Shown here: piece by piece, positions 1-64,000 of the stretch
Layout: the number at the start of each line of letters is the position of its first letter
How positions within the stretch are numbered: the stretch's first letter is position 1
Assembly: GCA_963924555.1 (NCBI GenBank)
Contig: OZ004586.1
Span: forward strand, 4,112,501 to 4,176,500
Direction: 5' to 3'
DNA from: Crambe crambe
Lineage: Eukaryota > Porifera > Demospongiae > Poecilosclerida > Crambeidae
DNA: 64,000 nt
The notes under the pieces: generated by a model
What the model saw: the letters and a program-made list of their open reading frames with translations, nothing else
Told to the model about the DNA's origin: nothing
The model's database searches: none
Program-made: the position numbers and the translations under genes

Positions 1-1
1 C

Positions 2-1639
2 AAGTATTTGCTAAAGATCGAAATAGTGGAAAATAAGAATGAAACTAGTAAACCTGGTACAAGAGAGACAGTGAGTATTAGTGCAACACCTGAACCCCCT
101 AAGACATTTCCAGAAGAGCCTTTCTCACATTTTCTCTTACTGTCAGCTGATGGAGTTCTGAGGAAATTTGATGTGGAGAATAAGATTCTGAATTCCAATT
201 TTTCACATCTCTTTCCACGTCAGCACCATGATAAATTCTTACATCCAGAGTTAACAACTATATACTTCCATCCCTCTTATTTCATCCATCCTGGGGATAC
301 TGACAAAGAAAGAATATTGAAAGTTATTTTCAATATTTTAGATGACACCTTCCACCAGAAATTAAAATCTCAAAAGTGTGTGACCAACTATTCAGCTGTG
401 ATCAGAAAAGACACACTAAAACAATACTGGACATGTTTTTATCTTGATGGTATTTTTTCCAAGTATCTAAACAAGTTTCTAAAGAATTGGGCTTTGATGC
501 TAACTGTTGATGATTGCTTATTCTCCTTGAGTTCTGAGGTAGTGCCAATGTATCTTCCTGAAACACCTGATCACACAATCCAGAATATGTGTATTGTAAT
601 GCAGAAATTGAATATGCCATTTCTGGATACTTTGGTTGTCAGGACCCAAGTTGATTGTCCTAAACTGGATGAGCAGGATCGTATTTTAAACAATGTTTCT
701 CAAGTTAATAATGGCACTCCTTTGGTCTCTACATTGAAGACAAAGGAAATTGATATGATGATATGTTATTTCTCTCAAAGTCCAAAACATTTGGATGAGA
801 AGAGGCTAGCCCTTGTACAGTCACTTCCTTTCTTTGAAGATGTTTTGGGACAATATCAACCAATAATTGGCAGAGAAGCATTCATCTGGCCTCAGGATGC
901 ATTAGCTACTGGTTACGAGTCATGGTCAAAAGGATCAAACAGTATTTTTATCAAAGATAATGTGAAATGGCAGGAATTAGGCTCTTATCAGCAGTTATCC
1001 ATGAAGACTATCAGCAAGGAACTATTATATGTAAAGTTCATTTTCCCTAATTTCTGTGAGTTGGATGAAGATGAGCGTTATAAACATTTGGAGCACATAA
1101 GAGATATGGTGTACTCTACTTGTAAACACTATAAAGATCTTGATACACGTTACCAGTCAGAATCTACACTTAAACAAATTTATGAAGCAAGACAGTTCAT
1201 TGGATCCTTGACTGACTTGAAGTGCATAGGCTCTGATAGTTCCTGCTTTCAACCTGTCAGTGCTTTCTGCGATCACACGATAGAGATATTCAAGGTCTTC
1301 TCTTGTGATTTCCAAAAGTTACCAGAACAATTGCAATCTGAAAAATGGCTGACATTCTTTAAAGAGCTTGGCCTCAAGGTTGTTTTAACTACAACTGAAT
1401 ATTTGAATATTTGCAATAAGACTGCTCAGAGAAAAGTAAATGCAGACATTTCTAAGTGCTCAGCTGCTTTAATTGAGTACATATTCACTAAAGAAATTAC
1501 GGGAAAATGGTACCATGACTGTTCTTTCTTAAGTCAAGTTTCTAATATTGCATTTGCTTGCACTGTCTTGTTTAGAGTGGATACATCCTGGTGTTTGTCA
1601 AGAGGCTTCATTGGTGAGCTTGAATGGTGCTGCTTCTGA
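2..1639 (+). CDS. Sacsin-like gene A, large exon, part 1 (5' end outside window; ends at a frameshift)
   Basis: The frame is open from base 2 and continues from beyond the left edge, so the start is not here. It matches, residue for residue over long stretches, the region of gene C between the third ATPase repeat and the C-terminal part (for example [15 protein letters not shown] and [17 protein letters not shown] in C). Sacsin family proteins are giant co-chaperones built from Hsp90-like ATPase repeats followed by J and HEPN domains; this piece is the poorly named spacer after the last repeat. Near base 1565 an 8-base stretch present in gene C and in pseudogene D (AAAATCTG) is missing. The frame then shifts and stops at 1637-1639, and the homologous protein resumes in another frame. 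Either gene A is a pseudogene or the assembly has an error; no splice pair explains the gap. Confidence 0.8.
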   Translation, partial: KYLLKIEIVENKNETSKPGTRETVSISATPEPPKTFPEEPFSHFLLLSADGVLRKFDVENKILNSNFSHLFPRQHHDKFLHPELTTIYFHPSYFIHPGDTDKERILKVIFNILDDTFHQKLKSQKCVTNYSAVIRKDTLKQYWTCFYLDGIFSKYLNKFLKNWALMLTVDDCLFSLSSEVVPMYLPETPDHTIQNMCIVMQKLNMPFLDTLVVRTQVDCPKLDEQDRILNNVSQVNNGTPLVSTLKTKEIDMMICYFSQSPKHLDEKRLALVQSLPFFEDVLGQYQPIIGREAFIWPQDALATGYESWSKGSNSIFIKDNVKWQELGSYQQLSMKTISKELLYVKFIFPNFCELDEDERYKHLEHIRDMVYSTCKHYKDLDTRYQSESTLKQIYEARQFIGSLTDLKCIGSDSSCFQPVSAFCDHTIEIFKVFSCDFQKLPEQLQSEKWLTFFKELGLKVVLTTTEYLNICNKTAQRKVNADISKCSAALIEYIFTKEITGKWYHDCSFLSQVSNIAFACTVLFRVDTSWCLSRGFIGELEWCCF

Positions 1640-3879
1640 CGAACTCAAGAACCTCTTATGGACAGTAAGGCCCATTGTTAAACTTCCATGGGTATGCACA
1701 TCATATTATCCTGATAAGAAGACAAAATCCCTTCTAAGTAATCTGAAAATTGTTGTTAAAGCTAGCATTGATGATGTTATATCAAACATAAAGAATATCA
1801 GTACAAAGAGCCCGTATGCTAATGAGGCACTCTTTGGCAATTATCCAAGTAACTTGACTCCACCTTCTGGAGTGTTGACTAATTTAATGTTAGTCATGTT
1901 GGATAATCTGATATTCCTCAATGACAATCTATCAAGCGTTCCCATTTCAGCTCTTGCCAAACTTTCATGTATCCCAGTCCACAGTGATCTATTCGAAAAA
2001 GACAGCAAGCAAGTGGTACTTGTAAAACCCAGCTGTGTTCTTCGGTATAATAGTGATGCTGAAAGATATCATCCATTCCTGCATAAAATTCCTGAAGAGT
2101 TGTTGAGAGTATCCAACTTAATGGAAAAACTTGAAATTAAACACCAGGTGGGTTTACATCACCTGCAAATCGTTTTAGAAAAGGTATTCATCAGTTCCCA
2201 AGGGTTAAGGCTTGACCCAAATACTAAGCAAAGTGTTATAAAAGCTATGGAAGACCTCAAGAATCTCTTACCAAGAAAAGGACAAGAACATAAATCAAGT
2301 GCTATTCTATCTCCATTATACCTACCTGATACTGAAGGCAGGCTAAAGTTATCAACAGACTTACTTTATGGTGACACTTACAATTATTTTGGTCACATGA
2401 AACTCACCCTGGCTAATACTCAATACTCTCATTTTGACATTGCAGAGGAAATGTATGGTGTCGATGCTTCAGAGCTTTTTCATTTGTTACCTGAACAGGT
2501 CAGACCACTAGGGATGTCATTAGTATGTAAGCAAGTGCTTGATGAAGATAGTGACGAAGTGGAAGATTCAGAACTTGCTATACGGTTAAGGAAATCGATT
2601 CAGCATGAAAATCAGCCATTAGCAATTGTGAAGGTTGCTAAAAAGCATAATATTGCAGACACCAATGATGGTGATCTGATATCTGCTATTTCCACATTTC
2701 TATCATCACTCCAGATTAAAACAGTAAGGAATTTAAAAACTGACATCAAATTGATTGATTCCGACATTGTGATTGGAAATATTACAAGTGATTTTGTCCT
2801 CAGTGTTGATGAGAATGAGCCTTATCTTTATCTTGACTGTGACTGTGATGATCCTGAAGAAGTCACTCTTCACATCGCTCAGCATATATGCAAGACATTG
2901 TTCCAGCAGGAGAAATCATCTGATTCAATAGAGAAATTCATACGATTTATCTCTCTATATATGAGAGCAGAATCGCCAAAGCAGAGAGAACATCTATTTT
3001 CAAGATATAGTTTATCAATTAAAAGTAGAAGTGCTGATGAGTTTACAGCAAAACTTGGAGAGGAAATACCAACGTGTTTCCACAGCCGACTTGATCGGGA
3101 CCTTTATAACGTCTTTAGGCCCATGGAATATGTCGGATATGAGAAAACAGAAGGTAACATCATAGTAGTTCAAATTCTGCACCCTGCCGTGCAAGGAGAA
3201 ATTGATCACAGACTCCACAAAAAGTTTAAGATTAGCACCAGCCAAGATGATATGGATGGTAGGGATGTGAGTATTCTTGATCTCTACAAGTTCCTTATAG
3301 GCTGCAGGAAGGAGAGAGTAACTCCACTTATGTCAGAAGGTGACAGAGCAGCTTTGGTTCCATATGATGTTGATGATGACTTAGTTGATTTAAGGAGGGC
3401 TATGTATGAAGGAAATCTAGTTGATATATTGGCTTCCATATGTAAAGAACTGAAGGAAGTGTGGGAACTCACTCCTGAACTGAGGAGAAAAGCTGTGCGA
3501 CGCTTGTACCTCAAGTGGCATCCAGATAAAAACCTTGATGATCCAGCAAAAGCCAAAAAGGTTTTCTTATTTCTTAAGCAGCAAATAGAGCACCTTGACA
3601 ATGGGGAACCCCTTGATGATCCCTCTGAAGAGATGAAGAAACCAGAAATGGAGCGGCCTTCAACTCCACCACCAGCATCTAGTCATTCAAAGATGCAATC
3701 TGATTTTGATCGCTGGAATCGTACTGCATCCGATATCAATGAAGCTTACATAAATGAACAAACTCGTGCAGATTCTAATAAAGATTCATCTCCATTTGAT
3801 AAAATTATCGATCAAAGAAACCCAGAAGAAGGAGGACGTTGGGTGAAACAAGCTGCAGTTGATTATGAAGTCCTTACTG
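1566..3879 (+). CDS. Sacsin-like gene A, large exon, part 2, with J domain
   Basis: After the 8-base deletion the sacsin-like frame resumes at [17 protein letters not shown] and stays open to a donor at 3879/3880 (CTTACTG then GTATGTG, phase 1). The C-terminal part contains a DnaJ-type J domain around 3430-3650, with the HPD motif in YLKWHPDKN at about 3508-3535. J domains stimulate Hsp70 ATPase. A charged, serine/proline-rich linker follows, then [14 protein letters not shown], which leads into the HEPN domain encoded by the next exon. It is close to gene C upstream of the J domain, but C lacks the J domain itself. If the frameshift upstream is real, this part would not be translated from the normal start. 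Confidence 0.8.
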
Positions 3880-4122
3880 GTATGTGTGTGATTAGACTAT
3901 CAATGTATGAGTAGCAGTTATTCTCCCCAACCGAACGATAATATTGTTCAGGAACCCACTACCACTGCAGTATAGCTAATCAATCACAAAAATTATTAGA
4001 TGCACCACGTACATAGTACACTCATGTCCCCCCTACCCCAAATATCGTCTACCAACACACACATTACTTTCATGATAGCTAGATACAATATTGACATCAC
4101 TTTTATTATGATCACTATATAG

Positions 4123-4490
4123 GTATCTATAATGAGGCTCAAACTAACTCGGGTTATGGTCACGTGTGCTTCATGGCTCACCAGGTGGTGGAGAAGGCAC
4201 TGAAAGGAGGCGTGTATGCCCTCTGTGGATTGGATGGACGAGGTCTGGTGGATCACAACCTGACAAGACACGCTTATGCCCTGCAGGCGCTACAGGACGT
4301 TCCACCAGAAACTCAAAACCTCGCTCAGCATTGTATCCCACTTGAGGAGTATTACTTGGACACACGATATCCTAATCGCTGGCCAGGGTATGCTGATATT
4401 CCCTCAGACCACTACACACCTGAGCAAGCCAGTGAAGCTAAAGAGCATGCCAAGGCTGTCCTGGATATTGTGGAGACTATCATGCCTTAA
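4123..4490 (+). CDS. Sacsin-like gene A, terminal exon (HEPN domain)
   Basis: The acceptor is at ...ATATAG before base 4123. Joining the phase-1 donor at 3879 gives [24 protein letters not shown] in frame. The exon encodes a HEPN domain of about 110 residues, with the typical first-helix motif [10 protein letters not shown], a middle segment with YYLDTRYPNRWPGY, and a last alanine-rich helix ([15 protein letters not shown]), then a TAA stop. In known sacsin the HEPN domain is C-terminal, dimerises and binds nucleotides; that role is assumed here by homology. The same exon is found in gene C (36612-36958), inverted in pseudogene D, and fused without an intron in gene B. No canonical AATAAA was seen just downstream, only AT-rich sequence. 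Confidence 0.85.
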
Positions 4491-4686
4491 GTTTTATTGT
4501 TTATTTATTAGTTTTTGTATAATATAGGAACTAATAGTGTACACAAAATTTTAAAGTTTTAGCTATAGTTACTAGCTCTGTAGATGTATCTTTTTTTCAC
4601 TTGCTTAATTATGTATTTATATAAACTATTTGAACTAGCTACTATGCATGGTATGACTGTGTAGGTAGGGGAGAGAGAATTTTGAC

Positions 4687-5285
4687 TTAAGGGTGCAGGC
4701 ACATAGTAACCAAGGCATGCGCTAGTACTAGCACTAATTAACCACAAACATTACCGCGCTAAAATAACACATAGTAAACACAATAGCAGCTGCTGCTTTG
4801 GCACATATAAAATCCATGCTAGCATAAATAATGAACAAGTCATTGCAACTCAGGAACTATGCATGGAAATGGGCCAATATTTTGCATATGGCAACTACTT
4901 GATAAGGTCTAAAAAGTTACATTTTGCTTTAGTTTATAGCTAGTACAGAATGTGCAGGACACTAGATCCTATATGGATAAATTGAAAAGTAGAATATAAA
5001 TTGACAAAAACTAAATGTAATTTTTATGGCAATAAGTATAAGAAGCTGTATATCAAAAATCAGCCATTGATTCCAAGTGGTCATTGAGATGTAACGCAGT
5101 TTACCTTGAGAATGGAATCAGTCATAACATCAGTCATTTTGATTGGTCCTCCTTCATTTTTTGTGTATGTAGTACTATTCTGATACTTAATAATGTGGTG
5201 CAAGTTAGAAATTTCTATCATGAATAGTTTTTAAGTTAATTTTCCCTAGCAACCATGCGTGGGCGGAGTGTGCCTGCACCCTTAA
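4687..5285. mobile_element. Non-autonomous DNA transposon with TTAA target site
   Basis: A perfect terminal inverted repeat of about 13 bases (GGGTGCAGGCACA and its complement TGTGCCTGCACCC) is bounded on both sides by TTAA, at 4687-4690 and 5282-5285. TTAA duplication is typical of piggyBac-type elements, though the termini begin GGG. No transposase frame is visible inside. It sits in the 3' flank of gene A. Confidence 0.75.
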
Positions 5286-5289
5286 ACAA

Positions 5290-5560
5290 AATTCTTTCTT
5301 CGTTCATTCTGTGTTGTCTGTAAGATGTATCAAAGTATAAAGGTGACCACTTGCACTAGGGATTTGGTAAATTATAATTATACCAGTATCATGATTTAGC
5401 AGTGTTGCAGACTAGGACCAAGAAAACTTGTTTAGTTAGTAGATAAATAGAACAGTTAAACTCTGGCAGGACTGTCGATATCCAACACGAAACTACTCAA
5501 GTATAAAGATAATTATATTGTATGAGTGAAAGAATTAGCTATAAATATTAAAACATAATC
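5290..5560 (+). repeat. Segmental-duplication block shared with 36316-36510
   Basis: The stretch containing GTATAAAGGTGAC, ATGATTTAGCAGTGTTGCAG and GGACCAAGAAAACTTGTT recurs in the same orientation near 36330-36480, just beyond the end of gene C. It marks a duplicated 3' flank lying between a plus-strand and a minus-strand sacsin-like gene in both places. Confidence 0.7.
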
Positions 5561-5569
5561 TCCAGTTTA

Positions 5570-5715
5570 TCAACTGAAGCTCATTTTACCCAACGTCTTT
5601 AGAAGTTCCATGAGTTTGCTCATTAGCTCATAATGTAAACTTCATTGATATTAGATGCAGTGTGATTCCAGTGATCAAAATCAGATTGCATCTTTGAATG
5701 ATTATATAGATGTTG
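5570..5715 (-). pseudogene. Remnant of sacsin-like J-to-HEPN linker, minus strand
   Basis: The reverse complement matches gene A around 3690-3850. It contains the equivalent of TCAAAGATGCAATCTGATTT, the following GATC and tryptophan codons, the ATCAATGAAG segment and a decayed GACGTTGGGT. Several indels and stops remain. It is the trace of a minus-strand sacsin-like gene that once lay tail-to-tail with gene A. Confidence 0.6.
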
Positions 5716-5839
5716 GCAGAGTGTTTCTTCACCAAACTATTTAGGGGCCACATTACACTATTATTGTTTCATGTGATGGGATTGATGGAAAGCTAATCAA
5801 CCACTAATATTACTCATGCTTGATTTCCCATATCAAACA

Positions 5840-6010
5840 AACACATCATTTTCATAATACATACAGTAGCTATACAATATTGATATCATGTAGCATAGTA
5901 TCATGATCACAACTATACGTGGTGGAAAGGAGGTGTGTATGCCCTCTGTGGATTGGATGGACGAGGTCTGGTGGATGTCCAAGTAATAGTTCTCAAGTGG
6001 AATACAATAC
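5840..6010 (+). pseudogene. Rearranged scrap of gene A last intron and HEPN exon
   Basis: Bases 5860-5925 resemble the end of gene A's last intron, and 5928-5976 match its HEPN exon (GGAGGTGTGTATGCCCTCTG, then GGACGAGGTCTGGTGGAT). The sequence then switches into the reverse complement of a later part of the same exon (TCCAAGTAATAGTTCTCAAG). A deletion plus inversion has produced a fold-back chimera that cannot code. Confidence 0.6.
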
Positions 6011-6211
6011 TGTTTGTTTGTTTGTTGTTTGTTTTATAACAGTTTTAGAACTGACTATGCATATTTTGGTATTAGCTACTGTATAGCTATAGCTAGCAAT
6101 TTCATTTCCCTGTATATGCATTATAGTCTTTTAATCAACTGCCATATTATTCTTCTCTCAACACAATGCTACTGTCAGTGTAATGCTACTCATGTAACTT
6201 GCCATTATTAA

Positions 6212-6975
6212 AAATATTGTATATCAGCTCATCAATTTCCAAATAGTTACTAATATCAATAACTAACCAGACTAGCTAGTTGACACAATAACAGATAACT
6301 AGCTAACAACTCAACAAAAACTAAGGATGACTAATAATACAAGAGAATAAGTACAACCACACACATTGGAACAACAGTTCTAGAAGTTTCCACAATAACA
6401 TGAACAACATTAACAAGTTCATGCAGTCAGTAAGTCCCATTACACTAGCTAATCAGTGTCACTTTAAACTGTCCCTATAGAATAACTGTTTGTAACCATC
6501 CCATCTTGGTTAGTATAATTACTTGATTTGGTTCCACAAATCTGAATGAGCTGAAATGCCTCACTGACACAGCTACAAAAAGATACTGACACTGGAAGCA
6601 TTAGCTATCTGATATGAAGTGATTGGATTGCATACACAAGAGGCCCTAATTCATTCCACTGCCATATATACCTTCTATTCTTATCCTCTGTCCCTCTCTG
6701 ACAAAGATATTGATGTCCAACTCAGTATTGATTACAAATCAACTCAAGCAGGTATATAGAATGTATTGCGGGATAACACTTACCTTATGATAATGTCGCT
6801 GATATGAGTGGTAGCTAACCAATATACGTATTCAAGTCACTTACACTATTGCAATTCCACTTGGATATAAAAACCTCAATTACCTTAATTTCACTTTCAG
6901 TGAAACTATAAATGCAAGCAGCACTCTTATAACACGTACTTTCAGAGTACTGAAAGCTGTCTTTCTTGGTTCCAG
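6212..6975. other. Intergenic or intronic, no feature identified
   Basis: I see no supported exon, RNA gene or transposon end in this stretch. It ends in a plausible 3' splice acceptor (TTTCTTGGTTCCAG) directly before the exon at 6976, so at least its right part may be intron. Confidence 0.4.
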
Positions 6976-7206
6976 TTGAAGCTGTTCATTGATGATCAGG
7001 CTCAGAGAGGAAGTGCCTTGACACAACTCAAACCTGTACTGATTGACTATCATCCTGATTTCATACTGGAAGAAATGACACTGCAATATTTACGTAATCC
7101 ATCATACCAATCTTTACTCTACGGGCTCAACGAAAGAGGAGTGGATCTTTTCATTGACTCTTTGAAAGTACAAGATATTGCCATTCTTGAGTCAATGTCA
7201 GTGTGA
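6976..7206 (+). CDS. Probable terminal exon of an unrecognised gene
   Basis: A pyrimidine-rich acceptor ends in CAG at 6975, followed by an open frame of 76 codons with balanced, non-repetitive composition and a TGA stop. An AATAAA signal follows at 7407-7412, about 200 bases past the stop. The peptide ends LNERGVDLFIDSLKVQDIAI. The spacing of hydrophobic residues is loosely like the last two helices of a CARD/Death-fold domain, but this is weak and I do not claim the family. No upstream exon could be identified, so the start and the rest of the gene are unknown. It converges on gene B. Confidence 0.35.
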   Translation: MKLFIDDQAQRGSALTQLKPVLIDYHPDFILEEMTLQYLRNPSYQSLLYGLNERGVDLFIDSLKVQDIAILESMSV

Positions 7207-7406
7207 TGTTCCCCTTTGATAACAGCATCTTGATGGTCAATATCACTGATGTAATATGTATTCTATAGGCAGTGGATGTAAAGGGATTTTTTCATTCAAG
7301 GCTGCAGCAGCCCAGCTAGATTATAGCTAGGCCATCCCTATTTAAACTTTTATTTGGAAGAAAATTTTTATGCTCACTTGTTAATGTGGTACAGCTTGCA
7401 TTTGTA

Positions 7407-7451
7407 AATAAAATAGCTACACCATCCATTACCTGTACAGTCTCCTTTATT
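7407..7451. terminator. Facing poly-A signals of two convergent genes
   Basis: AATAAA at 7407-7412 on the plus strand serves the exon ending at 7206. TTTATT at 7446-7451, which is AATAAA on the minus strand, lies about 200 bases past the gene B stop. The 3' ends of the two genes would therefore nearly meet. Confidence 0.5.
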
Positions 7452-7646
7452 ATTATCTTCCATGTTCTTGATCCTTAGCCCAACAATACTAACAATAACT
7501 ACGTATACAATAGTTGGCACACCAATACACAGCAAAATGATATAAGAAAGAAAGGAACTAGCTACATAATACTACTACAAAAATCTCAACAAATACAAAG
7601 CAATTATAATAATAAGGTAACTACAAAAATATTACATAATCTGTTC

Positions 7647-10600
7647 TTAGAGAACCTGCTGCTTTGGCATAATAGTTTTCACAATATCTAGAACAGCCTT
7701 GGCATGCTCCTTTGCTTCGTTGGCCTGTTCAAGCATGTAGTGATCCGAAGGGGCATCTGTGTACCCCTCCCACCGATTGGGGTACCTTGTGTCCAAGTAG
7801 TAGCTCTCCAATGGAAGACAATGATACATGAGTCCCTGTGCTTGTTCAGGCTTGGTTGTTTGAACAGCATGGGCATATTTCGAGAGGTTGTTATCAATTA
7901 CGTCCCTCCCATCCATCCCACAGAGAGCATACACAGCTCCTTTCAAAGCCTTCTCCACTACTTGGTGAGCCATGAAACACACATAGCTATAACCACAGCA
8001 AGCACTGGCTTTATCATGAACAACACAAAGCACACCATATTCAACTTCTGCTTGCTTCACCCAACGCCTTCCTTCTTCCGGTCTCTTTTCATCCTTCTTC
8101 TCATCAAAAGGAAAAAAATGTGACCTGTTTCTATGTGAACGTGAACTAAATGACGCTGAACCACCTCCACAAGAGAAATACTCATCCTCGTAGTCCCATG
8201 ATGAATGATGTTGGTTCGCTGTATTATCCCAACGATAAAAGTTTCGTCCCCAACCAGAATTACGACTCCAACCAGAGTAATAATAACGTCTTCGTCGGTA
8301 ATTTCGCCCACTATTACTATGAGTGCTGAAACTTTGTGTCTCTGGAGTTACATCTTCTTCTGGGTCATCCATTGGCTCTCCTTTTTCAAGATGTTCGATC
8401 TGCTTTAGCATGAATTTGAAAATTTCTTCAGATTCTTCAGTTTTATCGGGGTTCTTATCTGGATGCCACCTAAGGAACATGCGTCTAATTGCTTTCTTCC
8501 TCAATTCTTCATCCAATTTCCATATTTCTTTCAGTTGCTCACATATTTTTCTCTTGATGTCAACTAGATTGTCATGAATCAGAGTTGCTCTCAATTTTGG
8601 GACGTCATCATCTTCATTGAATTCCACAAGAGCAAGATCATCATTGCCTGCTGGTTTAGGTTCAACCTTGCGTTTCTTCAGACCAACCAGAAACTTGTAC
8701 AATGTCAGAATGTTGACATCTTTACCATCATGGTCGTGCTCACTAGTGTAAATTTTATACCTTTGTGCCAATCTGTGTTCACCAGGTTTTAAATCTATTC
8801 GGTGGACAATCTGAGCCAAAATTATGTCATTTTCCTCGTCCTCATAACCAACATAATCCATTGAGTTGAAAACATTGTCGATGTCTTGATCAAGCCGATG
8901 GTGCCAGCATTGAGGAATTTTCTCTCCCAGTTTCTTTTTAAAACTGCGCATTCCTCCTCCACCATTGAAATCAATCCCATACTTTTTCTTTAGCTGACCT
9001 TGAAGTTCACTCCATTCGGTGGCCTTTAAGCATAATTCAATACATTTAATAACTTGTTTTTCCTCATAGGAAGTACTTAATCCTTGTACTGCTTTTTCTT
9101 TATGGATGACTTTACTTACGACATTGTAGTAAAGGTAAGAGGCTATTTCAGCACAAGCATCATTAATTTGGTCTGAACTAGGTTTTAATTGGTCATCCAG
9201 GTACAAGCACGATTCAGATTCTCCTGGTTCAAAGAAGTAGTCAGTCTCCTGTGTTCCTATACAGACAGAACCCTCTTTTAAAATGATTTCTGAACACAGA
9301 TTTTCAGCAGTTAAAATTCTAATGCCAGTTAGAAATAAGGTTATCCTCTCCTTTAAGTCATCTTCATTTTCTTGTTCTGCAATACTTTGCCGAATGATGA
9401 CCTGAACAATAGCTTCTGGAATTTCTTTCATTTGTAATGCTTTCATGAGCTGAGATGCTATTTTGGATTCTTTCACATGTTTACATTCCTTCTGCTTTCG
9501 CTGTGTACATGCTTCTGAAAGACCCACCAGCCGAACTGATTTAGGAAGCAATTTGCAGAAATGATGAGTGTGAAAATGGTAGTCTTCCACACTTAAATTG
9601 AAATGAAAATAATGCTCTACAGTTGTTAGATTGAGTTCAATTATACCCAAGTAGCTGTAATTGTCAGCATAGAGCAATGATTTTGAGGGCCTCATTATGT
9701 CATCAACATCAGGGAGGTAAAGTGGTGTAAGATAACACTCATATTCAAGAGTATTTGTCTCCTGTTTCGATTTGAGGAATTTGTTAAGGAGTTTTAGAGA
9801 TTTAGTGACACACTTGCTTGTATTGGGGTTGAGTTCAGCTCCTTCAGAAGCTGAGTATATGGCTTCCAGCACTATCTGCATGTGGCTTATTTCAAGCTTC
9901 TCTTTCACACCAATTCTTTCTAGGATATGGAGACCTTGAAGCTTAGTAGGTAACTTATAGAGGTAAGGATGATAGTCTGATACATCTTCTGCAATCACAA
10001 CACAACAAGGCTTTACCAGTACCACTTTCGTTTCAGTGACGGTGTTTGAAGCATTTCTAACTGAAGCCTTTTCAGCACTAACTGGTATGCAGGGGAGACT
10101 TTGTACTTTAGCAATGCTACTAATAAATCCCTTTTCTGCTTGGAGATAGCGTAAGTTTTCGCACATAATATCAAGCATATTATATCGGTTGTGGTCATGT
10201 GAACAGATCATGTGCTTGGGATAGTTTTCAAATAAACTTTGATCGGCATATTGACTCTTTTCACTGATATTTTGTATATTTGCAATCACTTCTGATGTGC
10301 TAGGATTTATAGTAATGCCAAGTGTATCAGTCATTGAAGAGCTACCAGTATTACATGACTTTGGGAGTTCAATAAGTGGTTTGACTGTCCAAAGCAGAGA
10401 GGCTAGTGATGATGAAGCTGAGCCTTTCAGTTTAACAGCTTGATTAACTGGGTAGGCACAAGGGACCACACAGTTCAATTCCGGCACATGCTCTGGTAGT
10501 ACAAATGCAATCTCTGAGACCCTATTTAAGAAATTCCAATCGTTTTCCCAGTCTTTTCTCACTTTATAGGAAAACATGTGGTCTAAAAGCACAGTAGAAC

Positions 10601-13600
10601 AAGCTCTGATATCTTTAACTTTTCCATCAGTTGTCTCTTGGCAGAATTCCATAAATTCTTCTTTAGTCACACACTGTTTTAGTCCCAGTTTTATAAAGAA
10701 GGACAGCCACTCTTTCTCTTGTCTACACTCATCTCTATACTCATCAGGTAAGAACAGGAAATGACTAGAAAAGGTTTGGAAAATTTTAACGGTGTGATCA
10801 CAGAAGGCAGAAACAGGATGTAAATTGCTTTCACCAATACAAGGCAGTGTTTTCATAGCAGATTTAAACTCACAAGCTTCACTTATTTTATAGCGAAAAT
10901 CCGAATCCAATCCTTTCATGTGAGTTGTAAAACCACTTAAGCGTTCGATATTATCATAAAAACGGTCTCTGATAAATCTTAAGTGCAAATATCGCTCCTT
11001 TGGGTTCATTTTATGAAAATGAGGGAAAATGAATCGGATGTATAACTTTTCTGCACTTATCGTTGTGATTGAAAACTGCTCTGAAGACCCAAGGGAGGAC
11101 CATTCGGTGCCAGCTTTGATAAAGACAGCATCATGTCCCTCCAGCCACTTTTGATAAGCCTCAGAACATGCTTCACTTGGCCAAATAAAAGCAGCTTTAT
11201 TCAGAATGGATGTGTAGCTGCCATCGATATTCATAAAGAGTGGAAGAGATTTTAAATGCTTAAGTGCTTCTGGATTCAGCTTGATGTTATTTGCCAAATA
11301 GCCAATTATCACATCTATTTCTTCATTGCTAAGTACCAAGTTAATTGAATTTTCTTGATTAATGTGATAAATGTTGCTCAATATTCGTTCATGATGGTCA
11401 GAAAGACTAGGGCAGCATGATAATGTGACCTTTACAACACTTGTATCAAGAAATGGCATCCTTAGCTTCTTCAAAACTTCACCTATCCTTTTCAATGAGT
11501 GCACCACTGGAAGGATGTTGCTTCTGGCTGAAAATGCCCTGTTATCAATAGTGAACAGCAAAGCCCAATTCTCCAGTACTCTCTCTATGTAGCATTTGAG
11601 AAGTCTATCATTGGAGAAACAATCCCAGTATTTGTACATCTTCTCACGAGGCAGGACTTCAGTAGCATTATTGACTTTTGCTACTGATTTCAAGCAATGA
11701 GGCAGATTGTCATCGAAAATATTGAGGATGAATCTCATTATCCTATCGGAGTCTCGATCACTGGGCTGAACAAAGTAAGAGTTGCTATAGTTAGCAACTA
11801 TTAAATCCTGATGGAGGAAACAGTCAAGACTGTTAGGAAATAATGTCAAATAAGGTGACATGATAATTTTGTTTTTCTCATCGAATTTTCTCATGATTCC
11901 ATTGGCAGTAACCAATAAGTAGTGCCCAAACGGTGAATGTGGAAATACATATTTTGTTCTATGAACACGAGATCTGGGAGACAAACCAAACAGACTAGGT
12001 TGATCTTGTGTTTCCTCACTAGACAAAAGATACTTTGTAAAAGCCAGAAAGGATTCGATGGTTCGAAATGAGCTATCTGAAATAGCAATGGGTTGTTTCA
12101 TAACACCTGATGAGAAAGTGCTTTTTTGGGTGAAATAATCAAAAACAGAATGTGGTGACACGGAGCAAAATCCAGTGGTAGGCTGAGGGAGTTTCAGCTG
12201 GGAGATTATTAGGTTGAAGCATTCCATGACTTCTATTGGAGCTGGTGTCATTTTCATTCCAATTGCTTTGAGAACCGGATAGATATCATCCCTGTGGAAA
12301 GAAGAATGAGGATAGAAATACACATGAGATGCTGATGTGGCACTTTTAGGAGGGTACCATTCAGCTCGGTATTTCGGGTTCTGATTCTCAGCTGATGCAT
12401 CAGTTGATCCAACTACACAGAGAACTTTAATATTATGCTCCAGTATCAACTTGTATACATCATGGGCTAAATCCTGCCAGCGATTGCCCTGAGATTTTGC
12501 TCCACTGAATCTTGGGAATAAACCGAAATATCTTTCAATATGATTCAATAGAGTGTGAATATCATTGTACTCTGGATTCAGGAAGTGTTGTTCAGCTTGA
12601 AGGAGAAAGTGAGTATATGATGAAACTATGGCTTGGATAAGGCTATCATTCCACAGTGATCGTTGATCTTGAGTGTTAGGGTCAGTTGACTTCCACAATT
12701 CCCTTCTTGTAGAGTTCAAAATAAAGTGACCATTAACATGAACAGGAAGATTACTGCTAATTGGAAGGGGCAAAAAACAGAAGACCTGTCCGTTAACTTT
12801 TTGGTCTTTTTGAGACCTTCGAGAACGTGACATGAGAGCAGCCATCCCATGCCTTGGTTTGACGGTTTGGACATACTTCCAAACTTGATCAGGATTATCA
12901 ATGTCACCTACTCCCTGCTGGATTAACCACTTTTGCTCGATTTTATTATGTACCCCTCCACTCTTATACTCTGTAAGAGTTAATGGATAAGTGATAACAC
13001 CTGCCTTGGATTTTGCTTCAGTCTTGAAGGCAGAAAGCATATCACGAAGTTTGATTCGATCAGCCGATGCCGATTCTGGTATCTGAGTTCTGAAGTGAAA
13101 CATTGACTTCATAACATCACTATCTTTCTCAATCACAAAGAACTTGATTTCGGTCACATTATTCAGAAAGAACATAGCATCTTTCATTTTAGGCATCCAT
13201 TTAGTAAGATCACTGTACAACTTCTCAGTATCAAGAGACCCTACACCGTCTTCACTTTTTTCAATGACTTCAGAAGCTCTTGCCATATCCTCTGAATGCC
13301 GAATTGGAAATCGAAAGAGAGAGCCTCCAGATATCTCTAAAGATACATCACTTAGACCATCATGGAGATAAGCTGACTTCAGGTCAGGAAAATCCTTCCA
13401 AAAATCTTGTGAAAGATCAAACCTTCTTCCAGGACTGAGTACATCTGCTCCAGGGACGTACCGACAGTGTGGATCCATGATGCAAAGTGTAGCATCATCA
13501 GTTATGAAACTTGGGCAATCAGTGAGGTGGTAGACAACGTTGAAACCTATCCCATATTGACCTATACTTTCTGCTTCCGAGCGCTTACTACCAAGACCCA

Positions 13601-16600
13601 GTTCTTGAATGCCTTCTAAATCTTTCTCACTGAATACACTGTCATTCCAAATCAGCAAGGCAGGACCTTGAAGATCTTGCCATTCTTCAGAAAACACACT
13701 GTTGGATCCGTGGAAACGCTTGTCCAGAATGACATATATTTTTTTTGCCTTAGCATCATCAGCATTCTGCAATAGTTCCTTCAGGATGGTGATATCATAG
13801 GGGTAGTCCCTGATAATATTCCTGATTCTTCTGGTGAGATTTTCATGTTGCCCAAATTCACTGCCTCTACGAAAACCATATTTTGATGAATGTTTATCAA
13901 GCAACTTTGACCTCACTGGTTTGACTCCAAGATCTCTTGCTAATTTTCTTGGTATCATGTCGTGAACATAAGTGTATGTATCATCTCGTTTAAGCCAATG
14001 GGCATCATTGTAGGCCAAATCAGTTGAGCAACGGAGGACAAGGTTTTCATCAGGAATCAAGATATGACACTTTTTATCAATAATATTATGATTCTTCTCA
14101 CTATGATGGCTAAATAGAGGAATAAGTTCAGACAACACAGCTTTGCATGACTCATCAACTGCTTTATCACCATAGTCATTCTTCATTTTTTTCAAGGCTT
14201 TCTGGATATCTTGAAAGGAAAATCTTTCCTTAATGTCAAGAGCTGAACACAGTGAATTCATTTCTGATAAATTCGGTGGCACTTTATATAAGTAGGGACC
14301 ATCTCGTGACCATTTGAAGGATACCATATCAGAATATACAAAGGAGTCATCTATCCAAATGCATGGTTGTTCCTTCAGACACACTAAAGCATCTTCCGTG
14401 ATATCCTTCTTTTCCAGGGCAGAATGGAAGAATCCATATATTATTTTGCATGAAACATGAATCCACTGAGGAGGAATATTTTTGAAGTTATCAATGATCA
14501 TTTCAAAGTGCTTGATAACTTGTGAAATCACAGGCAATCTTTTAAGATGCAAGATACTTTGTGCTTTTGCACTGATTCGGCCACACCCTCCATCTTTGGG
14601 TGCAGCCTGGCACACAAAAGCAACTTGAGTTCCAGCTAGTCTTGCTGATTCATCCCTGGGACCTGATAACATGAGCATGTCACCACAGCTAAGATGCTGT
14701 CCCTCAGCAAACCACTTTAAATTGAGAGGGTACTCTTTGGGCCTCTTCATAACAGGAAGAAATTTAATGGTATGAATATCACTTGGTGGATTGCCACTTG
14801 CATATGAAGTCATTGATTCAATTACTAATTGAACTCGCTCATTAGCTCGAAGCTCATCAGAGTTCCTGAGCTCGGTTATTGTGTGTGCACGTTCAATGAT
14901 ATAACTCCATGGAATAGTTTCACTGATTATGCCGACTTGTTTCATTGCCAGCCCAGCCAGATCCCTAGCAATGAGATCTTCATGTGGGAACATGCCTTCA
15001 TCAGCTTCATATAGTTTGGAAAACTTAGCAGAAGGATGTATCAGTTCACAACACTTCTTCAACTCATATCCATTAGGACTACAAGGAATGCAAGCATGAT
15101 TGGTCAAATAGTTTTGTAAGACCTTGCTGATTTCAGACCGATTATCACATCCAGATGCAAATGCCTCTAGCATGTACTGTATAACTTTATTTCTGCTTGA
15201 GCATAAATTGTTCAAAGATGGTAATTGAGAGAAAAAGAGGTGAATGAATTGCTTTTCATCAAGTAGGGTATCACCTAAATCAAAATAAGGTCTGAATTTC
15301 ATTGGGAGGTCTACAAGTGGGAGATTCAGGTGCTTCAAAACCTCTAATATGCATGGAGTCGCTGATTTGTTCAGGATGTTTAGCACCAAGAATTTACTGG
15401 ATCTCATAGTCAACCATTTATTTTGCATGTCAGAATAGAATAAGGAACTGGACTCTAGCTCTCGATATAAAGCTTTAACAAATAGGGGCCATGGGTCTTG
15501 CTGATAGAGCTCAGATTCTAGACGCCATAAACTATGAAATTCATAATATGATAATATTCTATTTTCGTGCATACACTTCAAACTTTTCAATAGTTGGAAG
15601 TAAGCAGTTGGGATAATATTTTCCATCAAAAATTTGTTCCATGAGACGTCTTCATCCGAGTCAGAAGAAGATGGGTCACCAGACTTCCAAATATCTCGGC
15701 GATTGTTATTGACAGCAAAATTGCAGCTGACATGAACGGAGAGTCCAGAGAATAGTGACAGAGGGAGATAGCAGAACACCTCACCTTTAAGTGACGTCTT
15801 CACATTGTAAAACACTCCACCTTCTTTCACCTCAACATCTAGCAAGCATGCCACAGAAGATACAGCTTCACGATCTCCATTGAGCCCAGTGCAATTTGAA
15901 ACCAACCAATTATTACTCTTGCTCTTATCACCTTTTACACTTTCAACTGAAAGAGCTGAAGTGTATTCAAGCGTTTGAGATAGTGAGAGTGGGATTTCTT
16001 TTCTGTGAATTTTGAAGAGTGTAGTTGGACTATCCTCACCGTCATTGATACGTTGGCACGTGATGGTACGTACGTGCTGAAGGAAGAGTATGAGATTATC
16101 ACTATGATTGTGAATATCCTCCAGTAACTGCATAGTGGATGATTTTGAGTAGCAAGTACCACTTAATTCACTTGAATGAGTACGAAAGGGTAACCTAAAC
16201 ATTGTGCCTTCATACTCCTTACTTCGATTGAAGCCAAAGAGATTCTCATAAGGCTCAAGCTGTTTTGAATTTTGAATTATCCTGGACATGTACCTTAGCC
16301 TTTTCCCAGGCAAAGCTGGATTTTTGACTTCATTTCCAAGATGCTTGAGGGTTGGATCAAATATATAGACTCGATCTCGACTTATGAAAGATGGAACATC
16401 TGTTACGTGGTATACTGAGCAAAATCCTATGCCAAACTTACCAATTTTCAAGCGCTTCCTTTGCTTTGTAGCACCTGCTAATTTGGTAATATTTTCAAAG
16501 TCCTCTTCGCTGAATGTCTGATTGTTGTGCACAATTAAAGCTGGGCCATGAGACTCTGACATTCCAGGGAAGAAAAGCTTGTCTTCATCCTTGGTATGAT

Positions 16601-19600
16601 TCCTTGCATCAAAACATATATTTACTTCAGTAGCTTCTGCATCATCTGCATTTTGAATGAGCTCCTTAATAATGGTGATACCGTCTTTATAATCTCGCAA
16701 GATATTCCTCAATCTTGCTGTAAGTGGTTCATACTGACCTGTGTCTTCGAAAGCATCATCAGAGATGTCCAATTCTCTACTCAGAGGAGTGAGAGAGAGA
16801 CATTCAGCCATTTTGAGACTAATGCACTTGTGGATGAAGAGAAGAGTCTTGTCTGTTTCTGATGCAATGGTAAACCTTTTCAGGAATTCATTATCAGTAT
16901 AAATGACTTCACTAGTTGCTCTCAAATCAGGCCATTCAGACTCTGATTCTACAGGTACATAAACGATTTTGTCACACTGAGGTAGAGATTTTGTTCCATT
17001 TTCTGTCAACCAGTTAAGAATTGCCATTATCAAACTCCACGATTCTTTAACAGATACAGATACTTTGCTGTTTATGATCTCTGTTTTGATTGTGTCCATA
17101 ATGGACACGATTTGCTCATGAGAGACGACCTTGTTCACGCCAAAAGCAACAAAAAGATCAGAGTAATTGGAAATGCTGTCAGGGAGTTTGTACACATAGG
17201 GCTCAAGATTATGTCGGAAGGTCGGATTCCACTCTAGTGCTACGATATCAGGACTAACAAATCTATTGCACTCTTTAATGTACACCCATTCCTTCAATGA
17301 TTGAAGAGTATTCAAATCAGATTTCGAGCCTTTCCTCAATATAGCCAGCACAGCAGAATATATTTTATGCAAGACATCAAGCATCTGGTTAGGTTCAATA
17401 GAGTTTTTGAGCAATATGACTTGTTCGAAATGAGCAATCAGGTTGCTTGGTGACTCCTGTGATGTCAGAACATCAGACTGCAACACAGAGTCTATGAAAA
17501 ACAACTGTGAGCCATACAATAAGGAATTTGATGGCTTGGAAACAGTTGCTATGGAGAGTGTTTCATTCAGAGTGCATAGGTGAGAAGAAAATCCTTTGCC
17601 TTTCCATGGAAGAACTGATGGATACTCTGAAGGTCTGTCACAGAGTATTGGTAACCAACACCTGTTGCTTGAAAGGAAGTCCAAGGCAGTGGTAAAGGGT
17701 AGGCATCCATAGTGCAAACTTCCCAGTTTATAGCTTCCATTTGCTGATCTCTCGAACTCCTTTCTTCCAACATGCTTCAAAAGTGCTTGGGCACGAGTGA
17801 ATTTTTGTCTGTCCACTTTCTGGGGGTTGGAGCTACTTGGCAGGCTAATGGAATATATTGTGTTGAGAACTTCTTGGGGGGTTATTGAAGATCGCAAACC
17901 ACAAGACCTGAGAACCACAAGGCATTTTTCTGTGTTATAAGGCTCACATGGAAAAACATCTTCGCCAGCAAAAATTGCACTCATTTCACTGTTCTTAGGA
18001 TCAAAAAGATCTTTAGGCCTCTTCCTCATACCAGATCTGATCTTGATGAAAGGGAGGCTCTGCATATCTTGCATAAAAGTGCTTTCTTTACTAGCAAATA
18101 TCTGCATTCTTGAAAGTACTTCAAGCATTATGGAATCGATACAGTCGTCCTGGATGGACTGGTTACGAATAAGGGAAAAGATGTGGAAAATAAAGAAAAA
18201 AGACTCATTTATAGTATGGACTTGCAGCTTACTCAGCAGTTGGTTTTGATAGTAGTCAGTGGATGAAAATACTAAAATATCTGATGGAAGGAGAGAAAAA
18301 TTGAAGATGTTAGAAGACGTATCCACCACTACTGGTTCTTGCAGACGAGAATGTTGGCAAAGACTCTTAACAGAATAGAGCTGATTAGGTGGTGAATTTG
18401 GAGAAGCTATGAATATACACAAATCATCGAGTACCTCTTTCACCTTTGGTAAGAAATTCAAGTCCTGAAGAAACTTCCTCAAGCTCTCTGCTTCAGATGA
18501 AGTTAGGATAACATCACTGTGGCCAGGACTATGAGATAAAGCGTCTATCAGCCCATTAGGCTCAAGAAATTTCAAATATGCATTCAAGCTGTTGTGCTTT
18601 ACATAAGGGAAGTTGTTTTGAACGCAGCACAAGATTTTGAATTTGTACAACATTGGGAGAAAAGATTGATCGCATTGTTGTGGTATAAATAAAATATTTT
18701 GGAGCTCATTCAGCCGGATGACGTCAAAGTGTGTACTGGACTGCTGATCGCTTGATATAGTTGGCAATATAAGTTTACTTGCAAAGATTTTGATATTTTT
18801 ATCCTGAACCCATTTCCAGAATTTTTCAAACCACTCCAAGGAAATTCCAGAAGAATTGGGGAAGGACACTTTGTTTGACTTCAGCCATGCTGTCGGAACC
18901 GACTTGTCCATTAAAGAAGCAACATCTACTACATTCAACTGCTTTAATTGAGTGCAATTGCACTGGGCTACACTACTCAGCAAACATTGCAATTCAGAAT
19001 CCTCTGAAACATCAACAAGCATTTCATCTAGGTTTGGCAAAAGATATCTAGGACATTCTGGTGTACAAAGATACACATTGCTTGAGTGTGACAATTGGCC
19101 TTCATATGTGACAAAAGTACTGTTTGATAGAGGCAATAGAGCCAAACCAACTATATCATGATATACTCCATCGGATAAGCAATACTTCAGCAGCTCACGT
19201 TTACCAATTGGGTCAATGCTATTATAACTGGAAGGACATGCTCGAAGCTTGTTCCTTGTGAATGCTGGAGCTACTCGAGTTACAGAGATGTTTGCCAACT
19301 TGAGAGCACACCATACATTAGTAGGGACTTCTACCAGTTTTACGCCACAGTTGGTGAGGCTACGTTCGACAATTGATTTCAGCTTTTGTGATTCAGGTAT
19401 GAATACTGCAACACTGGGTGTAACCCATTCACCTGACTGTCTGAGCGGTGCAGACCAGAGAACACTCTTCATGAGAAGAGAACCATATAATGGACTTAAC
19501 AGATCTTCCCAATGTGATCCTCTAAGCCTATTAACATCAGGCCAAGCTTTGTAGAAGACGCTACTGTCATGCATGTTAAAATGATTCTTAGCTTCAAGCA

Positions 19601-20449
19601 AGAGATCAACATAACAGGACGGTATGACTTTTACCAGGAGCTTGTTCCAATATGCCGTGGGATCATTTTTCCTCTCCACACCAGGCCACTTGAGACTCCT
19701 ACGGTCGTCAGTCAACCCAAATGTCCCATTCACATGAACAGGAAGATTAGAAATAGCCTCTATGGGCATTGGAAGGAAACAAAATATCCTGCCATTACCA
19801 GGGTTATCCAATTCCAAAGCTGTTCCAACCCAGGGGAAAACTTTCTGCTTGACAGATGCTCCCCTAACAGTAGAATTGGAGGAACCAACTTGATTAGCCA
19901 CTAACCATTGACTAGTGGTGGTTAGTCCAGTGTTGGCATTATACACACCGACATCAAACCTGGCAGTAAACTTCAACACATCAGGGAAATTGTACTGATG
20001 AGAATTGTGAATACGCTTTAGATCAGCTAATAGAGATCTACGTTTTTGTGAGAGCTCACTCACAAATGCATCAGCTACCTTAGTCTGGAATGAAAGAGTT
20101 TGGTTTCCATCTTCATCTATGCTGTAGACTTCAATTGATGTTATGGAGCGAAGAAATAAAAGCAGTAGGTTTGCTTCAGATTTCAAAGCATCTATCAGCT
20201 CTTTAATTTTCTCAATAGAATATATTTTCTCAGATAATTTGGACCCAGTGCTACGCAAGGGAAAGCGAAATAAAGTGTGTTCATAGGCTGAACTCTTTGA
20301 ATCAAAACCAGCTATGCCATTCAAAGGTGTCAGATGATCTGTGTTGACGACTTCTGACAAGATAAATGATCGACCAGACTCTCCTCGCCACAATTCTTCT
20401 TGAGGCTCAAGATAGGCTATTTTTGATCCACTGATGATGGAGGGTAAAT
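7647..20449 (-). CDS. Gene B exon 9: sacsin repeats 1-3, J domain and HEPN
   Basis: The acceptor TTACTAG precedes 20449 (phase 1); the exon codes for about 4267 residues without interruption. The second ATPase has its N-box [12 protein letters not shown] near 16627-16668 and lid [15 protein letters not shown]. The third has [12 protein letters not shown] near 13750-13790 and [15 protein letters not shown]. Each repeat carries the family signature FCFLPxP...LPVHVNGxF...RRxLWK (19700-19790, 15700-15780, 12690-12790). The J domain has WHPDKN at about 8452-8470. The HEPN domain ([10 protein letters not shown] to LDIVKTIM) lies at about 7665-7975 and is reached without the intron that precedes it in genes A and C. 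A Gly/Ser/Arg/Tyr-rich linker (RNYRRRRYYYSGWSRNSGW) lies between J and HEPN. The length is close to that of vertebrate sacsin, about 4.6 thousand residues. Confidence 0.9.
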
Positions 20450-23400
20450 CTAGTAAATCAACATTACTAAGGTAAGTAAGGTAAGGTATGGTTGAAATCA
20501 GGGGGTAAGTAAAAATACAGGTTAAAGGTGTGGGTTGTGTTGTAGTACATTTGAACTTTAAGTTCAAATGTAGCTTCTTTGATGGGCATGACACAAGCAG
20601 TATTATTAACTAAGTCTTTTTAGTAAGATACCTATGGTGAAACTCCACAATTGTAATGTAATGAGAGAGAGAGAAAAAAAAAACATTTTTGTGGGGAAAA
20701 AAAGTAGGGATGACCATTGCTCAGGACCTGTAAATCCAGCCATTACAGCACTACAGAACAGGAAGCCAACTCCTGTCGCTAGAGAGCAATTGCACAGTTG
20801 TATATCAAAAAGAAAGTATCCTCTATGAATGCTTCTGCTGAGAGTAAAGTTGCCTAAGGTTCGGCAGTGAAACTTCTATTTCCAATGTACACAATTAATC
20901 GTGCTTATGTGATATATGACATTGTGAACCTCAAGCAGACTGATATCTTCATGGCACAACATGCATGTACTTGTCATAAAGTTGCCTTGATGGAAAGTTT
21001 CCTCAGCAATTCATTTTGATAGTAGCTAATCACTGCTGGAGAATAAAACTATCGACTGAGGGAAGGCAGAGATGTCAACCACTGGATTGGAAGAGTGAGA
21101 TAAAGCCTTTTTCAGAATTGACTGAAAAGAAGCTTCAGATATGGATTGAGATATTGTGATATCTGCCTGTGTGTAAGGTAAGGAAAGCTGCTCTGTTTGA
21201 CACAGAGAATGCTGAACTTGTTCAATATTGTGATCATCTCATCACTGAGAGAAACATGGGATGAGGTTTTGATTTAATAGCTATTCGGCAAAATTGTTGG
21301 ATGAAAGCCAGGAACTTCAATTGGGACAATGCACTTAAGCCCATGAGGAATAGCACCAGCTCTGGCATTCCTGGGCAGGAAATAATCAACTATAGGGAGA
21401 AACCAGTGACAGTCTTAACTTTTATCATAACACCACAATGATATCTACAGTAATAGTACATTGTACGCACCATAGTGAAGTCATACATCAAAGGCACTGC
21501 CTAGTCTGATGTTGCAATGGCCAGTACTTATACCATATGCAATAACTTCCATAAACCACAGTTATAGAAAAAGTATAGTTTAAAAATGAATAAGAGAGTA
21601 GCAACAACCAATAGAGCTGGACTTGCACAGCTTTTATGCAGCTCTATGTACCATTGTGCTGCCTATAAGGATAGTCTAAACTGTACTGTAACTTGAATGT
21701 ACAAGCCAGTTGGATTATGGCTTAAGGGAAATACACTCGAGGTAGTCCATTTAGACCACTTGGCTCCACCTCATGATCTAAATGAATAGCCTCTGGGTAT
21801 TTCCATAAACCGCTCTAAGCCATAGTTTAACTATAACGTAAACATTTGATGTTTGACTTATCATCCCTACATACATCATTTTCATTTGTTATTTTACTTG
21901 TGTAATTACAGTACAACCATGTAATAGTAATAGTACAGCACACTCACCAGTGAGATGGTAGACAGAGTTGAAGCCAATTCCAAATCTTCCCACTTTGAAG
22001 GGATCCTCAGCCTTGATGCTTTGCTGGAGATTCTGTATTCCCTCCCAGTCCTCATCAGAGAACATGGTGTCATTGGCAAAAATGAGAGCAGGTCCTTGGT
22101 AAGGGGCAAGACCATAGTGTAGCAGGGATGAAGATCCATGTTGTCTACAATCCACATAGAACTGGACTTTAGTTGCTCCAGCATCATCAGCATTTTGTAT
22201 CATTTCCTACACACACAAAGAATAAATCATTTCAGCCTTCTAAAATATAGCTATATAGCTGACAACAACAACAACAAAAAACAACCAGGTCCTAGCTATA
22301 TATTTTTCTGCTATCCATTACAGATGAGTAGTTGTTTTATTCCTGTAATCGATACAGGACACCTTTCTAATCAGGATACATGTAAGTTCTTTCAATATAC
22401 CAGTAGATGCCCCCAAATATACGTGCTACCAGTGTTGGAAGGATTTTGAGAAATTTTTTTGTAGTGAATATTCTCATGGGGGGGGGGGGGGGGGGGGGGG
22501 GAGTTGCCATAGGAAATGGGGGAGTTCTAGAGTTGGGGGCCTAACACATGTTTACTTCGCCATTAATTTACTTATCACCTGTTAGAAATCTTTATAATAC
22601 CTACCAGCTACGTAACTACCTTGAAAATCTGGCCATCTGGATATCTCTTCAGGATCTGCTTTATAGTGACAAAGAGTGGTGGTCTTCTCTGACCAAACTC
22701 TTCTCCTGAAATTACAACAGCATATCACCATCATGGTGGATAGGAAACCGTATGTTAAAACCCTTTTAATCCTTGTCCTCTCACATCTTCCCACAAACTG
22801 CGTGGCAAAAAGTGGCTACAATGGCTCCAGTACAAATTGTAGTAGCTAGTTTTGAACTTACCAGAGTTTATAGATGCTCAAATAGATGATATTTTGCTAA
22901 CTGTTAAACTTCAACTTACTGTAAAAAAACCAGTTGCTAAGTGAACTCTACAATGGAGAAAGGCACACTAAATTTGCAATTTATGGCTCCACCTATGAAC
23001 TTATTGCCTTCTTATTAGTTGAGTTCATGCATGCAGCTAGTCATTTTTCTTTCATGAAGAATTGCTACGTAGGCACTCAATTGTTTGCTACCAAGAGGTA
23101 CTCTTTGACACTTTCTATATTGCTGCTTAAGTGATAATTGCACACAGAATTCAGGCAAAGAATGAGCTAGTTTAGATGCTGGCTCAAGCAACACTTTAAA
23201 TACCATGGAGATCATATTCTCCATCAGTCCCATGAAACTGCCCGCAGTCTGTCTAACTGTCACTCGCAGACCAGAGCGGGAGGACACGAATTAATTGTGT
23301 TAATGTAGTTCCTTTTCCGTATTATGTATAGTCTATATAGCATAATAAAACAAGACCTGTATAATAAAAGTTCTATAATGCAGACTCGTAGCTAGTTAGC

Positions 23401-26400
23401 ATGTAGGCACAGGACACCATGATAAAAATGTACTTACCTGCTGAAGTATTTTGTCTTGAACGGTTCACTTCTTGTTTTTCATAAGAAGATGGGGGCCTAG
23501 GGTTCTGAATCCCTGTTGACCTATGAGCTGCATATGGTCCAGGTGGAAAATATGGATCTTCTTTAATGTCCTGATATTCTTGTATTTCATAAGAAGGTGG
23601 AGGATCCCGATTTTCATAAGGTGGAGGAGAATATGTATTTTCTTCTGGTGGTGAATAAGGTGGTAAATCATCAGTCTCAGTTTCCTTATGATCTGGTAGT
23701 GTTGATGGTGGAGAATACTTGCTCGATTCCTCACTGTCAAATGCTGCACATTGCCCTAGTAATAATTATGAAAGGAAAAAATTTATGCTAAATAAAAAGG
23801 CCATGTTGGGTTAGCCTGTACTTTAACAGTTTCTGTCAACAAAAATCAAAATAATGCTGCCTTCAATAATAATCCCTACATCACTGCCTCCCACCAAGTT
23901 GCTTTAATTGTTCATGTCAGTATAAAAGTGTTCTGCTTGGTTTAGGCGGTGATGTAGGGATTATTATTGAAGGCAGCATTATTTTGATTTTTGTTGACAG
24001 AAACTGTTAAAGTACAGGCTAACCCTACATGGCCTTTTTATTTAGCATATTTTTTTTCCCTTTCACTTGTTTGTTTACTTTTTGTATGACCTTTGAATAT
24101 TGTTTTCAAGTAAAAATAGCTTGTTGGCACGCACGTACGTGCACGGATAGTGACAGACGCACACGCATGACAAATGATTCATTTTTAAATGGCTGACATA
24201 GTTATAATGAAAAGTCGTTCTGTATGAGTGATCATTTTGAAGGGAAACTGTGGATATAACGATGGTAAAAGCATATTGTGTGGTTATAACTGCACAAGTT
24301 GATATAAATTTCGTTGTCATATGTGAAAGGATCATGGAGTTACAGCCATCAAAGAAGAAGATGATGATGATGATGAATGAATCATAAGAATTTCAGATTT
24401 AGGTGGCGGCTGGTGCCGATCGTTGATGCTGTTCTGGAGGAGTTTGAGTGGTCATATCATCATCTTCTGCATTGTTTTCCAGATGTAAGAAGTTTAGTTG
24501 AACCTGTACCAAGAATACAGAGAGTCTAGTTTGTATTGTTCTAATGAGAGAAGCCACGCCCATTCCGTGCTAACCCTACATAGAGAGTGCTACCACACTC
24601 TCTGATAAGTATTATATGTAATAGTGTAAAATTCCACTGCTATTCTATTCTCTAGCTACAGGATACTGAAGTGCTAACCCTGAGCGCACACATAAGGCAC
24701 AATAGTTTAAAAAGTGTGCTCTGTAGTTACAATTACTATAACTAAGAGTGTACAAAACTTATTGCAGATACTGACCAGGAGATCACACATAGTGAGTTAG
24801 AGCTATATACTAATTATTGAGTCAGGTAATAGGTTGTACAACAGAAGTGCAGAATAAGCCATTATTCAAAAATTGACGCAATTTAAACACTGGAAAGTAT
24901 TGCCTAGACATCATTGAAGCTGAAGTTGAAGCCTACTGGCTGCAGAGTCGATGTGACAAAATTATTAATCTTTGAATTTGAACACTAGAGAGTATCGATT
25001 ATCTAGATATTAGGCAGAAATTAATTTACTTGTTTAGCGGATTTCCCTACCCTATTTTTGACAAATATTTAAACATGTATATCCTAGTATATCTTTGTAG
25101 CTATACCTTTGTATACTAGAATAACATTGACCATTATAGCATTACATAATTCATAGTATACTGAATAGTATTCAAGTTAATTTTTAAGTTTATTATGACC
25201 TGCCTGCCTGAAAGAAGGTGAAAAAAAAAACAAACAAAAAAAACAATTAATTTTCCCAGTAAATACACATCACAGACACGATACCCCCCCCCCCCCCCCC
25301 TGTGTATGTGCACTGAGGGTTTATTATACTTGATGGGACATGCTCAGTAGGTAGAATTATAGCTTATAGCCTAAACCAAATTCATTCAGTACTTGGATGG
25401 AGCAGTGAGACTATCAACCTACAAGTTCTTACTGCATTCAGTAATGAATGCAATATTATATACCAGGATTTACCTGGACCAAACTCACCTAATCTTCTCT
25501 AGAGCTGACTATTAATTTTCTGTTTTTGTATAATGGAACTAGCTATGTTGAGACTATAAGTTACTAGCTATGATAAGCTCTTGATTTACTTTTAGACTAT
25601 GTTCCTAGTTTGGATTAAAGATACTCACTCATATTGACATCATCTGAAATGGGAAGTTCAGCTTCAGGTGAAGAAGTGTCTTCGTGAGATTGTAGGCAGA
25701 TTGCTGTAAGAACATCTTGATTTGTACTTTCTTGCTCCGGAAGAAGAAATTGGTAAGTACCACATTTAAGCAGCTGCACTCCAATGCTTAACAGTTTTTT
25801 TTCTTGCTCATGACTTAATGGAAAAACTTCATGTTCACGAGGACATTTAAACTTGAACTCATAACAATCATCTTCTTCAGCACAAAAATTTAGGCTTAAA
25901 TGCACTATACTTGATAAGTCATGCTCAAAGGTTTCCATGGAAGTAATTGGAAAATAAACTCTGATAAATAATGAAGAGTAATCCCATAATGAATCAAGTG
26001 ACGAATCAGTTGTTAAGTCATGATCAGATGCTGATAGGGGATCTTGATTTCTTTCAAATGCAAGGTGAAACTCATAAGTTTCACAGTTAAACGATTGCAC
26101 TCCAATTTCAAGCAGTTCTCTTTCTTGTTTATAACTCAGTGGAAATATTTCTGGTCCGCATTTATAAGGATATTTGAATTCATATAGACCATCCCTTTCT
26201 TCATGAAAGGATAGAGTAGTTAAACCCAATACACATGACAAGTTCTTCAAGAGACTTTCTGTTGAACTTGAAGCTGTACGATGATTAACTCTCACAGACA
26301 AAGGGAAGTAGGCATCCATTGTGCTGGCATATGGATCAAGTGATAAAGCAGTTGATGGCAGTGCTACAGGTAGCTGTTGTAGACATGCTAATAATGGCAA

Positions 26401-29400
26401 ATTTCACATCGATAATAAAAATTAATGACTTGTATAATTGAGATAATAATCATAATGGTTAGTAGATTTACGTACCTTGCTAGCTATAATAAATCACCAT
26501 TGATATAATTAAGGGGGCTCCGACATCCTGCCCACACACTTATTTTGCAGGTTGCTAGGGACTGATATCGAGACTACCGACACTTGCAGAGATAAGCTAC
26601 AAAGACCACAGTGGAGGACTTATCTAAGGTCGCTGATCTCCCAAGAACTAGGAAAAACGGGGCAGTTACCGAGAGGCTAGCACCGCTTGAAGCTAAAAGG
26701 ACTAAAATTAATACTTCTTTTTTGTGCTAAACTTACAATGTTAAAAATAGTTTCACATCCTTCCTTTGCATGCAACTACAGATCGAACTGTCTATATATA
26801 ACCTAGCTTCCTAGATACACGAATTTCTAGCTTTAGAATGAACTGCTGAAAGCGCTGATCACTTCAGGTTTTGAAGATTTCCTAATCCCATCCGTAGCTG
26901 TCTACCCCAGACCATGAGGAAACAACATGCCAAGTACGGACTCTTCTGGATTTACTGGCGTCTGCAAGTATACCGATACACAGCCCCACCCCACTATATC
27001 CAGCAGGATGCCGATTCTTTCTACCGTTGGTCGAGTGATCGCTCATCCCACGGTGAGGCGGCCCTGATCCTGGACTCAGGAGAGTCTGGCTCTCTCTCTC
27101 TCTCAACGCTACACTTTATACTTGTCTGGATCTCAATACCTCTTTGTACTGGAGGTCTGCTAGCCCAGACTAGCTCTGGAGTTAGTCTCGCTCGGGCCAG
27201 ACTCTTCCGGTGACACTGGCTCTGGAATAAGCTCTAAATCTGGCGCTGGAAATAATTATAGATTGCCTACATTATTTTTCTTCAGGAGTGCTACCTATAC
27301 TAGCTATTATAGCTACATGCAATTGAATGAATTATTAACTATTATTACTTTTCCTGCTTGTATGGGTCATGTACTACCTGCACAAAGTTACATTCCTATG
27401 GTTTTTCAGCTCATTTTCCACAATAACGAGTTCTGTTATTAGTATATTTAGTTGCGCACGCGTAGTCATGTCGGAGCCCCCTTAAGAAATACTGGCAGAA
27501 ATTAAATTTGGCAGATTGCTCTCATTCAGGAAAAATTAAAACTTGGCGGATTTAATATTGGTGGAATACGCATGCTCATTGGCACACATGCGAGAGTGCT
27601 TACACACACACATGCTATATTGAGCAACACGAGTAGCTACTCTCAATGGATCAATGGCGTCTGAATTCTCTGTTGACAGCTGTGTTAGGGGACATCATAT
27701 CTACAAAAGTATCTGGACACTGACTCTAGGATGATCCAGCTGTTGCTTCACTGCATCATCTAGCAGCTCCTAGATCAATCGACCTTGTTTTTTTGTTGTT
27801 GTTGTGTTTTTTTTTCAGATTCGTAATGTTGACGACCTTTACCATACCAATGTAAGACTTTAATTAATTTTGATGATCAACCACCAAACTGCCAAATTAC
27901 ATTCTCCACCAATATTTCCAGCCATACAGTATAACCATTATAGACATAATATGATTAATAGTTGCTTTTTCATGCAATTACACTGTGATTACCTATACTA
28001 ATGAGGAAACAGGATAACAGAAATCATTATGACATTGTAATGTCATGCATGTATAGCAAATACATACCTTTTGACTTAGAGTAGAATATTTTTAATACCC
28101 CAATTCCTTTCAGTTGACTTAATTGTTTCTCATTCAGAGGAAATATATCATTCAACTCATGAAAAGTGCAGAAAATTAGAGTAATGGATCCAGGTTCCAC
28201 TCCACGTAAGTATACGGGTATGCCAAGCAGTTCTGATAACTCAGATTCTAGCTCATAAACTTCTTCTGCTGGGACATCAAAAATTTTATCAGTCTCAATG
28301 CCGATCTTTGCTTCATCTTGCACAGAGGGTCCTCTCATGTCAATAGGTACTTCACAAAGTCTACGTTTACAATAAGCTTTGAATCTTAACTCATATTCAG
28401 TCAATCTCTCCTTGTCATCACTTGTGCCAAAGTCACTAATGACACTCTTCAAAATTCCATAACTGAAGAAGGAACAATGCTCAAATGTTTTTGAAAGTAA
28501 CTGATCAACAATATAGTCACATTGGTTTATTCCTGGTATCTTGAGGATAACTAACGATGTTTTTAGAGCTGGAATATCTCCACAGGTAGTTGATAAAGAC
28601 TTGATAGTTTGAACTACCAGAGTAACAAATTGATATCTGATCTTTTTGCTTTCTGTTACCAATCTTCCCATGAGCCTTTTCTTTTCTTTTTCTTCTAAAT
28701 CAACAACTTTTAAATAAGGAAACTTTTCTTTCATTTCACTGCCACCTGACATGAAAGTATCAATTTATTCAGTGTACAGTTACTTCCTAATTTTGAACCC
28801 ACCTTCATCATTTGAAGCAGTGCTATTTTGAGGGGGATCGCATCTTTCAGGTTCCTTCTCACTGCTAATCGTTGCATTACTATTATGAGTTGACTCTGAG
28901 GTAACTATTATATTCTGATGATAACCTGGGTGAGGGGGAATTATTGTCTCAAGGAGTGTGCAATACATCACCACTCCCTCAGTTTCAAAGGAGTTATGCT
29001 CCCTTTATCTATGTCAATGCTTGCATTAGCTCAGAACGGTTCTCAAGGTATACTTATAAGCAGGGGCGGATCTAGCCCTTGAAATTGATAGTCTTCCACC
29101 TGTCACTTGCGCGCACGTGGGCACGCCCACCTTTGCTTAGCTACGCCCATTGGTGCTGATGGCCCAGCTATCTCGAGTAGCCTGTAGCTAGCTAAGCTTC
29201 AAGTAGCTGTAGCTTGTAGCTAGCAATAAACTGTACTGGCTGGAACTAACCAAATGCTAAGTGCTTTACCTTTCATTCTTGTATAATTAAAATCAGTCCG
29301 CGCACGCGATGACGATCTTTACCTAATATCCAAAATAATTGACCGTCTTCTGGAACACGGAAGAAGACTGCCTAAATCCGCCCCTGATAAGTCACAGCCA

Positions 29401-31219
29401 CTAATACATCCCCAGCATACCAGAGAGAGATATGTGGATGCCACATATAGACTAATACTAAAATGAAGTTCCAGTTCCCCCAATTGAACTTAACAAAAAG
29501 CTATTATCCAAGTAGTGCAGAACAAGCTTCAGGACCAAGGCTTCAACTCTTTAATTATGTTAAGATATGTAATGTATACCATAAAGCACTTAGATAAGCC
29601 TAGTGCAGGTATAACACACATGCTCCAATTATAATTGCCCTGTGACAAGAAGCTGGAAGGAGACAGATGATTTATTCAATGCAACAAATACAACACATTG
29701 CATGAGACTGTCGACAGGAAAGCTATAGAGATGAAGAAAGTAAAAGAAGATGCTGAGAGATTTATCGATTTCTACAGCCTTTGTCATAATGGGTATAGGC
29801 GTGCATATTGCATGACACATACCATACAACATTTTTGGAGTGTAGATCTAGTTCAGCGAGCAAACTGACTCTCAGGTCATGACTCATTGAAATTTACGTC
29901 TACACTCCAAAATACCCCAGACTATGTGCGGTAGGTACGGTGGTATGCGTCCCAAATTAGTAGCACTGCACATGCATAATGTGCATCCTCCAATAGTAAT
30001 CGAGCTAGATTGTTTTCTACAGCCTTTTGTCATGGAGAGATAGGCTAGTACTTGTGGTATGCATTTACAGCTTTCTATATGTCCTGACCACTAACATGAC
30101 TCTTGTCTCTGACAGCAATATCAAGCACTGGAGCCTATCAGCTACTTTGATTGCTCACTTGGTCACTTTCAAATGCTGTGCATTGTTAGAGTAGTAGTTG
30201 TAGAGGCTCTAGGCTTATCTTACATATAAACAAAATTAAAGAGTTAAAGCGCTAAAGAATACTTGCTTGCTCGCTCGCTGTCAAATGTTGCACATTGCCC
30301 TAGTTATACAAAGTTAGTCAGCTCACTTGCTGTGCTCACTTGTTGAAGTATGTAGTTGGCAAGTGAAGTAGTGAACTCATTTGAGCTTCAACTCCTTAAT
30401 TATGCTATGATATGTAAGTGGTGGCTCCAACCAGCTGCATACGTATAGGAAGCTGTATACACGTCAGGAGTGCAACCAATCAAGCTCTATAGCTATGTTG
30501 CTTCAAAGGTCAAAACAAACTTCTAATAAATATTCCGTGGCTCACTTCACTCGTCAATGACTCAACAGCAACAATTTCAAGCACAAATAAATAGAGCCTA
30601 CCAGCTCTTGCTTGCCAAATGTTGCACATTGCCCTATGAATTTCTTTTAGCTATAATAATTAAAGTTACCATGAATAATGCTAAGTAGCTGTACCTTGTG
30701 TGATGTGATCAGCAAGTCCTGTTTGACTAATTTTTTCAAGTGCTGTTGTTAAGCTCTCCCAGCTGGGTTCACCACTCTTCTCAGAGACAAAGTCTTCCTT
30801 TTTGAGCCATGCAGCAACCATGTCCTCACGCAATGGCTCCATTTCCTTCAACTTTGGATAGAAGAGTCCCAGTGCCCCACCCAAACTAATCAAGTTGTTT
30901 TTATCCAAATCTTTCAGAAATTGAACAACTTCGAAATGGTTTTTCATTGTTAATATTGCTATATCAACAAACAAACAAACAAAAAAAGATGAAGTCATCA
31001 TAGCTATATAGAGAGTGGGATTTTTGAATAATTCTCACCAGGTCCTGGATTTACTTCAATGTCACCAGCCAGTATCAGTAAGATGGAGATTACTACTTGA
31101 CTGTCAGTATAATGGATAACACAGCCATCTCCTCTTTGTAGATGCCTCCAGCACTCTTTCAGCAGTGGGAAATTTTTAAAGTAGGAGCCACATGGACAAT
31201 CTTCAATTGTACTATTCAT
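7647..31219 (-). CDS. Gene B: giant 2A-Death-sacsin-like protein (nine exons)
   Basis: Exons on the minus strand: 31219-31039, 30958-30695, 28925-28803, 28745-28068, 26387-25629, 23755-23438, 22705-22620, 22206-21948, 20449-7647. Every junction has GT/AG borders and matching phase (all phase 1 except one phase 0). The sum is 15471 bases, exactly 5157 codons including the stop. Domain order: leader with 2A motif, Death domain, acidic linker, helical region, three copies of an unnamed repeat, PPxY proline-rich segment, three sacsin repeats each headed by a Hsp90-type ATPase, J domain, HEPN. Sacsin is a giant co-chaperone; Death domains recruit partner Death domains in innate-immune and apoptotic signalling. 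The start ATG has an in-frame TAA six bases upstream. The joining is inferred from phase and splice signals; a split into two genes between 23755 and 25629 remains possible. Confidence 0.75.
20720..21345 (-). pseudogene. Decayed sacsin exon fragments inside gene B intron 8
   Basis: This intron holds stretches nearly identical to the coding exon of gene C: 20755-20900 matches about 46585-46710, 20990-21140 matches about 47150-47310, and 21140-21345 matches about 47495-47690, all in the same orientation. They are separated by deletions and interrupted by stops. The source looks like a gene C-type paralogue rather than gene B itself. Confidence 0.7.
21948..22206 (-). CDS. Gene B exon 8: first Hsp90-type ATPase core
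   Basis: The acceptor GTGTGTAG precedes 22206 and the donor CTCACTG then GTGAGTG follows 21948; it enters in phase 0 and leaves in phase 1. It encodes the Bergerat-fold ATP-binding signatures: [12 protein letters not shown] (the N-box helix whose Asp contacts adenine), [20 protein letters not shown], and the lid region [15 protein letters not shown]. These are hallmarks of the sacsin N-terminal repeat. The next exon continues [16 protein letters not shown]. Gene C has the same 259-base exon at 50253-50511. Confidence 0.9.
22620..22705 (-). CDS. Gene B exon 7: entry to first sacsin ATPase
   Basis: The acceptor GTAATTTCAG precedes 22705 and the donor TTCAAG then GTAGTT follows 22620; the exon enters in phase 1 and leaves in phase 0. 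It codes for [20 protein letters not shown] then YPDGQIFK, the start of the first sacsin repeat (compare FGQ...ILxRYPDGxQILK in known sacsins). It is matched by 51388-51476 in gene C. Confidence 0.85.
23438..23755 (-). CDS. Gene B exon 6: proline-rich segment with PPxY motif
   Basis: The acceptor ATTACTAG precedes 23755 and the donor TTCAGCAG then GTAAGTAC follows 23438, phase 1 on both sides. The exon codes for 106 residues containing LPPYSPP, SPPPYENRD (a PPxY match), DPPPSYEIQE and RPPSSYEKQE. PPxY peptides are known ligands of WW domains, notably of NEDD4-type ubiquitin ligases. The four tyrosine motifs are spaced about 13-35 residues apart and suggest a repeated docking platform between the Death/repeat module and the chaperone body. 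The segment is otherwise acidic and probably disordered. Confidence 0.7.
23770..24064. repeat. Near-perfect 295-bp hairpin (fold-back element) beside the exon 6 acceptor
   Basis: Left arm 23770-23898 and right arm 23937-24064 are almost perfect reverse complements (for example GGGTTAGCCTGTACTTTAAC against GTTAAAGTACAGGCTAACCC), with a loop of about 38 bases. It starts only 14 bases from the exon 6 acceptor, inside intron 5 of gene B. It is probably a young MITE; a transcribed form would fold into long double-stranded RNA. Confidence 0.85.
24540..24625. repeat. Remnant of the AGAGAGTG hairpin MITE family
   Basis: CATAGAGAGTGCTACCACACTCTCTGATAA is a short palindrome matching the ends of elements at 50655-50867, 51985-52154, 56344-56530, 57866 and 62882. 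Only one end is present here. The rest of gene B intron 5 up to 25628 holds a GAT microsatellite at 24357-24376 and a 17-base poly-C run at 25284-25300. Confidence 0.5.
25629..26387 (-). CDS. Gene B exon 5: second and third copies of the unnamed repeat
   Basis: The acceptor CCATTATTAG precedes 26387 and the donor ATATGA then GTGAGTAT follows 25629, phase 1 on both sides. The exon codes for 253 residues. Two tandem copies of an approximately 85-residue domain can be aligned by eye: LYEFKYPYKCGPEIFPLSYK with QERELLEIGVQSF and YEFHL, and CYEFKFKCPREHEVFPLSHE with QEKKLLSIGVQLL and YQFLL. With the copy in exon 4 this makes three. The signature is (I/V)FPLSxxQExxLxxIGVQ. No established family name comes to mind. 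The spacing suggests a small alpha/beta domain. Confidence 0.7.
26507..27488. mobile_element. TTAA-flanked DNA element in gene B intron 4
   Basis: The termini TTAAGGGGGCTCCGACAT (26509-26526) and ATGTCGGAGCCCCCTTAA (27468-27485) are perfect 18-base inverted repeats that include TTAA at both ends. The element is about 0.98 kb. The open frames inside are short, low in complexity and do not resemble a transposase. It belongs with the TTAA-type element at 4687-5285 by target site but has different termini. Confidence 0.75.
28068..28745 (-). CDS. Gene B exon 4: helical region plus first copy of an unnamed repeat
   Basis: The acceptor TTTCATGTCAG precedes 28745 and the donor CAAAAG then GTATGT follows 28068, phase 1 on both sides. 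The first 150 or so residues look alpha-helical and contain an aromatic-rich motif (SFFSYGILKSVISDFG) followed by LTEYELRFKAYCKRRLCEVP. I recall the pattern generally from sponge and cnidarian Death-domain proteins but cannot name a family. The last 70 residues form the first copy of a repeat seen twice more in exon 5: a short helix (ELESELSELLGIP), two probable strands, and the signature IFPLNEKQLSQLKGIGVLKI. The junction carries the repeat end into exon 5. Confidence 0.7.
28803..28925 (-). CDS. Gene B exon 3: polar linker
   Basis: The acceptor CCCCCTCACCCAG precedes 28925 and the donor GATGAAG then GTGGG follows 28803; both are phase 1. The exon codes for 41 residues rich in Ser, Asn, Glu and Pro, with no recognisable domain, and is probably a flexible tether between the Death domain and the helical region. 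The weak donor (GTGGG) makes alternative splicing conceivable. An upstream ATG in the same open frame exists but lies before the acceptor. Confidence 0.6.
29061..29386. mobile_element. MITE with CAGGGGCGGAT termini, in gene B intron 2
   Basis: Terminal inverted repeats beginning CAGGGGCGGATYTAG lie at both ends, flanked by a perfect 5-bp target duplication ATAAG (29056-29060 and 29387-29391). It is 326 bp long with no coding capacity. The termini resemble hAT-like non-autonomous elements, although hAT usually makes 8-bp duplications. Confidence 0.8.
30120..30640 (-). pseudogene. Three decayed copies of the start of the PPxY exon
   Basis: Near 30160-30190, 30262-30310 and 30600-30640 the minus strand repeats the acceptor and first codons of exon 6 (23755 downwards). 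The best copy reads an acceptor CTAG, then GQCATFDSERASKYS in frame before a stop; the real exon reads GQCAAFDSEESSKYS. They lie in intron 2 of gene B. A further, inverted copy is present near 53520-53560. Confidence 0.55.
30695..30958 (-). CDS. Gene B exon 2: Death domain
   Basis: The acceptor is TTGATATAG before 30958 and the donor is ACACAAG then GTACAG, phase 1 on both sides. The 87 residues fit a complete Death domain: an N-terminal helix FEVVQFLKDL, the segment GALGLFYPKLKEM, then the family's best-conserved core VAAWLKKED, GEPSWESLTTALEKI and a closing GLADHITQ. Death domains form homotypic complexes upstream of caspase or NF-kB signalling. After 2A skipping the mature protein would start with Pro and AILTMKN, placing this domain almost at the new N terminus. 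Confidence 0.85.
31039..31219 (-). CDS. Gene B exon 1: leader ending in a 2A ribosome-skipping motif
   Basis: Sixty codons from ATG, ending LLILAGDIEVNPGP, followed by one G of the next codon and the donor GTGAGAAT. The tail fits the 2A consensus D-(V/I)-E-x-N-P-G-P exactly. In 2A sequences the ribosome fails to form the Gly-Pro bond, releasing the upstream peptide and continuing from Pro. A short hydrophobic run (VVISILLIL) precedes the motif, as in 2A leaders reported from invertebrate NLR-type genes, where they can also act as signal sequences. The same motif is common in non-LTR retrotransposons, but here the exon splices in phase to a Death domain and no reverse transcriptase follows. 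Skipping would release a 59-residue leader. Confidence 0.75.
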
Positions 31220-31239
31220 TCTGAGTTATGATAATATAT

Positions 31240-31411
31240 GGACCCTAACAGAATAGCTATGTACTGGACTTCACAGTGGGACACATACGTATTAATTAGT
31301 TAATAGCTAAGTAGCTAGCTACTGAACCAGAACTTTAGTATAGGTCTAGTCTGGCATTGCTAGCCCAGGTTTGTTTTTTGTTGTTGTTGTTGTTGTTGTT
31401 TTTTTGTTTTT

Positions 31412-31442
<31 letters not shown>

Positions 31443-32104
31443 AGGAAGAAAAATGGTCTGGGAGCTCTAGCATCAACTACTTGTGACACCCGCACGCACA
31501 GCTATAGCTGCATGCCAATCAGATTGCTCTATTCAGTCACGTGAAGTAGTATCAATGTTGGCAAGACACACTCACAATTCATTCCACATTAGCAGAGCTA
31601 GTAGAGATTTGGAGAAGTCATTAAGAGCTGTATTTTAATAAACAGCACGGCCTGAATCCTGAACAGCTAAAAGTTGTATCAGTGATTTTCAAGAGTGATG
31701 TGTTTGCAGTTCTACCAACTAGTTGGCTCTGGAAAATTATTCAACATGCATGCTCATTATTTTTTGAGAGAGCGCACAGGGATCACAAGTAGTTGGACCA
31801 CTCCCCCCTCCCCCTCTAGTCTTGCGTAGTCAGATCCTTTATCAACTCAAGGAGGGAAAGGATCTGGTAAACTTTGCATAGCAGAGTGGTTCTTGTTTAG
31901 TCAGCTCCTAGACCAAAAACTAGCCAAGCGTTAAGCCAGATGGTTATGTATGTATATCATCATCAGTAATACTATGTATACTTGCTGGGTTTAAATACTT
32001 GTCACCCACTTATCCAGTCTGAGAAAATAGTGGACCAGCAAATGCAGAATCGATCTGCTATGCAACCCTTTGCTAAAGGTCTGGCTACGCGAGACTACCC
32101 GCCC

Positions 32105-32135
<31 letters not shown>

Positions 32136-32640
32136 AGAAAAAAAAAAAGAGAGTAGTTTCTGATCACATACAAGCACCATCTCTTTCCTGTAGGGACGTT
32201 ATAGCTAGCTATAACTTACATTTATGGCTCTGTTGATGATCACAATAAATTAGCGCACTAGTCTGGCATAGCTATGCCAAACTAACCTCGAACCCAGCCT
32301 CCTTTTTTCCTTTTTTGGAGCCTAGTATTCATTGATTGCGCATGCGCCGATTTCCCCAGAATCTAAATTTTTAATGTTTTACAATAATTGTAGAAAGTGC
32401 ATAAGAAAAGCACATGGGCACATAAAATGATAGTTGCAAGAGTTATCAACAGAAAAAATGATTTGATTATAGTAAATGTTGTTTGATAGTGGGAAAGGAT
32501 AAGGCGTTCCATAGACGTGGCAGGGGATTAAAATAGAAGTGTCTACTCATATTATTGGTACTATTTTCAGCTTTGATGATGACCTAGTAAAAGCTGAACT
32601 GAATGAAATGTGTTTAGACAGATCAAAGTGGTCTTTTGGC
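31240..32640. other. Gene-free, transposon-derived and simple sequence
   Basis: No gene is supported. The stretch contains a TTG-rich run leading into 20 G at 31423-31442, 24 C followed by A-rich sequence at 32102-32150, and imperfect palindromes (for example CTGGCATAGCTATGCCA near 32262). The open frames across the poly-C are artefacts of low complexity. Confidence 0.5.
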
Positions 32641-32939
32641 TCTTTGAGTTGACCAGGGTTTCATCCAGGAATTTCACCTTGGAGGGGAAGCTCATGGAAT
32701 GTGTGGCCGTAAGGCCAAGGTGAGGGGAAGGGTGCAGGAGGGGGATGTTCCCCCTCCTGTGCAGAGCACAAAGCCAAAAATGCTTAATCTTAAAATGATA
32801 GCTACTTAGAAGTATTTTTGTCCTAAAATTCTTTCTTTTGGCAATATCTTGGGGGGGGGGGGGGGAAGCTGGGTCGATTTGGGGGGGAGTTGAGCTGTTT
32901 GGAGGGGAAGCTTCCCCTGCACCCCCTCCTTAGATGTTG

Positions 32940-33128
32940 ATGCACAGCAAATATGATGTCACTTATTTCAAAGTGGTACACCAGGGGAAGAAGATTGAAT
33001 TGTTGTAGTCCAGTAAAATAGTCAGCACTGTAGTCTTTAAGAATATATTTAGTTTCTCTTCTTTGGACATTTTTAAACCTTATGATTTCCTTTTTAAATT
33101 GAGGCCTCCACAATACCGAACAGTACAT
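32940..33128 (-). mobile_element. Non-LTR retrotransposon fragment (reverse transcriptase C-terminal part)
   Basis: The minus strand reads YCSVLWRPQFKKEIIRFKNV then QRRETKYIL and LLPLVYHFEISDIIFAV. This matches the region after the reverse transcriptase in CR1/Jockey-like LINE ORF2 proteins (C-S-V-x-W-x-P ... VQRRFTK ... LNLLPLxYR). It is a short dead fragment butted directly onto pseudogene D at about 33129. Confidence 0.6.
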
Positions 33129-35240
33129 GAGCTTATAGGCAGAGAAGCATTCATCTGGTCTCATGGATGCATTAGCTACTAAAAGGATCAAACAGTATTG
33201 TATCAAAAGAAATGGGAAGAATTAAGCTCTCATCAGCAGTTATCCATGAAGAATATCAGCAAGGAACTATTATATTATAGTTTATATATATTCCCTAATT
33301 TCTGTGAGTTGGATGAAGATGAGAGGTATAAACATTCGGAGCATGATAAGAGCTACTATGTACTCTACTTGTAAACACTATAAAGATCTTGATACACGTT
33401 ACCAGTCAGAATCAGCACTTAAACTAATTCTTGAAGCAAGATAGTTCATTGGATCCTTGACTGACTTGAAGTGCATAGGCTCCAACAGTTCCTGCCTTCA
33501 ACCTGTCAGTGATTTCTGTGATCACACAATAAAGATATTCAAAGTCTTTTCTTGTGATTTCCAAGTTTTACCAAAGCAATTGCAATCTGAAAAGTGGCTG
33601 ACATTCTTTAAAGAGCTTGGCCTCAAGGTTGATTTAACCAAAACTGAATATTTGAGCATATGCAACAAGACTGCTCAGAGAAAAGTAAATGCAGACATCT
33701 CTAAGTCCTCAGCTACTTTGATTGAATAAATATTCTTTGAAGAAATTAGGGGGAAATGGTGCCATGACTATTCTATCTTAAGTCAAGTTTCTAATAATTT
33801 ATTGCTTTTGCTTGCACTGAAAATCTGTCTAGTTTAGAGTGGATACATCCTGATGTTTATCAAGAGGCTTCATTAGTGAGTTTGAATGGTGCTGCTTCTG
33901 ATGAACTGAAGAACCTCTTATGGACAGTAAGGCCCATCGTTAAACTTCCATGGGTATACACATCATATTATCCTGATAAGAAGACAAAATCCCTTCTAAG
34001 TAATCTGAAAATTGTTGTTAAAGCTAGCATTGATGATGTTATATCAAGCGCCAGGAATATCAGTACAGAGAGCCTGTACGCTAATGAGGCACTCTTTGGC
34101 AATTATCCAAGTAACTTGACTCCATGCACCTTCTGGAATGTTTGACAAACTTAATGTTTGATAATCTGATATTCCTTAATGATAATTCATCAAATGTTCC
34201 CATTTCAGCTCTTGCCAAACTTTCATGTATCCCAGTCCACAGTGATCTATTCGAGAAAGATAGCAAGCAAGTGGTACTTGTAAAATCCAGCTGTGTTCTT
34301 CAGTATAATTGTGATATTGAAAGATCATTCATTCCTGCACAAAATTCCTGGAGAGTTGTTAAGAGTATCCAACACCAGGTGGATTTACATCACCTGCGAT
34401 TCATTTTAGAAAAGATATTCATAAGTTTCCAAGGATTAAGGCTTGATACCGAAAAAAAAAAGTGTTACAAAAGCTATGAAATATCTCAAGAATCTCTTAC
34501 CAAGAAAAGGATAAGGAGATAAATCAAGTGCTATATATTCCATCTCCATTATACCTACCTGATTTATAATGTCTTTAGGTCCATGGAATATATCAGATAT
34601 GAGAAATGGAAGGTAACATCATAGTAGCTCAAATTCCATGCAAGGAGAAGTGGATCACAGACTCCACAAAACGTTTAAGATAAGCACAAGCCAAGATGAT
34701 ATGGATGATAGGGATGTGAGTATTCTTGATCTCTATAAGTTTCTTATAGGCCGCAGGAAGGAGAGAGTAACTCCATTTGTGCCAGAAGGTGACAGAGCAG
34801 CTTTGGTTCTATATAATGCTGATGGCTTAATCAATTTAAGGAGGGCTATGTATGAAGCAAATCTAGTGGGAACTCACTCCTGAACTGAGGAGAAAAGCTG
34901 TGCGGCACTTGTACCTCAAGTGGCATCCAGATAAAAACCTTTATGAGCACCTTGACAATGGGGAGCCCTTTGATGATCCCTCTGAAGAGATGAAGAAACC
35001 AGAAATGGAGCAACCTTCATCTCCGCCAACATCTAGTAGTTCAAAGATGTAATCTGATTTTGATTGCTGGAATCGTACTGCATCTGAAGCTTACATTATA
35101 ATGAGCAAATTGTGCAGATTCTAATAAAGATTCATCCCCATTAGATAAAATTATTGATCAAAGAAATCCAGAAGAAGGAAGATGCTGGATGAAACAAGCT
35201 GCAGTTGGTATGAAATCCTTACTGGTAGCTATGTGTGTAA
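33129..35240 (+). pseudogene. Pseudogene D: truncated relative of sacsin-like gene A
   Basis: It begins abruptly at AGGCAGAGAAGCATTCATCT, equivalent to gene A base 872, and follows gene A to its last donor (ATGTGTGTAATTAGACTATC). Multiple indels and in-frame stops break it, for example near 33440, 33727 and 34144, and a large deletion removes the segment equivalent to about A 2340-3100. It keeps the J-domain motif WHPDKN near 34918 but lacks the helix that follows. Unlike gene A it retains the AAAATCTG missing at A 1565, so A's deletion is not ancestral. It has no intact coding capacity. Confidence 0.85.
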
Positions 35241-35314
35241 TTAGACTATCAATGTATGAGTAGCAGCTATTCTTCCCAGCTAAACAATAATGTTATTTAG
35301 GGACCACAGCTACA

Positions 35315-35830
35315 GTAGAAAATTATTGTGTGTACACTATTTATTCCAATGTTTATTCATATCATACAAAACTTTAAGGCATGATTGTCTCAGAACTGAT
35401 CTTTAGCTTCACTGGCTTGCTCATGTGTGTAGTGTGGTCTGAGGGAATATCAGCATACACTCTGGCCAGTGATTAGGATATTGTGTGTCCAAGTAATAGT
35501 TCATGAGCGAGATTTTGAGTTTCTGGTTGCAGCTAGGGCATAGCTACGCGAGTCCTGTCAGGTTGTGATCCACCAGACCTCTCCACAGCACCACTTGGTG
35601 AGCTATGAAGCACACATGACCATAACCCAAGTTAGTTTGTGCCTCATTGTAGATACCTGTTATAGTGATCATGACAAGTGATGTCAATGTTGTATCTAGC
35701 TATCATGAAAGTGATGTCAGAAAGTCTAGATGATATTTGGGGCAGGGGGAACATGAGTGTACTATGTACGGTATGTGGTGCATTTAATAATTTTTGTGAT
35801 TGATTAGCCATAGCTACTACATAACTTTTC
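35315..35830 (-). pseudogene. Inverted last intron and HEPN exon of pseudogene D
   Basis: The reverse complement matches gene A from its 3' untranslated start back through the HEPN exon and the last intron (about 3975-4545). It contains the complements of TGAGGCACAAACTAACTTGG, the ACTATTACTTGGACACA segment and GGCCAGAGTGTATGCTGATA. Sequence on both sides (35223-35315 and 35830-35930) is collinear with gene A in the plus orientation. The terminal intron and exon have therefore been flipped in place. Confidence 0.75.
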
Positions 35831-36611
35831 ATTTTTGTATTTTTTCTTTTTTTTATGCTTGCTTAATCTACACTATACATAGTATGACTGTATGTTGGTG
35901 GGGGAGAGAAAGAATTTATTATAATATGGTAAATTAATACTGGAAATTGAAAGTGGTGGTTAAAAGGATCATCACCTGCTGTGATAAGACTTCACAGGAT
36001 CCTAGTATTCTTTCTCATTGTTACAAGTTTCAGTATATGTAGTGTTCCCAGGCCTTCCTGTCTCTTGGAGAAGGTAAAGTATTGTGTGAGAGGAAAAGAA
36101 GAAGAAGAAAAGAAAAAAATGAGAACTTTTTTTCTTCGTGAGAGACTACCGAACGAGGCTACAGTAGCCCCTCATTACATAATAATTTTGAAGCAGTACT
36201 AGTCTCTGTCCTACGTAGACACTCATGATGATTAGTGATTGTGCAGAGAGATTAGCTAGACCTTGTCTCTCTACTTTGACTTCAGCATCAAATAAATAGT
36301 TTTATGTTCTCTGTAAAACAAAGTATAAAGGTGACTAGCTACTTGGACTAGGGATTTTGATAAACTATAAACCAGCATCATGATTTAGCAGTGTTGCAGA
36401 CTAGGACCAAGAAAACTTGTTTATTTCATAGAAAAATTGAACAGTTGACTCTCAAATTCTGGCAGGGCTGTCAACATCAGCACAAAACTATAATACTAAG
36501 TACACACATAATTACATCAAGCAATAACATATAAATCCAAAAATTAAAAATCTTAAACACAGCAAGTCATATCTATATAGCTAAACACTGACACAATTAA
36601 TTAAATATGCA
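35831..36611. other. Intergenic, duplicated 3' flank and gene C poly-A signal
   Basis: The left part continues the gene A-type 3' flank (ATGACTGTATGTTGGTGGGG). 36316-36510 matches 5330-5560. A TTTATT at about 36420-36425 is an AATAAA on the minus strand, roughly 190 bases past the gene C stop. Nothing else is recognised. Confidence 0.5.
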
Positions 36612-36958
36612 CTAAGGCATGATAGACTTCACAATATCCAACACAGCTTTGGCATGATCTTTAGCTTCACTGGCTTGCTCACGTGTGTAGTAGTCTGAGG
36701 GAATATTATTACCCCCTGGCCAGCAATTAGGATATCGCGTTTTCAAATAATAGTCCTTCAGTGGAATACAATGCTGAGCAAGATCTTGAATTTCTGGTGG
36801 AACACCTTGTAGGGCCTGCAGGGCATCAGCATGTTCTGTCAGTTTGCGATTCTTCAGATCTTGTCCATCCACTCCACAGAGGGCATACTGGCCTCCTTTC
36901 AGTGCTTTCTCCACCACTTGGTGAGCCATGAAGCACACATGACTGTAACCCAAGTTAC
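36612..36958 (-). CDS. Gene C terminal exon: HEPN domain
   Basis: The acceptor ATGCATAATAG precedes 36958. Joined to the phase-1 donor at 37698 it reads [22 protein letters not shown]. The HEPN domain has [13 protein letters not shown] in the middle and [20 protein letters not shown] at the end, then a TAG stop. Compared with gene A, the first nine residues of the exon are shortened in frame. Confidence 0.85.
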
Positions 36959-39900
36959 CTATTATGCATAGATACAATGATCATCATAGGTAGTGTCAAT
37001 GTTCCATTACAGTGAACCTCTGAACAAGGGGACTCCAAAAGGCAGCCAAACTGAATGGAACGAAATGACCTTTCCTATAATAATTATAACCTCCTTGAAA
37101 ACTTGTCATCTTTCTATACTGCTGCATGGATGGGCACTGGGTCTAGGCCAACACATCACTTTCATGCATGATAGGTAGTTCTCCAAACAACAGCCAAGTT
37201 CGGGAATGATTTTTTGACCTTGGTAGAGAGGTTGGCCATTCTTGGAATGGAGAATATTAGAGGTGTGAAAGAATTTTAATGAGATTCATGTGGTAAACGC
37301 GATCTTGAGGCCACACCCATTTGTGGGAAACATTATACTAGTAGTATTGCAGTTCTAATGTAGAAATCCATCTACGCTAAAGTCCTGCCAGGGGTGAAAC
37401 AGCTGATACTGATCTAAAATAAATCAACAAGTAGATGTAGTTTGTAGTACTACGTCCTGTAGAAAAGTTATTTATGAGGATTCCTCTATCCAGTTCAATA
37501 CAACTTTCCCCACCAATGGGTGTGGCCTTAAGATCACATTTTGTGCATGAATCTCATTAAAATTCCTTCACACACCTCTCTGTGGAAAGGGTGTATAGCA
37601 TTCAGCTAATTATTATCATTCATTAGCATTACACACTATTTTAGTGTGCCCCTATGCTGTTTTGCTGGGGAGAATATAGCCACTCATTGATACTTACCAG
37701 TAAGGACTTCATAATCAACTTCTGCTTGTTTCATCCAACGTCTTCCTTCTTTTGGGTTTCTTTGTTTGATTATTTTATCTTCATTGTGTGAAGAAGCACT
37801 TCGTTCATCCTCTCCAACCGTTGCTGTGAAATCATCAGCACTTCTACTATTAATAGATATGTTATATCTCAAAAGTAGGCGTTCTCTCCGCTTTGATGTG
37901 TCTGCTTTCAAGTATCGAGCTAAAAATGGTATGAATTTATCCTTTGAATCAGACGCCACTTGTTGGAAAAATGTCTTATACAAATAATTAGCGATGCTAA
38001 TAGTGACTTCATCAGGATCATCACATTCAGAGTCGAGATAGAGACAAGGTTCACTACCATTAATATCAAGGACAACTTCACTTGTGATATTTCCGATCAG
38101 CACACCAGATTTTACCAATTTGATGTCAGTTTTTAAATTCCTTACAGTTATAATCCTGAGAGATGATAGAAATGTGGAAAGCAGACCATCTCTATCACGT
38201 CCTGCTATATTATGCTTTTTAGCAACTTTTGCAATTACTAAAGGCTGACTTTCATGCTGAATCGATTTCCTTAGCTTTAAAGCGAGTTCTGAATCTTCTA
38301 CTATGTTGCTATCTTCATCAAGCACTTGTATACACACTAATGACATCCCTAGGGGTCTGACCTGTTTAGGCAACAAATGACAAAGCTCTGAAGCATCGAC
38401 ACCATACATTTCCTCTACAATGTCAAAATGAGAGTATGGTGTATTAGCCAGGGTGAGTTTCATGCGACCAAAATAGTTGTAAGTGTCACCATAAAGTAAG
38501 TCTGTCGATAGCTTTAGCCTGCCTTCTGTATCAGGTAGGTATAATGGAGACAGAATAGCACTTGATTGATCTCCTTGTCCTTCTCTTGGTAAGAGATTCT
38601 TGAGGTCTTTCATAACTTTTACAACACTTTTTTTAGTATTTGGGTCAAGCTTTAACCCTTTGGAACTAATGAATACCTTTTCTAAAACAATTCGCAGGTG
38701 ATGTAAACCCACCTGGTGTTTGATTTCAAGTTTTTCCATTAAGTTGGATACTTTCAACAACTCTTCAGGAATTTTATGCAGGAATGGATGATATCTTTCA
38801 ACATCACAATCATACTGAAGAACACAGCTGGATTTTACAAGTACCACCTGCTTGCTGTTTTTCTCGAATAGATCACTGTAGACTGGGATACATGAAAGTT
38901 TGCCAAGAGCTGAAATGGGAATTTTTGGTGGATCCTCATTAAGGAATATCAGATTATCCAACATGATTAACATTAGATTTGTCGACACTCCAGTAGGTGG
39001 AGTCAAGTTACTTGGATAATTGTCAAAGAGTGCCTCACTAGCAAAAGGGCTCTTTGTACTGATATTCTTGATATTCGATATAACATCATCAATGCTAGCT
39101 TTAACAACAATTTTTAGATTACTCAGAAGGCATTTTGTCTCCTCATCAAGATCATGTGATGTACACATCTGCGGAAGTTTAACGATGTGCCTTACTGTCC
39201 ATAAGAGGTCCTTCAGTTTCTCAGAAGCAGCACCATTCAAAGTCACCAATGAAGCCTCTTGACAAACACCAGGATGTATCCACTCTAAACTAGACAGATT
39301 TTCAGTGCAAGCAAATGCAATATTAGAAACTTGACTTAAGAAAGAATAGTCATGGCACCATTTCCCCCTAATTTCTTTAGAGAATATGTACTCAATTAAA
39401 GTAGCTGAGCACTCAGTGATGTGTGCATTTACTTCTCTCTGAGCAGTATTGTTGCAGATACTCAAATATTCAGTTTTGGTTAAAACAACCTTGAGGCCAA
39501 GCTCTTTAAAGAATGTCAGCCATTTTTCAGATTGCAATCGTTCTGGTAATTTTTGGAAATCACAAGAGAAGACTTTGAATATCTCTATCGTGTGATCGTA
39601 GAAAGCACTGACAGGTTGAAGGGAGGAACCGTCAGAGCCTATGCACTTCAAGCCAGTCAAGGATCCAATGAACTGTCTTGCTTCATGAATTCGTCTAAGT
39701 GCTGACACTGACTGGTAACGTGTACTAAGACCTTTATAGTGTTTACAAGTAGAGTACATAGTAGCTCTTATGTGCTCCAAATGCTCATACCTCTCATCTT
39801 CATCCAACTCACAGAAATTAGGGAATATAAAATTTACATATAATAGTTCCTTGCTTATAGTCTTCATGGATAACTGCTGATAAGAGCCTAATTCCTGCCA

Positions 39901-42900
39901 TTTGGCCTTATCTTTGATAAAAATACTGTTTGATCCTTTTAACCATGACTTGTAACCAGCAGCTGATGCATCCTGAGGCCAGATGAATGCTTCTCTGCCA
40001 ATTATTGGCTGATACTGTCCCAAAACATCTTCAAAGAAAGGAAGTGACTGTATAAGGGTTAGCCACTTCTCATCCAAATGTTTTGGACTTCCAGAGAAAT
40101 AACATATCATCATATCAATTTCCTTTATCTGCAATGTAGAGATCAAAGGGGTGCTATTATTAACTTGAAAAACATTGTTTAAAATACGATCCTGCTCATC
40201 CAGTTTAGGACAATCAACTTGGGCCCTGACAACTGAAGCATCCAGAAATGGCATATTCAATTTCTGCATTACTGTACACAGGTTTTGGATTGTGAGATCA
40301 GGTGTTTCAGGAACTATTTTAGGAAGATACATTGGCAATACTTCAGAACTCAAGGAGAATAAGCGATCATCAACAGTTAGCAATAAAGCCCAATTCTTTA
40401 GAAACTTATTTAGATGCTTTGAAAAAATACCATCAAGATAAAAGCATGTCCAGTATTGCTTTAGTTTGTCTTTGCTGATCACAGCTGAATAGTTGGTCAC
40501 ACACTTTTGAGATTTTAATTCTTGATGGAATGTGTCGTCAAAAATATTTAAAATAACTTTCAATATTCTTTCTTGGTCAGTATCCCCAGGACAGATGAAA
40601 TAAGAGGGATGGAAGTATATAGTTCTCAACTCTGGATGCAAGAACTTATCACGGTGCTTTTCTGGAAAGAGATCTGAAAAATGAGAATTCAAAATCTTAT
40701 TTTCTTTATCAAATTTCCTCAGAACTCCATCAGCTGATAGCAAGAGAAAGTGTGAAAAGGGTTCTTCTGGAAACCTATAAGGGGGTTTGGGTGTTGCACT
40801 AATAATCACCGTCTTGCTTGTACCAGTTTCATTCATATTTTCAACTATTTCAATCTCAAGTAAATACTTGATGAAGGCCAAGAACGTTTCAGTATCATGG
40901 AAAACAGTTTCTGATATTTGACATGGCTCCATAGAACCACTTGATGCAAAACTGCTATGCTTTGTGTAATAATCAAAAGCTGACTGTGGAGAGAGAGAAG
41001 GAATTCTACAGCTTGTGCATGCTGCACTGGATGAAGCAGGGTTAGAAGGAGTTGCACATTTTAGTTGGGGTTTGGCTTGTTCATGTTTGGATGATACAGC
41101 ATTATTAAAGCACTTCATCACATTGGGTGGAGCAGAGGTCAGTTTCATTCCTATGGATGAGAGGATAGGATGAATGACTTTACGTTTTGCACCAGTCGTC
41201 TCAAAGTATACTTGATCAGATTGTGCTGGGACAATTAGTGGATGCCAAGTTGCAATAATTTTTTGTCCACTACTAGTTGAACCATCAGATTCGAATACGC
41301 ACAAGATTTGGGCATTCTCTTTTAATAATATCTTGTAAACAATGCAGTTCAATTTATCCCACCATTTGGCAACACTGTCTACTGGGAACAAGCTGTAATA
41401 ATTGTGCGAAGCTTTCAAAGCAAGTGTCCATTTTCTATATTTATAATCTATATAATAATCCTTGGCGTTAGCAAGGAAGTTGGCATATGAAGATGCTATT
41501 GCTTTGAACAGATTAGCATTCCATCTTGATCTATCATCTTGGTCATCTGGGTCAGTGCTCTTCCACAAATTTCTTCTATTTGAATCCAAAATGAAGTGAC
41601 CATTCACATGAACAGGTAGGCCAAATTTCACAGGAAGTGGCAAGAAACAAAATAGCTGTCCCTCTGACCTCTCAGCATTAGAATGGAGAAGGCTCAAAGG
41701 TGCAGCAATTCCATGTCTTGGCTTAACTGTACTCACATACTGCCACATTTGAGACTCATTGTTGATGTCACCAATACCTTGCTGAATCAGCCATTTTTCC
41801 TGTACATCTATACCTCCCTTTTCTTGAGAGTTGATGTCAGTTATTGTCAGAGGGTAGTGAATAACAAGAGTCTTACAACTCATCTCATTCTTGAGAGCCG
41901 AGAGAGTCTCATGAAACTTCTGTGATGCTTCATTGAAAGTAGCTGATTTTGAAATCTCTGTTTTAAAGTGGAACTTTGTGTCCAGCTTGATGCCCTCTTC
42001 CTCTATTACCATGAATTTGATTTCTTTCACGTTATTAAGAAAAAACATGGCCTGTTTCATTTGAGGCATCCACTTATGCATAAAATCATATATATCCTCA
42101 GCTGTGAGAGGTTGTGCAGACATTTTATGATGATCCACAATTCGAGAAGACTTAATCATGTCATGGGAATAACGTATAGGAAATCGAAAAAGAGAACCAT
42201 TTAAAACTTCAGGTGGGACATCATCTAAGCCAGTTTGAAGATATGCTGAACTCATATCTGGGAATTTCTTCCAAAAACCTTTATGTAAGTCATCATATCT
42301 TCTCCCAGGATGCAGTTGATTAGCTCCTTTGATGTACTTGCAATGAGGGTCCATGATGCAAAGTGTCTCACCACCTGTTATCAAACTTGGGCAGTCAGTG
42401 AGATGGTATACCACATTGAAACCAATACCATACTGACCAATTGTCCTAATTGTTTCCGCATCTGAACATTTGCTACCAAGACCGAGTTGCTGAATACCTT
42501 TCAGATCTTTTTCAGTGAATGTACTGTTATTCCAAACCAACAAGGCAGGCCCCTGTAGCTCTTCCCATTCAGCAGATATTAAGCTACCTGTACCATGGGT
42601 ACGTTCGTCGAGAATGAAGTATATTTTTTGAGCTTTTGCATCATCGGCATTTTGTAGTAATTCTTTGAGAATGGTAATACCAAAGGGACAGTCTCTGATA
42701 ATGTTCTGAATTCTCCTGGTAAGTTCTTCATGTTGACCAAATTCAATTCCTTGATCAAAGTATATATCCTTCTTGGACTCAAACTGTTCCAGCATCTTTG
42801 ATCTTACCAGCTTCACTCCCAGATTAACAGCAAGATGTCGGGAGAATTCCTTATGGACATAGTCATAGTCTTGTGCTTCATCATTTGCAGCCCAGGGGGC

Positions 42901-45900
42901 ATCATTGTATGATAAATCAGTAGACTTTCGAAGGATATAGTTTTTATTTGGCAAATACACAATGAAGTCCTTGAATTTCTCTTCTGGAGACTCCACTTTC
43001 TGAAAGATTGCTATCAACTCAATGATGAGCTTTCTGCAGGATTCATTGACTGGTTCATTTCCAAAGTCTTTTTTCATCTTTTCTAGAGCATTCTGGGCAT
43101 CATGATGGGAGAACTCTTTCTTTAACTTCAGAGCTGATAAAAGCTTATCTTTAGACCCAATAGATGGTGGTGCTGCATGTAAGTATGGACCATCTTTCAA
43201 CTTCCACTCTATTGCAACTGCTTCGAGGCTCAGGAATCTCTGTCCATTCCAGATGCATGGAAGACAATCTAATCCACACAAATTAAGTCCAGAATCACCA
43301 GCTTTGTTAATGGCTGAGTCAATGAAGTCATATATTTTGGAACAAGTAATGTCTGTCCATTTGGGATCGAGTGAAGATTCTGAGTTGATTACAATTTTCA
43401 AGTGTGCTATTACTTCATCACTAGTGGGAGAAGATCTCAGATGCAATAGCTCTCTCATTCCTTTGTTTATAAAGCCACACCCACCTCTCTCAGGCTGAGC
43501 TTCACAAACGAATGCAACTTGTGATCCCGCTATCCTTGTTTTGGTGTAATCAGGGTTAGGCTTGTATACCCCAGATAACATTAACTGATTCCCACAGAGC
43601 AACTGGTGCTTATCTCCATACCATTGAAGTGGGTATTTGTCAGGTTTTTGCATGACAGGGAGAAAGGGAATCTTGTCTATTGTGGCACTAGTACTTGGTA
43701 CATCACCTGACATGCGAGTGGGATCTGCTATTGTCTCGAGAATGAGCTTCACACGATTGAGTGCTTTCAGACGATCAACTTCAATGAGAGTTGCTACAGT
43801 TCCGGCTCTTTCCAACACAAGAGTCCAAGATATGGATTGGTACATCATTCCCAAGCGTTGCAGAGCTGTGCTAGCTAGGTGTCTAGTGACAAGTACCTCA
43901 AGAGGAAACCTATTCTCAGACTCATCAAATAAACTAGCAAAAGAGGCACTTGGATGAACAACTTCAGTACATTTCCTGAGCACATCTCCATCTTTACCAC
44001 ATGGGATGCAAGCATGGATATCAAAATACTGCTTGAGTAGCTTACTTATAGTTGATTGACTATCACATTGTGAAACATAAACTTCAAGCATGTAGCGTAC
44101 AACTTCATTCCTACTACTTTTGATTCCAGCAAGACTTGGTAAACTGTCAAAAAACAAACTTATGAAAACCTCCTCGGTAATAGTCAATCCTGTGAGATTA
44201 AGTTGGGATCTATATGAGGAGGGCAAATCAACTATAGGAAGAGAGAGCTGATGTACAATGTCAAGCACACAAGATGGTGTACCAGACCGGCAAAGGATGT
44301 TCGATTCAAGGAATTTACTTTGCTGAACAGTCGACCATTTTTTGATAGACTCGGAGTGAAACAATTTTTGTGATGCTAAGATGATGTAGAATGCATCAAG
44401 ACAATGCTCCCATGGATTTTTCTGTTGAAGTTCAGACTTTAGTGGCCATAAAGAATGAAATTCGTAATTTTGTAGCATATTGTTCTCATGCAATCTCTGA
44501 AGGTTGCCAAGAAGTCCAGTATAAGCCTGAGGTATTAACTTTGTCATCAAGAACATATTCCACTGAACTTCAGTATCAGATCGTGAAGTGGATTCTTCAG
44601 AAGTCCATATTCCTCGCCGATTGTTAATGACAGCAAAGTTACAGCTCACATGGACAGGAAGGCCAGTGGTCTGCGAGAGAGGCAGGAAACAAAAGGTTTC
44701 TCCTTGAATGTCAGTATCTGCATTATAAGTGCTCCTGCCTCCTCTAATGGTGTTTAACATGCATGCTACATGAGCTATTCCACTCTTTCTTCCATGAAGG
44801 GACTCATGCTTTGCAATCAGCCAGTTTTTACTCGACTTTGTCTTCTCTCTGACTCGATTTGATTCCACACAAATGAATGAAGCACAGTTGAGAGCTATTG
44901 GAAATCGTGAAGTTGTTTTACAGATATCATAGAGAAGTGTAGGTTTGGTCTGACCACTCTCAATCTGTTGGACGGTGATGCGCTTTATATGTTGCAGAAA
45001 CAGTAAAAGTTTATCACCACATTGTTGAATGGATTCGATGAGCTCCCGTATTGTTGCTTGGGAGTAGCAAGTACTACTAAGTTCACTCACTGAAGTTCGA
45101 AATGGCAGTCGGAATATTGTACCGTCATATTGAGTATTCCTATCAAACCCAAAGAGTCCAGCATATGGCTGAAGCTGTTGAGATTTCTTGATGATTCTGG
45201 ACAAATATTTGACCCTTTGTCCAGGTTTTGCTACATTTTTAACTGCAGTCCTAAGGTGTTTAAGTGTTGGATCGAATATGTACAGTCTATCTCGACTAAT
45301 AAAGGAAGGCACATCAGATATGTGATAGACTGAACAGAATCCTATGCCAAATTTCCCAATTTTCAAGTGCTTTTCCTGTTTAGTAGCACCTGCTAATTTC
45401 TGGATATTGTCAAAGTCCTCATCACTAAATGTGCTGTTATTGTGGACTACCAAAGCTGGACCGTGTGACTCAACCATGTCTGGAAAGAATAGCTTCTTAC
45501 GATTGATATCATGAGTTCGAGCATCAAAGCAAATGTTGATCTCGGTGGCTTCTGCATCATCAGCATTTTGAATCAGCTCCTTGACAATTGTCAAGCCATC
45601 CTTGTAATCTCGTAAAATGTTCTTCAGTCGCACGATCAAAGGCTCTTGTTGACCAGCATCTCCAAAAGTATCCTCAGCAATGTCAAGTTCTTCACTGAGG
45701 GGCCTGATTTGAAGACATTTGGCCAGGCTGGAACTGATACGGTCGTGGACAAAAATTAGTGGTTTATCTGAGTCAATGGATGACATGGCAATGTCCAAAT
45801 CCTTGAAAAAGTCATTATCTGTATAAATCAGTTCACTTGCTTGTCTGAGATCTAGCAATTGTGATTCTGATTCTGCTGGGACGAGAATAGAATCGTGAGA

Positions 45901-48900
45901 TGTTTCCTCTGTTCCATTATTTGTTAACCAGTTGAGAATGGCCATAACTGTGATCCATGCTTCTTCAGAGTTTACAGAATTATAATTACTAGTAATCTCT
46001 TTCTTGATAATACTCAATATAGATATAATTTGTGTCTCAGAAAGAGTCTTATTCATGCCAAATGAAGTGAATAGAGTGGAAAAACTGGAGATGCTGTCTG
46101 GGAGTATGTGCAAGTAAGGTTCTACATTATGACGGAACCCTGGATTCTGCTGCAATGCTACAGCATTCACACCAACAAATCTGTCATACTTCTTTATGTA
46201 TATCCATTCATTCATGGATCTAAGACCATCGAGTTGACCTTTTGAACCCTGGTTCACCATCTGTAACATTTTGGAGTAAATATTGTGAACAATTGATCTC
46301 ATTTGATCGGATGAGATGGAATTCTTATAGGCTATTACTTGAGTGAAATGTGGGACGAGATGCACTGTGGGTTCTTCAGAGGCCAGAAGAGCAAAAACAT
46401 TGGCATCCACACCATCTACATCTGGAGCAGTGAAATACACTTGTGAACCATACAGTAAGGGAAGAGAAGGTGAACTCGAACAAGACACACAAGCAGAGCC
46501 ATTCAGAGCAATGAAATGTGATGTACAGCCATCTCCTCTCCAGGGTAGAGAACTGGGGTAGTTTCTAGGTCGTTTGGAGAGAACTGGAAGCCAACTCCTT
46601 TTACTAGAGAGAGATTGCACAGCGGTATCAAATGGAAGGAATCCTGTGTTTGTTTTGATAGTAAAGCTGCCTGATGTTTGATTTTTGAAACTTGCTTTTC
46701 CAATGTACTTCAAGATGGCCTTAGCACGATTAAGTTTTGTTGAATTGACTTGTTGTGGATGGCTACTTGACCCCATGCTTATGCCATATATGACATCAAG
46801 AACCTCCTGAGGGCTGACTGATGTTTTCATGCCACAACATCTAAGTACATTTAAGTACTTAGAAGAATTATATGGTGCACATGGAAAGACATCTTCACCT
46901 AAGTATATTTGACTGGTGACATCATTTGGATCATACAGTTCATTTGGACATTTCCTGTGACCTGATGCTATCTTGACAAATCTCAGTTGCTGTATGGAGT
47001 TTGTTATGCTGTAATTTTTGAACTGTAAAGATTGATAAGCATCCAGCACTCGAGTCATGATTTTATCAATATCATCCCCAGTAATAGTGCCATTCTGAAT
47101 GTAAGGGAAAATGTAGCCTGTTAGGAAGTCAACATCATTTGGTGCCTGGATAGAAAATTTCTTCAGCAATTCATTTTGATAGTAATCACTGCTGGAGAAT
47201 AAAACTATTGATTGAGGGAAGACAGAGATGTCAACCACTGGATTGGAAGGCTCAGATAAAGCCTTTCTAAGAATTGACTGAGAAGAAGCTTCAGATATGG
47301 AGCAAAGCCTTCCCGAAGTATTTGAAGAAGTGGTGAAAATCTTTAAATTTGTAATGATCTGCCGGTAGTTTGAAATACTTGGCATATTAAAGAATTGTGT
47401 TTTCAAAGTGGTTGCTTCTTGTGGAGTCAGTGAAACTTTATAGTAAGAGCTATTCTTGGATGTAGCTTGCAGCAGACTCTCAGGGGAAAAAGGTGTGAGA
47501 TATTGTGATATCTGCCCGTGTGTGAGATAAGGAAAACTGCTCTGTTTGACATAGAGAATGCTGAACTTGTTCAATATGGTGATCATCTCATTACTGAGAG
47601 AAACGTGGGATGGAAAATAGAGAAGGTTTTGATTGGATAATTTGGCAACATTGAATTTCACTGTTGGATGATAGCCAGGAACTTCAATTGGGACAACGAA
47701 CTTGCCTTGAAAATTCCCCAGATTCTTGTTTTGTACCCAATCCCAGAACTTCTTAAACCAATCAACTGGAAACTGCGAGCTTGTAAATGAAACTACGTTC
47801 ATCCTACTCCACTGTGAAGGCATGGCTTCATCCAACAGGGAAGCCACAGTGGCCACATTTAACACTTTGAGCTGTGTCTGGTTCGAATTGCCAACTTGTG
47901 TTAGGCGTTCCTGTAAAGTTAAATCACTTGAAATATCAACAAGTCTTGAATCGAGATTAGGGAGTAGATGCCTTGGGCATTCTGGTGTGCATAGGTATAC
48001 AGATACAGGATTGTCATTAGTCTGAAAGGCAGAAAAAGTGCCATTGGCTAGTGGGAGTAGTTTCAAATTGGCCAATTCATTGTAGTTAGAAATGCCATCA
48101 GGAAGACAGTATTTCAGAAGCTCACATTTTTCTACAGCATCCATAGATGTGTAGCTATTTGGATATGCACGGAGTTTATCACGTACTAACTTTGGACTAA
48201 CTGAAGTCACAGAGGTTCTCACATGAGAGAAAGCATCCCATACACATGTGGGAACATCTGCTAGCTTCACACCACAAGAGGTAAGGGTGCGTTCAACAAT
48301 CGATATCAATTTCTGTGACTTGGGGACATAGACAGCATTGGTTGGTAAAACCCACTCACCTGACTGCCCCGGTGGTGCAGACCAGATCACACTGTTTCTC
48401 AGCAGAGTTTTAAATAGTGAAATCAACCAGTGTGATCCTCTGAGCCTATTGACTTCAGGCCAAGCTTTGTAGAAGATATTACTGTCATGCATGCTAAGAT
48501 GATTCTTAGCTTCAAGCAAGAGATCGACATAACAGGATGGTATGACTTCTTTTACCAGGAGCTTGTTCCAATCTGCTGCGGGATCATTTCTCCTCTCTAC
48601 ACTAGGCCACTTCAAACTCCTACGGTCGTCAGTTAACCCAAATGTTCCATTGACATGAACAGGAAGATTAGAAGCAGCCTCTATGGGCATTGGAAGGAAA
48701 CAAAATATCCTGCCATTGCCAGGGTTATCCAATTCCAAAGCTGTTCCAACCCAGGGGAAAACTTTCTGCTTATCAGATGCTTCCCTAACAGTAGTATTTG
48801 AGGAACCAACTTGATTGGCCACAAGCCAGTGGCTGGTAAGGGTCTGTCTAGTGCTGGCATCATACACACTGACATCGAATTTGGCAGTAAATTTGATTAT

Positions 48901-51476
48901 GTTGGAGAAATTATACTGATCCGAAATGTGGATACGTCTGAGATCATCAAGCAGTGATCTTCGTTTTCTGGTAAGTTTGTCCACAAAAGCATCAGAAACC
49001 TTGACCTGAAAGGAGAGAGTATGCTGCCCATGTACATTTATGTTATAAACTTCAATGGTTGTTATGGAACGAAGAAACAGCAGCAGAAGCTTTGCTTCAT
49101 CTTTCAGTGCATTTATAAGCTCATTAACTTTCTCAATGGAGTAGATATTCTCCGACAATTTGGACGCTGCATTGCGCAGAGGAAAACGAAACAAAGTTTT
49201 ATTGTAGCTGGCATTCCTTGTACTGAAACCAGCTATGCCATCATATGGTGCAAGGTGGTCGTGACTAGCCACTTCAGATAACTGGAAAGATCTTCCTGAC
49301 TGTCCTTTCCATAGCTCTTCTTGAGGGTCAAGAAAAGCAATTTTGCTACCACTAATGATAGTGGGAACATCTGATAAATAAAGTTTAAAAAAATTATGCC
49401 TGCCAGATATTAAAGATGCTGGAAGCATTATAAAAGTTATAAGTGTATTAGGATGTTGTTTTGTTTTGTTTTTTCATAACTTGTCATTCAGGGAGGAAAT
49501 TGTTTTGAACTATACCATGGTTCTTAATGTTATGCAGGAGACAATAATAAATACTTTGCACCCAAAAGAAGATGAGCATGTGTACAGTTTTTATATACAA
49601 TATGTAATCCGGCAGATGTAGAATGCATGTCATCAGCCTTGCAATTATGTACAAGACCCACCTCTATAATTATAAGATGGTAAAAAATAAGAATCATCCA
49701 GCAAATGAGCATAACAAGTGAGCTGACTCTCAGACCATGCATGATCCATTGAAATGTAGATAATTATTGTGAGTGAAGCGAGCCACTAGGGAGTCAGATG
49801 AGGGGCATACTGTCATATTTGTTTGTAATAATTATAGTTCTGTCTGGTGGGATACGGTGATGACATCGACTAAAGCTACAGAGCTTTACATTTCTCTAAT
49901 AGGTCTACACTCCAGAATTCCCCTGGCATACCTGTCCCTTTAGTAGCCACTGTGTGTGTGCATAATGCTGCATGCTCACATCACCATAATTACATCCCAT
50001 TCCATGTGATTATTGCATGCATATGAATGTTATCTTTCCTTCACAACAGGTGAGGCTGACTCCTAAGGTGTATTTGCAACAACACCTGTTACTCTCCTGT
50101 GTGTGTGTATCATGCAGCTGTTACAGACCCAGCCACAAGTAGGTACAATTCATGGGATTTCTGCATGGTAGGAATTTGACAGAAGTATATGTAGAGCCAG
50201 CTTATATAGCTAACAGCTTCTACAACTGTTGGCATGAAACAAGGTACCTTACCAGTTAGATGGTAGACAGAATTGAAGCCAAGTCCAAATCTTCCCACTT
50301 TGAAAGGATCCTCAGCCTTGATGCTTTGCTGGAGGCTCTGTATTCCCTCCCAGTCCTCATCAGAAAACATGGCGTCATTGACTGAGATGAGAGCAGGACC
50401 TTGATAAGGGGCAAGACCAGGATGAAGCAGGGATGAAGTCCCATGTTGTCGGCAGTCCACATAGAACTGGACTTCAGTTGCTCCAGCATCATCAGCATTC
50501 TGAATCATTTCCTATACACACAAAGAATTATTTCAGCCTTCCAAAGTAAATATATCTAAGGAGAAATAGTTTCTGTTTCTGCTCCATCTTCTATTTCTCA
50601 GCCATTACAGAAAACACAGATAGTTCAGTGAGACTAGCAGGATGCCAATTATTTCACGATACAAGTTTAACTTTATAATAGGTTATCAGAGAGTAGCTAC
50701 TCTCTAAGTAGGGATGGCACGGATTGCCCCATTTTTTCTTTATGCATGAATGCTTCTCTTCACAATACAAGTTTAACTTTATAATAGGTTATCAGAGAGT
50801 AGCTACTCTCTAAGTAGGGATGGCATGGATTGCCCCATTTTTTTCTTTATGCAGGAATGCTTCTCTTCTACTACCAACAAACTCCTGTCTTGAAGATGAA
50901 GCCGAGTGCTATATTGGCCTCTTGACCACACTTCTCATACTATATTATACATACAGCACTCGCTCCCTCCAGTGATATAACTAATTACACTAGCAAGCAT
51001 CCATGCAACCTATAAATATTTTTTATTATTCTGGAATGCATCCCTAATCTGTATTACATCAAAAAAGATGATAAACTAGTAAATGAAAAAAATTATTCTA
51101 CATAAAACAGATAAGTAAGGATGGCTGTGTAGCTATAAAAGTTCAGAGCCTACCCCTTCTAACTTGATAATTTTTTTCCTAATAACTAAGCCCTACATCC
51201 AAACCAAGCCCTATATACATCCAAACTAAGCCCTATTCATTGCCAGTTGTAGAGGATTTCCTGTAATATTAGGACTTACATAATTACACTACCAACAACA
51301 AGTAGCTAGTGAAAAAGCTCTAGATTTGGTCCTACTAGTACTAGCTACCATCCTGTTGTTTACCTCAGTATGCACATCTTTACTTACCTTGAATATCTGG
51401 CCATCTGGATACCTATCCAGGATCTGCTTGATAGTGACAGAGAGTGGTGGCCTTCTCTGCCCAAACTGTTCTCCAA
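36612..51476 (-). CDS. Gene C: sacsin-like gene without a J domain (at least four exons, 5' end not found)
   Basis: Exons: 51476-51388, 50511-50253, 49370-37698, 36958-36612. All junctions are in phase (1, 0, 1, 1), giving 4121 codons plus stop from the first recognised exon. Order: three sacsin repeats with Hsp90-type ATPases, the long spacer, a short linker, HEPN. The first exon begins at an acceptor (TTGTATATAG) in phase 1, so at least one upstream exon is required, but none of the 2A, Death or PPxY modules of gene B is visible upstream. Expected role by homology: co-chaperone-like ATPase. Loss of the J domain should uncouple it from Hsp70. It is about as similar to gene A over the C-terminal half as a recent paralogue would be, and more distant from gene B. 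Confidence 0.8.
37249..37590. mobile_element. MITE in the last intron of gene C
   Basis: The segment GAGGTGTGAAAGAATTTTAA, followed by TGAGATTCATG and GAGGCCACACCCATT, is repeated as its reverse complement at about 37505-37585. The inverted arms are about 75 bp, with an unrelated centre. It accounts for much of the 739-base intron. Confidence 0.7.
37698..49370 (-). CDS. Gene C main exon: sacsin repeats 1-3 and C-terminal spacer
   Basis: The acceptor TTTATTTATCAG precedes 49370 and the donor TTACTG then GTAAGTA follows 37698. About 3890 residues form one open frame. The second ATPase has N-box [12 protein letters not shown] near 45552-45590 and lid [15 protein letters not shown]; the third has [12 protein letters not shown] near 42632-42675 and [15 protein letters not shown]. 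Repeat signatures such as [20 protein letters not shown] lie near 48640-48720. Near 37800 the protein jumps from [14 protein letters not shown] directly to [18 protein letters not shown]. Gene A has some 240 extra residues at that point, including the J domain. The junction is in frame, so it is a clean internal deletion. Confidence 0.9.
50253..50511 (-). CDS. Gene C exon: first Hsp90-type ATPase core
   Basis: The acceptor TGTGTATAG precedes 50511 and the donor AACTG then GTAAGG follows 50253. Its 259 bases match gene B exon 8 closely. It reads [40 protein letters not shown] and [15 protein letters not shown]. The lid glycine motif is GRFGLGF here instead of GRFGIGF, a conservative change. 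Confidence 0.9.
50655..50867. repeat. Two tandem 106-bp units with an AGAGAGTAGCTACTCTCT hairpin
   Basis: The unit from ACAAGTTTAACTTTATAATA to ATGAATGCTTCTCTT occurs twice in a row with only a few differences. Each contains the palindrome AGAGAGTAGCTACTCTCT followed by AAGTAGGGATGGCA, the hallmark of the MITE family seen also at 51985 and 56344. It lies in the intron between gene C's first two recognised exons. Confidence 0.85.
51388..51476 (-). CDS. Gene C first recognised exon: entry to first sacsin ATPase
   Basis: The acceptor TTGTATATAG precedes 51476 and the donor TTCAAG then GTAAGT follows 51388. It reads [19 protein letters not shown] then [10 protein letters not shown] and joins the next exon in phase 0. 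It enters in phase 1, so a preceding donor exon must exist or have been lost. Confidence 0.8.
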
Positions 51477-51984
51477 CTATATACAATAAAGTTTGGTCTC
51501 AATGGGACATGCTCAGTATGTACCTATAGGCTGGCTACAATTAAAATACTGGATGTGTTAAGGTGTGTATTTCTTCATCACACAAATTCTAAAGTGGGAG
51601 TGAGACTAAAACATACAAAGTTCTGCTTGCATTCACTAAGATAGGCAAAAGATGAAACTATCTTATTGCACATGATCTTATCATTTTGCAATGAGGCTAT
51701 AGGATCTTAGGTTAGGTATAGCCAATGTGTGCTGATTAAAGATACTCTCACTCTCAAACGTCAAAATGAGTGTAGCTACATGTGACAGATGATTCTTGTG
51801 CTAGCATTCATTGAAAAAACCTAACACTATAATACTGTTGGGTATGTCTGAGTCTACATGTAGTCTTAGTTCTTGTTCATCACTAGTTTGCCTAGACTGT
51901 AGTTTCTGCCATTTCTATTCAGGTCCTTTCTTGCTGCAAGAGCATAATTGGGCCACACTCTGAAAGCGAGCAGCTGAATTGTTC

Positions 51985-52154
51985 TATCAGAGAGTGCGCT
52001 AGCACTCTCTAAGTAGGGATGGCAGGTCAGAGGTCATAGGACTGTATAAACTAAAAACTCTTCTATCCTTACTCCAGAAGGCTACTGTGAATCATAAGCA
52101 CAGAAAAGCAAAGATCTAAAATTCATTCGCTAACATAAGAAAAAAAAAGATATC
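51985..52154 (+). mobile_element. MITE of the AGAGAGTG hairpin family
   Basis: It runs from TATCAGAGAGTGCGCTAGCA to an A-rich tract and GATATC. The element at 56344-56530 is an inverted, diverged copy that shares the hairpin, the AAGTAGGGATGGC motif, a TATACAGT/ACTGTATA segment and the TAACATAAGAAAAAAA end. Confidence 0.7.
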
Positions 52155-52553
52155 TGACATTGAGTTTTGTTCTGGTTATTTAACATAATAATAATAAATA
52201 AGATCGACATACTGACTTAGCTACTGGCTATAGTCATCAGAATTCTGTTTGGGCCATCCATTAGAGCGGCACCTAGAGGCTGATCTTTTGCTAGCATTAG
52301 TTTTTTTGCTACAGTTCTATTTCACAATTCAGTGATATAGGTAGCACTCAGGACACTAGCTAATTTTTCTTTGCTTGAAGCCGCGCATGTGCTCTAAGGG
52401 GCGGGGCCATGTAGAAGTCAGGTGTTCAGCTTCGAGATAATCTATAGTTTTGCTTGGAAGTTTGACTCCGCTTCTGTCTATAACAGGTGTGGCAGCTGTG
52501 CCAGCACACTTTCTTATGCTTACAAGAACAATCGTCTCAAGCCTGGAGTGTTG

Positions 52554-52810
52554 GCAGTGGTGGATCCAGGATTTTTAGAAGGGGGTGGCACATAGCTAGA
52601 TGCAGGCTCAGTCAAAATATCCGCATGGAAAAAAATTTTACCTGGCCATGCCCACTTTTTCCTAACCACACCCTTTTAATGCTTAGCCAGTCTGCAGCTA
52701 ACTAGCAAACTGTCTTGCACCACTGTAATTCTTATAAGTGGCCACATCGGGGGGGGGGGGGGGGGGGGGGGGGCATGTGCCTGAAACACCCCCTCCTAGA
52801 TCCACCATTG
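52554..52810. mobile_element. MITE with CARTGGTGGATCYAGG termini and internal poly-G
   Basis: Inverted termini CAGTGGTGGATCCAGG and CCTAGATCCACCATTG are flanked by a 5-bp duplication GTTGG (52549-52553 and 52811-52815). A run of 25 G lies at 52749-52773. No coding capacity. Confidence 0.75.
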
Positions 52811-53339
52811 GTTGGGTGAGTAATGCATCCCCTTCATCAGGGTCTAATACCAAGGATTTGAGTCTAGACTTGCCAACTTAGAGCTTAGTTGACGTGTGTG
52901 TTCAGGAGTGGTTGATGGATCTGCAGTTTACATCTATTCTTTTAGGCGGCAAGTTATTGAAGCACAGAGACACCTCTCGTTCGTTGGAGTTTGGTAGGAG
53001 TAATTAATTGTCGACAGGCGAGAGGTGTGCAACAATTAGAAATACGTAAATGCTTGATTCTCAAGAGTTCTGTTGAGACACAGCTAAAAAAGAGACCAGG
53101 TATATCCAGCTTGAAGGACCAATATGTTTGAGCATGTCTTGGATTTCTTAGTCATCAAAATTCCAAAAAAAAATATTATGGTAACTCTGATCAGAAAAAA
53201 TCACTTAAGTGGAAGGATGATAATATAAGAAAAAATGGCAAACAAAATCAATCAGTATAGCTCTGTGCTGGCCCCTGGTCAAAATATTTCCCAAAAGAGT
53301 TAGCTTTTGGACCAATCAATATAGTACGCAATCACTAGT

Positions 53340-53400
53340 AGTCTCGTGAGCCAGCCGTATAGCTATATAATGGAATATTCAGGCTGGCTTGTGAGACCAC
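53340..53400. repeat. Short palindrome matching the ends of the element at 58580-59150
   Basis: GTCTCGTGAGCCAGCCGTAT is followed after a few bases by GGAATATTCAGGCTGGCTTG and TGAGAC. The same two ends flank the 474-bp element at 58639-59112 (AGCCAGCCGTATTTTT and GGAATGTTCAGGCTGGCTCG). It looks like an internally deleted copy. Confidence 0.5.
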
Positions 53401-53734
53401 ACAATCACTTACCTGGCAGGCAAGTATGATACATAGATAACTTGGGAAATTTTCAAGGTAAACTGTAAACTGTAAAGGTATGCAATTTACTGTTTACAGA
53501 GAGCATTCCTTAGATATGTAACTACGGCATTAGACAGCGAGCGAGCAAGAAGTGTATTCCTATGGCTTAGAACTGATAGGCTTAGCTAGCTAATTCATTT
53601 GTGCTTCGAATCTTGCTGTTGAGTGATGTAAGTGGCAGGCAGCTGCATGCATAGAAAGCTGTAGTACTTACCACAAAGCACTTCGTCCAGTGCCTATAAT
53701 CCACTTAGATAAGTCTAGTGCTGGAGTCCTATGA

Positions 53735-56345
53735 GAATAGTAGTTTTGTAATATTGCTGTGGTTCTTGAGTTTGGTGATGGGTGGTTACTTGACTCACTG
53801 AAGGGGGATTTAAGTTGGATATAGCTAGCTAGCTAGGTGTGGCTATTGAAATTAGGAGGGCTAGGAGTGATAGGAATGCATAGTAATAATGCAATGGCTA
53901 TCCCTTTTATTTAGAAGCACTCACTCCTTTTCTTTGAAATTAGATATAGAAATTCATAACATAACCTTTTAAACAGCAACAGCAATATAAATGACCTGTG
54001 TGCATGGCATAGCCTTGAACCGTACTGATTCCTCAGTATTTTTACTGAATCTGTCCAAAAATACTGAAAACTTTATAGCACACAAAATCACTTGAATTCA
54101 TGGTTAATGAGAACATTTTATACTGAAATCAAAGTTCACAGGTTGGAGAGCTGTTGATTGTCTCAAATCTCGCTACAACCATCCACAACTCATACACAAA
54201 ACACATGGCAGACTCATTCTTGAATCTCCATCTCTCCACCGCTTGCATGATACTGTCCAACAGAATCTGTGTGTAATGGAATATGAACCATCAGGTCCAG
54301 CTATCACATCGATCTTTGAACTCATGCAAGTTGGATATGAACACCTGTCCATGTTCGAATGACAAAGACACAGTCAGTTGCAAACACAAGTACCTCACTA
54401 TCAAGACCTTCTTGAGTTTCTCAATTTGCATGCACAGGGATCTGAGGATCAATCATCCACACTGGTGAAGAGGTCCAACTGCATAACTCATCTGGGAAGC
54501 CGGTTGCCTCCTTTGCCACCAACCATGAAGCTGTAAGCATCTTATGCATAGGTGAGAATCACCCTTGTATATCTGTCTTAATTATTAAATCATGACCAGA
54601 GAATTGTGTTGAAAGAAAAAAATTTGTGCATGAATTGTCATAATGGTGGCCATTTTATCAGACAGTTCACAGGTGTCGCAAATGCCAGAAGCCTCACCAC
54701 ACACTACTGCACCTGACACCAAATTCCAAACACAGTCAAGTTCGTCACACACTGCTGTGTTACTCATGATATGCCGTGTATTGGCCACTGCTTCAGATGG
54801 ATCCTCCGTGGAGGCCAGAGCTCTTCTGGATAACGCTACATCTTTTTTGTTCGTTTCTGAGTGGCCTTTGTTTGCTAGGCAGAACATCCATGTCTCGGGT
54901 ATTGGCAGTCTCTTATACGACACTCTAATTCAGTCTATCTCCAACTTCAAGATATCAGCTATCAAGCTCTCTGGAAAGAAGATTGACATCACTGCTGTTG
55001 TTGTTCCCAAATTAACCCCTTAGCTTTCAGCCTGAAGTGGAAACATCTATCTGATCTACCTCTAGTCGATCCTACATTTGGACAACCTGGACGGATCGAC
55101 ATCCTCTTGGGAGTTGATATACTGTGTCAGGGCTGGCTCTCCAGTCTAGCTGGCTCACCAGTGGCTTTCGAAACAGAATTTGGACGAGTTCTTAGTGGTC
55201 AGACCAAACCAAACTCCCTCTTCAATCATGTCACCACTGCTGTGGAATCCAAAGATGATGTTCTTCACAAGTTTTGGGAGATAGAAGAAGGACCATTGAG
55301 TGAAGCAGCACCCTCATTGGTGGAATGCAATGTTATGAGACCAATCACTCTCGCACTGACGACGGAAGATTTATCATACCTCTGCCCAAGAAGTAAGATG
55401 CTAAACCCATATGTGAATCTTGTTCACAGCTGTTTGGAAATTTGTTGCTCTCAAATGTTCATGGGAAACAGTCAGGAGATTTTGAAGCTGTGATGTAAAA
55501 AATACTTGGACTTAGGACATGCTGAAGTCACACCACCTGAAGATCTCAACATCAAGTGTTCTACCTTCCATTGCACATAGTCTACAAGGGATCGAGCACA
55601 AAATCAGAGCCATTTTCAATGCATCTCTAAATGATATATTGCTTGTTGGACCGACAGTTCACCCCCAACTCATTGATGTCCTCTGCCCTGATAACTGATG
55701 TCTGCAAGATGTACAGAGCAGTAGAACTGACTCAATCTGATCGTGACTTTTTTTGTAGGCCAATACAACAGAAGTATTGAAAGATTACAGGATGATTCGT
55801 GTCACTTTTGCATTTCAGCACCCTTTGCTGCTAACATGTCAGTTACCATTGATTTTGCCAGTGAATACCCATTAGCAGCTAGAGCAGTTGAAGAGTCATT
55901 CTATGGCTTGACTGGTGCTGAGAATGTTGAGATGGCTATCACGAATTGCAGCATTGTGGAGGTTTCCTACTTCGAAATGGAACTCCAGCAAACCTTCTGT
56001 TCTCAAAACATTGATTCTGAACTTTATGACTTGGAAGAAATCCATTCCATCTCCGATCAAAGAGAGCATACCAAGACCCTTGGTCTTCAATGGAGTACCA
56101 AATCAGACAGTTCCATCTCACCAAGGCCGGAGAGAAGTAGCTTAAGTTGGGTGATATGGGTGTGGCTATTGAAGGAGTGAAGTTGGAATAGTAGCTTTGT
56201 AATATATAATGCTGTGGTTATTGAGTTTGGTGATGGGTATGGATAAGGGGTTGCTTTAACTCACTTGTTGCTGAAGGTTAAGGATTTAAGTTGGGTGAGG
56301 TGTGCTTATTGAAATTAGGAGGGCTAGTAGTGATAGGATTTTGGA
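53735..56345 (+). mobile_element. Degenerate BEL/Pao-type LTR retrotransposon
   Basis: Direct repeats at about 53738-53876 and 56192-56338 (sharing TTGAGTTTGGTGATGGGT, GGATTTAAGTTGG and ATTAGGAGGGCTA) are decayed LTRs. Between them, in broken frames, lie a gag-like part near 54140-54520 (with LPPLPP), an aspartic-protease-like part near 54640-55020 (VEARALLDNATSFLFVSEW), the downstream motif DPTFGQPGRIDILLGVD, and reverse transcriptase scraps near 55590-55930 (LVGPTVHPQLIDVL-like and SEYPLAARAVEESFYGLTGA). Stops and deletions, including loss of the catalytic core, show it is long dead. BEL/Pao elements normally encode one gag-pol polyprotein; only remnants remain here. Confidence 0.75.
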
Positions 56346-56530
56346 TATCGTTTTTTTCTTATGTTAGCAAATGAAGTTTAGCTTTTTGAACATTCTTCCC
56401 TCTTCTGTGTAGAGCATTGAGAACCTGTAGAGCAAGGGTAGGAGAGAAAGAAGAGTTTTTAGTCTATACAGTCTTATGGAATTTGACCAGCCATCCCTAC
56501 TTAGGGAGTGCTAACACACTCTTTTCTGAT
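56344..56530 (-). mobile_element. MITE of the AGAGAGTG hairpin family, inverted copy
   Basis: It runs from GATATCGTTTTTTTCTTATG to GCTAACACACTCTTTTCTGAT and is the reverse complement of the copy at 51985-52154, with about 20 extra bases. It abuts the 3' LTR of the BEL/Pao element. Confidence 0.65.
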
Positions 56531-57186
56531 TCTTGCTCAAGTCCAGTCATGCTTAAACGGCAGACCACTAATTTCCATCAACAGTCACGGCATAAAAGTC
56601 TTAATTCCAGGGCATTTTTTGATCGGCTGACCGATTACTGCCCTTCCTGATCCAGAATTCTCATATCGATCTGTGTCTCTACTTCATCGATGGCATTTAT
56701 GCCAAGCTCTCATTTGGTATATCTGGAGCAGATGGTCTGCCGAATATCTGTCTACTCTTAAGGGTGGTCAGATATACGCCCACGCATGGTTGCTAAGGGG
56801 AAATATCTCGACAATAATCTGCAGCAGGATCTTCTAGCATGCACAGGACTATGAAATGCTAAAGTAATACTATATACACAGCAAAGATAAAGGGAAATGG
56901 ATAATTCTTACCAAGGTTATGAACGATCTCATTTTCACGATAAAAGGCACTCTATCTCAACTATCGCTGGCAGGTAATCACTGATTTTTGCTCTACTACC
57001 TTCTATTCTACTCTCCTACAAAACTATGTTAGCTTTTGACTTTACTTTTCTATTTATCCATAATACCCTGAATAATACAGCTGCCATACAAATTCTAGAC
57101 CATATATGCAACATAATTTACTCATCTTACCACTTACTAGCCGGATGTAACATATGGGCCCAGTCCCATACTCGGCTCCTGAGCTA

Positions 57187-57332
57187 GAACTGTAGAACCG
57201 ATATAGAAATCTCAAGGCTTGAAGTGTTGAGCTACTATACTTGGAGGTCGAGGATGCAGGTGAATCTGAAATAGAGTCTACCAGTATAAAATCCCTGAAT
57301 TGATAGAGTAGTCTATGATCTAACACGCACAT
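57187..57332 (-). other. Possible exon-like open frame, family unknown
   Basis: The minus-strand frame reads DSPASSTSKYSSSTLQALRF and later GTGPICYIRLVSG. An upstream CTATTTCAG acceptor and two possible donors (CTA then GTAAGT, or AGTG then GTAAGA) are present. Half of it recurs at 61495-61590 without its donor end. I cannot link it to a gene, and it may be transposon sequence. Confidence 0.2.
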
Positions 57333-58977
57333 GTAGATATAGAGCTTAGCTAGCTGAGTGTAATATTATAATTTCGAATAATTATACATGCGAATACGTA
57401 AGCTTATGGCTTCCATATAAGTTAGTTGAGTACTGGCTCTGTAGTGTCTCTTTTTTCTTAGAGTCTTTCGAGGATCAACGAGTAGAAAAGATCATAGCTG
57501 GCAGAATTTGGAGTGAATTTATCCAGAAATACTTGCTATAGCTTGAGTGGTTCGCGAGATATTGTTGTCTAAGAAGAACAATCGTATTTCTGAAACGGTA
57601 AACTCCCTGATCCTGAAACTTGGTCTGCACTTTGTAGTAGGCTCTACTGTGAAAAGAAATGTGTACCCATTTTTAGGTTATCTAAGTTCCAATTTGCAAC
57701 TCAGATAACCTAAAAATGGGTTGTTTTTACACATTTTGCTTTTACAGTGTAGTAGGCTGATAATCATTCACAGTATAACTTTTGTTAAGTTTAAGGGGAA
57801 CTAGAATTTCACTTTTTGTAGTCTATATGCATGCAGCACGCGCCCCCGTCCGTGTCATCCCGTAGTACATAGAGAGAGCTACCATTCTCTCTGATAACTC
57901 AACATGTTATTTGACTATCTCCCCACTATTTGTTTATTATCTATCTTATAGACCTCCCGGTTATGGCTGGCAGTATGATTGATTTTGTTCAGTAATGATT
58001 ACCACTTTTTGCTTGTATCACCCTCCCCATTGCCTATTTCGATAGAATACCTATCTAGGGGTTAGAAGTAGCAGGTCATTATCATTATGCATTTATATGT
58101 ATATTTAATATACAGCTGTACCTCTTGCTTCAGCTTCCTCATGCTCATTGAGCCATTCCTCGCACTGTGGATTCATTTTCTTCACCTTGCGCTATAAGAG
58201 AGTCCCAGTGCCCCATCCAATTTCCATAACTCCAAATCTTACAGGCTTTCCAGCTGAGCAGCCAGATGCAACGTCTGAATAATGATAGCGCGCAGTTTAC
58301 TGTTATGGTTTTGTGGTGTGAACGTGGGTGTAAATTGCAACGACCGACCAGACCCCTTCCGCGTGCGGATGATGTAATACATCCGTGCTGCGGTTCGTGA
58401 AAACTGACGATTTTCTTACCAATTTTTAAAAGCATAATAGGCATTTTTGTTGAGCATAATAGGGCAGGGGTTCTGGCATTGGAGCATAGAAGAAAAAAAG
58501 GCATAAAATTTGCATGTCTCTAAGCCAGGCTCTCTTTTCCTGAGAGCCTGGCGCGAGGCTAAGTATCTATGCACTATGCTTTTAGCCAGCCGTATTTTTC
58601 ACGCGCGAAAAGGGGGAGGGGGAAAGGAAGAAAAATACGTCTGGTCAGACTGGCCAGGTTTTTGTGAACTCCGCCAGAATCTTGGCGGAGCCAATCAGAT
58701 CAAAGTAGTCATGTGATGTTCAATAAATCATGTGACATGATGACGTATTGCTACTTTTTCTAGCTCGCGTGTGAAAATGAACCGAAGCAGTAGAGAAGAG
58801 AACCCACAGTGAAGAGGAGGTAGGCGCAGCTATGGACGAGGCAACCAAAAGGCTTGGGTAGTCTAGCTTTAGAGAAAACTAAAGGCGCATCATAGCCAGT
58901 TTTTGCAAGTGGCTGAAGTGATGTCTTCGCTAGCATGCCTACTGGCAGTGGCAAATCACTTTTAGTAACTGACTTTA
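57221..58977. repeat. Large duplicated block, copy 1
   Basis: The sequence from GAAGTGTTGAGCTACTATAC onward is repeated at 61495-64000 at very high identity. Differences are an extra element in copy 2 (about 61719-62466), small indels, and an inversion of about 175 bases (58407-58582 against 63416-63592). The minus-strand frames inside (for example 58145-58504) look like coincidental open frames in repeated DNA. Confidence 0.85.
57644..57749. mobile_element. 106-bp palindromic MITE with 9-bp duplication
   Basis: Fold-back arms read CCCATTTTTAGGTTATCT and AGATAACCTAAAAATGGG with ends CACTGTGAAAAG/CTTTTACAGTG. TAGTAGGCT lies on both sides (57635-57643 and 57750-57758). An unoccupied TAGTAGGCT site with matching flanks is present at 61359-61367. 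The second block copy carries the same insertion near 62653-62765. Confidence 0.85.
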
Positions 58978-59112
58978 TTTGACTAACAGAAGCCTCCATT
59001 GCTATTATGTGCCAAATTCAAATTAGTCATGTGATTTTAATGTGACTTGACCGCGCGACTAAAATTAATTGCATTCCTTTTGTTCATAAAATCCTGGCGA
59101 GTCTGACCAGAC
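58639..59112. mobile_element. 474-bp inverted-repeat element
   Basis: The ends GTCTGGTCAGACTGGCCAGG and CCTGGCGAGTCTGACCAGAC form inverted repeats of about 30 bases with a palindromic tip (GTCTGGTCAGAC). A second copy starts at about 63653 and runs off the right edge. There is no transposase. An outer AGCCAGCC/GGCTGGCT repeat surrounds it. Confidence 0.7.
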
Positions 59113-59591
59113 TGTATATGGAATGTTCAGGCTGGCTCGCGAGACTAAGAAAATTGGTTTATTGCAGCCTCTTTTAGTCATCCATCATAATTTTATCAGC
59201 AGCAAGTTAGTTTGCTGGAACATTATTAGTAAAGAAAACAGCAGCAGAAGAGAGTTGTAATAGTTTTTTTATATTATTACCACCACCAATTATATAGGTA
59301 GCTACTCTAATTCAGCAGTTTATACAAAGGAACTCAAGAGTTGACATCAATATCCATATCTCCTGGAAGTAAAAATCCCCTATTATGCTGGCATTAAGAT
59401 CAACCCATTATGCCAGCATAATTTGCATGTCCCGGATCCCTAGCCTGGTTGGACTACAAAGTCAAAGTCAAAGTTCATTATAAAGACCCAGTGGGTATAT
59501 AGAGTACAGAATTAAAAGTAAGAGTTCAGAATAGGTTAGCTAAAGAACACAGATAGCTAATTGAACAGAGTCAGTGAGTCAGAGTGAGTGA

Positions 59592-61253
59592 TTGCCACTG
59601 TCTGCGCATGCGCTGATTTTTCCGCGATTTTACAGAATCTGGATACTTGCCTGCCTGTATGTCCGCAACACTAAACGTCATAGTAGTGATACCGGATGCT
59701 AAGGTAGGCGGGGTCAATTTTTTATACGTAAAGATAATACTGCAGGACGGCACCAAAAGTGACCAAGATATAACCTGGCTGCGAAGGTCCAGATCCAAAG
59801 AAATCCAGAAAAAAAGCATATCAACAGAATCCTAATATTCTAGAGAATCTAACTGTAACAGTTTCTTTTAGATATAGTGCTAAAATTAGATTTGATATTC
59901 AAAAACATATTTAAATTTCGATTTTCTTATGATATAACACTTGAATAGGTCATGAAACCATATTTTTTGGAAACTGCATCAAAAACTGATTCTGGTACCT
60001 TGGATAACTTCTTGTATCAAACGGAAAAGAAGGCACGCAAGAAGAATAAGGCATTCAACTTATATAACTGATAGGTCAAAGTTCACGACCTCAACCCTTT
60101 CCCGTTAAATTTGAATCTGTGCTGCCTCAGGTGAATAGCCTAACCCCCCTCACCCCCATAGTACACATTTCAATGTAAAATAAAAGTTGTGAAAAAGGTT
60201 TGAATTCTGAATCAATCTCTGAACAACATAAATCAGTTCTGGCTGTGGAGTCATAATTGATTAATGCTGCAGTCTGGAATTCCTTAATAACAGCAAAGTG
60301 CTCAGATCCTGTACATGACTTTGAACATCAATCACTGTCCACTGCAAAGCTTGGAAGCAGAAATTGCAGGTTTAATGCCACAAATTCTAAAATATAGCAA
60401 AGCCGTAATACAGTAAATTTGAAATGAGCAACCAAAAATACGTTTTAGATGGGGAGGGTAGGCCTACTAAAGTTCCTAACTTTGTCAATGTTGTGTACAT
60501 TCAGAACAGGGACAGACTCTAGGACAAATTAACAACGATTGTACAACAGTTCCTACTAGCTAGTCTGGTGTAGTCCAGACTACATGGCCTATTTTTTTTA
60601 AATTTACCCTTAGTTCTATACTCACTTTCTTACTCTTCCATATGAACTTTGTTTGAAGAAAATCCATCCAGTAGATCCTAAGATACGAGCAAAAGATTGC
60701 AGTACTATTAGCCATTATGACCTTTAACCTACTTTGGAAAGGTGCCGTTTTTTTTAATTAAGAGAAAGTAAAATTTTCCTGTTGTAAAATGTTACGTATC
60801 TCTGCTTCTACTGGATGGATTTCTATCGGATAAAGTTTATCTGGCTGAGGAAAGAGAGCTTAATATTTTTAAGAAATGAATTTATAGTTTCATAGTATTT
60901 TTAAAAATAGCCCGGTATCACTAGTCATAGGTCAAAGTCTACTTATTCTGCTCAGTTGCTCAGTTGTCTTTTTCGCCCTTGAAAAGCTGGACCTTACAGG
61001 AGTGTGTCTCAAGTGGATACTGTTAGGGCAATTTTCGACAGAAAGGATTCATTCGTGTGCCTTCCCACGGGCTATGGAAAGAGTCTATGTTATCAGTCTA
61101 TTCCTTTCTTCAAGTTGGTTGAAAAAACCCTCGTGGTTGAACCCATATTAACCGCTTGGAATCTTTTAATTATGCCATGACGTTTTATGACTAACATAGC
61201 ACGCGCGTGGTGATTCGCGGCTGAAAAATCAGCGCATGCGCAGACAGTAGCAA
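59592..61253. mobile_element. 1.66-kb DNA element with GC-rich inverted ends
   Basis: Inverted repeats TTGCCACTGTCTGCGCATGC, then GCTGATTTTTC (59592-59622), are mirrored at 61222-61253. The inside holds a helicase fragment on the plus strand at the right end and a possible terminal exon near 59949-60071 (acceptor CTTGAATAG, then VMKPYFLETASK and TLDNFLYQTEKKARKKNK, stop). Confidence 0.65.
61000..61180 (+). pseudogene. RecQ-like helicase fragment
   Basis: The plus strand reads VSQVDTVRAIFDRKDSF then VCLPTGYGKSLCYQSIPFF, the Walker A region of a RecQ-family ATP-dependent DNA helicase (LPTG(G/Y)GKSLCYQ), followed by KLVEKTLVVEP and a stop after about 20 more codons. Only motif I and its surroundings remain. 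It is likely cargo or a relic of the surrounding element. Confidence 0.7.
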
Positions 61254-61254
61254 C

Positions 61255-61303
61255 CAGGCTCTCTTTTCCTCCCCCCCCCCCCCCTTCCTGAGAGCCTGGC
61301 GCT
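61255..61303. repeat. Hairpin with a poly-C run inserted in its loop
   Basis: CCAGGCTCTCTTTTCCT, then 14 C, then TTCCTGAGAGCCTGG. The plain hairpin without poly-C occurs at 58526-58552 and, inverted, at 63448-63475. Confidence 0.6.
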
Positions 61304-61494
61304 GCTATGAATCCAGCGACTTATCTGCTTGCCGTATTTAAACTCCCTGTGCACTTTGTAGTAGGCTATAATATAAGCTGGATAATCATTCACAGTATTA
61401 TTATTAGCTATTATTATTATTGCTTTATAGCACGATCGAGACAAAGTGAAAAAAGGTAACAGAATAAAGGTGACAATGAGTGCTAAGGGTCAGT

Positions 61495-64000
61495 GAAGTG
61501 TTGAGCTACTATACTTGGAGGTCGAGGATGCAGGTGAATCTGAAATAGAGTCTACCAATATAAAATCCCCGAGTAGTCTATGATCTAACATGCACATGTA
61601 GATATAGAGCTTAGCTACGTAGCTGAGTATAATATTATAGTTTCGAATAATTATGCATGCGAATACGTAAGCTTATGGTTTCCATACTCCGTAGTGTCTC
61701 TTTTTTCCTTAGAACATAGCTAGTTTGAATTGAGCAATCTGATTGGTCACTTACAGGTTTCTTATTCTCATAGTAGTCTACCTGGTACAGGTAGTCTACA
61801 TATAGACTACCTGGTCTCAGGGCATTAATAGACTAAGGACTTACGTAGCAACACACTAACCGTTTCCAAGGAGGTAGCTGTAGCACTTCAAAATGCTAAG
61901 ATTTTATGATAAAAACAACGTAGACATCACAGATGAACTCAACAACCACAGTGTACTTTGTGGCTGGAATGGGGAAGGTTGGAGCAGACTGGAACAGTAG
62001 AGCTGGATATAGAGCAGCTGGAAAGTGAGGTGGATGCACTACATGGGGAGGGTGGAGCTGGTGACAGGAGAAGTGGAGCTAGAATGCTCTTCAAGGAGGG
62101 CGGAGTTTGAATCTATAGTTGCTGACTGAATAGCTTTTCCTCATAGTCTGGACATGCCATGCTAGCTTCTTTACAAATATCCCAGGAGCTGCACCAGGGT
62201 TCCTGGCTTACCACAGAATACGCTGGGGTTGTTGAGTTCATCTGTGACTACGTTGTTCTTCAGCATTTTGAAGCGCTACAGCTAAGCTTACCTCCTTGGA
62301 AACGGTTAGTGCGTTGCTAAGTTCTAAATCAGTTAGACACCTCGACCAATGGGGTCTACGACACCCTCAGGCCCTTAGCAGTACCCTCGCTGTGCTCGGG
62401 ATGCTATAGCCCAGGGCCTTTAGGTTGTCTAAATACAGTAGACCCCTTGGTCTCGGTGTCTAACTATTATTATGACTCTTTCAAGGATCAACGAGTAGAA
62501 AAGATCATAGCTGGTATAATTTGGAGTGGATTTATCCAGAAATACTTGCTATAGCTTGAGTGGTTCGTGAGATATCGTTGTCTAAGAAGAACAATCGTAT
62601 TTCTGAAACGGTAAACTCCCTGATCCTGAAACTTGGTCTGCACTTTGTAGTAGGCTCTACACTGTGAAAAGAAATGTGTACCCATTTTTAGGTTATCTAA
62701 GTTCCAATTTGCAACTCAGATAACCTAAAAATGGGTTGTTTTTACACATTTTGCTTTTACAGTGTAGTAGGCTGATAATCATTCACAGTATAGCTTTTGT
62801 TAAGTTTAAGGGGAACTAGAATTTCACTTTTTGTAGTCTATATGCATGCAGCACGCGCCCCCGTCCGTGTCATCCCGTAGTACATAGAGAGAGCTACCAC
62901 TCTCTCTGATAATTCAACATGTTATTTGACTATCTCCCCACTATTCATTTATTATCTATCTTATAGACCTCCCGGTTATGGCTGGCAGTATGATTGATTT
63001 TGTTCAGTAATGATTACCACTTTTTGCTTGTATCACCCTCCCCATTGCCTATTTCGATAGAATACCTATCTAGGGGTTAGAAATAGCAGGTCATTATCAT
63101 TATGCATTTATATGTATATTTAATATACAGCTGTACCTCTTGCTTCAGCTTCCTCACTGAGCCATGCCTCGCACTGTGGATTCATTTTCTTCACCTTGCG
63201 CTATAAGAGAGTTCCAGTGCCCCATCCAATTTCCATAACTCCAAATCTTACAGGCTTTCCAGCTGAGCAGCCAGATGCAACGTCCGAATAATGATAGCGC
63301 GCAGTTTACTGTTATGGTTTTGTGGTGTGAACGTGGGTGTAAATTGCAACGACCGACCAGACCCCTTCCGCGTGCGGATGATGTAATACATCCGTGCTGC
63401 GGTTCGTGAAAACTGAAAAGCATAGTGCATAGATACTTAGCCTCGCGCCAGGCTCTCAGGAAAAGAGAGCCTGGCTTAGAGACATGCAAATTTTATGCCT
63501 TCTTTTCTTCTATGCTCCAATGCCAGAACCCCTGCCCTATTATGCTCAACAAAAATGCCTATTATGCTTTTAAAAATTGGTAAGAAAATTGTATGCCAGC
63601 CGTATTTTTCACGCGCGAAGAGGGGGCCGAGGGGGAAAGGAAGAAAAATACGTCTGGTCAGACTGGCCAGGTTTTTGTGAACTCCGCCAGAATCTTGACG
63701 GAGCCAATCAGATCAAAGTAGTCATGTGATGTTCAATAAATCATGTGACATGATGACGTATTGCTACTTTTTCTAGCTCGCGCGTGAAAATGAACCGAAG
63801 CAGTAGAGAAGAGAACCCACAGTGAAGAGGAGGTAGGCGCAGTTATGGACGAGGCAACCAAAAGGCTTGGGTAGTCTAGCTTTAGAGAAAACCAAAGGCG
63901 CATCATAGCCAGTTTTTGCAAGTGGCCGAAGTGATGTCTTCGCTAGCATGCCTACTGGCAGTGGCAATCACTTTTAGTAACTGCATTTTGCCAACTTTAT
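61495..64000. repeat. Large duplicated block, copy 2 (runs off the right edge)
   Basis: Same content as 57221-58977, interrupted by an insertion at about 61719-62466 and with the segment 63416-63592 reversed. It continues to the window end, so its true extent is unknown. Confidence 0.85.
61848..62325. mobile_element. Inverted-repeat element inside block copy 2
   Basis: AACCGTTTCCAAGGAGGTAG and GATGAACTCAACAA (61858-61955) are mirrored by TTGTTGAGTTCATCTGTGAC and CTACCTCCTTGGAAACGGTT-like sequence (62232-62318). The arms are about 90 bp with small gaps. The centre is GGAGCTGGA-rich and non-coding. Block copy 1 lacks the whole region. Confidence 0.7.

Follow-up and report, generated by a model that had tools for sequence, protein, structure and literature searches.

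The gene studied here, from the sponge Crambe crambe, appears to couple a Death-type signalling front to a sacsin-type chaperone body. It lies in a stretch of 64,000 nucleotides (the window, C9:4112501-4176500) of a genome that was searched as 143 Mb in 119 contigs. The explanation we favour, with a probability of roughly 0.6 for the whole, is that a gene of the sacsin cluster carries a 2A-Death-TRADD-N front attached through phase-1 introns, that StopGo recoding would release the leader, and that the front would cluster the sacsin body.

Gene model

The gene (gene A) runs on the minus strand from 31219 to 7647, where nine exons can be joined with GT/AG borders and agreeing phases (Table 1). 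The summed exons come to 15450 nt, that is 5149 amino acids and a sole, terminal stop. The initial annotation had proposed a nine-exon chain of this kind encoding 5156 residues; the chain stands, with GT/AG borders and agreeing phases at 31039/30958, 28068/26387, 25629/23755 and 23438/22705, but the length does not, the two figures being 21 nt apart. Introns are in phase 1 after E1 to E6 and after E8, and in phase 0 after E7. Because all the introns from E1 to E7 are in phase 1, each of E2 to E6 could be moved or skipped with the frame intact. E9 is a single open frame of 4266 residues, counted after its initial partial codon. Poly(A) motifs are present in several introns and do not discriminate between one gene and two.

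Table 1. Exons of gene A and features recognised in or between them (positions in the window)
Feature	Position	Strand	Description
E1	31219-31039	minus	ATG and 60-aa leader ending in LLILAGDIEVNPGP (StopGo/2A motif)
E2	30958-30695	minus	Predicted Death-fold domain, 87 aa
E3	28904-28803	minus	Short linker exon; paralogue C has a copy
E4	28745-28068	minus	Helical region, then TRADD-N-like domain with GS turn
E5	26387-25629	minus	Two repeats with weak likeness to the end of E4
E6	23755-23438	minus	Proline-rich; PPPY, PPSY, LPPY
E7	22705-22620	minus	Start of sacsin repeat 1; without ATG; phase-1 acceptor
E8	22206-21948	minus	SACS domain of repeat 1 (EMIQNADDA ... GIGF)
Relict in intron 8	20755..21336	minus	Decayed fragments of a B/C-type sacsin exon 9; 81.7%, 91.4% and 73.7% to C, with similar values for B
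E9	20449-7647	minus	Remainder of sacsin repeat 1, repeats 2 and 3, J domain, HEPN
Best SACS stretch of E9 (repeat 2)	16017..16730	minus	Matches sacsin structures 5v44-5v47
Repeat 3 QNADDA region	13521..13778	minus	Motif
J domain core	8388..8498	minus	HPD intact (RWHPDKNP); best PDB match 1iur (KIAA0730), E 1.9e-14
HEPN domain	7677..7994	minus	PF05168, E 9.6e-9, 35.9 bits, cut-off 22

Is every exon of this chain equally secure? E6 looks like the weakest part of the model. No second copy turned up in the genome (five candidates were scored and the one match is E6 itself), it is missing from the paralogue C described below, and it opens with 16 residues that are similar to a stretch at 30297-30250 (E 0.005). 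As a phase 1-1 exon it could also be skipped with the frame kept. There may be one gene in which E6 is abnormal, either skipped or derived from a repeat, and PPxY does not characterise the family. This would be compatible with the favoured explanation and is possible, if clearly short of probable: the splice sites of E6 are good, it carries PPxY-type motifs, and a front relative on C8 has a proline-rich PPAY segment in the equivalent place, although the match between the pair is weak (E 0.016). By eye, a repeated sequence starting GGCAATGTGCA occurs in the window at 30300-30240, 30650-30600 and 23757-23710, and one of its copies contains the acceptor and first codons of E6. In the C8 relative itself (L074, 2403-2888, minus) the proline-rich stretch with PPAY is followed by Cys-rich repeats and then by a hydrophobic C-terminus; its product is perhaps a tail-anchored Death-TRADD-N protein.

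The StopGo leader exon

The end of E1, DIEVNPGP, fits the D(V/I)ExNPGP pattern of StopGo/2A sequences, and its phase-1 donor lies one base past the NPGP codons. C has a 71% match to E1, and across the genome the leader has 82 matches, unsorted, some of which could stem from other families or from retrotransposons. Among the 30 best Death loci (L012-L041, with A and C included and L014 and L015 overlapping), 15 have a 2A motif upstream, and in 15 of these 15 the donor falls one base after NPGP. Besides A, then, there are 14 loci with (D/N)(I/V)E-x-NPGP and an identically placed donor; at two further Death loci (L018 and L024) the leader is altered. The pattern was not found at any of 30 sacsin loci (L042-L071). 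A 2A element within one protein had been proposed for this gene: the motif is there, but if it works there is no single product, and a 59-aa leader and a protein of about 5090 aa would be made. The main product would therefore begin at residue 60.

Could the motif be inert and the protein be made as one chain? That would be compatible with a single gene. The hydrophobic stretch ahead of the motif is short (about residues 42-52 of the leader), and one that starts near residue 42 is unlike a classical N-terminal signal, which makes a signal-sequence role less clear than in the sea urchin. An inert motif is nevertheless rather improbable, given DIEVNPGP in A itself, the repetition of motif and donor position at 14 more loci, and the recoding activity of sea-urchin leaders of the same kind in reporter assays (PMC4981915). 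Among the titles and abstract openings listed from the open-licence literature we found none that describes a 2A leader on Death genes or a sacsin of sponges, and a 2A leader exon that by its sequence ends exactly at the StopGo site, here ahead of a sacsin, is apparently new.

The Death and TRADD-N-like domains

E2 is predicted to adopt the Death fold, a helical bundle. Its AlphaFold model has a pLDDT of 89 and seven helices, and in a Foldseek comparison the first 25 of 48 matches are without exception Death, PYD or CARD domains (TMq 0.43-0.64, probability 0.20-0.97; best E-value 0.19, with none below 0.1). Fold comparison was used because sequence searches of the PDB with E2 and with its profile (A1) gave matches at chance level. 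A Pfam scan of E2 itself returned no match, PF00531 included; across E2 and its relatives, PF00531 matches weakly in 9 of 27 rows (best E 0.0091). Death domains over the Pfam cut-off number at least 150 in this genome (best 150 of 965 candidates).

What follows the Death domain? The hallmark of TRADD-N is a tiny residue plus Ser/Cys in the turn between strands beta2 and beta3 (PMC8195603), and in the second half of E4 (for which we infer the strand positions) a GS or GC turn is present in all six rows that reach the turn, the seventh ending before it. PF20694 (TRADD-N) does not match E4 itself and matches one of the seven rows of its family at E 0.0081, under the family cut-off. An E4 relative at C17:4462832-4463485 (E 3.3e-12) is the sole genome match over the PF20694 cut-off. 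The second half of E4 is therefore likely to be TRADD-N-like, an assignment reached stepwise through the turn residues, the one weak PF20694 row and the C17 relative. The AlphaFold model of E4 is of low confidence (46), too poor for a fold search, and the two matches that E4 yielded in a profile search of the PDB were weak and meaningless. E5 resembles E4 in short weak matches only. Among the matches listed, 11 loci have an E4 of 68% identity or more, and at every one of them an E5 match lies within 2 kb after E4; a sacsin match follows the front at two of these loci, A and C. In two other front copies (L075, L076) a clear C-terminal continuation was not seen; a third (L077) is followed by a 211-aa open frame with an initial Met, perhaps the next gene.

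The sacsin body

The remainder of the protein is sacsin-like. Three SACS sets carry QNADDA, at residues 800, 2148 and 3110, together with GIGF motifs; PF25794 matches E8 at E 5.7e-35 and E9 at E 1.1e-166 in three stretches, and among structures the SACS body matches human and lizard sacsin (5v44-5v47). Pfam DnaJ scores E9 at 21.3 bits, under its cut-off of 27.8. The HEPN domain matches the structures 1ufb and 1o3u and, more weakly, that of sacsin (3o10, E 0.0073). The domain search proposed with the initial annotation thus bears out SACS and HEPN, leaves DnaJ below its cut-off and gives no accepted family for E2, E4, E5 or E6. An action of the HEPN domain on RNA had also been envisaged. The HEPN RNase motif is Rx4-6H (PMC3710099), and by eye, in the C-terminus and the HEPN alignment, it is not at the expected position. 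Cutting of RNA is therefore unlikely; binding is possible.

One gene or two?

That the front and the body belong to a single gene, as first proposed, is well if indirectly supported, by a paralogue, by an absent start codon, by Death or TRADD-N matches upstream of such start exons, by dN/dS values and by the intron phases. The paralogue (C; C9:4204616 to about 4185800, minus) lies on the same strand as A, about 61 kb away. It has E1-E5, E7 and E8 in A's order and phases, at a DNA identity of about 78-89%, and so keeps the order 2A, Death, linker, TRADD-N-like, repeat, sacsin; E6 is absent and the distance from E5 to E7 is about 700 bp. When A and C are aligned as DNA the matches sit on exons, and their introns share scattered, mainly inverted, repeat-like matches and the intron-8 relict, nothing else. 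Pooled over E1-E5, dN/dS between A and C is 0.49 (bootstrap 0.39-0.63; E1 0.63, E2 0.47, E3 0.63, E4 0.41, E5 0.55), and it is 0.18 for E7 and 0.11 for E8, the front being far less constrained than these two. C is the sole other copy, among the matches listed, with the whole front before a sacsin; its big exon has in-frame stops.

How do other sacsin genes of this genome begin? We surveyed 25 first-repeat sacsin exons (L042-L064, L066, L068), of which 23 have a visible start exon; L059 and L068, where the preceding start exon is not visible, were left out. The start exon has an in-frame ATG in 19 of the 23 and none in four (A, B, C and C6:3268331). In A, an in-frame TGA stands nine codons ahead of FGQ, shortly upstream of E7, and a splice acceptor lies a few bases ahead of FGQ, near the position of the relatives' start codon. 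As its sacsin start exon has no ATG of its own, A needs an upstream exon. Three of the four ATG-less sacsins (A, C, C6:3268331) have a same-strand Death or TRADD-N match no more than 10 kb upstream, versus one of the 19 with an ATG (C18:2738991), in a by-eye scan of the matches listed (best 150 of 323 and best 150 of 208 candidates). If the loci were independent this would give P = 0.009; paralogues are not, which makes this value too low. For the second sacsin gene of the window (gene B), neither a Death nor a TRADD-N front was found in the 12.5 kb that the window holds upstream, so the loss of an ATG is no proof of a Death front.

Alternatively, E1-E6 could form a Death-TRADD-N-PPxY gene of its own, followed by a separate sacsin gene with an unrecognised first exon upstream of E7. 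Left unspliced, E6 runs for 20 more codons to a stop at 23375-23373; what follows the C8 front relative is not sacsin but an exon rich in proline and Cys that has a hydrophobic end; no sacsin match follows nine of the 11 close E4-E5 copies (among the matches listed); and gene D, a close relative of the body described below, starts at its own ATG. Two genes would, however, have to accommodate an E7 that lacks an ATG and has a stop in frame before it, a front in C that stands about 700 bp ahead of E7 in phase and without E6, and phase 1 at every front junction, and we consider this arrangement unlikely.

Origin of the gene

Where does a single Death-sacsin gene come from? The E9 of A is intact and 95% identical to that of D, the head-to-head neighbour of C, which has its own ATG and no front. 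The synonymous distance is 0.47 for the front between A and C versus 0.12 for E9 between A and D. The relict in intron 8 matches neither D nor A's own E9. The simplest reading of these sequences is that a C-like Death-sacsin gene had its big exon swapped for a D-like one, the debris remaining in intron 8. E8 is about equally near C (88.9% identity) and D (91.3%), so that the breakpoint is not fixed. This chimeric origin is apparently new. That the result is a recent chimera without function, as a B/C-type relict beside an E9 so close to D and the stops in the big exon of sister C might suggest, is very unlikely in view of an open frame of 15.4 kb and dN/dS values of 0.26 (A-D, E9) and 0.49 (A-C, front), both of which constraint on the other copy would lower too.

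The sacsin expansion in this genome is large, the 25 first-repeat exons being found on C9 (3.92-4.22 Mb and 7.58-7.66 Mb), C6 and C18. Gene B (window 51498-36615, minus) has a start exon without ATG, two QNADDA in its big exon and another in a small exon of its own, and a HEPN-like stretch on a separate open frame; no HPD was found in its big exon or tail. At C6:3265738-3268588 (L066) lies a sacsin of another type whose start exon lacks an ATG; some 1.3 kb upstream of it is a module like TRADD-N (26% to E4), and the two may form a second TRADD-N-sacsin fusion, separate from the first. In the right-hand part of the window, 63967-61500 and 59017-57060 hold similar open frames in the same order, which suggests a duplication that spans about 2 kb or more.

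Proposed mechanism and implications

In the favoured explanation the front would derive from a large Death/TRADD-N gene family built from 2A leader, Death, linker, TRADD-N-like and repeat exons. When a ribosome reaches the StopGo site, the 59-aa leader would be freed and a protein of about 5090 aa would continue from Pro60; without release, the leader would stay on and could alter the destination of the protein. The Death and TRADD-N domains may recruit adaptors or polymerise with them, clustering the sacsin body, in which three SACS repeats (of the GHKL ATPase type) and a J domain that brings in Hsp70 would remodel client assemblies, conceivably in an immune or stress response. The HEPN domain may serve in dimerisation or ligand binding and not in RNA cutting. 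More speculatively, and with the odds against it, the StopGo leader exon, spread by phase-1 exon shuffling, might in this animal be a general switch on Death/TRADD-N effectors: each ribosome would choose between free release and a leader-attached product sent elsewhere, and elongation stress would set the split.

If this is right, the chaperone of a human ataxia would be tied to cell-death adaptors in an apparently early animal lineage. Anantharaman et al. suggested in 2013 that Death-sacsin proteins act in a suicide response to unfolded-protein stress (PMC3710099), and gene A would offer a concrete gene for this proposed link. N-terminal 2A leaders, described for sea-urchin NLRs, would also occur, in the form of a portable exon, on another set of death-domain genes, so that one could test whether dual targeting by StopGo is a wider rule. 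The intron-8 relict would show, in a visible trace, how a fusion was put together.

Comparison with known systems

To the initial annotation this domain order was not known from any described system; its core, however, is in print. Several sacsin-like proteins of Amphimedon queenslandica are fused to DEATH domains (gi 340377463; PMC3710099), and Burroughs et al. (2021) reported Death-like plus TRADD-N units with variable C-termini in Amphimedon as well as TRADD-N-sacsin fusions in the DEDD2 clade (PMC8195603). With these reports, the core order cannot be called new.

Gene A shares with human sacsin (5v44-46, 1iur, 3o10) the three SACS repeats, the J domain with its HPD and the HEPN domain. It differs in its Death-TRADD-N front, and E2, E4, E5 and E6, the front exons scanned, gave no ubiquitin-like match. 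The Amphimedon sacsins resemble it in having an N-terminal Death domain, in their several paralogues and in coming from a sponge; they are set apart by description only, in that the account given of them makes no mention of a 2A leader, TRADD-N or PPxY (PMC3710099). The Amphimedon Death-TRADD-N units likewise join Death-like and TRADD-N domains to differing effectors, but the section on the NCOA6 clade, which includes Amphimedon (section 10), does not name sacsin or mention a 2A leader (PMC8195603). The sea-urchin leaders, described in 2016, share the N-terminal 2A-like motif on Death-domain proteins and partition their NLRs between the cytosol and the secretory route (PMC4981915), as a 2026 StopGo paper restates (PMC12846837). 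The urchin leaders are 26 aa long, and prediction makes signal sequences of 12 of 14 (PMC4981915), whereas the leader here is 60 aa long and heads a gene that is not an NLR.
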